Origin: Cochliopodium minus
Taxonomy: Eukaryota; Discosea; Himatismenida; Cochliopodiidae
NCBI GenBank assembly: GCA_024220525.1
Contig: JAMYWO010000038.1
Span: forward strand, 35,051-99,050
DNA length: 64,000 nucleotides
Direction of reading: 5' to 3'
A program made the position numbers and the translations under genes. The notes under the pieces were generated by a model. It was given only the letters and a program-made list of their open reading frames with translations. It was not told where the DNA came from and searched no databases. Within the stretch, counting starts at the first letter, position 1, and every line of letters begins with the position of its first letter. Shown in pieces: positions 1 to 64,000 of the stretch.

Positions 1-59
1 AAAAGGGAAAGAGAATTTGCCAATTCTTTTGTAGTTTTATAAACTTCCCTTTTTTTTTT

Positions 60-385
60 TGATATTATTTGCAGAATTTTCCTGGTCATTATGATTCTAC
101 AGATATTCATGGCAAATGATTGGGATTTCCTCTGGAATATACTCCTTTCATATGATAGCATTTTAAAGGTAATGTAAATTGAAAGAATAGCAATTTCCCT
201 AAAAGAGGTGGTTGTTTTCATTTATCAACTTTGGAAGATCAGAGCTGATCCCTCTGCATTTGATGGTACAATCCCGCTGCACTATGGGGATATCCTTTAG
301 GCAAGCAGTTGTATGTCTGTATCAGAGAATCGGTTAATGTTATGAAGTGTTGTTATGTCTTCATTTAAAAAAAAAAATTTAAAAA
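60..385 (+). pseudogene. Coding-like relic, probably a decayed gene fragment
   Basis: After an intron-like acceptor near 73 a frame reads NFPGHYDSTDIHGK and then, past a stop, LGFPLEYTPF. Further on, one frame at about 220-299 reads ADPSAFDGTIPLHYGDI and stops, and the next frame continues as GKQLYVCIRES to about 372. These stretches have protein-like composition and better base balance than the flanks, but stops and a one-base shift interrupt them. I do not recognise the family. An alternative open frame of about 43 codons overlaps the second part, so the true frame is uncertain. A structured RNA was considered but no known consensus was seen. Confidence 0.3.
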
Positions 386-986
386 GTGAAATATATTTTA
401 GATTAGATTATATTTAATGAATTTTTCAATAACCAATTTGGCTTAAAATCGACTTGAAAACTAATTAAATTTGAAAATTGTAGATTGAAAATTTGTAAAT
501 ATATCAAAGAATGGATCAATATCAATCAACATATACAAATGATAATATGATTATATTCAATCAATGATTAATTTATATACTATCATATGTTGAAATATAA
601 AAATTGATACAAATTATATTGAGCAAATTAAATTCTTACAAAAAATTTTCATTCAAAAACTTAAAAAAAAGAAATAGAAATTTTAAAGTCAAAATTCTAC
701 TTTATCAGAAAGGATAGTGAAACTTGTCTTTAATACATAGAGAAGTATAACTTAAATTTTTGTGGAAGAAGAACAAAGAAATAGCGACCAAAAAAGATTC
801 CAAATTGAAAGTTAATAAATAAAAAGAAATTCAATTTTCTTTTGGACGAAATCGCAAAACCTCTTCAATCAAATAAATGCATGGGTTAGGAAATATTAAC
901 TCCAGAAAAATAAGTGAATATTTATTACGTTTCACAATAGGATAAGCCAAAAATAAGAATTAATAAAAAAAAAAAATTACACTCAA
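386..986. other. AT-rich intergenic sequence
   Basis: This stretch has A/T runs and no convincing exon. Short protein-like strings at about 690-900 are full of stops and could be older relics. It would hold the upstream region of the frameshifted gene starting at 987. No tRNA or other RNA gene was recognised. Confidence 0.4.
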
Positions 987-3893
987 ATGAAAAATTTATT
1001 CAAAAGAAATAATTACTCATTGAGCAAGATCATTTGCCCAAAAATTTCATCAATTGAAAGGGAAATAAAATATCTTACCAAAATTCCTTATTCAAACTTA
1101 AAGATAAAGCATTTCTCTTGTATGTCAACAAAAGATGGTATTTAATTTCACCCTTAATTTTTATCTTTTTTAATTTTTATTTTCGAAGAATCCGATAAAA
1201 AAAGAGAAATAAAGAAAATTCAAGATTTGGAAAAGAATTATGATCTTTCAGGTGAGGAAGTTCTGAGAATATTCAATGGTTTGCCTATTAAAGAAGGATT
1301 TATCGAAACATTAAAGAAGATTCACAAGAAAGATCTTGGATCTTACTGAGAATGAGTTTTACGAACTCTTTGAAGGAAATGAAGAATTTACAGGCAAAGT
1401 TCTTTCTGTTAAATTTAAAATGAAAGATGTATTGCAAAGTAAGAATATTATAATTATTTAAATATTTATCTTTGTAGAAATAAACTTTAGAATTCTTGAG
1501 GGACAAATCAATAATGGAACCACCATTGAAAAGATCTCCAAGTACAAGATTTATCTTTCTAAATATCAATTGAGAACTCTTGTTATTATCAGCATGAGAT
1601 TTTGGAAAGATCAAAAAAATATTCCACTCATTTATGAGCATTTCAAAGATTATGGAAAGAAAGAAGGGTTAAATCCAAGAGGTCCAAGAGATGGCCTTGT
1701 ACGTCTCTCGATCTGGAAAAAGTTTTAATCTTGATCAAGTTGCTTTATGGATCAATAAAAGGAAATTTCTGGAGTATTATTCCAAAAGATAAACAAGAAA
1801 GAATTTTTGCAACAAACATCAGCTTAAATGGATTTACCAAGCAACACCAATCCAATGGGATGGGAGTTTTTTTGAATGATGAGGAAATACAGAGAGAAAT
1901 TGCAACGAGAATTATCTATTCGACGTAACAAAAATTTATAAATTTTTTTTGTGGAAATTGATCAATTTTTAGATTATACAACAAAAAATCTTTTTCTGAA
2001 TTTTGCAAGAATCACGAGAGTGTTCCATTGAATATAGATCTTGCCTTTAAAGTTTTGATTCTTCACATTTCCAATTCTATTGGTGATGAGAAAAATTTCA
2101 GATTCATCCAAAAGGAAAGAAAGTAACTGATTGCCCTATCTCTTTCTATCTATGGCTTGGAGTGGATGAGCTACCAACACATGTGAAGAATTACAAGGAT
2201 GTGATAAGTTGCATCTCAGATTGTATGGAAAGTTTTTATAAAACAAGTTACAAAAATTTTAGATTGTTCATCAGACCTGTATATTCTGCCTTCCCACCAA
2301 TCGATAAAGATGAGTTCACTAAAACAGATACAAATATAGATATAAAATATTTGGGCCAGGAGCAGTTCACATATGAACAAATTTATTCTCAATTTCACAA
2401 AGACTATAAAGATGGAAAGTTGCCAATTAATGTTCAAAAGTGTCCTGCGTTAAGATTTGCTATTGCAATGACTTTTCTCCACAAAAGTGCCACAGAACTA
2501 TTGTGGAAACATGCATCTGTGGGTACTTTCAAGGAAGCTGATGAATTCGGTTTTGAACAAACTAAAGATCTCAATTTTGCAATTAGAAAAATTACATCAA
2601 ATTTAAGACAAATTTTCTATGATTGGAGGACTCTCGTACCATCTCTCAACCCCAAAAAAGTAGCTCTCAAAGAAAAGATTGGAAATAACTCTCCACAAGA
2701 TCTCATTTCACACTGTTGTATCTATTTTAATGAAATCTCTAAAAAGGATATGCAAGCAGATGAAAATCCCTTAACCTTATACCAATATGTAAATATATTT
2801 AAAAATAGTTTAATAAATAAAAATAATAATTTTAATTCTTAGGTTTTGGCTTCACAAATACATTTTTGACAATATTGGATCAAAGTCAAATGAGTAAGAA
2901 TAAATCTTTGTTTTTTTTTTTTTTGATCAATTTTATTTCTAAAAAGCCCAGTTGTTGAGCAATTCATTGAATTGCTTTATCCACTTGTAGACACTATCAA
3001 TCTTTCTTCGGATGCTTTCGAATATAAAAATTATTCCTTAATTGAATTTAGACTTAGATTAGAAAAAATGAAGACAGATCTTAAATTATTCAAGAAAGGA
3101 GGATTTGATCAATCTGTTCCTCTAGATGGGATTCTGTTTCCATTTTTTCAAGGTAGTATTTCTGTTTCCTTATCAGAGGACAAATCGCAATCTTTGAACC
3201 TTTCTGATATTTTGGTACCTTTGGAATCTCTCAAAATTAGTATTCAAAGATTCCCAAAAAAAAAAATTTCATACTTGGGAAAAGGAAAATTATAACAAAA
3301 AAGAAAATTTCTTCGTTTATTTTGGAAGAAACAATCCAGGATTTGATTATTGTTTGCAACTCAAAATCTATAACAAACAATCTAAACAATTTCAAGTACT
3401 TAGGATGGCTTTTGAAGCAAGACTAACTGGAATGGGCTCTAAAACCACAATAAAAGAGTTAAATACTAAGATCAGTTTAACAAATAAAACTCTGTGGAAG
3501 AACAAAGACCAATCTTTCTTGGATCTCATGTTTTTCATCACAAGAAAAAAAGCTCCTGATTCCCTTCCTCCTCGTACAATTTTCACCAATAATTATACAG
3601 AATTTGCTGGTAAAACATTGGACATCTTTATCAATTATGTGAAAAACAAATACAAGACAGAATTCTTGAAGAGATGATTACTTCACTCAAGAAAAAATGG
3701 ATTTGGATCTTTGTTGAAAGAAAAAACAGATTATGATGCTTTGGAAAAATTCAATGAAATACAAAAACTATTGGGGAACAATAATGAAAAAATATTGGAG
3801 ATTGTGAAGGAGAGTGATGTTGAAAATAAAGATGAGTTAATAAATCTTATCTTCGGAGAAAATCTTCTCCATCCCATTTCTTGTCTTGGATAG
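987..3893 (+). pseudogene. Frameshifted gene of unknown family
   Basis: A start codon at 987 opens a frame (MKNLFKRNNYSLSKI) that crosses an in-phase intron at 1138-1188. Two further introns, 1439-1477 and 1925-1972, also join perfectly in phase, so the exon structure of a real gene is still visible. Between them the frame is lost by single-base shifts near 1341, 1705, 2120, 3256 (an A-run) and 3665, and across the junctions at 2789-2842 and 2900-2945. Joined in order, the pieces would give roughly 870 residues ending at 3893. The region around 2450-2650 is rich in aromatic and helical segments, but no domain is recognised. Other genes in the window are intact, so general assembly error is unlikely; a decaying gene is the simplest reading. 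Programmed frameshifting is possible but unsupported. Confidence 0.6.
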
Positions 3894-3958
3894 ATAGAAA
3901 AATTGTAAAAAAGATTATAACATTAAATTAAGAAAAATTTTATTGGAACTGAACTCTT

Positions 3959-6335
3959 TCACTTCTTCTCAACCATGTTCATTTTGGTTTGGAAAAGAAA
4001 AAACAAGTTGTGAAAAGAAGTAATCGAAAAAAAAGTAGTTTACNAGAAATGGATTGCTTTCCTTGATCATCTGTGTTGGTCAAAACTATTTTCAGGTACT
4101 CGTAACAATATCTAAAAAAAATTAAAAAAAATTAAAAAAAATTAAAAAAAATTAAAAAAATAAAAAAAAATAAAAAAAAATAAAAAATTAAAAAAAATAA
4201 AAAAAAATAAAAAATTAAAAAAATTAAAAAAATTTATGCCCATAGCTCCTTTTTCTGAGAACCTCGAGTTGATGTTTTCGTTGAGCTGTTGCTCCAAAAG
4301 ATCTATGGATTCGTCCATTTTATTGGACTCTGTGGACTTTATAGAAGTGACAGGTTTTTCACTTTTGGATAAAAAAATAAAAACAATAAGAATAAAATAA
4401 AAAGGATAAAAAATTCAAAAAAAAACAAATGGACAAATGCGGAGAAATTTAAAATAAATTTCTGAATGAAAATTTAATTATTTTTAAATTAAATTATTTT
4501 AGAATTATTTGGTGAATGAAAAGATTTCATCATCAATTATAAAAATAATAAAATAAAAAAAGAAAAAAATACAATGAAAATTAGAAAAATAAAATCAACG
4601 AAAATTTTTAAAATAAATAAAATTGAATAAAAAAAAATAAATTTAAAATGAAAAAAAAAGTTGGGGATACTTAAGAGTTCTTTTGACACTTTTGTGAGGA
4701 CTGTTATCATCAAAACTGAAATCCAAGTTGGAAAAATTGTCCAAAATCTCGTTGGCGTAAGTAGTGAAGCGCTTGTCCTTGGGATCATGGGAGACATTCG
4801 AAGGTTGGACATTTATTTTGTTCTTTTCATTTTGATTTTGATTGTCATTTTCATCTTCCAAGTTGCTCGAATCGATGTGAATTTCGTTTTCGTTGTTTTC
4901 TTCTTCGTTTTTGGTGGAGGAAGGGGTTTTGGCCCAGTTGGTGGGTTGGTTGGAGATGATTTCTTCCAGCACTTCGTCTGATTCGTCTTTTATCTCTTCC
5001 AGCACCTCTTCTTCTTCTATCTGTTTATTTTTTTTTTGTTTTTTGTCAAATTTTAGAAATGAAAAAACTTCTTAAAATCTCAATAATTGAATTTTAAAAA
5101 ATAAAATAGAATATTATATCAGATTTAACAAACAATTTTTTAACCAAAGAAAATAGAAAAAATTCTTTTAAAAAAAAATCAAAAAATAAATCAAATGATG
5201 CTTTTATTTTTTTTAACATCAAAAAAAAAACTTACCTTTTTTTGCATTATGTTGATTCTCTTTTGGATTTCTACTTCATTCATGTTTGGATTCTCGATGT
5301 TGTTGATTTTGAGATGATATTTGAGACCCTCGAGCCAATACTCCATGTCTTTCTCATTCTCCGCCATCAACTGCCAGATTCTCCCGTTATTGGTGTACAA
5401 ATTGAATGTGAAGAGCTCTTTGTTGGTCACTTCCACTGCAATCAAATCGGTCATCTCTATGAATCCCAAATCAGTTTTATCTTCTTTGCTCACAAAGTAA
5501 TACAATTTGTTGAATAATTGATTGAACCTATTTTGAAAAATGAATCAAAGAAAAAATTAAAGAGAAAAAAATTTGTCAGTAAAAAAGATCGATGAAGGAT
5601 CATTTTTAATCAACATATACTTTAGATATAAACTTGATATAATAAATTCTATCTTATATTTTGAAAGATTAATTGATCAATGAATGTTTTTTCAATAATA
5701 ATTAACTTATTTGTCAATATATGTTCTTTTTTTTTCTTACCATCTCATCTTCCATCCTTGCACAAAGGAGGGTCCTTTATCTCCCTTCTTTTTCAGATAT
5801 CCTTTCAAAGGATTTCTTTTTTTATTATCAGAAATGGTAGTAGTTCTTCTTGTGGCAGAATTGGATGGAGTCTCACCTGTTTTCTTTTTGTATTCGAAAT
5901 ATTCCATCCATTTTCGAATTCCATATTCCCACAAATTGATTTCCTTTTCGAGCCCATTCATTGTCCTCAAAAAATATACTCTTCCAGGAACATGCATAGC
6001 AAATATCTTTTCCTCTTTATCTTTCTGTATTTCAAATTTGATTATTTTGGAGATATCAATGGATCTAACATCGAATTCAAGAAATATTATAAAAGGAAAA
6101 TAAAAATTTTATTATTAAAATTTTGATACCCTAAATCTTCATCAACTTCCTTTTCTTTCTTATATTTCAAGAGATGTGTCTGATCTTTATCTTGTTCAAA
6201 CCATCTGACTTTCCAAGATTTGACCAAACCTACTTCTCCCTTTTTCTTCAATTTTCCACTCAATAATTTGGGTTCCTTTGATAAAATAAAAAATTTGAAT
6301 TTTTGGGGGAGAAGTTATTATTCTTTTACCTCCAT
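3959..6335 (-). CDS. Tandem PH-domain protein
   Basis: Exons read 6335-6330, 6275-6130, 6064-5741, 5527-5236, 5020-4671 and 4361 to about 4240. The first exon is only ATG GAG. Two pleckstrin-homology folds are visible. The first begins LSGKLKKKGEVGLVKSWKVRW and ends in a helix with RKWMEYFEYKK. The second begins LKGYLKKKGDKGPSFVQGW and ends MEYWLEGLKYHLK. The basic KxKKKG starts are typical of phosphoinositide-binding PH domains. The tail is acidic and Asp/Glu/Asn-rich. The 3' end is uncertain: after MDESIDLLEQQLNEN the frame enters the A-rich tract with no GT donor, and a GC donor at GGGCATAA is possible. A later exon (about 4112-4045, containing YEYLKIVLTNTDDQGK) and a stop at 3959-3961 are inferred. 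The likely role is membrane-associated signalling or trafficking. Confidence 0.72.
4115..4233. repeat. Low-complexity A-rich tract (AAAAAAATT units)
   Basis: Short units of seven or eight A followed by TT or T are repeated with little interruption. On the minus strand this is T-rich, as the introns here are, and it lies between two exons of the PH-domain gene, so it is probably intronic. A single undetermined base (n) occurs nearby at 4044. Confidence 0.8.
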
Positions 6336-6601
6336 TTTTTTTTTTTAATTCAAACAAGAAATTCAACCTCAATTCTCAAAAATATTATATATATTTGCAA
6401 TTGCTATAAAATCACTTATGTTGAAAAAATTATTATCATTATAAATCATTATATTGGATTCTTTTTTAAAAAAAAGCAGTTTTGGTGGAAGAACTTTCCA
6501 AATAGAATCTATTAAAACTGAAAAATTAGATCTCTTTGTCAAATAAAATTAGATCAAACAGAAAAAATTCAAAAAAGAAAATTAATGAATCAACAAAAGA
6601 T

Positions 6602-9600
6602 TTAATTGGAAGAAATTCTTTGTTGCAACTCTTGGCTCAAATTGGAGGACAAAGCACCATCAGAACATTTGATTTCCACCAAGAGTTGCTTTCCCTTGGT
6701 CTTTACTTTGACAAATAAATCATGGCTTTGAACAGATTTACCATAGAGGAGAGCATCTTCACCATGGATCTGAATCAATTCGATGTTGAGGATGGAGCAA
6801 ATCTTCATCAACATTTGTTTGGGATTGGAACCGTGAAGAGCATCAATGGTACAAGTAGATAAAACCAAAGAACCATTTTGCATCAATCTAATAAAATCTT
6901 CAAGAGAAATCTTTTGGGGGATGATAAAGAGAGAACAAGAGAGAGGAAGTATGAAAGGAATGGAAATACCAGGATTGTAGGTGACAGTTCCTTTTAACTT
7001 TTGAGGTATTGAAAGACTTTTAAAGCTCAACACATATTGCATAGGAAGCTTTTGTTGGGGTTGTAATTGCATAGGAGTAGGATTAGCAAGCAATTGGGTA
7101 TTCATTGTTTTTGGTAAATCAAAAGTGACCGAAAAAGGGGCATTTGAGATGTTTTGAAACAAAACAGCCAAAAGGATTTTATTGCTAATTAAAAAAAATT
7201 AAAAGATTAAAAAATTAAAAGATTAAAAAATTAAAAAATTAATAAATTTATGCACCTTTCTTTTGGGCTGGCTTTTGTTTGATAAAAGACACTCAAATTT
7301 TGGTCAGTACAAAGAGAGGTTCCTTGAGGGGGTGATTGTTGAGAAGAGGTAGGAAGTTGCGGGCTGGATGGTGTGACGGTTTGGGTTTGAGGCTCGGATG
7401 TTGGCAAATCACCAATCAAAGAACCAGTAGTTTGGACAATGGATTTGGATGGAGGCTTGGTGGAGGAAGTGGTGGTTTTTTTAGAAGTTGTCTTCTTTGA
7501 AGCACCTTTCTTTGTTGTTTTGGATTTGGTGGATTTAGGTTCTGGTTCTTTTGGTCTTTCAATTTCCCCAAAACTGATCAAAGTGCTGGTAGTAGGTTTA
7601 CTCTCAACAACAACACTTTCTTTCTTTGAAGATGTTCCTTTTTTGGATCTCTTTGTTGTTTTCTTCTTGGAGGTTCCACTTGGGACAACAGTAGCTTCTG
7701 TTGTCTTTGATTCAGATTTGGCTTCGGTTTTAGGTGTGGTGTTAATGACTACTCTGTGTTCTTGTGGACGGAGAAGCTTAAGATCATTCTCAGTGAGATC
7801 AGAGTTCAGATCTACGCCAGCAAAAGGATTTTTGTCCACTACTTCATCCTTTGATGTTTTCTTGACATCTTTACGGATCATGTGTAATTCTTCCTCATCA
7901 ATACCAGTAAAAGAAGTGTTCACAACATTTTGGCTTTTAACTTTAGTTCCTTTTTTAGTCTTGGACTTGACTGGTGTGTTTTGAGGAGTAATAGAAACAT
8001 TTTTGACTCTGCTCTTTTTTTCCACTTGCAAAGGAACATTGATTCCAGTGAGCTGTTCAATTTCTTTGGAGACAAAAGCTTCTACCTTTCCTGTCAGGTA
8101 GAAAGGAGAATCACTGACTCTGCTAGGACCAGAGTTGGATTCAGTTTTGGTGTCTTGTTTGTATTCTGGCTCCTCGATATCTCCCCAACCCAAATCATCT
8201 TTGGTAGACCATTCCTCTTCTATTTCCTTTGGCCACTTGTTGATTTGTCTATCAAGATCCAAGTTTTCAGGAGTGATGATCTTTGATTGAATATCTGGCG
8301 CAACAGGAATGAAAGGTTCAGCAAAGAGCTCTGCAATTTCTTGAGCAAGATTAGGATCATTGAGCTCCGTATACAAATCCATGATTTGTAATGCAAAACA
8401 AGATCTTTCTTGCACTTCAACATAGATGCTGCTAGAAAAAAGGATGAGTCCTTCTTTCATCAATTTGATCAAATCAGTGAGTTTGTTGGATTCTCCACGA
8501 ATGGCTTCTTTAGCAAAAACCTTTAAAACATTTTGCATGTAAATGGATTGAATATGAGCTGGCAAAGTAAGAGCTCTCTTATCAACAAGAGCAGCTAAAA
8601 CCTCAATAGGATCCTCAAGGATATTACAGTATTCACCAACAATCCAAGCAGCTGCATACAAGACTTCTTCAAGGCCTTCAGTAATATCTCCATAAAATCT
8701 ATCATCCAAAAGTAAATCGATCATTTTATCGACAGCATGAGATCTTACAATCTGCACACGAATTGCAATATCCATGAATTGATCAGAAATCAATTTTCCA
8801 AGAGTATTTCCCTTTATCTTGGTCAATGCAATCAAAGTATCAATATACCATTCGAAATTGGTGACATACTTGTAATTATCTTGGGAACAGATTTGAACCA
8901 CTTGTGACAATAAGTTTGTTCTAAATGGACCATCAGCTTTCTCTGCATATTCAATCAATCTATTGACAACAGTCTTTAAAATCTTCTTGGATACCATCCC
9001 AGGTACCAATTCAAGAGCTCTCGTCTTGATGGTAATATCTTGATCATCCAAACAATCAATAACAAGATCCCTGTGTTCTCTGACTGCTTTTGGATGTACT
9101 TTCATAATGTTGTAAAGAGCCACCAATCCGAGATATTTCAAGTTTTGATCAGTACTTTCAACAAAAGTTCTCAATTTGGTAATGCAAAGTTTGATGATAG
9201 GAAGATATTTGCTCAATCCAGTGGTGCAAGTGAGAATACATTCATACAAAAGAGACATTGCATTTGTGGTATTGATGATATTGGTCAAAGGTTGAACCAA
9301 TTTCTTTGCCAAACGTTTTTCCAATGGACATAAAGCAGCAAATAACTTTACAAGTTTGATCATCATCCAATTGTTATTGGAAGTTGTCAAAATGTTAAAG
9401 AGAGTCGGTGCCAATTTGATATAATTGCTTGGATTCTTTCTTGAAAGTTCACAAATTACATTGACAGCGGCTATAACTGTGCCATGATCATCATCTTTAA
9501 GTTTTTCTTTCAATCTAGGAAATGCAGGTTTCAAAGAATCAGGAAAACGAAGAAATACTTTATAAAGACATAAAACTACTTTTTTTTTCACAAATCCCTT

Positions 9601-10115
9601 GCTTGTATTTAGGAGAGAGACAAGATCAGGTGCTAAATCTCTTGCAAGATCTGTTGTACATATATTACTCAAACAATTCAAAGCATTTCCTGCATCATAT
9701 TGATTTGGTCCAGTGATATCTTTTCTAATCAAATTGGTAGATAAAGTGATGACATCTACATGTTCAGAGAATGATTGAGATGCTGCCAAATATCCAATTC
9801 TCTTGAAAGAAAATCCTTCATAACTCATTACTTCAATAATATTGAAAGCAGCCCATGTCATATCATGTCCAAACATCATCAACTAGTTTAATAAATATTT
9901 AAAATTTTTTAGCTTTCAACATATAAATTTTTTACATAGGTCAATTTTTGGATTGCAACAGCTTTGGTATTTTTATCAGTTGTTTTTAATTCTTGTTTAA
10001 TTTCTTCCAAACAACCATTTATATATTCTTGTTCATGCTCTTTATGACTTCTGATACCACGAATGAGATCTGTGAGAGATTTTTTGAATATAGAAGCTAT
10101 CACTTGTTTTGACAT
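6602..10115 (-). CDS. AP3D1: AP-3 complex subunit delta
   Basis: Three exons (10115-9936, 9882-7256, 7184-6602) join exactly to 1129 codons, close to the length of animal delta-adaptin. The N-terminal helical-repeat trunk carries the family signature FGHDMTWAAFNIIEVMS, then RIGYLAASQSF and GPNQYDAGNALNCLSNI. About residues 560-870 form a hinge rich in Lys, Ser and Thr with KK-rich blocks. The last exon forms a folded ear-like domain of about 194 residues. AP-3 is a heterotetramer that sorts membrane cargo from endosomes or trans-Golgi to lysosome-related organelles. The gene starts 196 bp from AP-3 beta on the opposite strand. Confidence 0.95.
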
Positions 10116-10311
10116 ATAAATTGTTAAACAGTATAAATTTTTTTTTTTTATTAATTTTTTTTATAAATATATTTTGTTTGATTGGATTTTCATATAAAAC
10201 AAGATTGCTTCAAATTCTTTTTAAAAGTTTGAATCCTATGAACAAATTTTAAGTTCCAATCAAAAATTATATTATATATATTGTAAAAAAAAAAAAAAAA
10301 ATCGAATTAAA
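10116..10311. promoter_or_regulatory. Shared intergenic region between AP-3 delta and AP-3 beta
   Basis: Only 196 bp separate the two divergent start codons, so both promoters must lie here or overlap the 5' ends. The region is almost entirely A and T, with a T-run next to the delta start (10139-10149) and an A-run next to the beta start (10286-10301). No named element is recognised. Its role as a bidirectional promoter is inferred from layout only. Confidence 0.6.
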
Positions 10312-13300
10312 ATGAGTGAAGATACACCTAAGAACAATAATGAACTGTTTTCAAAGGAAGATCAACCAAAATTTGATGAAATAAAACAAATGTTGGCCAA
10401 TAATTCAATCCCCAAAAAATTGGATGGAATGAAAAGAATTATAGCTGTGAGTTCAAATTTATAATTCATAAATATGATTTGAAATTAAATCATTTTATTT
10501 ATAATACAAAAGATGGTCTCCAAAGGAAGAGATGTCTCTTTTTTATTTCCAGACGTTGTAAAGAATGTAATATGCAAACACCTTGAAGTCAAAAAGCTTG
10601 TATATCATTATCTTATTCACTATGCTGAAAGTGAACCAGAAGCATCATTGTTATCTATCAACTCCTTTCAAAAAGATTTGAATGATTCCAATCAAGTGAT
10701 TAGAGCTGCTGCACTCAAAGTATTGAGTAGTATCAGAGTCAAAGTTATTACTCAAATTATTGTTTTATCGGTACAGAAATGTATTAGTGATTTTTCACCA
10801 TTCGTGAGAAAAGCGGCATGTCATGCTGTAACAAAAATTTTTAGGTAAAATAGTCTTAAATAATTCATAATGATAAAATTTTAAAATATATTTTATAAAA
10901 CAATTAGTATCGATCCAAAGAATCAATATGATACATTGGTGGAGATAATATCGAAATTACTGAATGATAGATCTCCTATGGTGGTGGGTAGTGCTATCGC
11001 TGCTTTCAATGAAGTTTGTCCCTTGAATTGGAGTTTGATCCATGTCCACTATAGAACTTTTTGCAGAATGTGCGTAGATTTGGATCCATGGTCGCAAGTA
11101 CACACAATAACAATGTTAACAAGATATGCGAGAGCTCATTTCATCAATCCAAATAGTTCATTGAAAGGTATAAGAAGAAAATTCAGCGACAATTATAAAT
11201 TTTCTTTTACTTTTTCAATATCAAAAATATTAAAATTTATATATATTATATAAAAAGAAAAAGATCCAAAAAAGAAAGGAGGATTTTGGGAGGATGGATC
11301 TGATGACGAATCTGAGGATAATCGTTCGTTTGATGAAATAGATAATATTGAAGATTTGGATGCAGATCACAGAATGCTAATAAATTCTATCTCTCCATTA
11401 TTGCAAAGCAGCAACAATGCGGTAAGAAAATTTTTTTTTTTTGTTCAATATTTACGTTTATGATAAAATTATAAATTTAAATTAGGTTGTGATGGTTGTT
11501 GTTAGTTGTTTTTATTATTTGGCACCAGCTATGGAAGCACAGAAATGTGGAAAAGCAATTATACGTATTTTGAGAAATCACAGAGAGATCCAATATATCG
11601 TACTCACCAACATCACTTCCATGGCTTCCAAAAGACCAGAAATGTTTTTGCCATATATCTCTGAATTCTTCGTAAGATCAACAGATCCAATCTTCATCAG
11701 CTCCCTCAAGTTGGAGATTCTCACCTATCTTGCCAACGAGACCAACATTTCAAAAATATTGAGAGAATTCAACACATATATCAAATTTGAAGACAAAAAA
11801 TTTGTTTCCAATGTCATCCAAGCTATTGGTCGCTGTGCTTGTCTTATTCCTACTGTCACTGATACTGTCATGCATGGGCTCACCGGGTTGATGTTGCACA
11901 CTTCTGAAATCGTTGTAGCAGAGAGTGTCGTTGCTATCAAAAAAATTCTTCAACTCTCTCCTAACCAGTACAAATCTAGTGTCGCAAAGTTGGCAAGACT
12001 CCTTGAAAAAACCACTGTTCCTAAAGCTAGGGAAAGTATAATTTGGGTAATTGGTGAATACAATCAAGTTGTTCCTGAATTTGCTCCTGATATTTTAAGG
12101 TTTTTTTTTTTTTGAATTTATTTGTTTCTTTTAAAAACGAACATTCTCACTGTTTTGTAGATCGCTCACAAAGTCCTTTATTGAAGAATCCGACTCAGTT
12201 AAGTTGCAAGTTTTGAACTTGGGAGCAAAGCTCTTACACACCAACCCAGAACAAACAAAAGATTTTTTCAAACACATCCTGACTCTTGCCAAATATGACA
12301 AATCTTATGATATCAGAGACCGTGCTAGAATTTTGAACAAAGTTTTATTCAATGTAAGTTATTCTTTGTCTTTTTAAAGATTTAATTGTACTAACATTAA
12401 AAATTAGGTTGGGGGAAATTTCAGTAAATTATCTTCCCACTCTCAAAGATTGGTTTTGACAACCAAACCAACCCCTTCAATTGAAAACCCTTCACGCCTC
12501 AGAGAAAGATTTGTTCTTGGTTCTCTCTCTCATTTGTTGTGCAAAACAGCGGATAATTACATCGCTCTCCCTGATCACCCAGTCAATTTGGATGAAAGTG
12601 CAAAGAAACTTCGTGAACAAGGAGATTTTACACCAAGTACTTTCACATCTACTAGTATTTCAAGTTCGAACTGTAAGTTTGAAGAGATTTTTTTTTTTCT
12701 TCTTTTAAATAATTAATTTTTTTAGATTCTCAGAACTTTGTCAAAAAAATGAGGGATGATGGATGGAGTACTGAAGAAGAGGAAGAAGGAGAAGATGAGG
12801 ATGAGGAGGGAGAAGAAGGGGAAGATGACGAAGGAGAGGAGGAAGAAGAAGAGGAGGAAGAACCAATCGTTCAACACCAAAAAAAGACTTCTCAAGGTAA
12901 ATCTAGCTTCGAATCTTTGTTCAGCAACGCTTGGGGAAGCAACAACGGAAATAATAACACCAATCGTAATATATTTTTTTTCTTTTTTTTTTTTTTATTT
13001 CTCAACTGTTTTATTTGTTTTTTTAATTTTATAGAGAGTTCTCCTTCTGTTCCAAAGAACAATACACCATCTCTCCTTAATTGGGATACTGTTCAACCAT
13101 CCCCTAGTCTCAACAACTTGCTCTCTGGACCTTCCGTAAATAGTAATAGCTCAGGTAATCTAACTCTAATTTTAATATTTGAATTTAATTATTAAACCTT
13201 ATTTTTTTTTTAAATTTTTTTCTTTAGTTATTCCCACTCGTTTTACAGCGATTTACAATAACCCTTTTAACAGTTCAGAAAATATCCAACTTTTGAGCAG

Positions 13301-14002
13301 CACAGTCACTGGTAGCTTTGCTTTATCATCCATTTTTCTGAGAAGGCAAAGCATCCAAGGACGCAACTCCAATGTCGTCCAACTCACCATCGAAAATCAA
13401 GACTCCAAGCCTGTTCAAAGCATTTCTATGAATCCCCAAGATGGTCCTGAAGTTACTTCTTTCAACAAAATAGATGAACTTTCTTCAGGGTAAATAAAAA
13501 GTTTTTTTTAGATTTTTTTGAATTTAATCCTTTTCTTTTGAATAGTTCTATTGTTCAAGTTATCATCAATGTTACTTATAAAGATTGGACCACTCCTGCC
13601 AAATTCAAAATCGTCACTCAATCCGGCCTCTACTCCGTCCAAATCCCGCCCCCCATCGGAGAACTCGTTGTCGGCTCTCTATGCAACCCTGAAGTGTTCA
13701 GGGAACTCCAAAAAACATATGGTGGCATGAACCAAACTGTTTTTAAGTTTTCCACTTCTACCGAAAGGCTCCCTGACTTAAAAGAACGAGTCTTAAAGTT
13801 TGTCAACATCAACTCTTTGGTCACTGAAGAAAATCTTTTGACCTTTTTTGGTACCACTTTGGTTGGTGAGAAGCCTGTCATGGTTTCTGTTACTTTGGAT
13901 CCTAACTCTGGTGAGGCTGTTTGCCAGATCAATTGTCCTGACACTATCTTCTCTTCTATCCTTACCCCTGTATTAAAAAAGGCATTGATTGAAGATATCT
14001 AA
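10312..14002 (+). CDS. AP3B1: AP-3 complex subunit beta
   Basis: Eleven exons (10312-10446, 10513-10844, 10908-11167, 11258-11421, 11486-12099, 12161-12353, 12408-12672, 12726-12965, 13035-13154, 13228-13489, 13546-14002) sum to 1013 codons plus stop with every junction in phase. The trunk has the beta-adaptin pattern: KKLDGMKRIIAMVSKGRDVS, RKAACHAVTKIF and DRSPMVVGSAIAAFNEVCP, followed by DPWSQVHTITMLTRYAR and VIGEYNQVVPEFAPD. An acidic Glu-rich hinge follows (exon 8, about residues 668-700), as in metazoan AP3B, then an Asn/Ser-rich linker and a C-terminal appendage. Its partner delta is encoded head to head upstream. The acidic hinge separates it from AP-1 and AP-2 beta chains. Confidence 0.94.
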
Positions 14003-14262
14003 TTTATCTTTTGAATATTAAACAATATTTTGCAAAATCTTTGTTCTATCGAACTGATTTTGAGGCATTTCTATGCAATTATCTAGTTTGGAATTCTTTT
14101 TTGAGACTGATCATTAATTTTATAAATTTAATTGGATCCATAATTGGATCATGATAATTTTGTTTAATTGAATGTGAAGAAGCTTCTTGTTTCTAAATAT
14201 TATTGTCTCCTTAAAAAATCGATCACTATCTTGTGGTTAATGTTTAGAAGAACTAAATAAAA

Positions 14263-16468
14263 ATGCAAGAGAAAAAAAGAAAGAGAGATTATATTGATTT
14301 GGTTGATAATACACAAGAGGGAAAAAAGAGGGAGATAATACTTCCTGATAACTATCCTCAGATCATCCAGAAGAGAGCTGAAGAGGATAGTTATTTGATA
14401 GAAAAGATCTATGGCTACTTCGATGGGATAGGAATCAGGGCTGATAAACTCCAAGCCAAAAAATTATGTCTGAAGAATAATGATAGTCTTTTGGTGAGAG
14501 CAATTCAAGAATTAAAGTTGTACAGCAAAGATTGCTTCCCCTTTTTATGCGATTATTACGATCTCAACAAGTCATTGTTAGAAGAATATTACAAGGAGAA
14601 TTTCAGCAACGATAATGATCCCAATTTTAACACCAATATGTTGTTCATCATTCAATTGAGCATTATGAATAAGAGAGAAAGGATTAATCATGATAAATAT
14701 AAAGAACAAGATAGATTGAAAAATTTGGAATGCAACAATAATAACATCACAAGTGGTAAATAAAGAATGATACTCTTATTAAATTTAATCTAAGAGATCC
14801 TATATGAAATTAATCATCAAGAAAATTTTTCATTTTAACCAAATTATCGTCAAATATACTTTAAATTAACAAATATAATTGTTTTAAAAATTCATTAAAA
14901 TAAGAATCAAAAATTCTAAATATGTTTTACTTTACATTGACATTAAAAAAATTTGCATATGAACCAAAAAGAAATTTAATTTAAAAAAAATTAAAGACAA
15001 GAAGAAGACTAAAGAAGAAAAAGTGATGGAAATAGGATATTGTCTAATGATGATGGGGATCTGCTACTCAAACAATTACGGGGTGAAAAATCAAGACAAA
15101 AAGACTGCCGCCAAACTATACGAGATCGCTTCCAACTTGGGTAATGGATACGCCATGTTCAAACTGGGCAGCTTGTATGAAATTGGTAGCGGTGTTCTTC
15201 ATAGCACTGAGAATGCTCATCGCTACTTCAAGTTTTCTTCGGAGAAGGATTGTAGTTTGGGTGTTTACAAGATGGCACTGTATTATGATACCAGAGACAA
15301 GGATCAGGGTATTTTCTTTTTCTTTTTTTTTTTTTAATAAAAATGTTAATTTTTTGAAATAAAAAAAAAAAAATAATACCAAAAAAATATTTTTCAACCA
15401 CCAAAAAAGTATTTTCAATTTTGAGAACGAATTTTCAAATATTATTACGTAAAAATGATCGATAATAATCAATCATGTAAAAATTATTCACTTGAATCTC
15501 TTTGATCAATGTAGTTTAGATAAAAATTCATGCATTTTTTGAAGGATTTTTTTTTTTTTTTGCTTTCTTTTTTTTTGATTCAAAACATGAGAAATTAGTT
15601 TGAATGATCATTCATTTTTTTTTCTTTTTATTAATTTCAACACTTTTATTCAAATTTATTCACATAATTATCATCTTTTTTTCAATATTTGTTTCATTTC
15701 ATACATATCTAAATAATTTAGCAATTGACTATTACCACAAAGCTGCTCTGTTAGGTAATGTAGATGCCATACTTAGGTATTTGAAATTCTCACAAAAAGA
15801 ACTGTTGGGTTATGGAAAGAAAGTTAACAACTCTTCTTCAGAAACTTATTTTTATTTTTACTTGCAAATATATGATTACTACATTGCATCTGGTCTAATA
15901 AACACTGCGCACAAGTAAATTATTAAAAATATTTCTAAAAACAAATAAATAATTTTTATGAATTTTTAATCTTTTTTAATAAAGATACAAAATGGAACTC
16001 AATAAAATCGTTAAAGTGGGAAATGTCCAGTGGAAAAAAGAGTATCACAGATTCTGGAACGCTTCAATTAAACTTACCAATAGAATCATAACCTTGTTTC
16101 TCATCTCCAAGTTTAGAAATCAATCTCAACACAAATATTGCTCTTATTTTGTAAAGGGGATTGTGTTTAATGTTGTCAAACACCTTTGTTTTTATGATAG
16201 AACAGAACCCAAGAAAATTCCAACAAAAAAAACGCCCATAAAGAAAATTCCAACAAAAACACCCATTTTTATAAAAGATTTTTTATTTAATAAATCTCCC
16301 AAAAAAACTCTGCCTAACACTGAAACCAAAAATGGTTATCCTCTTGCCATTACTTCCACTAAAACTGTTTGTTCATATGGAAAAGATTGCTTTCTTTCTG
16401 ACCTTGCCCATTATGAAGAGTTTGCTCATCCTTGGCTTGTCGAAGAAAACAAATTCAGCCAGATATAG
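14263..16468 (+). CDS. Sel1-repeat protein with C-terminal PBZ zinc finger
   Basis: Four exons (14263-14755, 14997-15308, 15722-15914, 15985-16468) give 493 codons. The N-terminus is basic (EKKRKRDY). The middle has Sel1/TPR-like helical repeats, for example KLYEIASNLGNGYAMFKLGS followed by LYEIGSGV. The end carries a textbook PBZ finger, C-x5-C-x6-H-x5-H with Cys462, Cys468, His475 and His481, including C-S-Y-G and A-H-P. PBZ modules bind poly(ADP-ribose) in DNA-damage proteins such as APLF and CHFR. A basic Thr/Pro/Lys linker (KKIPTKKTPIKKIPTKTP) precedes the finger. A nuclear or PAR-linked role is inferred. The third intron-side gap (15309-15721) is unusually long and T-rich. Confidence 0.85.
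16370..16432 (+). other. PBZ poly(ADP-ribose)-binding zinc-finger module
   Basis: This part of the last exon encodes C-x5-C-x6-H-x5-H-P with Tyr-Gly after the first Cys, matching the PBZ consensus. The usual Tyr-Arg after the second Cys is Phe-Leu here, so ADP-ribose contacts may be altered. Confidence 0.85.
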
Positions 16469-16615
16469 TCAAAATCAAACTGATAAACAAATAATATATG
16501 AATTAAATTTTATTAATATCAAACAGACTTTCTTTTTTATAAAATCAAAAAAAAAATCAAAATAAATTTATATAATATCCAAAAACGCGATTTGTATTGA
16601 AATTTTGTTTTTATC

Positions 16616-19600
16616 TCAGTTCTGTTCCTCATTGTTGGTGTGAGTAGTTTCATGAACCTCCTCCCTATTATCAACAAGAGGATTCTTACAAGCACAAACT
16701 TCATCCCATTTCTTTTTGTCCTCGCGGTAAGTCTTATGGATCTCTTCAAATTTCAAGATGATCTCTTTGGCAGTAGGACGCAACTTTGGATCAGTGGACC
16801 AACTCTTCTTGATCAAATCTGAAATGACTTCGGGGCAGTTAGGATGGACCGTGGGGCGGAGCGCTTCTTTGGCCACCTTAATAAGGATCTGAAAGCCATA
16901 GGAGAGACCGTATTCCTTGAAGGGTGCCATGTAAACACCTGTGCAGCATTTTTGAACAAGTTCCCAGAAAACTTTTTTTTTTTTCAAAACAAAAAATGAA
17001 AAAAAAAAAAAAAAAATCAAAAAAATTTAAAATGAAAATTAAAAAGAAAAATTTAATGATAAAAAAAAAATATTTTTTTACCAATGGCCAAAGAATAAAT
17101 GTCACTTTTGGCGATATATGGTTGTTCTTTGTTGTAACTCTCAGGGGGAGTGTATTGGTAAGTACCTCTCATCTTTTTCAAAGTCTCTGCGTTGTCCTCG
17201 TTCTTTCTGCTGAGCCCCAAATCTGCAATTTTACAGTTCCAATACTCATCCACCAAAAAATTCAATGATTTTATATCACGATGCAAAATCTGTCGAATAA
17301 AAAAATTAATAAATTTAAAAATTAAAATATCAAAAAAGTAAAAATGAAAATAAACAAAATAACAATAATGAAATGAATAAAAAATAAAAATAAAAATATA
17401 AAAAATAAAATAAAAAATTAATAAAATTACTTGAGGAGTCCAGCTGTGCAAAAAATTAGCAGCCTCAGCGATTTGGATGGAGGCGCGGAAAAACTTGCTC
17501 CAAGAAAGTTTGAAGGAATTATTGTTGATGGCGTCGTAAAGGGAGCCGTTAGGACAAAATTGGAACACCATTCTTATTTTGTAGTCTTCTGTAATCGACG
17601 CCCCGTAGAATAACACTATGTGTGGTGATTTCAACTCACTATTTTTTCCAAAAAAAAAAAAATTTTGAATTATAAAAAATAAATAAAACAATAAAAAAAA
17701 AATAAATTCAAAAAAATTACAAATTATTAACAATAAAAAATAAAAAGATTGAAATAAACATAAAAAATCAAAAAAAATAAAAATAATAATAATAAAAGGA
17801 ACAAATAATAAAAAATATAAAATACAAATATAAAATATGAAAAAGAAACAAAAAAATAAAATAAAAAATTTAATTAAAAATAAATAATAAATAAGAAACA
17901 AAATGAAAAAAAAAAAGAAATTAAAAATAAGCAAAGAAGAAATTAAAATAACAAAAAAAAAATTTAAAAAATACTTTAATAGAAAAATAAAATAACAAAA
18001 CAGAAATAAAAATAAAAATAAAAATGAAAAAAATGAGAGGAGCATACCACAAAAGATTGAACTCTGTTTGAAAGTCCTTCATCTGCACAGGGTCAACAGC
18101 TTGCTTCAATTCCTTAATAGCGACGTCCTGACCTCTGTATTTTCCAAAGTAAACCATAGCGTTGGTGCCCTCCGCCAAAGACTTGGTGATTTTGATTTCG
18201 GAAGAAGGGATGTCGAACCTCTTGTTGTCATAGTTGGCCATCGCGTTCTCTTTGAACACCACTGCTGCGCTTTGTTTGAGGAAGGCGATGTTTTCGTTGG
18301 GGAGTTTCGTCTTTGTGCTGTTTTGCTTGAAAATCTTTGGAGATGATTGAATAAGTTGAATTAAAACAAAAAGAAAAAGAAAATAAAACATAAAAAATTA
18401 AAAATTGAAAATTTTAAAAATATAAAAATAAAAAAAAAAAAAAATTTTTTTTGGGAATCCAATTCCAAAATATTTAGATGTCAACAAAAAAAAAAAAAAA
18501 AATCCCAAAATATATAAACAAATAAATGAATTGAAGAAGGAAGAAATGTTTAAGTTTAAAAAAAAGGAAAGAAATGATAAAAAAATAAAAAAAAATTTAC
18601 TTTTGAAACATTATAGCACAACATGACCCTCAATTCACCCCTGTTGATTTCCTCGTCTTTGTTGTCCCTGTCTTTTTTCTTTTTGACTTTTTGATCGCAA
18701 AGCTTGACCCAAAGATCTACTTTGGTGTCGGGATGCGACGTACACACGCTTGCAGGTATGTAGCATTGCCCCAGAAAGTCTTTTCCTATTGGGTCTTTGT
18801 CCCATACTATTATGTGTATCATATCCATTTTTGTGTCTTCAACTCCACTATTTTTTTTTCATTTGAAAAAAAAAAATGTTTGGCTGTAAATTTATGAATG
18901 AAAAAAAAAAAATATTATATAAATCTTTCTATTATTCTTATTCACTTGATTTATTAATATTTGATATCCTATATTTACTATTATACTCAATAAATTATTG
19001 ATCTTTTTTCCAAATATACAAATTTGCTTGTAAAAATGATCGATGATAGGATTTACCAACTAATACAAATAATGATTTGAATCTCATAGTATCTTAAATT
19101 AAGATATTGATCCAATTATATGGAGATTGAATTCTCATAAAAAAATTTCAATATGCATTTTATAAATGATAATTAAAGGATATTGAAATTATAATTAAGA
19201 ATAAAAACAATTCAGTTTCTTCATATCCCCATAATTCTTCTATATTCATTACCATAAGAATGAGGTATATTCAAAAATATATATTTAATTATATTCGGAT
19301 TTGATAGAAGATATTTTTGAGTTTGTCAATCAATAAAAAGGATTATTTTAGAAAAAAAATATTTTTATATTTGAAGATTTACAAAGTAAATTTATTCCCA
19401 GATGGCCAAACAGGATTCAATGATTTTTTTATTACAGGTGTCACCCTTTTATTTCCTTCATTGTAATATATATAACAGAAAGGATCGGATAGACCATTCA
19501 AATCAGCAGGAGGTAAACCCTTTGCTTCCAATACTGTTTTAAATGAAAAGTAAAAATAAAATTAAATACACAAAGATGGGTTTTATAAAGAGCATTACTC

Positions 19601-19680
19601 TTTATTGTGAGTGTGGTTTGATAATTTGGAAGATTCGTTTTGGATCTATTTTTCTTGTTGAGATCTTTTTTGCTACTCAT
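16616..19680 (-). CDS. C2-domain plus TKL-family protein kinase
   Basis: Seven exons (19680-19572, 19533-19383, 18847-18601, 18334-18048, 17638-17431, 17289-17082, 16971-16616) sum to 521 codons. A C2 domain is split over exons 1-3: LLEAKGLPPADLNGLSDPFC, then SLNPVW, then IVWDKDPIGKDFLGQ. The kinase domain follows: VAIK lysine Lys243, Glu in EFNLL, catalytic HRDIKSLN with Asp339, and metal-binding Asp357 in DLG rather than DFG. The glycine loop is degenerate (EGTNAMVYFG) and APE is replaced by TPPE. The C-lobe pattern (PFKEYG, SDLIKKSWSTDPKLRPTAKE) is typical of tyrosine-kinase-like kinases. The C2 Asp residues suggest Ca2+ or lipid recruitment. Activity is likely but the loop changes leave some doubt. 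Intron 2 (19382-18848) is about 535 bp, long for this window. Confidence 0.88.
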
Positions 19681-20465
19681 TTTATCTCAATCAAATTTTT
19701 TTTTTATTATTTCGTGAATGAAGTTATTTGAATTGAAAATTCACATCACATAAAAGTTCTTAAAAGAATTGGCAAAACAAAATAATAAGAAAAAAAATTG
19801 CTTAATTATTGAAATGCCAACAATTATCAATATTTCAATCCCGAATAGAATTTGAACTTTTCATATCCTAAATGTACCTTCAAAACTCATTTGATAATCC
19901 TCAAAATCAGAAATTTTATTTTGATCAGCGAAAATTTGTTTTTTCTTGATTGAAATTTATAAGTTTATTTAAGTTAATGAAAATGTTAACTCCTATTTCT
20001 TATTCAAATAAAAATTGTTCAAAGTGAGTTTTTTGTAAAAACTGCTTTCTTTTTATTTGAGAAAGGAGAATTAAATTTGAAGGAAAAAAATAAAAGAAAA
20101 GAAGCAACAATTCTAATTCTTTTGCTTTAAACTGAAATATTTGATTAATTAGAAAGTAAAATTAGATTCTGGATTTCATTTTATTTGTTTTCTTATTTTT
20201 CTTGATTTATTTTTAATTTATAATAATTATAAAATCAATATTAAAAAAATTGCTATCAACTTGACATATATCATCCTCATTTTTTTAGATCAGGTTTTTT
20301 TTTTCAAGTGTGCTATAACATCAATTTGCAATTAGATATCGTAACTATGAAGGTAACACTAGTTTATAAAAATAAAAACTTCTTTCAAAAAAAATAAAAT
20401 AATTTGCCTGTTAACATAATCCTTTCAAAAATAAAAAAAATACTCACAAAATTCCAAAAAAAAAA
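19681..20465. other. Divergent intergenic region, AT-rich
   Basis: This 785-bp gap separates the starts of the kinase gene (minus) and ARV1 (plus), so it should hold both promoters. It consists of A/T-rich sequence with homopolymer runs. I see no gene, RNA or repeat array in it. Confidence 0.5.
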
Positions 20466-21651
20466 ATGCAGTGTGTAGAATGTGGATCAAGTGTAGATGC
20501 AGTTTACTATCACAAAAAATATAAAAGTGGAAATGAATCAATACAAATGACGAAATGTGTAATTTGAAAACCCACAAATTACAATTGTTTGAAAACATAA
20601 TTAACTTTAATATAAAATAATTGATCTAATATATTTTGCTTCGAATTCCAATGAACTTATGATCATATTATGAAATTATTTGGCCTTTATTAATTCTATT
20701 CACTTAAAATTTAGGATCATTGTAAGAAATTTGCAGATAAATACATAGAATACGAATATACACTGATATTTGTCGATTTATTGTTGCTGAAACCTGCCAT
20801 ATTTCGCCATCTATTATACAATCGCTCATATTCAAAATTATTGCCTTTTATAACCATTCCTGTAAGAATATTTTTTCCAAAATAATGATAAATTCGCTTT
20901 CTTTTTAAAAAATTTCAATCTAATTTCAGAACATATCAAATAAATCATTCAACATATTTTCAGTTTAATTTAATAATTTTAATTTCATTTCAGATAGCTT
21001 TGATAAAAGTTTTTTGCTTCTTCATATTATCAGAAGTGTTTATGAAATGTGTATATAAAAACACCCTCGAAAATAAATTAATCAGCGCCGAACTGGACTT
21101 CGCGGAGCTTTTTGTAATGACCTTCATGTCTATCATAGAGTTTGTCTTTTACGTCACACCTCCATTGCTAATTTCCCATTATTCGGGTCTTAAAGTGTAA
21201 ACTAATTTTTTTTTTGTGTAATTTAGAATAATGTTTATCAATTTTTTACGTTTTTATTTTATTTTATTTATCATACTAATCTTTTCTCTCTAGATCAAAA
21301 AAAATTGTTATGGGGTCGATTATATCGCTCATTCCCAAGCTTCTTCTCCTTCTAACTATGGTTTGGAGATATAACATCATCGAATTTAATCTTTTTTTGA
21401 ATTTTTTGCGATTCACTGCCAATTTTGTGGCTCTCACTGTAATTTTAAATTCTTATCCATTGAGCTTCATAATTTTAACTTCTTCTTATCTTTCTAAACT
21501 TGTTTTTCAGTTTTTTTTTTCTTTGTTTTATCCTTACAAGTTGATCTCATTTTCTAGTCTTTTCTCTTTTTTGTTCGCTCCTGATTCTTACCACCTCAAA
21601 ACCACTGTATTTTCTTCTATTTATCAGTTTTCTAGCATTCTTTTCTATTGA
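20466..21651 (+). CDS. ARV1: ARV1-like endoplasmic-reticulum lipid homeostasis protein
   Basis: Four exons (20466-20558, 20715-20861, 20994-21196, 21294-21651) give 266 codons. The N-terminus holds the Arv1 homology domain: CVECG near residue 3, then TKCDHC with the intron between the two halves, then KKFADKYIEYEYTLIFVDLL and FRHLLYNR. The four cysteines form the expected CxxC pair arrangement. Several hydrophobic segments follow (for example IALIKVFCFFILSEV, FVMTFMSIIEFVFYVTPPLL and two near the C-terminus), as in known ARV1 proteins. ARV1 acts in the ER in sterol and GPI handling. Intron phases are consistent at all three junctions. Confidence 0.9.
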
Positions 21652-21839
21652 TTGTTTGTTAGTAATTTACACACAAAAAAAAAAAAAATATTTTTTTTAT
21701 TTATAACAAATTGTAATTTACTTTTAGGAAAAAAAAAAAAATATTTATTAAAAAATTTTTTACAAAATCCTTTTTTTTTTAAAGTTTTTTTTTATTTTTT
21801 TCAAAAACATTAAAAAATTTTAACACTTAGATAATTTTT

Positions 21840-23092
21840 TTAATTTTTATCAATTCCTAGAACATTTTTGACATTTGTTTCTCCCTTCTTCATCTCCTTT
21901 TGAAAGCTTTCGGTAGCATAAATACCCAACAACTCCTGTTTTCTTTTACGGATGATGATGTTCTCGATTTCTTGTTTGGTGGGGATCCACACGTGAGAAA
22001 GGAAAACTTCTTTCTCGTTTTCTTCTTCGACAATATCTTCCTCTTCTTCTCCGCTTTGAGTTTCTTTTCTTTTTTTCATTCTGCTTTCGTAATCTTCCAA
22101 ACATGATTTTTGCAAAATCTTGTATTGAAGAAAAAATGAGTTAAAAAATTGTAATAATTTTTTGAAAATATTTGAAATTTCTGAACCTTTTCTTGTTCAA
22201 CTTCTAATTTCAACAATACTCCATCCTCATCGTCCTTAAAACCATAGTAATCAGAATTAATGCCCTTGTATATTTCAGTACGAGTTTTGAGCGAGGTGGA
22301 AGGTGTGTGAGTCTCAAACAACTCCTTCACTCCTGGAAGTTTTTTCGCTGCACCAAAGTAGCGGTAGGTGCTGCTGCCATTGACGATTGCCCCATCTGTG
22401 AAATCGGTGATACTCTTTTGGGAAAAAAAAATTAAATTCAAGAATGATTTATTAAAAAAATATAAAAAATAAATTCTTAAACAATTTTGTTCTAAAAAAA
22501 AAAATAAACCAAGTAGTTCGGGCCACCTAGTTCTATTATTCGATGTTCCCAAGCTCTTTTTGACTTCATTTTTTTGTTGATGAGATCGTTTAGATCTCTT
22601 AGTCTGTGTTCCCCAAGATGTTCTGTTCGAAAAAAAAAAGAAGAAATTTGATGAGATGATTGAAGAGGATTTTATATTGATTCTTTTTTTATTTAATAAT
22701 TTAACGAGATTTGAATCTTGAATGTTTATTTAATGATTAAATAAAGAGATTTGAATATCAAAAGGAAAATTAATTAACAATTTTTCTTTTCCAAATTATA
22801 TATAAATAAATCCTCTTTTATCCATATTGAGTTATCCATATTTATTATTACCATTTTGAATATCTTGTACCAATTTTCCAATCTCCTTCAAAAATTCTTT
22901 TCTCATTTTTTCACATTCACCTATTGATTTACATTCAGATGCGAATCTAGCTTTTTGTTGGACACCAAATATTGATTCTCTCTTCCTCTTCATGTATCTA
23001 TTCAACATTGATTGAGATTTTTCTTCATTACGAGCCTATATAAATGATATGTGATGAATATAATGGAACAGTTTCATTTTTTTCTTTACCAT
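21840..23092 (-). CDS. ISY1: Pre-mRNA splicing factor ISY1
   Basis: Five exons (23092-23090, 23035-22852, 22622-22510, 22414-22187, 22118-21840) sum to 268 codons. The first coding exon is the ATG alone; the second then reads ARNEEKSQ, matching the ISY1 start MARNAEKA. Later signatures are HRLRDLNDLINKKMKSK with HRIIELGGPNY, YRYFGAAKKLPGVKELFE and DYYGFKDDEDG. The C-terminal part has an acidic stretch and VWIPTKQEIENIIIRKRKQE with LLGIYA. ISY1 belongs to the NineTeen/Prp19-associated spliceosome. A heavily intronic genome such as this one depends on such factors. Confidence 0.95.
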
Positions 23093-23363
23093 TCTTCAAT
23101 TAACAATCTAATTTTTTTTAATATATTCAGAATTTTTGTTGAAATATGAGCTTCTTAATTTCCTTTTTATATAAGCTGAGTTGAGATCTTAATAAACTCA
23201 GGATCAAATCAATTTAAAATATTTTGAAAATATATAAAATTGCTGATACAATATAAATTTTTCCTCCAACTAGATGTATCCAATGAAGATCACCTTAATA
23301 TTTGATTTTCAGCTCCAAATAATTATATTAAATATAAAAAAAAGTAAGAATATAAATTTATTC
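23093..23363. promoter_or_regulatory. Divergent intergenic region ISY1 / aminotransferase
   Basis: The two genes start 271 bp apart on opposite strands, so both promoters are here. The sequence is AT-rich without a recognised motif. Confidence 0.4.
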
Positions 23364-25087
<1,724 letters not shown>

Positions 25088-25157
25088 ATTGATTTTTTTT
25101 GAAATAAACAAAAATTTATTTTCAAATTTTTTATGAACAATAAAAATATAAACTAAA

Positions 25158-26358
25158 TTAATCAAGAAAATCTCTCATAAATGATTCAATGTCTTCATTG
25201 TCTGCTTCTGTGATTGAGTTTTCTTTTTTGTCTTCATTTTTCTTGTCCAAGTTAAGAACAGTTGGCAAACGCTTTTCATGTTCATTCAAAATTTCTTTCT
25301 GAGAGTAAGCTCTTTTGAGCCATTCCTTGCAAAACAAGTGGGGGCGCCAAAACTCCCACATAGAAATGGAAGCATCCCTGTCAAACAAAGACAAAGAAAG
25401 ACCAAATCTAGTTTGTGTACCCAAGTTGTAAGAGTTACTTTGAAAAAGAAAGCCGTGTGAGACAGAGCAATCACCCAAATTGTATTTATAGTTGAAGGGA
25501 TCGTTTATTTCTATGCTCTTTTTTCTGTGGTATGCGTTGACATTTGAATGTGTCTGGTTAAGATACAGTGGCACAGAATCGTTAAGATCAAGACCCCTTT
25601 TGTGTAAATATTTTTTTTGATAAGGTTTTTTTTTTTTGAGAATGATTACCTGTTGATTGGACAAAAGATGGTGAGAAAATAATTGGTATCAAATGGTGAT
25701 AACATCAATTTGGATTTAAAGGGATGTGGCTTGTTGAGAAAGGCATATTCTTCTGTCTCCTCAATTTCGATGATCTGTTTGTAGATGCGTATTCCTGTGT
25801 TCAAATTCAACAAATCTGCAGCCAATGAAGCAAATTTTTTGATCAATTTCTCTTCAAAGATTGGCTTTTCTATTTTTCCATTTTCATAATTTACCCATAT
25901 TCTTGAAGAACCATCCAAATTGATATTGCTTTCATTTGAGCATTTTTTCAAAATCTCTTTGATCTCTTTATCGTTTAATTCACTTTCTTTCTTTTTAATG
26001 TATTTCTCACATTCTTTATTAATAAATTTAATAAGACATCCACTAATAGTTATTCAAAGATCTTTGAATATAAGATGATATAAGATTATATATGCTTGAT
26101 ATTCTTTGCAGGATTGTAAAAATATTTACCCTTTGAATTTCTCTTTAATAATTTTTGGAGATGCGAATGATAATTAAGATCCAACACATCTGATAATTCC
26201 TTCACTTCTAGTTCATCAAGAAAAGAATTGATCAACAAATGACCATCGATGAGAAAATCAAGTTTCTGTTTGATTGTCAATTGAGTATCTTCATTTCTGA
26301 TAAAATGAGAGAAACAAAGGATAAATAAGAACAAAAAAATGGTCCTAATTAACAACAT
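25158..26358 (-). CDS. Unknown protein with N-terminal signal sequence
   Basis: Three exons (26358-26130, 26013-25650, 25596-25158) give 343 codons in phase. A hydrophobic N-terminal stretch, LLIRTIFLFLFILCFSHFI, looks like a signal peptide or anchor. The central part (HLLINSFLDELEVKELSDVL) and the C-terminal part (LGDCSVSHGFLFQSNSYNLG, then TRFGLSLSLFDRD) loosely recall the double-stranded beta-helix of 2-oxoglutarate-dependent dioxygenases. The iron-binding triad cannot be assigned with confidence. The tail is charged and ends in FMRDFLD. I do not recognise the family; a secreted or ER-lumenal enzyme is a guess. It converges on the aminotransferase gene with a 70-bp gap. Confidence 0.7.
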
Positions 26359-26563
26359 TTTCTATTTTTTTTTTTTTTAATAATGAATAATTGTCAAATC
26401 AAAATAGAATCCAAAACAACTTCTCATGATCAAAATTTCAATGAAATAAAACAATAAAAATTAAAATAATAATATTTAATAATATTTATTTTATAATTAT
26501 TATATCAGAAAAACAAGATTTCCTTCAAATTTTTTTTATAAAAGAAGAAAAAAAAAAAGGGGG

Positions 26564-29500
26564 TCATTTCTGATTGATGGATTTCTCCTTGAAAATGTCG
26601 ATATACTTGGAATCAATGAGGACTTTGCGTTTGTCAATGCTGACCTCAAAAAACTTGAAGACAGTGAAAAAGAGCATTTCATCTTTGCTTTGTAAGGCAA
26701 CCTCCATGAATCTATTAGGATCAACCTTGATCTGCATGAGACGAACGTACCTTAGCGCAGAGAGAACGTTAAGCTGACCCAAAAGTGTGTCTACGATGTA
26801 CTCGCTTGTGGTGAGCCTTTTGAACATGTCAAGGGCGAGTTGTCCGGTTGGAGGATGTTCTTTAGAGATGGAAAGAAGTTGGCAAGCGATTGGTTCTTTT
26901 TTAAAAAAAATTCAATTAAAATTAATATAAAAAAAAAAATTTTTTTAAATGAAAAAAAATAAAACGAACAGTTTATTTTAAGAGTTCAATAATGCTCAAA
27001 AAAAAAAATTTTTTTTTGGTTTTATACCAGAATCACTAACGACGTGATATTGCAAAAACTGATGGAGTTGGTAGAATCTCTTGTTCTTCACCAAAAGGGA
27101 AATGACCAAGCCATAAATAAAATGTTGCACCTCTATTTGCTTGAAACTTAAACTTCTGATATACTCTGTCAAAACTGACACGAAATATTTTTGATTCAAT
27201 TGCTTAAATATAATGAAATAAAACTTAAGATTTTCACTCTTAAATAAAAAATATTTACTTGTTCTTCGATAAGAGAAAATACGTGATTGTACATGTCAAT
27301 TTGTTGAATAATCATCAACCCACTTTAAAAATGAAAAATATTTAATTATTAAAAATATTTAATTATTAAAAATATTTATAAATAAATATAGAAAAATTAT
27401 TATCGTTCTTTTACTTTTTGGTTCTTCTCCCTTCATTGGAGTCCAAGACAACCTCGTTGAAACTAATGTTTCTGTTGGATTGAGGAGAAGAGTTTTGTGG
27501 TTGGGAGTTTGGAAGAAAATCATCTCTCCTATTTAAAAATAAAAATTTAAAATGAAATTAATGAAAAATAAAAAAATAAAAAAAAATCAAAAAATCAAAA
27601 ATAAAAAAATAAAAAAAAATCAAAAAATCAAAAAAAAGAGATTTATAAAATAAAAAATAAAAATAAAAAATGGAAATAAAAATATTTAAATAAAATATTT
27701 TTTTTCATTACTCTACTGCGTCTTTCATTAAAATATCAGCAAAAATGTCGAAGATTTTGGACAAAACGCTCAAAGAAGAGCGGTTCTCGATGATTGTCTT
27801 CAAGCTGTCGAGCAAAAGCTGCTTGCTCTTCGCCCTCCTCAACAAAAATTGGACCAGTCTAAAAAATAAATTATTTGAAATAAGGATTGATATAATAAAT
27901 CAGAAAAAAAAAATAAGAAAATAAAAATGATGAAAAAAAAAAGATAAATAAACAAAAAATAAAAAAAAATACTGTAAAAAATTAAAATAATGTAAAAAAA
28001 TGAAAAATTAAACCTGATGTGATCATAACTGAAAGCAAGGGAAATTTCTTTGAGATTAAGCCTTATTTTCCACAAAAACCCAGTATCTCTGTCAATGATG
28101 AAGTAGGGAGAGAGAAACTCCCATGAATTACGATAAGTTTCCACTATCTGAGTTTTTCCTTCTCTTTCATAAATGAAAGGAGCTATTTGCAAACCACCTT
28201 TCAAATAATTTTCAAGAAAATTAAAAAAAAATAATTGAAGAATAAAAATAATTGAAAAATAAAATCAAAATGGAAATCAAAGTTTCTGAAAATCAAAGTA
28301 AAATGTTTTAGTTGAATAAAAAAGTAAAATTGAAAAAAAAATATAATCAAAAAAAATAATTATAAATAAAATTTAGATTACCACAGAGAGGATAAAAGAC
28401 ATTCTTTTTTTTGTTATTGAGAGGAATTTGAATGTCATTCAAATCAAACAACAAAGAAATTTTGGAGGTCAAATTATGAACAACGATGATGCTATCCACG
28501 AAGCTGAGAGATACGGGGTCGTCGGTGGCGATGTCAAGGGTGCCCATGTTCTCTACAGAGTCTTTGGAAAGTTTGTACAAAACAATCATTTTACTTTTCA
28601 AATCCACGTGAAAGTAATATACCAAATTGTATCTAATAAGAAAATATAAAAAGAATTAAAACAAATTTAATGATTTTTTTTTGAAATCGCTTTTCACAAC
28701 AAACAAATTGAATAATTTGTTTGTTGTTTTTTATACGTTAAATAAAAAGTTACATTATAATCATTATATGAATTTTAATATATTAAAATATATTTGAATT
28801 ATCTGTTTCTATTTCTTTTTCATTTTATAAATATAAATCAAATTATTTTAATGAATATTTGAAATGTTGTTACATTTGATTGACATAAATATGTTTTTGA
28901 CTTAAGATTTCCCTCTTTAAGGGGATATCCAGTTTAGGAAGTTTAAATACATCATCTTGCTTAAAACAATATGCCTGCAATTGATTTTCTTGTTTGCCCG
29001 ATGCGGTCACAAGAATTCTGTTGCGGGGATTATAGATGAACCATTTGACACTTACATTGAATATATTTATCTTTTTGATTTGTTTGGATACGATTTGATA
29101 TATTTCTATTGATTGACTAGTAACTATCAATAAATTATTGGCATATGTCCAAAAAAATCCTAATATTCTATTATCTGATGATTTCTTGCATGCCATCATA
29201 AATGTTTTTGCTTCTATTATTTGAGTCAATTCCTGAATGAAAAAAAAAAAAATTAATAACATCATTCATACTTCAAAATGATAGATATAATATATTCTAT
29301 CATGATTAGATGTTTCTAAATATCTTTTACAATTTCCAAATTAGATCTTTGAATTGATATAAAATTTTGATCTGTTGAAAATTTTGCATCCATTGCTTTC
29401 TTATTTTTGTGTGGTTGTAAGTTTAATCTTTATTTCAACAAAAAAAATATGTGAATAAATTTCAAAAAGAAATATATTTTAAATTTTTAATGTACAATTT

Positions 29501-29686
29501 TGATATTGGCTTCTCATTGTCTTTAGATGAGCTAATTCTGACAATTTCTTGATTATCATTAATACTTATAATTTGTCGATTTGATTCATCCCAAAAGATG
29601 GGCCCATTATTGGTTTCAAATTCAATGGGATTTTTTTCTAATGAAATATGAAAATTTAAATGCGTTTGCAAAGGATGATCCATCAA
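26564..29686 (-). CDS. RMC1: RMC1 (Mic1 / C18orf8) regulator of the Mon1-Ccz1 complex
   Basis: Ten exons (29686-29496, 29427-29331, 29232-28874, 28632-28382, 28197-28014, 27858-27712, 27528-27415, 27322-27259, 27202-27028, 26895-26564) sum exactly to 637 codons; the human protein has 657. The N-terminal half is a WD-like propeller (NNGPIFWDESNRQI, then LGFFWTYANNLLIVTSQSIE). The C-terminal Mic1 domain is diagnostic: VLTEYIRSLSFKQIEVQHFI, LHQFLQYHVVSDS, MFKRLTTSEYIVDTLL and LFFTVFKFFE. In animals RMC1 forms a trimer with Mon1 and Ccz1, the GEF that loads Rab7 on late endosomes. A linker exon rich in Asn, Gln and Ser separates the two halves. Confidence 0.93.
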
Positions 29687-29892
29687 CTTTTTATTTTTTA
29701 TAAAAGATCTCTCAAATATTTCTGTTTTTTATGGCTTTGCAATAAAAAAAAAAAATTTAAATGTAAACTTCAAATTTTGATAAAATTAAATTAAGCTTTA
29801 TTAAACATAATTTTTCTTATAGGCCGCATGGAATAAGGTATAATATATTAAATATATATTTTATTTGCAACAAATATTTAATTTAAAATTAG

Positions 29893-31568
29893 TGGTCTTT
29901 TCTTGCTTACAAATAAAGGAGAGGTATATTAAAAGAAAATCAAAATTGGTTAAAAAAACTGAACAAATTCTTTGATATATAGAGTTTAATCTCACGTATC
30001 TTTCGTGATGACATTAGGTAATTAAATTTTCAAAAATTTTGAAAAAGTTTCTGAATGAAAAATTTCAAAAAGTTTGGATTGTGCACATACTTTCAGATTG
30101 AGTGTGATATCTTCCAAGGACATCAGATCACCCATCAACAGGACAAGAGACGCAACATTTTTGCATATCTATGTGGGAGAGCTCTATGTGATGGCAGCAA
30201 CCAAAGGAAATCCAAATTGCAGCGTGGTATTCGAATTATTGCATTCAATAGTGGTCACTTTTCAAGATTTTTTTGGAGAATTTTCAGAAGAAGCAATAAG
30301 AAAGAATTCGGCTGTTATATATGAATTATTGGATGGTATGTTCCTAAATATTATTAATTTACTTTCTTTCATATCACAAATAAAACTCATTTTTTTTGAT
30401 CAAAATATTACAGAAATGTTGGATTTTGGATATCCACAAATCACCCAAACAGAATCTCTGAAATTGTTTATCAAAGGTCAAGGAGAAAAAAGCGAAACAG
30501 CCGTAAATAATAAGTTTTCTTCATATACTTTTCAAAAAAAAGATATAAAATGAATTTTTTGTTGATATTAAATTTAGCACAAACAAATAACCAAAGAATT
30601 GACTGGTAAATCAAAATATAGACAAGATAATATCATTTATAAAAAGAATGAAATCTTTATCGATGTGATCGAAAATATAAATGCTCTCATCTCCAAGGAG
30701 GGAAAACCTCTGAGCCAAGATGTCAGCGGACAAATCAAGTTGAAGTGTATTTTAAGTGGTATGCCCGAATGTCGTTTTGGATTCAATGATAAATTGCAAA
30801 TTCAAAGTGATGAGAAAATGTAAGAAATAATTTGACAAAATTTTAATTTAATTATATTAAATTATATTCAAAGGTTGAATCGTGAGATCAACAAGAAAGG
30901 TATTGCTATAGATGATGTCACTTGCCATCCTTGTGTAAAATTAAATGAATTCGATAAAAATAGAGAAATCCAATTCACCCCTCCTGATGGAGTCTTTGAA
31001 TTGCTCAACTACAGAACCACCGCCAATCTCCAGCTCCCTTTCAACATCACTCCCATTGTAAATGAATATGGTAACACCAGAGTCGATTATAAGATCAGAA
31101 TTGAATCTACCTACAGTCAAAGATTGACCGGAACAGATGGTAAAAAGAAATTTCCTTTTTAGAGAATCAAATTTCCTTTTTTTTAATTTTTTTATTCTCC
31201 TTCACATAACAAATTCTCTTATAGTAAAAATCACCATCCCCACACCTCCCAACACTGCTCTCACCAAAATCAAAACACAGGCGGGAAAGGCAAAGTATGA
31301 GCCTTCTCTCAATGCTATCGTTTGGCTCATCAAAAAGTTTCCTGGTAATCAACACTACGATTTCACTGCGCATGTTGATTTGATTTCCACCACTGTAAAA
31401 AAGGTATGGTCCCGCCCTCCTATCTCCTTGAGCTTTGAGGTTCCTACTTGTGCTTCTGGTTTAGTTGTTAGGTATCTTCGTGTTGTCGAGCATAAATTGA
31501 GATATACCCCCCTTAAATGGGTTCGTTATATTGCTAGGGCGGGCAATTATCAATTCCGTATCTCTTAA
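29893..31568 (+). CDS. AP2M1: AP-2 complex subunit mu (5' end not resolved)
   Basis: Exons 29893-29923, 29983-30017, 30073-30335, 30414-30502, 30578-30819, 30874-31139 and 31225-31568 join in phase to about 423 codons. The longin part reads GLFLLTNKGE, SLISRIFRDDI, IRSPINRTRD and VIYELLD-EMLDFGYPQ. The mu homology domain has LSGMPECRFGFNDKL, IQFTPPDGVFELLNYRT and the C-terminal KWVRYIARAGNYQFR. The LSGMPEC and FDxxRxIxF patterns fit mu2, which reads tyrosine cargo signals in clathrin endocytosis; mu1 or mu4 are less likely. The start was not found: the first exon should supply ATG with two bases in the last codon, and the nearest ATG (29828) runs into a stop after two codons. Confidence 0.88.
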
Positions 31569-32050
31569 TTTCTTTTTGATTATAATAATGAAATTTCTTA
31601 TTACTTTCCCAAGAAATTAAACTGATTCTTGATTCAATCAACTTGATTTGGATAGATAAATTTAATCTTTTCAGAATTGAATTCTTGCTTGCTTTCTATC
31701 AATTCAGCAAAAAAAGTTTACAAAAATATCAAATTGAGGAAATGTGAATAAAAATTATCTTTTTCAAAAAAGGAGAATTATATTTAAATTTACGAGATCA
31801 ATATTTGAAACTTCAATATTTGAAAGATTAAAGGATTTAAAAAAAGGATAGTTTAATCTCGCGGTGACAAATTTTGTTGATTCCGGAATCAACAAAAATA
31901 TCCATCGCTATACTGTACTATTTTTAAAATAAAATTATTATAATAAAGTATTTTTTATAATTTATAAATTAAAAAAAAAATCAATATATTTTTTTTTATT
32001 TTTTTTATTTTTCAGTTGAGGTTTCAATCAGTAATATAAAAATAAAAAAA
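31569..32050. other. Intergenic region with a short palindrome
   Basis: This 482-bp AT-rich gap lies between the mu2 stop and the PTEN start on the same strand. A less AT-rich patch at about 31850-31925 contains a perfect 26-bp palindrome (31872-31897) followed by a T-run. No known RNA consensus was found. Confidence 0.4.
31872..31897. repeat. Perfect 26-bp palindrome
   Basis: The left half ttttgttgattcc (31872-31884) is the exact reverse complement of the right half at 31885-31897, with no spacer. It could be a dimeric protein site or the stem of an RNA, and a run of T follows at about 31921. The function is unknown. Confidence 0.8.
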
Positions 32051-34841
32051 ATGAACAAAGGTACTGAAAATTTTTATTTTCCAAAGAGTATATATCATTA
32101 TTTCTCTCATATATTTTAAATAGCAAGAAAATTGGTCAGCAAACAAAAAAGAAGATTCACTGAAGATGGATTTGACTTGGATTTGAGTTGTAAGTTTAAT
32201 ATAAAACTTAAAATTTTATAACAGTATTTTTTTTTTTGAAAATATATTTTTATCAATATAGATATAGGAGAAAGTAGATTAATAGCAATGGGATTTCCTT
32301 CAGAGAGCATAGAATCTGCTTATAGAAATCCATATAAAGAAGTTAAAAGGTATTTTTTTTCCTATCAATCATAATTAAAACGATGAAATGACTAAAAATG
32401 TCAAGATTTTTGGAAACAAAACACAATGGCCATTACATGGTCTACAATTTGTAAGATTTTTAAATTTTAAATAAAGATTCGGGCACATTTATTCTCTAAA
32501 ATAAATAAAGATGTTCAGAAAAAGATAGACAATATAGTCCAGCAAAGTTTAATGATATGGTCGCATGTTACCCATTCGAGGATCGTAAATTAAAATTATA
32601 ATCTTAATTCCACTTTTAAATGAGTAAAATAAATTAATCTTCAATTTTTTTTTATTTGGCAGATAATCCTCCTCCATTTGGAATGATTGAAGAATTTTGC
32701 GAAAATGTGGTATGCACAAAAAATTATTTTCCTTTGTTTTTTAATGCAGGATGATTAATATCAAAAAAAAAAAATATTTTTTCTACATAGTATGAATTTC
32801 TTTCCAAAGATAAAACAAATGTTGCAGCAATTCATTGCAAGGCAAAAATTGATTTTTATACTATTATAAATAATGCTCATTCAAATTAAAAATTTATATA
32901 GGCAGGAAAAGGAAGAACAGGAACAATGATCATCTGCCATCTTTTATACATAAAATTTTATACACATCCTCAAGAAGCACAAGAATTTTATGCAGCCATG
33001 AGAACCTTCAATCAAAAAGGGCTCACCATTCCATCTCAGATTAGATATGTAAATTATTTCGGGCAGACTGTTGGAAAAAAGGTTTGGAATCATATTTTTT
33101 GATCGAACAAAATAATATTATAATTATACAATATGATTATTCCTCACAATACTTTTACAAATTTTATCTTTACTCTGATTCCATTTAGGTCAAACCAGTT
33201 CTTGATTATCCAGCTCCAACAATGTTCCTCAAAAAAATTTCAATTTCCCCACTTCCCAAAGGAGTAAATTTGAAAGGTATATCCCATAAGTTTCTTTATT
33301 ATATTTTAAATATATCATTCTATGAAACATCTCATTTTTTTATTTAATTCTATTTTAGCTACCAAGTTTAAATTAGATTGCAATAGAAAGACCATATACC
33401 AATTCAAGGGCGAAGTAGAAGTCGTTAAGAAAAAAAAAAAAATATTAAAAAATGAGGAAGGAGTCAAAGAAAGAGCAATATTTAAACTGGAAAAAATACC
33501 AATATGTGGTGATATCAAAATGGTTTTCACTAATAATAATGTAAATCTCATTCCTCTAACCTTATATATAAAAATAATACCATAAAATTAACTGACAATA
33601 TAATTATTTTATAGAATAAATTTTTTCATTTTTGGTTCAACACGGCATTCATCAGAAATTTTCATTTGAGATTGAAAAAGCACGAAGTAGATGGACCAAA
33701 CAAAGATAAGAAGGAGAAAACATACACCAAAGATTTCCAAATAGATTTATTCTTTGATGGCCAAGATCCTTCCCCTAATCCCCTCAATGAAGAAGGAATC
33801 GAGATAGACAAATCAGAGATGAATTTGTGCAAAATAAAAAATTTTCAACAACTCAAAGACGGAAGATATGTGCTTAATCCTCCTGATATTGAACATTGCC
33901 AAGATAATGAGGATTTCATGGATTGCGTGAATGTATCTAGCAAGGCATTGAAATCAATCTTCACACTTATCAACGACGAATCCTCAGAGGGATTCATCAA
34001 TTCGGAGATCTCCTCCAAGATTCTCAACAAGAGAGAATACAAAGATTTTTGCATTGTTTTGAAAGATTACCAATTGATCACCTTTGATTATATATCCCAA
34101 GATTCCTTGGTGGTCTTCTGGCTCAATACATATCACGTGATGTTGTTGCATGCACTTCTTGAATATAATCCAAATAATTTCAAAGAGCGCAATTTCATGA
34201 TGAAAACTGCCACTTACTATATCAATGGCCAATTTTATACCCTCAATGAGATCCATCACCTCATTTTGAGAAATGCCAATTCCGTTCCTCCCATCGATTT
34301 TCCCACCGCCAAGATGTTCTCCAACAAAGATGAGCGTCTCAACTGCGTTCTCGAACATGATCCCCGCCTCAATTTCTGTGCTTCTTTCCTCCAACCTTTT
34401 TCTCCTCCCATCCGTCTTTTTTCTGTCAAAGATTTTCCCCGCCATTTGCAAGAATGTACCACCTATTTTCTCGACAAGAATGTGGTCATTGATACTGATA
34501 AAAAAACTGTTTCCCTCACTGGATTCCTTCGCTGGTACTCTCAAGATTTCGGAAAGGATGACAAATCCATCATCCAGTTTTTAAAGAATAACATGAGCAC
34601 CAAAGATTCTGAGAAGTTAACTCCCGATTTCTCGATCAAATTAGTCGAAGAAAAACAATTTGATTGGAATAAATTTCAAATTAATGAATTCCCTTCCGAT
34701 TATGTTCTTACCAAGCACATCGTAATTGAAACCAAAAAAAAAGTTGATCACACCCCTCCTCCTATCAACAATAATCATCTCACCAACACTAGCAATGAAG
34801 AAACCTCTTCCTCTTCAAGCACACCAGAAGAAGACAATTAA
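32051..34841 (+). CDS. PTEN: PTEN phosphatase fused to a C-terminal DUF547 domain
   Basis: Eleven exons (32051-32060, 32124-32189, 32262-32349, 32406-32450, 32511-32584, 32663-32709, 32791-32841, 32902-33081, 33189-33276, 33359-33540, 33615-34841) sum to 685 codons. Residues 4-25 match the PTEN PIP2-binding start (KQKRRFTEDGFDLDLSYIGE). The phosphatase has YPFEDHNPPP and the P-loop HCKAGKGRTG with catalytic Cys126 and Arg132, identical to human PTEN in this loop. The C2 domain has PICGDIKMVF and KFFHFWFNTAFI. Instead of a short tail there is a further domain of about 230 residues with DUF547 features: SLVVFWLNTYHVMLLHALLE, NGQFYTLNEIHHLILR, DPRLNF...PPIRLFSV and SLTGFLRWYSQDFG. The intron after codon 127 must use a GC donor. 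PTEN removes the 3-phosphate of PIP3. Confidence 0.93.
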
Positions 34842-35394
34842 GAAAATTCTTAATTCTGTTAAAGCATATAGTCTTTTTTTTAATTATTTATGGAATCTTC
34901 AAAAAAAATATATATATTTTTCTCAAATCTATTTGTTTCTGTTTTTTATACTTGTTCAATTAAAAACAATTTAAAATCTATCTGTTTTTTTTTTGGAAAG
35001 TTTGTGATTATAATTTTCTTTTAATAATTAATTAAATTTAAAGAATCTTGATAAAAATATTGTTCCAACCTTCAAATTAAAGAAATATAAGTAAAATATT
35101 TTGATTAAAATCTGAAAAAATGATTCTTTATGTCCATTTAGAATTTCAATTATAAAAATTAAATAAATATTTATATATCCTATTCAACTGAGACTAAAGT
35201 TTTAAATTTTTGATGTCAATTTTGCTTGTTTGTCGGGAAGGATATTATGTTTTGAGTGTAAGAAAATCAGATTTCTCAACGTATAATAAATAAAAAATAA
35301 AAAAAATAAAAAGGTATAAAAAATATAAAATTTTTATCAAAAATAACAAATTATTCACCCAATATATACTTCTATTTCATCTGCTCGTTTAGAA
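34842..35394. other. AT-rich intergenic sequence
   Basis: This 553-bp gap between two same-strand genes contains only A/T-rich sequence with short repeats of AAAAAT type near 35290-35330. No gene or RNA is seen. Confidence 0.5.
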
Positions 35395-36945
35395 ATGAAG
35401 AAACAATCTCTTTCCATAAATTCTGATGAGATAAGATTACAATCATTTAATAAATCAAAAACTGAGAAAGGTAAAATATTATATAATCTTTAATCTTTCC
35501 TATCTATATCTTGTCTGAATGGGATATATATTATACATCCTTTTGTTTTTTTATTCTTAAATTTATATATAAATTTTATATTTTTATAATTAGTCCTTCA
35601 AAAATGGGCTTCTGATGAAGGGGAAATTCAAGAAGAAGATTTAAGAAAAGCTGCAAGCAATTATGCAAGACTGGAAATTAATAATAGAATACTAAAATGG
35701 ATTATTGTTGTTGTGATTGTATTTTTATTTGTACTCCTTGGATTCATGATAGCGTCTGTGGTGATTGGTGTCAACATCACTAAAGATATTACTGTTAAAA
35801 ATGGTGCTCTTGTTGCTAATTCAGGAAACAACTCTATAATCAAAACATCCACCATGAAATACAGATCTAAAATTACATTGAATTCTCCAATTGAGGTGAT
35901 TGATTCCATGAGAACAGTATCAGTGACCATCAATGAAGGGCTTTATTCTGCGGTGGTCCAATTTGATGTTGTATCTTATGTATATGTACCCGGAAAACAA
36001 TTGACCTTCTATGGACATACCCACATGGCAGATATCCAAGCTGATGGAACAGTAAAATATGAAGAATTGATTCCTTTTGATGGGGTGAAAAGAGATGATG
36101 GTGCTAGCGCTTCTGCATTCGATCCTTATGGAGAACATTATAGCACATCTACCAATTATAATGAAAAAATCATCAATAACTGTACCGATCTTCAAAACAT
36201 TGTCGCAGATGGTCACTACATCCTCGGAAAAAATTTGGAATGTAACTTGGAATCTTCCCTTTTGCCAAACAGTGTTTTTACAGGAAGCTTTAATGGGGCA
36301 TTTTATACACTCACCCTCAATGGTGCTCCTCTCTTCAAAACCTTCCAAGGTACTTTGTTCAAAATCATCATCAAGGGAGACACCAAAGCAACTGATCAAT
36401 GTGCTGTGGTTGCAAACACCGTCATTGCAGGAGCAACCGTTTCTAAAGTCGGAATTTACAGCAATTTGATTTGCTCTGACTCTGGTGCTCCTGGTGTCAA
36501 GGCTGCAGGTCTTTACTTTGCTACTGTTTCTGCTGATACTACTGGTGAAGCATCTTCTGTCTACATTAGAGGATCCGTCTCCCAAGGATCTATCTCTTAT
36601 CCTAGTACCAACGCCCTTGTTGGTGCTTTTGTTGGTCAAGATTCTAACCAAATCATTGAATTCACTTATGATGCTGCTTATCTTAACAACATAAAATCTT
36701 CTGGAAAGATTGTTGCTTTTGCAAATGGTCAAATCGATACAGTCACCTATTCTAATATCAACTTTATTTTAATCGATTCTAATTCTGATATCCTCTCTTT
36801 TCCCAATGCTTATCCATTATCCAAAAATCAAAACTTACCTTATATAGTCAACTGTGATAATATATATTGTTACCCCTTATTGAATGCTCAAGGAATTGTG
36901 ACTCCTACAATTGAGCTTGATTCCCAAAATTCTTGTGGAAATTAA
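35395..36945 (+). CDS. Type II single-pass membrane protein, unknown family
   Basis: Two exons (35395-35470, 35594-36945) give 475 codons. A charged N-terminal segment of about 65 residues precedes one strong membrane helix (WIIVVVIVFLFVLLGFMIAS) and a large ectodomain starting VVIGVNITKDITVKNG. The ectodomain is Ser/Thr/Asn/Gly-rich with strand-like periodicity. It contains a segment CTDLQNIVADGHYILGKNLE followed by FTGSFNGAFYTLTLNG, which resembles a right-handed beta-helix repeat. Paired cysteines near the C-terminus (NCDNIYC) may form disulfides. No family is recognised. An extracellular, surface or endosomal protein with N-in topology is inferred. Confidence 0.8.
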
Positions 36946-37117
36946 AATAATTTCAAAAATAATTCATAATTCACTAAAATGACCTTCAAATATAGCATAT
37001 GAAAGATCTTTTTCGGTTTGTTTAACACAGATTACATTGTTTTAAGTGAAATAAAATAAAATCTAAAAAATATAAAAAAAAAAAATATTGTAATTATAAC
37101 CAAAAATTTAAACATAA

Positions 37118-40100
37118 ATGTCCAAAAAAACAAGTAAAAAGAGCATAATTTATCGAATCTTTTATTGAAAATTTTATAAAATTTTAGATTTTCCTGATTT
37201 ACAAAAGAGTAATAATGATGATATACCTTGGAGATTTTGTGATGAAGTTCAAATCGTCGATAAAAAGAAAAAAACAAAATCTCCAGTACATTTGATAGTG
37301 GGAGAATATAGAATTTTTATAATGACCAAAGGAAAAAATACTTTTGAAGCTCATCTAATGGATTTGGAAGAGATATTAACAGATAATTCCGATACTACAC
37401 AGGTATTCTGCTCCAAAATAATAATTCCCCTCTTCTATATTTGCAAATAATATATATTTTCAATATTAATATTTTCTTTTGAAAACAGATTTCTTTGAAA
37501 TTTAAGAATGTCAAAGATGTTCAAGTATTCCATTCTGAAGAGAGTGATCATATTATTTGTGAAATAATGGATTCCTTCAACACATCATTCTTTTATATTC
37601 CCACTAATCAAAGATTCACCATGAATGTTTCAATTCAAAGGTAAAAAAAAAAATATAGAATCAAAAAATATTCAATCAAAAAAAAAAATTCAATAATATT
37701 CAAATATCTGATAAAGGGTTAAAAATTTATTTCCTCCTTTTATTTTTTTATTTGAATAATAAAGATTGCCCTCAGTATCGGGAAGCTTGAGTGATCAAGA
37801 AATAAAAAAAAATTGCACATTCACTAAAACATATAGGGCAGTCTGTGATTATATGAAGGTTCCACCAAGACAAGATATAATCTGGGATATAGATAATATT
37901 TATAATAATAATGATATCCGCAAATTTTACCCACAAGAATTCGAACAACCAATAGATGAGAAAGATTTACAAGCATTATTCATCACATTGAGATATAGTT
38001 CATGGTTTAACGAGATTATAATAGAAGATTTCAAATTAGATGTCAAATTGTTGCCCTCCTTTTTGGAGATCCTTCTTACCAACTCGGTGATAGAGAGATT
38101 GGAGATCTCTCAGATCTCTCTTGTAAATCATGTGCAACAGATTGTGGATTTCTTCACCAAGAACATGAGATTGGGCTTGTTGCATCTTAAGCTTGCAGAG
38201 GCGCAATTAGAAGATAAAGGATTCATCTCCATCGTGGATGCCATTGCTAAATACAACAAAGGACTCGTGACAATCGACTTTTCAAAGAATAACATGAGCA
38301 AAAAGGGAGCATTGGCTTTCTCCAATGCTCTCAAACAAAACGTAAACATGATTTCTACTTTGAGTGTTTTGGATCTCAGCCACAACAAGTTGGGTTTAGA
38401 TGGTATTGGTGCTTTGGGTGGGTGGCTTAGTCAACCTAACAATTTGCAAGTGTTAAAACTTGTAAATTGCCAAGTTTCTTTGTCCGTTTTGGGGGGATGT
38501 TTGGAGAGAGGTTGCATTAATAATTTAGAGGAACTCAACGTTTCTGAAAACAAACTAAAACCTAAGGATGAAATCAACAGCTTTACTAATTTCTTGCGTT
38601 CATGTTCTGGTTTGAAAAAGTTGGTTGCTTCTTCTGTTTCTTTTAGCACTCAACAATTCAAGCTAGTTTTGGATGCTCTTGCACAAAACACCATGATGGA
38701 CGGTGTCAGCCTCGATTTTTCTTTCAACGAGCTCGAGTCAGTAGGAGCCAACTTGCTTTCTGCTTTTTTGAAAGATAACGATAAAGTGAAAGCTCTCAAC
38801 GTTTCCAACAATGAGTTTGGAGATCAAGGGTTGGAGATTTTGTTCAACAGTGATTTTCATCAAAACTTGGTTAAGTTGAATGTAAGTGACAATTATAAAT
38901 CTGCAAAGAAGGGAGCATCTAGATGTCTCGAAATCTTGTCTAATTTGTTTGCTGAAGAGAGGTGGGGTGTGCAAGAACTCATCCTTCGTGCAGATAATCC
39001 TAGGTATGCCATTAAAGGCGAACTTGCCAGCATTCTCGTAGAATTGAATCAAAATCAAACCCTCACCAGTCTTGATGTTACTGGGCAAAAGATGGAGCTG
39101 GAAGGAGCTATTGCCTTGGGAAAACTTTTGCAACTCAATGACAAGCTCCAAAAACTCAAATGGGATGACAATGATACTCCTGCACAAGGCTTCAGTCCTT
39201 TCAAACAAGGTATTTTCCAATTTTAAATCAATCTTTTTTCAAAAAAATTTTTTTTTTTGTTAAAAATCTTTTTTTAAACAATTTTTTTTTTAAATTCTAG
39301 GTCTTCTTCGTAACAAGAGTTTGTACAACATGCCCGTACCTATCAACGATGTAGCCAATATCATGAAATCAAGTCCTACTGTCGAGTTTTTAAAGTTGAT
39401 GCAAGACATCCAAGGATATTTGGTTCGTAACCATCCTACAGGTTTGTCTTCCATCATTTCCAACAACAGCAACACTTCTATCAACAATTTTTCTAGCATT
39501 GGAAGCACCTCTACTTCGTTCACTCATATGATGAACAAAGACAGCGGAGAATTGGAAAACTTTACCAGAAAGATCCATTCAACTGGAAAAATGAATGCTC
39601 TTCTCGATAATGACTTGCAACTTTTGAATGATACAAAGAATCACGAGGTTTACATCGTCGATCTGAGAAGTCTTCAACAAGTGCATTCCTCAGAGTTAAA
39701 GAAAAACTGTTTTAACGTCTTTGGTCAGTTGAAGGAACCTTTGTTGGAGCTCTTTCGCCAGTCCTACCAAGGCTTTAAGAATCAGGCTTATGAAAGTCTT
39801 TCTCAAAAATACAGATCCCTTGATCTTCAGGACATTTTTCACCACTTGGATCTCAATGAAGAAGAATTTGAGATCATCTTTGAGAAAATCGCCCAGATTT
39901 CTGGTTCTGAGCTTACTTTGTCTTTCAGCAAAAACCTTCTCGAATCAACACAATCGATTGCTGACGGTGTTTTCAACTTTTTATCTTCTAAACTCGAAAT
40001 TTTGTTGCAAAAATTGGAAGGAAACTACGTCCCTCCTCAAACCCAACCCAAAACTAGTATACCCAACTCTTTGCCTGTCACTCAAAACCCTCCTCTCGTA

Positions 40101-40910
40101 AATAATCCGCCTCCTGTTATAAATAATCCTCCTCCTCTCATGAACAATCCGCCTCCTGTCATAAATAACCCCCCTCCTATCAACAACCCTCCACCAATAA
40201 TAAATAACCCCCCTCCTATTAGTAGTCCTCCTCCTGTTAGTACTTTACCTCCTCAACAGTTCCCTCCCGTCAACACTCCCTCTTTTGAAGAGACTCACTC
40301 TGTTGAGGAAACTCCTTCTGAAGAACAAATCTTCACTCCCCGCAACATCGAAGAAAATACTGTCACTGAACAAAACACCCCCATTTCTCATCCTGAACCC
40401 CAACAACCTCCTGTCAATACCAATCCCCTCCCCATCAAAAAGGTACCCATGAAAATGTTTGCCAAAAAATTGCCTGAAAAAGGAGGCTTGCCATTAAAAA
40501 GTCCCATCAAAAAACAACCTCCTCCTAACCCAAAAGAACCACCCACTGTTAGTACTTTACCTCCTCAACAGTTCTTCCCTCCTCAAAAACTCGAAAAGAA
40601 TCCTACCCTTGTAAAAAAAGTTCCTCGCATTGGAAATTCCACTCCTTCTCCAAGCCCTGTAGGTAAACTAAATATTCAATTAAATATTAATGTAAAGGGT
40701 CTTGGTCCACCTCCTCCTTCTATTTCTATTCCTGTCAATGACAAGGAGCAAGGTTCTGAGGTTGGTCAAGAAACTGCTGCTACTTTGAACACTGATGCTT
40801 TGAAGAGCAAACCCAAGACTGACAAGAAGAGACCTCCTCAGCGTCGTCCTCGTAATAAACGTCCTGAAGGTCCTACCCTTCGTGGACAAAACAAAAACGA
40901 AAACAATTAA
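37118..40910 (+). CDS. CARMIL: CARMIL: PH-LRR capping-protein regulator
   Basis: Five exons (37118-37133, 37188-37402, 37489-37640, 37765-39209, 39301-40910) give 1145 codons. Residues 1-125 form the non-canonical PH domain (HLIVGEYRIFIMTKG). About residues 175-620 are leucine-rich repeats, for example LVTIDFSKNNMSKKGALAF, LSVLDLSHNKLGLDGIGAL and ELNVSENKL. A helical segment follows, typical of the CARMIL dimerisation region. The C-terminal part is basic and proline-rich, with repeated NNPPP units (about 40090-40230) and a basic Pro-Arg end (KRPPQRRPRNKRPEG). CARMILs bind and uncap capping protein and, in amoebae, link myosin-I SH3 domains to actin assembly. A strict CPI motif could not be pinned down by eye. 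Confidence 0.93.
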
Positions 40911-40942
40911 AAAATTTCTTTCTTTTAATTATGTTTTTTATT

Positions 40943-43113
40943 TTATTTGAACAATTCCGAAAATTCTTTCAATTTGCATTTTTGAAAACTAATTACATGT
41001 TTTTTCCAAACTAAGGAATATTTTTGATCAAGTATTGATTGGATTTGTTCATTTTCTTTGGAGGCATCAATAATATCCTTTCATAAAAAGAATAAATTTT
41101 TGAAAAATAAAAACTTTTTTTTTTTTACTTTTGTAATTAGATTAACAAAAGCGATATAAGACTTTCTCGAATTTCCTTTTTCTTCTTCCAATTTGTTAGC
41201 TTCAAAATTCTCAATCAATTTTGGGATCAAGATGGATTCAGAGAAAATGGAGAGGACATTCAATGAATCTTCTCCAAAGAAGAGAGAGTGTAGAGTCTCC
41301 TGGATTTTGTGATGCAAAAAATTGTTGAGTTCAAACTTGAAGAAACAGTTGATCAAATCATCTAAAATCTTTTCTTCTACCATCTTTGTCCTGATTTAAA
41401 AAGAAAATGAAAATATCCATCGAGAAAAAATGTAAAAAAAAAAATTCAAAAAAAACAATAAAAACATAAATGAAATAATATTTTTTGAAAAAAATTTTTA
41501 CGTAAATTGTTGGTAATTTGTAAGAAATAAAGAACAAAACAAAAAAGAGATCAAAAGATTGATTTCGCCAAAGAGTGGAAATTTCATTTGAAAATTTTTT
41601 TTGTGGTCCAACATGATTTCCCTGAAAAAGTGGAAGTGTTCCAAACAATGCTTGAGAACGAGGGGCATATCTTCTACTTCTGTGTTGGTGTCCAAACGAA
41701 TTTTTTTAGAGAGAAACACAATTTCTGAAATAAGTTTTATTGAGTTCACAAGTACTTCCCTCGAAACTTTTTCTTAAGATACAAAATTTAATGAAAAATT
41801 ATTTTTAAATGATATGTAAAAAAAAAAAATTATTAAATAAACTTGAATGTCAAAATTAAAAGAAAAATTAAAAAAATCAAAGTAAAGGTAATAAAAAATT
41901 TTGATTTAAAAAAGTAAATAAAAAATTATTTTATTTTAAAATTACAAAAATTTATTAAAAAAAAAAATATGAAAAAAAGTGCAAGTTACTCTGAAAGTTT
42001 TGAAACAAAGGAAAAAGGATGAGGGGCTGATTAAACTTGGAAACAACAAAAAGAATCCGCTCAGAATGAACAAGATGGTCCAAGTTCTTATAAAAAGAGA
42101 AGAGGTGAGTCAAAAAGGGAAAGAGGGAGTCATTAGCACAATCATTTTCTCCATCACAATCGGAAATTTTGACGATTAAATCTCCGAAAAAATCTGATTC
42201 AAAGAGAAAATTCTCGAAACTTTTCACGTCTGATGTGCACAGGTTGGTAATTGTTTTTAAGAGAGACTCTTTTTCTGGGTGGGATAAAATCAACTCCATT
42301 ATTTTGTTCTTAGAGAAGTATCTTATCATTTTTTCTGTTTGCCACCTCATCATGAAACACAGTATTATGTCGAAGTCTTTTTTTTTTTTTTTTTTTTTCC
42401 AATAAAAAAAATGATTATAATTATTTAAAAAAAATTTAAAAATTAAATATTTAAAAATATAAATGAATGAAAATTGTCATAATTGTCAAAAATGAATATA
42501 CAAAAAAACATGTTCTAATTTCATTACAATATTTAATAAATAACACATTAGAATCAAAATTTAAAAAAAATTGAAAATTAAAAAAAAATTAAATAATTAT
42601 AAAAAATTTAAATAATTATAAAAAAATTGATTAATTCAAAAAATTAATTAATAATAAAATCATAAACTGATTTTATGTTAGTTTTTTTTTACAAACTAAA
42701 AATGTTGGATTCAACAACTTTTTTTCTTTCAAGAAAGAAAAGAAAGAGTCCAAAATAGATTCATCATAGAACTCAACGAAAAATTTCGAGATGAGAATCT
42801 CTGAACATATGGTAGAGTACCTTTCATTGTCACACTTTGTAACATAACTGAAGATTTCCTCCACATTTTTTTTTTCGGAGAAAAATTGTTGCAATTTTGA
42901 TTCTATGTTTGGATTTTCCAGAAATTGATGCAAATCTTCTTCTTTGAGCAATATATCTAACAAATCTTCCAAATTAAAATCCCCCTTTCAAATAAAATTA
43001 AAATAAATTCTTTTTTTGATGAAATGTTGGAAAAAAGAAGATATTGTTACCTCTAATGATAGGTTATCTATTGATTTTTGAATTATTCCAAAATTTTCCC
43101 AAAATCCATCCAT
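40943..43113 (-). CDS. SAPS-domain protein (PP6/Sit4 regulatory subunit family)
   Basis: Six exons (43113-43051, 42984-42693, 42376-41990, 41772-41502, 41390-41129, 41077-40943) sum to 469 codons. The N-terminus MDGFWENFG followed by SIDNLSLEGDFNLEDLLDIL matches the SAPS start (FW.F...I..LL....TLEELLDEDDLL). CSEILISKFFVEFYDESILD-SFFSFL is the next conserved block. HFHFFREIMLDHKKNF and CFFKFELNNFLHHKIQETLH match the later SAPS helices. The end QKYSLVWKKHVISFQK fits the final WxxFV block. SAPS proteins are armadillo-like scaffolds for PP6/Sit4 phosphatases. The protein is short, lacking the long C-terminal tail of fungal and animal members. Divergence is high, so subfamily assignment is tentative. 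Confidence 0.8.
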
Positions 43114-43325
43114 TTACAAGAAAGTATATACACTTTATAGTGAAAATATTTTTTTTTAATTTTTTCAATTTTTTTAAATTTTTATTTTGATGGAAATGAT
43201 TTCAACAAATTTGATCTCTTTATCAGGTGATTCTCTTATTTTCAAGAAAATATTTGTTGATTCTTTGCCATGAAATAATAAAAAAAAATCAGAGAATATC
43301 CAATAAAAAAACTCAAAAAAAAATA

Positions 43326-44637
43326 ATGTCAGACTTTCATTTGGCTGGTCAAGTTGTATTCGAATTTTCTTCTCTTGGAAATGTAGCAAGGTACAAATTA
43401 TTATATTCAACAATTTTATTTACATTCAACAATTTATTTGTTATATAGAGCTATGGTGGTACAAGGAATGAAGGAATATGCAAAGTATGATAAATCATTC
43501 AAATCTTTAATAATTATTTTTTTAAAAATATTATAGACAAACTTTTGGTGAGGAAGCTTTGGCATTGTTTGGAGAAGAGGAATCATCATCAGGAAGCAGT
43601 GGTTCAAAACCAAGGAGAGGAGGAAAATCCCAAAAGATTTCTTTGGCATGGGATACTGAACACAAGGGACCAATTTTCAGATTGAGTGATGATAAATTGT
43701 CATTCAGTACTGGTAAATTATTTTTTATATAAAATATATTCCACAAATACAAAGAGATATACTTTTATGATCTCCTTTAATTTTAATCTTTAAAAGGATC
43801 TGGCTATGAAGGATGGAATAGCATTCTCTCAAACACTGTATTCAGTGAGGGGATCCATTATGTTGAGGTCCATCTTGACAAGACTGGAGACAGCGGATTC
43901 ATCTTCTATGGTATCGGAACAACTGATGATATGCCATTGACTCAGTAAGAAAAAAAATTCATCCAAAAATATTAATTAGCATGAAATAAATATTAATTTA
44001 ATTTTTTAATTTAATTTTTATTTAAATAAATTATAAATTAAATTAAAACAATATTAAAATTGGTTTTCATTTTCCTAGGTGTATTGGAGGTGCTCAAAGT
44101 TGTTTGGTTGCAGGTTATGACGCAAGATTCATCGAAGGAAACCACCCAGGAGTCACCAAACACAACAGAGTCGACGAGATCACCCAATTCACCCGCCCTC
44201 AATTCATAGGTTTGATCATCGATTTAGAGGAAAAGCAGTTGACATACGTTCTCGAAGATGGAGATCCTATTCTCGCTTACAGTGGAATTCCTACTGATGT
44301 TCGCATTTTCGCTTGCTGTGCTCACAACATTGTAATAATATTTTTTCATTTTTTTTTATTTTTCTTTTATTTTTTTTATTTTTCTTTTATTTTTTTTATT
44401 TTTGTTTTACACTTTTTATTTTTGTTTTACAATTTTTTTTTTTTTTAGACTGCCACTTTCACTAAACATGTCAGTGGAAAATCTAACATTGAAAAGTACA
44501 TCAAAAATCGCAAAAAAGAACAAGAAGACTACAAACAATCCGATTTTGTAAGAATATTTTTAATTTCTTTCTTTTTTTTTTCAAACTTTTTCCCTCCTTT
44601 TTCAAAATTTTAGGTCAATGAATGGATTAACAAATAA
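43326..44637 (+). CDS. SPRY/B30.2-domain protein
   Basis: Seven exons (43326-43390, 43449-43484, 43537-43712, 43797-43944, 44079-44331, 44449-44547, 44614-44637) sum to 266 codons. After a Ser/Gly/Arg-rich linker (SSSGSSGSKPRRGGK), a SPRY-like sandwich runs from about residue 75: AWDTEHKGPIFRLSDDKLSF, then GIHYVEVHLDKTGDSGFIFY, IGLIIDLEEKQLTYVLEDGD and VRIFACCAHN. The C-terminus is a charged helix (KYIKNRKKEQEDYK). SPRY domains mediate protein binding; the partner is unknown. The last exon is only 24 nt. Confidence 0.82.
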
Positions 44638-44828
44638 ATAAATTACTTCCACATACTCTTCTTTTTTTTCTTCATCTGTTTAACAAATTTTTCTTTTTCA
44701 AATATTATAAAAAAAAAAATAATAAAAAAAATATTAATTCGAAATTAATATAAAGGGGATTATTTTTTATTTGAGAGATATCTCAAAAAATTCAGTAAAT
44801 AAAATTTTAAAGTATGAGCTTTTTCAAT

Positions 44829-45524
44829 ATGGATTGGGGATCAAGTATTATTCCATAAAGTTTTTTAAAGTTATACAAATCCTAAATTTAATATAGATGG
44901 GGGTGCTTGTTGGGAATTCTGGAGATGTGATCCTTGCTGCTCTGCTCCCAGTGATGGTGATTATTTATTATCAAATTTAAAAAAAATTTTTTTTTTTTTA
45001 AATTCACCAAATTTATTTCTCTTCAATCTTATGATTATTGATTAGCATGTTACTGTGCTGTTTGTTGGATTTTTTGTGGTAATAATATATAAAAAAATTT
45101 AAATTTTTTTTTTTTTTTTTTTTAAACGTGAATTTTTTAGGATGCTGTAATTTAGCAAAGTTGTGGGCTTCCTCTGTGGGTCAAGAATGCCAATTAGCAA
45201 ACCATTTCGTTTTAGCTTGTTTGTGTTCACTTTGCGTGTGCATATGTGTGAGACATAACTACAGAATGAACAAAGGAGTTGGAAATGAAGAAACTGTAAC
45301 TTTATATTCAAAAAAACTAATTAATTTCAAATTAAATAATTAATTTCATTTTACAGTCAGACTGGGTTGGTGATTCTTTATGTATGTTTTGTTGCTTTCC
45401 TTGCTCTGGTTGCCAAGTTTTGAGGGCAGCAGATGCGGGAGATTGGGATTGTCTCCCTACTTTCAAGTCTGGTTCTTATGGGAACTACTGCAAACCAATG
45501 ATGATGTACAACCAAAAGAAATGA
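44829..45524 (+). CDS. PLAC8/cornifelin-type Cys-rich protein
   Basis: Five exons (44829-44844, 44897-44956, 45046-45078, 45141-45295, 45357-45524) give 143 codons, with a 16-nt first exon. The product is extremely Cys-rich: CDPCCSAP, CYCAVCWIFCGCC, then FVLACLCSLCVCICVRHNYR, then CMFCCFPCSGCQVLRAAD. Arg followed by a basic-polar stretch (RHNYRMNKGVG), Asp-Trp and CCFPCSGCQ match the PLAC8 pattern (C-rich, R.R..., D...CCC.PC..CQ). PLAC8 proteins are membrane-associated and act in metal resistance, cell size or ion transport. Splicing is chosen by Cys-frame continuity; all phases agree. Confidence 0.75.
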
Positions 45525-45799
45525 TTTATTTTGATTATTAAAATATTCAAATCATATTGATCCATAGACAAATTATTTGATTTATCGACATAAATTTCTT
45601 TTTGTTGAGATAAGAATAAGATTTGTGGGTTTATTATTTATATTTATAAATATTTTCAAACAAAAAAAATAAAATCATGAAAAGAGTAAATGTTTTTTTG
45701 TAAAACTTTGTCTGTTTTAAATCTTTTCTTTATTTTCTAGCAGGTTTTTGATAATATTTAATCAAATAAAGGATAGAAAAACTTCGAGTAATTTTTAAA

Positions 45800-46110
45800 A
45801 GGTCTCAACTCTTGATATCGTTGGGAGATAGATCAAATATTTAAACAATCTTTAGGTTGTTGATTTGTGTTATAACAGGTACAACATAGAAAGTTGGCCT
45901 CATCTTGTAAGTCTAGAAGTGGAATACATAATCATTTTTGGAAATCCTCTGAGTTCTATTGAAAGTAAATTATCTTTTTCTAGAAAAAGATGGGAAGAAA
46001 TTCATATGGATCTTCAAGAGTCAAGTTGAAAAAAAGATTTGGATCAAATCTTTACCAGATGTAAATTTTGTGGATCTTATAATAGATACCCACAGAAAAT
46101 TTTACTAAGA
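45800..46110 (+). pseudogene. Decayed paralogue of the LRR-like gene at 58 kb
   Basis: This stretch aligns by eye with the third exon of the gene at 58012-58860 (opposite strand). It contains VVDLCYNRYNIESWPHL, VEYIIIFGNPLSSIESK and, in another frame, KKIWIKSLPDVNFVDL, against VVDLSYNRFNIECWPHL, VEYIIIFGNPLASFESK and KKIWIKSLPNEMFVDL in the intact gene. A frameshift near 45990 and a stop in the first frame near 46029 break it, and there is no upstream half. It is therefore a truncated duplicate. Confidence 0.8.
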
Positions 46111-46171
46111 TTATGAAATCATCGGTTTAATTGTGATTAAATAAGATACAAGTTCTCTTGTTAATTTATTT

Positions 46172-48115
46172 TTAATCTTTCCAAATCAAAACAGAAGAAG
46201 TGAGGAGAGGGTTTTGACCATGAATAATTTCAGCATCGTGAGGCAAAGAGAAGAAAAAATCTTCATCAGAATAATTCACAGCAACATAAAAACCATCTCT
46301 CCACTCCACAAAAACTCCCTCTCCAAGGTCCTCTATTTCGACTCCCTCTCTTTCATAAATTTCTCTAATAATTTCCTTTTCAAAGTTGCCTTCGCATGAG
46401 TAAACTCCAATAAATGTGACACTTCCTGAATAAAATGTTTAAACAAAATTTAATGTTTAAAATGAAAATACCAAATTAAAAAAAAATATTTAAACAAAAT
46501 TTTTTGAAATCATTAAACCTTTTCCAATCTTTCTTCTGATTGAACAAGGTTTTCCCTCATAAAATTGGTCTGTGTAAGAAGCCAGTATTTCGACATTATC
46601 TTTGAGAAAATTAAAATTAAATAAAAATTCAAATTAAATAAAAATTCAAATTAAATAAAAATTCTATAAAATTTTAAAAAATTTAAAGTTTGATAAATTT
46701 ACCAGAAAAAGGCTCCAAAATCTCACCCCAGCAGTTCCAAGAATATTCGTTGTTGTTGTGAGTGGTTATTGTACCCTCAGTGCTGCCAGGCAACGTGTCG
46801 AAACAATTTATTTTAGAACCAATCAGATCTTCAATAGGAGAAGCAAAAGAAGATTCGAAGAAATGCCCCATTTTGTTTTTGTGTGCTACAAAAATATTAA
46901 AAAAATTAATTAAAAAATTGAAAATAACGTAATTCGAAATTTGATGAAAAAAAAAAAATATTTTAAATTTGAAATTAAATATTAAATTGATAAACATATT
47001 AAAAAATTAATTAAAAAATTGAAAAGAACGTTAAATAAAAAATTAAAAAGTTAGAATACTATCAATTTATTAAACACTGTCAACATCTCGCATATTTAAT
47101 TAAATAATTAAAATAATATTTTTTTAAAAAATAAATATTTACCAGTCCTACAAGTCAAAACCAAATGACCACCGTTGTGAGCATATTGTTTCCACTTTTC
47201 TACCAACTTGGAGTCAACTATTTGATATGCAACAACAAAAAGAAAAGGATACAAGCCAAAGTCATCCTCTTCTTTCACATAATTCAATGGTGCTCCTTTT
47301 TTTAAAACACAAAAATAAAAAAACCCCAAGAAAAAAAAAATTAAAATTTCAAAAATTCAAAAATAAAAAATAAAGAAAAAATCAAGAAAAAAAATCAAGA
47401 AAAAAAAATCAAGAAAAAAAAACAAAATAAACAAATTCAAAAAAAAAATTAAAAAATAAAAAATAAAAAATAAAAAATAAAAAATAAAAATAAAAATAAA
47501 ATAAAAAATATAAAAATTCAAAATAAAAATAAAAATTAAAAAATAAAAATAAAATAAAAAATAAATAAATAAAAAATAAAATAAAACTAAAATAAAAATA
47601 GAAAATAAAAATAGAAAATAAAAATAAATAAAAAATAAAAAAATAAATAAAAAATAAAAAATAAAATAAAAAAATAAAAATAAAATAAAAAATATAAAAA
47701 TTCAAAATAAAAAAAATTAAAAAATAAAAAATAAAAATTAAAAATAAAATAATAAATAAATAAAAATAAAAATAGAAAATAAAAATAAATAAAAAATAAA
47801 AAAATAAAATAAAATAAAAAATAAAATAAAAAAATAAAAATAAAAACAAAAATTTTGATTTTAAAATATTTTTATTTAATCAAATAAACAACAAATAAAT
47901 AAAATGAATAAATATTTTTGTGATAAATGAAAAATTGTTAACCTGTGGATTTAATGGCAGAGGTGTAAAATTTCTGAGTTCAGAATTGTTCCACATGTTG
48001 GTTTCTTTATGAATATCTATGTCCCATATTTACATAGCTCCACATGAAGCCTGTTTTCTTTTGGAGATTTTAGGTGGGATCTTCATATCTTTGACAAAAC
48101 TTTTCTTCATTTTTC
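46172..48115 (-). pseudogene. Decayed C-terminal region of a GH42 beta-galactosidase
   Basis: Four clean in-phase exons (47295-47143, 46885-46703, 46599-46519, 46425-46172) encode the typical end of bacterial GH42 enzymes: KQYAHNGGHLVLTCRTG, then HKNKMGHFFESSFASPIEDL, LASYTDQFYEGKPCSIRR, VTFIGVYSCEG and VEWRDGFYVAVNYSDEDFFF, closing LLTSSVLIWKD. Upstream, 47943-48115 adds QASCGAM and NMWNNSELR, then FYTSAIKSTG in another frame, with a stop and a frameshift. The large catalytic barrel is missing; the expected place is filled with AAAAAT and ATTTTT low-complexity DNA. Trimerisation and C-terminal domains alone would not hydrolyse lactose. Bacterial origin by transfer is likely but unproven. Confidence 0.65.
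47336..47860. repeat. Low-complexity AAAAAT/AAAATA tract
   Basis: About 520 bp of short A-rich units interrupted by single T, C or G. It contains longer internal near-duplicates such as aaaaatataaaaattcaaaa near 47504 and 47685. It lies in an intron or decayed part of the GH42 remnant. Confidence 0.85.
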
Positions 48116-48217
48116 AACCAATTTTATTGCTTTAATAAAAATGTGGATTAAAAAAAAATTCAAATTTTTATTATATTTTTAAAATAAAATTAATAAATTA
48201 TTTTTTCTTTAATTAAA

Positions 48218-48520
48218 TATTTTACATTTTTATTTTTAATTTTATTTTTATTTTTTATTTTTATTTTTATTTTTATGTTTTTATGATTTCTATTATTTAT
48301 TTTTTTATTTTTATTTTTTATTTTTATTTTTATTTTTATTTTTAAAATTTTGTTTTATTTTTATTTTTATTTTTATTTTTATTTTTATTTTTATTTTTAT
48401 TTTTATTTTTATTTTTATTTTTATTTTTANTTATTTTTTATTTTTTATTTTTTATTTTTTATTTTTTATTTTTTATTTTTTTATTTTTTATTTTTTATTT
48501 TATTTTTTTATTTTACCACT
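48218..48520. repeat. Low-complexity ATTTTT tract
   Basis: A long run of TTTTTA units (48345-48430), then TTTTTTA units, with an undetermined base at 48430, suggesting an assembly collapse point. It sits just downstream of the TCAIM-like stop codon and mirrors the A-rich tract at 47336-47860. Confidence 0.85.
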
Positions 48521-49784
48521 TCACCCTTTTTTTTCAGGTAGTAAGACCTATCTGTATTGAACAACATGTCCGATTTCATGTTCTCACTTAGTTCATCAAA
48601 AGCAAACTGTCCAGCACGGTGATAGCCTTCAAAAAAAAAAAAAAAATTTGTTTTTTGTAAATATTTTAAAATTTTATATTTTTTATTTTTATTTTTATTA
48701 TTTTTATTATTTTTTAAATTTTTATTTTTTATTTTTAGTGAAAAAAATTTCTTTGATTTTACCTTTGGTAGTTACGAACTCGAGCCTCTCTTTTTCATCC
48801 AACTTTTGTTCTTTGAGGAGATCCATAGGGTTATCGTATTCACCGACGTTCAGCCCCATTTTGGTTGCAATCTGTTGGTATATAGAAAAAAAATTGTAAG
48901 CAAATTCCAGAAAAAAATTTTTGTAGTATCAAAAAACTTTAAATTTCTACGAAAAGTTATAAATTGATTTAATAAGATCAGAAAACAAATTAATTTTTTT
49001 TTATAAATCTTTATCGAGTACACAATATATTAAATGCATGAATTCAAATGATTTTCCAAATAAAAATTTTGTGATCAATATTGGGAGTGAAATATTTTTT
49101 TTTTTTATTTTGCTGAAATACTGATAACAAACAAAAAGAATTTTGCAATATATAAAAAGATCTTATCTTGATATGTACATGTATGTATCAACATAAATTA
49201 GTTTTGGTGTTATTTTTTTTTTTTACCTGATATAAACACGCCTTGAAATATTTGGCGGATAATTTGATGGTTTGTGGAGATATCTCCGGGTTCTGATCCA
49301 TGATGAATTGATTGGGAACCTCAATGGTATGTTCGAAGGGATCCTCACTATCTCTCACATAAAACAGAAGCTCTATCTTCTTGGGAAGTTTTTGTTTGAT
49401 GTTGAGATAGGGAGATTTGGCCCTATCCATCACCATCCTCAACGTTGTTAAATTTTTTGAATTTATTTCGGCCTTTTCTGGATCATTGATCTGGAAATGA
49501 TCAGGATGCACCATCTTTGCCAATTTGTTGAATGTTTTGGTCATATGCAAGATTTCTTCTTTCTCATTCACCTTCTTATTTATATTTTCTTCATCGGATC
49601 TTTTTGATGTGGTGGAGAAGAAATAGATGGAAGATCCTTTATTGAATAAATTATTAATGGGATGTATTGGATTTTGAATGAGGATGGATGAATTTAATTT
49701 ATATGACAATAAATTATCTTTGAAAGGGGTCTTCATATAACCATTCCATTTTTGATTCAAAATTTTTTTAATATTATTCCTCAT
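48508..49784 (-). CDS. TCAIM/DUF4460-like mitochondrial J-domain-related protein
   Basis: Three exons (49784-49227, 48871-48763, 48625-48508) give 261 codons. The N-terminus is rich in Lys, Arg, Asn and Ser with few acids (MRNNIKKILNQKWNGYMKTP), resembling a mitochondrial targeting peptide. A J-like helix with an HPD motif follows (FNKLAKMVHPDHFQ), then NLTTLRMVMDRAKSP and KKIELLFYVRDSEDPFEHTI, matching the DUF4460 domain of animal TCAIM. Exon 2 (TKMGLNVGEYDNPMDLL) and exon 3 (GYHRAGQFAFDELSENMKSD) are weakly conserved. The stop TAA at 48510-48508 lies at the edge of the T-rich tract. The second TCAIM domain (DUF4461) appears to be missing. Function is unknown; mitochondrial location is inferred. 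Confidence 0.72.
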
Positions 49785-49872
49785 TTTTTTAATTTCTGAG
49801 AAAGAAAAATTTAAAGTTTCATTTTAATTCAAAACTTTTAATTGATTTATTTAACATTTCGTGAATCACAAA

Positions 49873-50469
49873 TTAAAGTGATTTGTTGGACTCATTTGGC
49901 TTTTGGGATTCCCACACCTCAAAACATTTGACCCCTTTTGATAACACATCATTTTTAGCAGTTTTTGAAATCAAATTTCCTTTGCCATCAATTACAATAA
50001 GTGTTGGGATACCAGTGACTCCAAACTTTTTCTTCAAGCTTTCATTTCTTCCGATTCCTTTTAAATTAAATTAAAAAATTTTATTTTAATTAAGCTTTTT
50101 AAATTAAAATAATTAACCATAAGGAATGGAAAACCAATTCATGTTTTCTTGAAAGTGCTGTGTGAATTCATTGTAAGATTTATCATTGGACACAAAAACA
50201 ATTTCAAACTGTTTGTTCTCACTCTTTATAGTATCGTACGCTTTTAATAACATTGGTGTAAATTGCTTGCAAGGAGGGCACTAACATTTTAAATAAAAAT
50301 TATTTATATATATGTTTATAAGTTGTTCATATATATGTTTTTTTAAAAAAGAAAATCTTACCCATTCTGCACCAAAGTAGATTCCCACTATTTTCCCCTC
50401 CAATTCTTTCTTTACAGAATATTTATCTAGTTCTTTATTTAAAATAGTTTCTCCAAAAATTTCTTGCAT
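49873..50469 (-). CDS. Nucleoredoxin/tryparedoxin-like thioredoxin-fold protein
   Basis: Three exons (50469-50362, 50280-50118, 50057-49873) give 151 codons. Residues 28-40 contain GIYFGAEW|CPPC, where the intron falls inside the active-site motif; Cys37 and Cys40 are the redox pair of WCPPC. EIVFVSNDKSYNEF, MNWFSIPYG and FGVTGIPTLIVID (with cis-Pro) follow the nucleoredoxin/tryparedoxin pattern rather than classical thioredoxin. The length matches single-domain tryparedoxins (about 145 residues). It probably acts as a cytosolic thiol-disulfide reductase. No signal peptide is visible. Confidence 0.9.
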
Positions 50470-50829
50470 TTTTTTTTTTTTTTTAATTTTTAATTTAAAT
50501 TTTTAATATTTAAAAAAATTCTTTTTAGCTGAATTATTTTTTATTGAGGATCTTTTACATTGAAACTCTTTTAGCTTAATTGAATTTTTGAGATCTCATT
50601 AAATTTAAAGTTTGAAGAAATTTTGAATGAAATGAAATATTAAACATTCTTTATTTATCTAAAGACTTTTAATGAATCAAATTGACTTTTTAAATAATGC
50701 TATTGTTTTTATTGGAATATTCTTTTTTTACCTAACCAAATATCTATGTCTATCCCAATTTATTTCAAAGCGACAATAATTCAAAAAAAAAGAAATCTGA
50801 AATTTTTTATTGTTGAAAATAAAAAAAAA
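50470..50829. other. Divergent intergenic region, AT-rich
   Basis: This 360-bp gap separates divergent starts of the nucleoredoxin-like gene and the thiaminase-like gene. Only A/T-rich sequence with T-runs is seen; no RNA gene. Confidence 0.5.
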
Positions 50830-52259
50830 ATGAAGGGTTTTATTCTGATAATATTTTTGTTGATTGCAATGTATTCATCAGAAAGAGTGGATACACTAAA
50901 AGTATCTCTATATCCAGTGATCCCTGCAGCAACTGAAACATTGTTGGAAGTGCTTAAGTTAAAATTCGAAAAAAGAAACCCAGATATCAAATTGGAGCTT
51001 AGAAAATTTGATAGTGAAGGAGATTATTACAATGAGGAATATTTGGAATCATTATTTACCAAAGAAGGCTATGATGTGATAGAGATCGATAATATGTTCC
51101 TTGGTCATTTTATAAATAACGATTTGTTGGATAAGATTGAATATGATCTGAAAAATGCAAAATGGAATGATTATGCAAAGAGCATAGTGAAAATAAAAGG
51201 GGATAAAAAGAGAGTAAAAATATTAAAAAAAAATATAAAATTTTATATTTCAATATAAATATTATAAATTTATAAAATTTATCATAAATATAAAAGAAAA
51301 TTTATATTAAATTCATAAATATAAATTTTCTGTAGATTTATGCTATTCCTCACTGGTTGTGCAAATCATTTATTTTCTCCAGAGATGAAAAAATCGAAGA
51401 AGAAATAAGTATAAAAAAATATTTTGAAGAAAATTCAGCAAGATTTCCAAACAAACCGATGTTCGCAGGGACAGTAATGGAAACATGGTTCAACAGCTTA
51501 ATGTACTTTGGAAGTAGCGCCTACAAAAAGCTCGGAAAGTACTCAAACTATAATGAAACATGGGAAAGGTTGTACAATCTACCAGTATTGAAAAAGGGAT
51601 CTTCTACATTAGAAACTTTTTCAAAGTTTTGTGTTTTGAATAATGATACACAATCTGTTTATGAGAAGCAAGTAGAGTACTTTCATCGTTTGGATCTTCC
51701 ATATCAGAACTTTATCGAAGACAAAGTAGTGAGCTACTCCGCATTTGGGGAGACTCTCCATTCCATCCTCTCTGACATCCAAGATGATCAGAAGATCTTT
51801 TTGAATGATTTGAGATTCACTAACAAATTTTATCAAGACGCTTTGCCTATGACTTCCCTTGATGTTTTCATTTTGAGAAAGAATGTAACAAGTGAGAAGA
51901 AAAGAAACGTCATGAAGTTTCTCGAATTTATCAACTCTTATGAAATCACCAAGTTGATTTCCTTGCACAAAGACTCTTTAGAAACTAATCGTATCCCTAG
52001 GTTTTTGTTCCCTGCTAACTTAGATCACTCCCACAAGTTAATACATGCAAGCAGGAAGTATGGAGAGTATTATAGAAAATTTAAGTTTTATTTTGCGAAT
52101 GGTTCTGCTCTTCCCATCAACGGTTTTGTCCAATCCAAACAATATCTCTACCCCCATATTTTCTCTTCTGTTTTCGGAGGACTCCCCATCCCTGTCTCAA
52201 AGAAATCCCAAATTGGTTCTTCATATCCCCTCAAGAACCAAAGATATTACAGAAAATAA
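50830..52259 (+). CDS. Secreted thiaminase-I-like / solute-binding-fold protein
   Basis: Two exons (50830-51213, 51336-52259) give 435 codons. A signal peptide (MKGFILIIFLLIAMYSS) is followed by TLKVSLYPVIPAATETLLEV, a lobe with DVIEIDNMFLGHFINN and, right after the intron, YAIPHWLCKSFIFSRDEK. This order resembles bacterial thiaminase I, including LKV.LYP.VP, the D.D.IFL.HF block and a Cys (here Cys137) in (L/I)PxxLCxxxxFxR at the place of the catalytic cysteine. Thiaminase I swaps the thiazole of thiamine for another base using a periplasmic-binding-protein fold. The second lobe is more divergent, so the catalytic glutamate is not assigned. A non-enzymatic binding-protein relative remains possible. 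Confidence 0.72.
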
Positions 52260-52359
52260 AAATTTAATTAAATCCTATTTGATAATTATTAATAATTAAT
52301 ATTTAAATTTATTTAAATTAAATAAAATAAAAATTTGATTGCAAAAATCATCCATTGCA

Positions 52360-54173
52360 ATGGATAAGATAGATTGTGAAATTTGCCAAAAATCCATCCC
52401 TAAACAATTCATGGATAAACATAAAGAAAAATGTGTGAAGAATTCCTCAAAAAAACCTCCTTCGGTTGTCAAATCGGTTTTTTATTTTTATTTTTATTTT
52501 TATGTTTGTTTTTTATTTTTATTTTTATTTTTTTATTCATTTAAATTTTATTTATTATTTTTAAAATCAATTTTATTTAAAGAGAGTCATAAATCTGAAT
52601 AATAATCAAGGAGTGACGGATGAAACAATGAAAACGTTCCTTTATTGCAACAAAGTGAAAATCCTGCAAATAGATCATTGTTCCCAGCTCTCCAAATGTC
52701 TCCCCACCCTCCTCTCTTTCGATAGTTTGACCCAAATATCTTGTATTGGTCTCAAATTAAACCAGCAACTCCTCATTTCTTTGTTCAACAATTCCAGGTT
52801 AAATACTCTCAGATGTATTTTATTTTTAATTTTTAATTTTTATTTTTTATTTTTTATTATTATTTTTATTACTTTTTGTTTTTTATTTTTTATTTTTTTT
52901 TATTTTTTATTTTTATTTTTATTTTTTATTTTTTTAATTTTTGATTTTTGATTTTTTATTTTTTATTTTTTTAATTTTTGATTTTTTATTTTTTATTTTT
53001 TATTTTTTATTTTTTATTTTTTATTTTTGTTTTATTTTTTTATTTTTATTGTTTTTTTAAACTACTTTATTTTTAAAATTATTTATTTTTTATTTTTTTT
53101 TGTTTTTTTTGTTTTTATTTTTTTTTATTTTTTTTTATTTTTTTTTATTTTTTTTTATTTTTTATTTTGTTTTTTTTTATTTTTTTGATTTTTATTATTT
53201 ATTTTTTATTTTTGTTTTTTATTTTTTATTTCTTATTTTTATTTCTTATTTTAAATGCTATTTCCATTATTTTTATTTTTTGGTCAAAATTTCGATAGAT
53301 ATTAAATTATTTCTAACAAATTTTGAACTGTTCTAGTAATTGACTCTACTTTTTTTATTTATTTTATTCCGTTGTTTGTTAAATAAAAGGTGGCCACAAC
53401 AAAGCAATTATTCCATTTTTACAAAAAATAAAAAGTCCACTCAAAAACATGAAAGTGTTGGACATTTTCGAATGGAATTCAGAGAATACAAAAACAGGGT
53501 CAGAAGTAGATTTTCTAGATCTTTTATGTTCCCTCTACCCTTCTTTGGAAGTTCTCCACGTTGACTGTTCTAAGGTTTCTTCTTTGAAAAACCTTAACAA
53601 ATTTTCATCCCTCAAACATTTACACCTTGAGTCATTAGTAATTCTTTTTTTAATTATTCTTTTTGAAATTATTTCTTTTTAAATTATTTCTTTTTAAATT
53701 ATTTCTTTTTAAATTATTTCTTTTTAAATTATTTCTTTAAATTATTCATTTCTTTTTTAGAAATAATTTTTAAAATTATTTCTTTTTTTTCTTTCAAAAC
53801 AGATTGGTCGGACAATAACGGGCTTATTAAGGAATACTTGCCTCCTTTGCTTGAAACCCTCAAAATAATCGAAATTCAAACCAAAGTTAAAGAACACTAT
53901 TTCCCTGCCAACCAAATCGTGGAGATCATGAGCGATTTGAGCAAAATAGAATTTAAAACAGTGATGAATTCCAAGAATGTTCCTTTGTGTCTTAACTGCT
54001 TATTGTCTCACAAAGCTCTTTACTTTCTCGAGGTTTATTTGGTGAGATTTGAAAGGAACTATTGGTATTACAGTGCTACAGACTTGTTGAGAAAATTGGA
54101 AGTGATCAAGACCAAAGATGGTTTGTTTAAAGTTTCTTTTCCAAGCAGATTGGAATATTCAATTCTCAAATAA
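52360..54173 (+). CDS. C2HC zinc finger plus leucine-rich-repeat-like protein
   Basis: Exon 1 (52360-52464) encodes a compact finger CxxC-x11-H-x3-C with Cys6, Cys9, His21 and Cys25 (CEICQKSIP start). Exon 2 (52583-52814) and exon 3 (53390 to about 53643) read as irregular leucine-rich repeats, such as KVKILQIDHCSQLSK and FSSLKHLHLES. The intron between them (52815-53389) is almost pure ATTT-type sequence. The last exon ends at 54173 (RLEYSILK). The junction near 53644-53802 does not keep phase with the obvious acceptor; an alternative acceptor near 53833 does. Function is not known. The finger has the same spacing as the fingers of the Sel1 family further on. Confidence 0.6.
52815..53389. 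repeat. T-rich low-complexity intron
   Basis: About 575 bp of TTTTTA/TTTTTTATT units flanked by a GT donor at 52815 and an AAAAG acceptor before 53390. It is the clearest example here of sense-strand T-rich introns. Confidence 0.75.
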
Positions 54174-54230
54174 ATATTATTGTTTTTGGATAATTTTTTT
54201 TAATTTGGATTTTCAATTAGTTTTATTTAT

Positions 54231-57200
54231 TTATTTATTCCTTTTCTTTCCTTTTTTGTTGCCTATTTCGCTCGCTCTTTTGAAAAGTTGATTTGCTTTT
54301 TCAATGTCAATTTTAATTCCACCTTTTCCATTCTCATAAATCTGTGCAAGATTAAACAAAGAAGGGATATTATTTTGTTTAATTGCGATTTCATAAAGTT
54401 GAACTGCTTTTTTAATGTCGACTTCAAGACCACCTTTTCCATTCTCATAAATCTGTGCAAGACAAAACAAAGAAGAAGAGTTTTTGTGTTCAATTGATTT
54501 TTCATATAAGTGAATTGCTTTATGAATGTTTTTTTCAATCCCACCTTTTCCCTTCTCGTAAATCTGTGCAAGACAAAATAAAGAAGGGATATTATTTTGT
54601 TTAATTGCGATTTCATAAAGTTGAACTGCTTTTTTAATGTCGACTTCAAGACCACCTTTTCCTTTCTCATAAATCTGTGCAAGATCAAACAGAGAAGAGG
54701 AGTTTTTGTGTTCAATTGCTTTTTCATAAAGTTGAATTGCTTTTCGAATGTTTTTTTGTATTCCCCCTGTTCCATTTTCGTAAATCTTAGCAAGGCTGAC
54801 AATAGAAGGTATATTGTTCAAACTGATTGCCTTTTCGTAAAGTTGGATAGCTTTATGAATATTCTTTTTGAACCCATTAGTTCCTTTTTCGTAGATTTGA
54901 GCAAGTTTATGAAATATCAAGGGATCTGAATCGTCGACAACAATAGAATTTTCCAAAAGTTTAGTTACTTTCTGAAAGTCTTTTTTCACACCAAACTTTC
55001 CAGTCATATAAATTGTAGCAAGTTCATTTATTGAAGATAGACAATTTAATTCACTCGCCATTTCATAAAGTTCGATTGCTTTTGGAATATTCTCTTTCGT
55101 GATATTCTTATTCCCTTTCAGATAGATTCTAGCAAGCATTTGCATCGATTGAGAATGTTTCATATCTACTGCTTTTTCAAGAAGAAGGATTGCTTTTTGC
55201 TGATCTTGTTTTTCTTGGTAAATTGAAGCAAGAGTGAACATAGAATGAGAATGATTGAGCTCAACACATTTCTCGTAACAAGATATTGCTTGATTTAGAT
55301 TTTTCTCAACATGAAATCCCATTTCATAACATTTCCCAACAAAGAAATAACAATAAACTGTTTCTTTATTTTCAAAATGTTGGTCTTTCTTTACTACTTC
55401 AGTGAAGATTTCGTATGCCTTTGGAAGATTTTGTTCAGTTTCCCATCCATAAAAGTGTCTCATTCCCTCTGCAAGTTTGTTTCTCTCATTACAACTTTCT
55501 ATGCAAATCATCTTTGCTTTCTTTTCTTCTTTCGGATATTCTATTCCATGAAACATTTTGAAACTCAATATTTCTTTGTTTGTTTCCACTTCTTTCAAAA
55601 TAAAATACAAAATTAATGAAATTAAAGGAGATTTTTTTATTAAAAAACAAGATTAATCTTGTTTTTGAAAATCTTTAAATAGAGATTTAGTAAAACCAAA
55701 AAATTTAAAAATTAATACCAATGATATGGTTCTCCCTTGTATTTGTTTGTACTTTCGCTTCTTCGTATTGTAGTGGCGAATTTGATTCCTTTTTTAAAGA
55801 TTCTATCTCTATTCTCAAATGAGACACATCCACATTTTTTGTTTCGAGATCATTTTTGAGATTGAGATTTTCTTCATCACTCATTTTTAACCGTTTGTTT
55901 GCAATGTTGACATCCCCTTCCTTTTCGTTGATTTGCTCATTCAAACGTTTATTCTTGTCACTCAACAACTCATTTTTGCCGCTCAACATTTGGTATTTCT
56001 GGATATTTGTGGAAAGTAGCTCGCCGTATTTTTTAGATTCTTCTTCATTTTTGGAAAATAAACTATTCGTTTCTTTCAACAATTTGTTTTCATCAACTAT
56101 CTTTTGATTCATTTCACTCAAGAAATCATTTTTCTCGTTCAAAGATTTATTGTTCTCCACTAGTTGGTTGTTGCTTTCATTCAAGATTTGGATTTTCTCT
56201 TTGAAAGATATAACGATTTCACTCAATGAATTGCACCCTACCTCCAGTTTACTGTTTTTTTGCTTGAGTGAATTAATATCATCTCGCAATCCTCCGATGC
56301 TCTCCTCTAATATTTTGTTTTTCTCGTTTTGAATGTCTTCATTTTCTTTTAATCTTTTGTTACTTTCTTCCAACAAGTCATTCTCCACATCTAATTTTTT
56401 TACGTTCTCATTTAACTTTTTGTTTTCTCCTTCCAAAAATAGTATTTCCTCTTTCACTAAGTGGAAGTTTTCCTTCAACGAGTTATTCTGACCTTCCAAA
56501 GATTTCATTTCTTCATCCAACAAAAACTTATCCTTTATCAATATTTTATTTTCCTCACTCAAAACATGGTTTTTCTCGTTTTGAATGTCTTCGTTCTCTT
56601 TTAATCTTTTGTTACTTTCTTTCAACAAATCATTCTCCATATTTAATTTCTTTACGTTCTCATTTAACTTTTTGTTTTCTCCTTCCAAAAATAGTATTTC
56701 CTCTTTCACTAAGTGGAAGTTTTCCTTCAACGAGTTATTCTGACCTTCCAAAGATTTCATTTCTTCATCCAACAAAAGGTTGTTCTTTATCAATATTTTA
56801 TTTTCCTCACTCAAAACATGGTTTTTCTCGTTTTGACTTTCTTCGTTCTCTTTTAATCTTTTGTTACTTTCTTTCAACAAGTCATTCTCCATATTCAATT
56901 TTTTTACGTTCTCATTAATTTTTTTGTTCTCTCCTTCCAAAGATAGTATTTCCTCTTTCGCTAAGCGGAAGTTTTCCTTCAATGAGATATTCTGCCCTCC
57001 CAAAGATTTCATTTCTTCATCCAACAAAAGGTTGTTCTTTATCAATTTTTTATTTTCCTCACTCAAAACATGGTTTTTCTCGTTTTGACTTTCTTCATTC
57101 TCTTTTAATCTTTTGTTACTTTCTTTCAACAAATCATTCTCCACATTCAATTTCTTGTTGTTCTCATTTAACTTGTTGTTGCTTTCTTTCATCTTTATGT

Positions 57201-57459
57201 TTTCATTTCTCAATAATTCTTCACTTTTTATCAAATGTTCATTCCTCTCTACCAATAATTTGTTACTATCTACCAAATTTTTGTTATTTTCTTTGATTTT
57301 TTCCATTCCTTTGAGTTCTTGATCGTATTTCTCCATTTTAATATTCAATTTCAGATTTTGTTGGAAAATGAAGTAAGGATAACATTCTTGCTGATGGATT
57401 TGAATCTTTTCATTTGTCTCTGTGTTTCCACATCCTTCACATTCAATATAATCTTCCAT
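54231..57459 (-). CDS. Zinc finger, long coiled-coil and Sel1-repeat protein, copy 1
   Basis: Two exons (57459-55719, 55591-54231) give 1033 codons. The N-terminus carries CxxC-x11-H-x3-C (Cys7, Cys10, His22, Cys26) followed by YPYFIFQQNLKLN. A coiled coil of about 500 residues follows, with four copies of an 84-residue unit. The second exon encodes about 450 residues of Sel1 repeats in the pattern KAIQLYEKAI...NSSSLFDLAQIYEKGKGG, near 36 residues each; several 72-residue (216-bp) pairs are almost identical. Sel1 repeats are protein-binding solenoids, as in ERAD Sel1/Hrd3 and bacterial LpnE-type proteins. Here there is no signal peptide or kinase. Unlike copies 2 and 3, there is no intron after the start codon. 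A cytosolic scaffold is inferred. Confidence 0.88.
54300..54720 (-). repeat. Near-identical 216-bp Sel1 repeat pairs
   Basis: Two Sel1 units (72 residues) recur with few changes; for example tttaattgcgatttcataaa occurs at about 54379 and 54600, and aagaccaccttttcc follows in both. This indicates recent internal duplication at the 3' end of copy 1. Confidence 0.75.
56100..57170 (-). repeat. Four tandem 252-bp units (84-residue coiled-coil repeat)
   Basis: The same stretch, including tcttttaatcttttgttact, recurs at about 56347, 56599, 56851 and 57103, exactly 252 bp apart. The protein unit (NDLLKESNKRLKENE ... SLKENF) is 84 residues, twelve heptads. Units 2 and 3 are most alike, suggesting expansion by unequal exchange. 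Confidence 0.85.
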
Positions 57460-58011
57460 TAACTAAGAAGAATAAAATAGGAATAAGGGATATTTATCAA
57501 TTTATGATCTTCTATAAGGTTGAAATGGCTATTAAATGAATATATCAATAATTTATTCAGAATATTAAAATGCTGAAGTATATTTAAGATGATTTCCTAT
57601 ATAATTTATATATTATTATTTTTTATATGATGAGTGATTTATTGGAGAAGATGCAAAATTTTCCCATATCAAGATATAACATATTTAAGGATTTATCCAA
57701 AATTAATGATCACCTTTAGATTTTTTTTTTTTTAAAGGAAGTTTATTTTTTCCCACTATAAATTTTTAATCAAATAAAATAAAAATAAAATAAGAGGAAG
57801 AGTATATCAGGTTTGATGGATTTGTAGGAGCAAGATGTTACAATTAAGAGCAATAAAATCTTTGTTTCTATGATTTATATCAATCATATTATTATTTTTT
57901 TCAAATATAAAAATACGTGGAACATATATATCCACCTCAAAATCCAGTAAAGAGAATATACTAATTCAAAATTAAAATCTTGAGATAAATTTAATCGTAA
58001 TTTATCGTTTA
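57460..58011. other. AT-rich intergenic sequence
   Basis: This 552-bp gap between copy 1 of the Sel1 family and the LRR-like gene holds only A/T-rich sequence. No gene or RNA is recognised. Confidence 0.5.
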
Positions 58012-58860
58012 TCAGAAATAATTGAGTAAATTTAAATATTTCTTATGATCCTCATAAAATTTTCTGTGAGTATCTAGTATAAGATCAACAAACATTTCAT
58101 TTGGTAAAGATTTGATCCAAATCTTTTTTTCAACTTGACTCTTGTAGATCCAAATGAATTTCTTCCAATCTTTTTCTTCGAAAGTAGAAAAGGATGATTT
58201 GCTTTCAAATGAAGCCAGAGGATTTCCAAAAATGATTATGTATTCTACTTCAATACTTATGAGATGAGGCCAACATTCAATATTGAATCTGTTATAACTC
58301 AAATCAACAACCTTAAGATTCTTAAAAAATTTCATCGATTCCCCAATGATATCAAGAGTTGAGAGCTTAATTAAATTACTCAAAGATAAATCTGAAAAAA
58401 GATTTAAGAAATTTTTATAGGAAGAAAGAAATTATACCCAAGTATTGAATTGAATCTCTATCCTTGATTTGATTAATTGTTTCCATTAATTTACTGATTT
58501 GAGGTTTTGTAGTAATGTATTTGTATTCAGTAAAAATGTTCTGACATTTCAAGATTTGAGAATCTTTGGGTATTTGATCATCATTATCTATTGTATCAAT
58601 CTTTGAATTTTGTTCCATAGTTTGCAAATACTCTATTGCAAAAAGTTTTGCAAGAATTTTCTCCTTATTATCATTGAACAGTGTAACAAAATCTTGAACA
58701 TCTAATTGAGATAATAATGAATCATCGAATTCTTCGAAATTCTTCAACAAATCAGTTTTTATTGGATCATATTTTTTTGAAAGAGTCTTATAAAAAACCT
58801 GAAAGAAATGAATGAATATTCAATAATTTGATTGTTAAAATTTACACTGTTTTTACTCAT
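58012..58860 (-). CDS. Small leucine-rich-repeat-like protein
   Basis: Three exons (58860-58846, 58798-58438, 58391-58012) sum to 251 codons, with a 15-nt first exon (MSKNS). The N-terminal half is acidic and helical (LLKNFEEFDDSLLSQLDVQD), without a known domain. The C-terminal half has at least two LRR-type units (LSNLIKLSTLDIIGESM, FFKNLKVVDLSYNRFNIE) and a capping stretch with KFIWIYKSQVEKKIWIKSLP. It is intact, whereas its relative at 45800-46110 is broken. Function unknown. Its position between Sel1 paralogues suggests an accessory, fast-changing block. Confidence 0.75.
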
Positions 58861-58929
58861 TCTTTATTTTTTAAAATTATATTTCAGCACAAAAATCATA
58901 TTCTTATCCACAAACAAAAAGAGAAAATT

Positions 58930-59358
58930 CACAAAATAATGATATCTGTGGATAATTCAAACAATTTTTACAAATACATCCCTCACTCCTTGAATTCATC
59001 AAAAATTAAAAGTGATCCAGATAGAACATAAAATGAAATCATAACTCAAATAGGACAAATGAAATTAGATGAAGTTCAAAATAAATTTTTCAAACAATTG
59101 GAAAATGTTGAAATGTTTTATTACTCACTTAATGAATGATAAACAAAAATGTAAGTTATTATTGTTTATTAATTGCAAAAGATAATTATTAATGTCATTC
59201 TTGAGTTATTATGATGTTGGTAACTGCTCTTTGGCTCTATACTCAAACATCATCACTAAACACAGATCTATTCTAGCTAGAACACCTGACAATGCTCCTT
59301 TATTTGAAAGAAAATTTGATGGAATAATAAACAGACTCATGAAATATAAAACAAACTA
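58930..59358 (+). pseudogene. Gene relic of unknown family
   Basis: A frame beginning MISVDNSNNFYKYIPHS continues past a stop at about 59028 into QIGQMKLDEVQNKFFKQLEN, ends near 59139, and after a possible intron reads YDVGNCSLALYSNIITKH and on to a stop near 59358. The amino-acid mix is protein-like, but stops interrupt it and no family is recognised. Confidence 0.45.
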
Positions 59359-59496
59359 ATGAACCTTGAATCTTAAATAAAGTTTGAAACATATTCACTC
59401 AAAATTGTTTTATATAATTTTTATGAATAACTTCTTGCTTATGGTTGATGATATTCATTTTTAAAAATTAAAGATTTAAAATTTTTTAAAATATCT

Positions 59497-60923
59497 TTAG
59501 TTTGGTACACCATCGTTTTGATCAATCGCTTTATTATAAAGTTGAATTGCCTTTCGAATGTATCCTTTGATTCCCCCTGTTCCATTTTCGTAAATCTTAG
59601 CAAGGCTGACAATAGAAGGTATATTGTTCAAACTGATTGCCTTTTCGTAAAGTTGGATAGCTTTATGAATATTCTTTTTGAACCCATTAGTTCCTTTTTC
59701 GTAGATTTGAGCAAGTTTATGAAATATCAAGGGATCTGAATCGTCGACAACAATAGAATTTTCCAAAAGTTTAGTTACTTTCTGAAAGTCTTTTTTCACA
59801 CCAAACTTTCCAGTCATATAAATTGTAGCAAGTTCATTTATTGAAGATAGACAATTTAATTCACTCGCCATTTCATAAAGTTCGATTGCTTTTGGAATAT
59901 TCTCTTTCGTAATATTCTTATTTTTCTCATATATACTGGCAAGCATTTGCATCGATTGAGAATGTTTCAAATCTACTGCTTTTTCAAGAAGTTGGACTAC
60001 CAATTTAAATGATTTTTTTAGAATAAGATTGATTGAAGCAAGAGTGAACATAGAATGAGAATGATTGAGGTCAACACATTTCTCGTAACAAGATATTGCT
60101 TGATTTAGATTTTTCTCAACATGAAATCCCATTTCATAACATTTCCCAACAAAGAAATAACAATAAACTGTTTCTTTATTTTCAAAATGTTGGTCTTTCT
60201 TTACTACTTCAGTGAAGATTTCGTATGCCTTTGGAAGATTTTGTTCAGTTTCCCATCCATAAAAGTGTCTCATTCCCTCTGCAAGTTTGTTTCTCTCATT
60301 ACAACTTTCTATGCAAATCATCTTTGCTTTCTTTTCTTCTTTCGGATATTCTATTCCATGAAACATTTTGAAACTCAATACTGCTTTGTTTGTTTCCACT
60401 TTTAAATTATCACTTGTAATTACTTCTCCCAAAAATTGATCAATTTTTTCATCATTATTTTTGGTATCTATGTTGTTGAGATCAGATTTTCTTTTTTCCA
60501 AATCTTGATTATTTAATTCAGTTTTAGAGTTTTTTTTTATTCGTTCCAATTCTTTTTTCAAATCCTTTATCTTGTCCTTTAATAGATTTTTTTCTCTTCT
60601 GTTTCTTTTGGATTTTCTTTTATTTTTTTCTTTCATTTTGTTGACGATTTCACTCAATCTTTTGTTGTTTTTATTTAATACCAAATTATTTTGATTTATA
60701 TTTTCCATTTCTTGAATCTCTTCTTTATATTTAAATAACATCAAGTTTAATTCTTGATTTTGTTTGAATAGAAAATAAAAATAGCATTTTTGTTGATGTA
60801 TTTCAATCTTTTCTTTTTTCTCTTTAGCTCCACATCCTTCGCATTCAGCAAAATCATCCTATAAAATTAAAAATTTTCAAAAATTTCTCAAAATTCATAT
60901 CACATGTAAAGATGTATAACCAT
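59497..60923 (-). CDS. Zinc finger, short coiled-coil and Sel1-repeat protein, copy 2
   Basis: The start codon stands alone as exon 1 (60923-60921); exon 2 runs 60858-59497, giving 454 codons. After the intron the frame reads DDFAECEGCG, restoring Cys7, Cys10, His22 and Cys26 in CxxC-x11-H-x3-C. The coiled coil is short, basic (KMKEKNKRKSKRNRREKN) and lacks the 84-residue units. The Sel1 part is almost identical in DNA to copy 1 over two blocks but stops early after about seven repeats (YNKAIDQNDGVPN). Early termination may be natural or the result of truncation. The same intron position is used in copy 3 but not in copy 1. Confidence 0.85.
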
Positions 60924-60991
60924 TTTAAATTGCAATTTTTTTTATTTTAAAAAGAGCAAATTTTGTTAATTAAAAATCTCTTTCAAAAATT

Positions 60992-63291
60992 TTATTTATT
61001 CATTTGTTTCAATAGATTTAGGTAATTACTTCTGCCGATCTTGTTCCCCAAATCACAAGCTTTCTTATAAAGTTGGATGGCTTTTTTGATATCTTTTTCA
61101 GTTCCGATACCATTCTCATTCATGTAGCCGAGATTGATCATGGCAGGCACAAAATTATGTTTGACAGCCTTTTCATAAAGGATAATAGCGCGAGCATTAT
61201 CCACCGTAACACCAGTGCCCTTTTCATAAATGCTCCCGAGACTAAACATAGCACTTTCGTTGCCTAAATCAGAAGCGGCTTGGTAATAGTGGATGGCTTT
61301 TTGGATGTTTTTTTCAATACACTCTTCGTTCAAAATTAAACTTTTCCTTCCTTTTTCGTAGATGTTTCCGAGATTAAACATACAATTTGTATCATATTTA
61401 TCGGTCTCCAAAATTCTTTCGTAAAGTAGAATAGCCTTCAAGAAATTTCTTTTCAAAATCTTATCGTAGATGTTGGCGAGGTTGAACATCGCAGTATGGG
61501 AACCATTAAAAGCTATGACTTTTTCGTAGAGTTGAACAGCCTTCTCTATATTTTTAGATGTTCCACCTTTTCCTCTTTCATAAATGAAAGCGAGGTTAAA
61601 CATAGAAGTATAGCTGTTATATCCACAAGCCATTTCATAAAATTGGATGGAAGTTTGTATGTCTTTCTCCAAAACCCCAGAGTAGCCAGTTCCATACAAT
61701 TGTGCAAGACTCACCATTGCTTGTGAATGCTTCATCTCTGCAGCTGTTTCAAAAAGCTGAATTGCCTTTAAGAAATCAGTCTTGGATTGAACCCTTTGTT
61801 GGTATATTTTTGCAAGGTTGTACATAGAAGCGGAATGCTTCAAATCAACACATTTAGAATAGCATTCAATTGCTTCTTTAACATTTTTTTTGACTCCATA
61901 TCCAAACTCGTAATGCTCTCCAAGGAAAAACATGGCATAAACTGTTTCTTCTTTCTCGATGAATTTGTCATTCTTTACCACTTCCAAAAATATCTCAAAT
62001 GATCTCGTTTGTGCTTCTGTTTTTGAAGTGATATTTCCCCATTCGTAGAAAAGCCTCATTCCCTCTGCAAGTGCATTCCCCTCGTTACTACTTTCCAAAC
62101 ACAACTTTATAGATCTGTCTTTATCTATTGCATATTCAATACCTCGAATCAATTTAAAACTTAATATTGTTTTGTTTAATTCCACAACTACTATAATTTG
62201 ATTTCATTTTAAAAAAGATTAAATTAATTAACTTACCCTTTTGTGGTGAAGGAATTGCTGAAAAAAATTTATTTTTATGATAAAATTTAAAATTGTAAAA
62301 ATTACTGTTCTTAACAAAACTAATTCCAATAGTTTTTTTTTCATTCAAATTTTTTCGTTCTAATTCTTTTTGTTTCGTACTATGTTCCTCTATTTCTTTT
62401 TCTGTCTCTAAAAAATTCTGATTAACTTCTACACCCCCTTTGACAGGCAAGTTCGATCTAAATAAAAGAGATTTTCCATTTTCGTTTGTTAACAATATCT
62501 TTTTTTCAATTTCACTTTTTGTCTTATTCTCTTCAATTCTATTTTCTTCTATAGTAGTACTATTAATCTCTAATTTTGAACTTTTTTTAACAAATTCGAG
62601 TTCATTTTTCAGCTTTTCTACCTCTGTTTTCAAAACTAAACACTCTTTATATGCTTCATCTTCGATTTTTTTTAATCTTTCGATTTCTTTCGTGTTCTTT
62701 TTGAGTTCCTCCACTTGTTTTTGGAGATCGTTGATTTCCTCTTCATTTTTTTTCAGTCTTTTGTTCGCTATGTTTACTTCTCCTTTTTTCTGATCATTCT
62801 CTTCAATCAGCCTCTTATTTTTTTCGCTCAACATTTTGTTTTTTTCACTTAATGAATGATAACTCTCGTTTAAGTTGTTGTTTTCTTTTTTTAGTGCTTC
62901 GATATTGTTGCTTTTTAATTCATTTATCTCTTTCAAAATTTTGTTTTCATCACTCAGTTTATTTTTGCTATCACTCACTAGTTTGTAGTTTTCATTTAAC
63001 ATTTTGCTGTTTTCGCCTAATATCCTGTTGGTATCTGATATCTTTTTGATATCTTGTTTATATTTCTCCAAAATTATGTTCAAATCAATATTTTGTTTGA
63101 ATAGGAAGTAAGGATAGCATTCTTGTTGATGTATTTCAATCAATTCTTTTTTCTCATTACTCCCACATCCTTCGCATTCAACATAATCTTCCTGTTTGGA
63201 TAATATGATATTATGATTTACAATATTTATTGAATGGGGGCGAATAAAATTAGAAAAGGGAAAAAATGATCAAAAAAAAAAAATTTACCAT
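60992..63291 (-). CDS. Zinc finger, coiled-coil and Sel1-repeat protein, copy 3
   Basis: Three exons (63291-63289, 63191-62237, 62190-60992) sum to 718 codons; the first is the start codon alone. The finger EDYVECEGCG...HQQEC again places Cys7, Cys10, His22 and Cys26. A coiled coil (about residues 35-250) follows, then a basic linker (FYNFKFYHKNKFFSA) at the end of exon 2. The third exon encodes ten or more Sel1 repeats, such as SMYNLAKIYQQ, AMVSLAQLYGTGYSG and AMFSLGSIYEKGTG. This copy is clearly more diverged from copies 1 and 2 in DNA. Together they form a tandem array on one strand, interrupted once. Confidence 0.88.
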
Positions 63292-63420
63292 CAAAATAAC
63301 TTCAATTTTTTTTTTTTTTTCATAAATCAAATTACAATATCCTTCTCAGAACATATCTATTAATTTTTTATAAAAATTTTATATCTGCCTCAAATTCTTT
63401 TTAAAAAAATGAAAAATAAT

Positions 63421-63811
63421 TTATTTGATTTGATTTCTGACTAAGAACAAGAAGCCCAAGAAGTGATAATTCATCCTCCTGTGGCCAGTGAGAATGCCCT
63501 CAACAGTGATCAAAGGAGGAACTTTCTTTTTAGAAGATTCCTCAATGATGAATTGAGCTCTCTTTTGAAGATCTGTTTCATTAGCAGCATTCTTTTATTT
63601 TTTTTGATAAAATAAATAATAAATAAAAAATAAATTAAAAATAAATTAAAAATAAATTAAAAAATTTAAAAAAAAAATAATTTGGCTCGGAAAAAAATTA
63701 ATTAAAAAATTTTGCTTACCACAACATCCACACTAGAAATTTGTTGTAACAAACACAAATAAGCAAAACAGTCTTTAAAATCTCCAAAACCATTCACAGG
63801 TTGAGGGTATC
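63421..63811 (-). CDS. 3' end of a CH-domain (calponin-homology) actin-binding protein
   Basis: Two exons are visible (63811-63720 and 63591-63421); the gene continues past the right edge. They read FGDFKDCFAYLCLLQQISSV, then KRAQFIIEESSKKKVPPLIT and EGILTGHRRMNYHFLGFLF, a CH-domain core and C-terminal helix like those of plastin/fimbrin (DG.AY..LL.QI ... RA..V......PPL.T.E.I..G..+LN..FL..LF). A fimbrin-type or related actin-bundling protein is likely, but only one CH domain can be seen. A stop follows immediately (NQIK), so this CH domain is C-terminal. Confidence 0.7.
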
Positions 63812-63879
63812 CTATGATAATGAAAATAAAAAATAATTATTTTTTCAATTGAAATATTTTTCTAAATTTTATTTTTTGA

Positions 63880-64000
63880 ATTTTTTATTTAATAAAAAAC
63901 TTATTTTTTTTTATTTTATTTATTTTTTTTTATTTTATTTATTTTATTTATTTTATTTATTTTATTTATTTTATTTATTTTATTTATTTTATTTATTTTA
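63880..64000. repeat. TTTATTTTA low-complexity tract at window edge
   Basis: Regular TTTATTTTA-type units run to the end of the window. It lies in an intron of the CH-domain gene and may extend further. Confidence 0.85.

Follow-up and report, generated by a model that had tools for sequence, protein, structure and literature searches.

A PTEN-DUF547 fusion in Cochliopodium minus with a DUF547 domain that looks non-catalytic

Introduction

Among the brakes on PIP3 signalling, PTEN is a central one, and in Cochliopodium minus one gene joins it to a DUF547 domain. The gene lies in a 64,000-nucleotide stretch of contig JAMYWO010000038.1, the whole of which is referred to here as the window. This architecture is already known from Entamoeba histolytica, where EhPTEN1 (EHI_197010), published in 2022, consists of a phosphatase, a C2 domain, and DUF547; the last is printed as "DUF457" in the text and as "DUF547" in the Fig 1 legend (PMC9122207). 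According to the available part of that report, full-length EhPTEN1 including DUF547 is active on PIP3 in vitro with a Km of 92.5 uM, the protein is mainly cytosolic, with enrichment at pseudopods and at the cups of phagocytosis and trogocytosis, and silencing it increases both of these processes and decreases migration and growth (PMC9122207). With activity, localisation, and silencing thus published, the expectation of the first-pass annotation that the link to PIP3 signalling could give the first handle on DUF547 does not hold. We found no DUF547 truncation of EhPTEN1 in the available part of PMC9122207, and our literature search returned no second paper combining PTEN with DUF547 or with the misprint DUF457. 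New here are the occurrence of PTEN-DUF547 in another genome, an indication that E. histolytica is no isolated case, a structure model of DUF547, and the replacement of conserved core residues in the PTEN-linked copy.

Results

The PTEN-DUF547 gene is read as 11 exons on the + strand (32051-34841), which form one continuous frame and encode a 685-aa product (Table 1). Splice sites were picked by eye, guided by PTEN motifs. The 10 introns are 56-107 nt long and 77-89% A+T, and retention of any one of the 10 brings in an in-frame stop. Nine introns have GT-AG borders, and the remaining one (32842-32901) has GC-AG borders and splits the catalytic motif between HCK and AGKGRTG. The first-pass annotation had claimed that C2 ends, and DUF547 lies entirely, within a single 1227-bp last exon, and the gene model bears this out, with a last exon at 33615-34841 that is a 408-codon open frame. 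Since the last stretch of C2 and the complete DUF547 share this open exon, the fusion is independent of any guessed splice. Upstream of the gene, at 30578-31568 of the window, three open frames match PF00928 (adaptor-complex medium subunit) at E 7.7e-22, 1e-22, and 2.5e-26, and this neighbour looks like an AP mu subunit.

Table 1. Features of the PTEN-DUF547 gene, in window positions
Feature	Position	Strand	Basis
PTEN-DUF547 gene, exons 1-6	32051-32060, 32124-32189, 32262-32349, 32406-32450, 32511-32584, 32663-32709	+	
PTEN-DUF547 gene, exons 7-11	32791-32841, 32902-33081, 33189-33276, 33359-33540, 33615-34841	+	
Start motifs (KQKRRF, DGFDLDL) and PTEN phosphatase domain, residues about 4-187	32124-33081	+	Pfam, phmmer, motif positions
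P-loop HCKAGKGRTG, residues 125-134	32833-32922	+	Translation
PTEN C2 domain, residues 195-324, across the last three exons	33210-33755	+	Pfam, E 8e-21
DUF547 region as modelled, residues 352-633	33837-34682	+	Pfam E 1.4e-20; pLDDT 82.2, pTM 0.83
DUF547 Pfam core, residues 438-563	34095-34472	+	Pfam
Stretch with the five substituted core positions	34134-34403	+	Alignment with prokaryotic relatives
C-terminal tail, residues 634-685, Pro/Asn/Ser/Thr/Glu-rich end	34683-34838	+	Translation

The first part of the product had been taken for a full PTEN, with a PIP2-binding start, a phosphatase carrying HCKAGKGRTG, and a C2 domain, and Pfam, phmmer, and the motif positions all agree with this. When residues 1-327 were searched against the PDB with phmmer, human PTEN matched residues 6-325 at E 1.9e-68, so that phosphatase and C2 are both alignable with the human protein (PDB 1d5r, 7juk) over this range. 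A Pfam search of the 685-aa product placed PTEN_C2 (PF10409) after the phosphatase, for which several models matched within residues 58-162 (E 3.8e-9 to 2.6e-5). Among the three domains that the first-pass annotation had expected from Pfam, PTEN_C2 and DUF547 were matched, but DSPc stayed below its cut-off (28.6 vs 33.5 bits), whereas the phosphatase models Tc-R-P, PTP-SAK, and Y_phosphatase exceeded theirs.

The functional motifs named in the work on EhPTEN1 are the P-loop, the PIP2-binding motif, and DGFxLDL, along with two TI-loop residues, Thr and Ile, and we took our definitions of the PIP2-binding start and of DGFxLDL from the same source (PMC9122207, available part). In the C. minus product, KQKRRF starts at residue 10, DGFDLDL at 18, FEDHNPP at 92, HCKAGKGRTG at 125, and TIPSQ at 169, and the PIP2-binding start K/R-x4-K/R-x-K/R-K/R-R is formed by R5, K10, K12, R13, and R14. 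Since all PTEN motifs are present, the PTEN half is likely an active PIP3 3-phosphatase. Likened by its published architecture, EhPTEN1 shares the PIP2-binding start, an HC(K/R)AGKGR phosphatase, C2, and then DUF547, with the difference that its carboxyl extension is about 400 residues long and the domain is given at 550-680, whereas in the C. minus protein it lies at 438-563 of 685; human PTEN, in contrast, has PEST sequences and a PDZ-binding end in place of DUF547 (PMC9122207, available part).

The DUF547 domain itself is confirmed by a Pfam profile match (PF04784) of 74.0 bits vs a cut-off of 27, and the PTEN-fused copy also gave the best DUF547 score of our whole-genome search (77.4 bits). 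We predicted the structure of residues 352-633 from an alignment in which 69 of 80 prokaryotic relatives served as rows, each at 15-24% identity to the PTEN-fused DUF547, and obtained the pLDDT and pTM values listed in Table 1. A profile search of the PDB with DUF547 found no relative and no solved family structure for comparison; with the model as query, a fold search of the PDB gave no match below E 1.5, and one of viral models gave no convincing relative.

We then compared the PTEN-fused domain with prokaryotic DUF547 proteins, for which we used the best 80 of 577 relatives confirmed in genome contigs, a choice that makes the set lean to canonical members. Among these best 80, E, H, C, and C are invariant (80/80), N is found in 78/78 of those with the column, D in 80/80, and R in 79/80. 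The patterns used for finding relatives included N and H, not E, C, C, or D, and relatives without the search pattern nevertheless retain N or H. We infer that the invariant N, E, H, C, and C would form an active site. In contrast to the best 80 prokaryotic relatives, the PTEN-fused copy keeps none of these five residues: N is replaced by H451, E by H491, H by N530, and the two cysteines by F535 and S540. The framework is shared to a larger extent, with 17 of the 30 positions conserved at at least 80% in the 69-row alignment being retained, including N448 and W584 as well as W446, Y450, R528, P541, D588, and W628, which are common to the prokaryotic proteins and the PTEN-fused copy. Since N, E, H, C, and C have given way to H, H, N, F, and S, the PTEN-linked DUF547 looks non-catalytic. 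The earlier domain reading was right in its testable parts. It had not noticed the replacement of conserved core residues.

To guard against a bias towards canonical members, we read by eye two second, lower-scoring DUF547 copies, taken from two of the four prokaryotic genomes searched for this, and both lack the two cysteines. Core loss is thus not peculiar to signalling fusions, and, judged from these sequences, the canonical N/E/H/C/C core does not define all DUF547 proteins.

To place the fusion among its relatives in the same genome, we searched the assembly (44.65 Mb, 598 contigs) and found 17 exon-level DUF547 matches, which group into about 13 loci, each with a match over cut-off, together with nine PTEN_C2 matches, eight of them above cut-off. 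The contig of the PTEN-DUF547 gene (C38) is the only one with matches to both, and a local DUF547 profile found no match at E 0.01 within the 10-kb regions around the eight remaining PTEN_C2 sites. The cysteine positions were readable at 12 of the 13 loci, comprising the PTEN-fused copy and eight others by alignment and three by eye (C5, C11, and C297); the locus at C16:65900 was left out of the count because its later part enters masked sequence. Both cysteines are kept at one of the 12 readable loci (C16:21720), and 10 of the 11 readable loci other than the PTEN fusion are without both. L025:7215-8115 is the only readable DUF547 locus with the canonical HFALVCGAKSCPP motif, and no upstream exon with an FWxN motif was seen in the stretch read there.

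Where the exons neighbouring the other DUF547 loci were matched, they were RasGAP, weak DEP, or glutaredoxin exons, unlike the PTEN of the fusion. RasGAP matches lie in open frames upstream of DUF547 on contigs C2, C179, and C11, glutaredoxin matches lie upstream of it at C348, C90, and the second C16 locus, and weak DEP matches, both below the Pfam cut-off, lie upstream of it at C5 and C11. Judged by exon neighbourhood rather than by spliced gene models, these RasGAP, DEP, and glutaredoxin exons are likely fused to the nearby DUF547. The notion that DUF547 often follows DEP or similar signalling domains therefore fits loosely, by way of two sub-threshold DEP matches and the RasGAP exons.

Other PTEN copies of the genome showed features of their own. 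In a copy without DUF547 on the minus strand (L030; G000:C113:69000-78999), IHS replaces the expected IHC at about oriented 4800-4920, which makes this copy a candidate pseudophosphatase or decaying copy. Elsewhere, a LIM domain comes after a PTEN C2 domain without a change of frame, and the open frame that follows holds another LIM (L035:5249-5942). At L036:4677-5777, a PH-domain match (E 1.1e-9) lies about 750 bases beyond a PTEN_C2 match.

Discussion

We hypothesize that the DUF547 of this protein is non-catalytic and serves to position PTEN, as a docking or targeting module, and we regard this as an even call. In such a protein, the phosphatase and C2 would bind PIP2/PIP3 membranes and dephosphorylate PIP3 as human PTEN does, and DUF547, with its framework kept and N/E/H/C/C lost, would tether PTEN to particular sites of the membrane or to complexes with partners. 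These sites may be those of Ras-type GTPase action, which we propose because RasGAP exons adjoin other DUF547 loci of the genome. With the core replacement, a loosely defined "unknown domain" becomes the subject of a testable claim, namely that it is a binding module and not an enzyme.

In human PTEN, the phosphorylated tail folds back on C2 or the phosphatase and tunes membrane binding. A similar autoregulation, in which DUF547 and the Ser/Thr/Glu-rich tail would fold back on C2 or the phosphatase to tune membrane binding, is rather unlikely in the C. minus protein: DUF547 is positioned between C2 and an acidic Ser/Thr-rich tail, and its modelled region is confident on its own, but full-length EhPTEN1 is active in vitro with its DUF547 in place, so any block would be incomplete (PMC9122207, available part). 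This activity speaks against full autoinhibition and is compatible with a role in targeting.

DUF547 could instead still be an enzyme that works through other residues, such as H451 and H491, and acts beside PIP3 turnover. D588 and R528 are retained and two of the replaced positions now carry histidine, yet the histidine and the two cysteines that are invariant in the prokaryotic relatives are gone, and 10 of the 11 other readable loci are likewise without both cysteines, which makes continued catalysis quite unlikely. We consider it improbable that DUF547 is a passenger, retained from an old fusion while having no strong function itself. That the genome's eight other PTEN_C2 matches have no DUF547 match around them would suit such a history, but it is hard to square with the 408-codon open frame, with the strong profile match, which is the genome's top-scoring one for DUF547, and with the E. 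histolytica protein that shares this architecture (PMC9122207, available part). That two genes were joined through a wrong splice or assembly is highly improbable, for although the gene model rests on genomic sequence, the join falls within one uninterrupted exon and the architecture is published in E. histolytica (PMC9122207, available part).

Extending the docking module proposed for PTEN to the wider family, we put forward more tentatively that eukaryotic signalling DUF547 is a pseudoenzyme adaptor, in which an ancestral two-cysteine prokaryotic enzyme would have lost its core and become a docking module shared by PTEN, RasGAP, DEP, and glutaredoxin proteins. If true, such an adaptor would bring PIP3 removal and Ras inactivation to the same sites. 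The ancestral chemistry is best sought in canonical prokaryotic DUF547 proteins, with their two invariant cysteines and histidine.

We also compared seven plasmid regions, six of them annotated. The DUF547 gene lies directly 3' of an FAD-dependent oxidoreductase gene in five of the seven (L038, L040, L042, L043, and L044), and three of these five adjoining oxidoreductases are annotated as fused to a TVP38/TMEM64 part. Arsenosugar glycosyltransferase genes occur near DUF547 in two of the seven regions (L039 and L042). These plasmid neighbours hint at a redox or arsenic-linked role for canonical DUF547.
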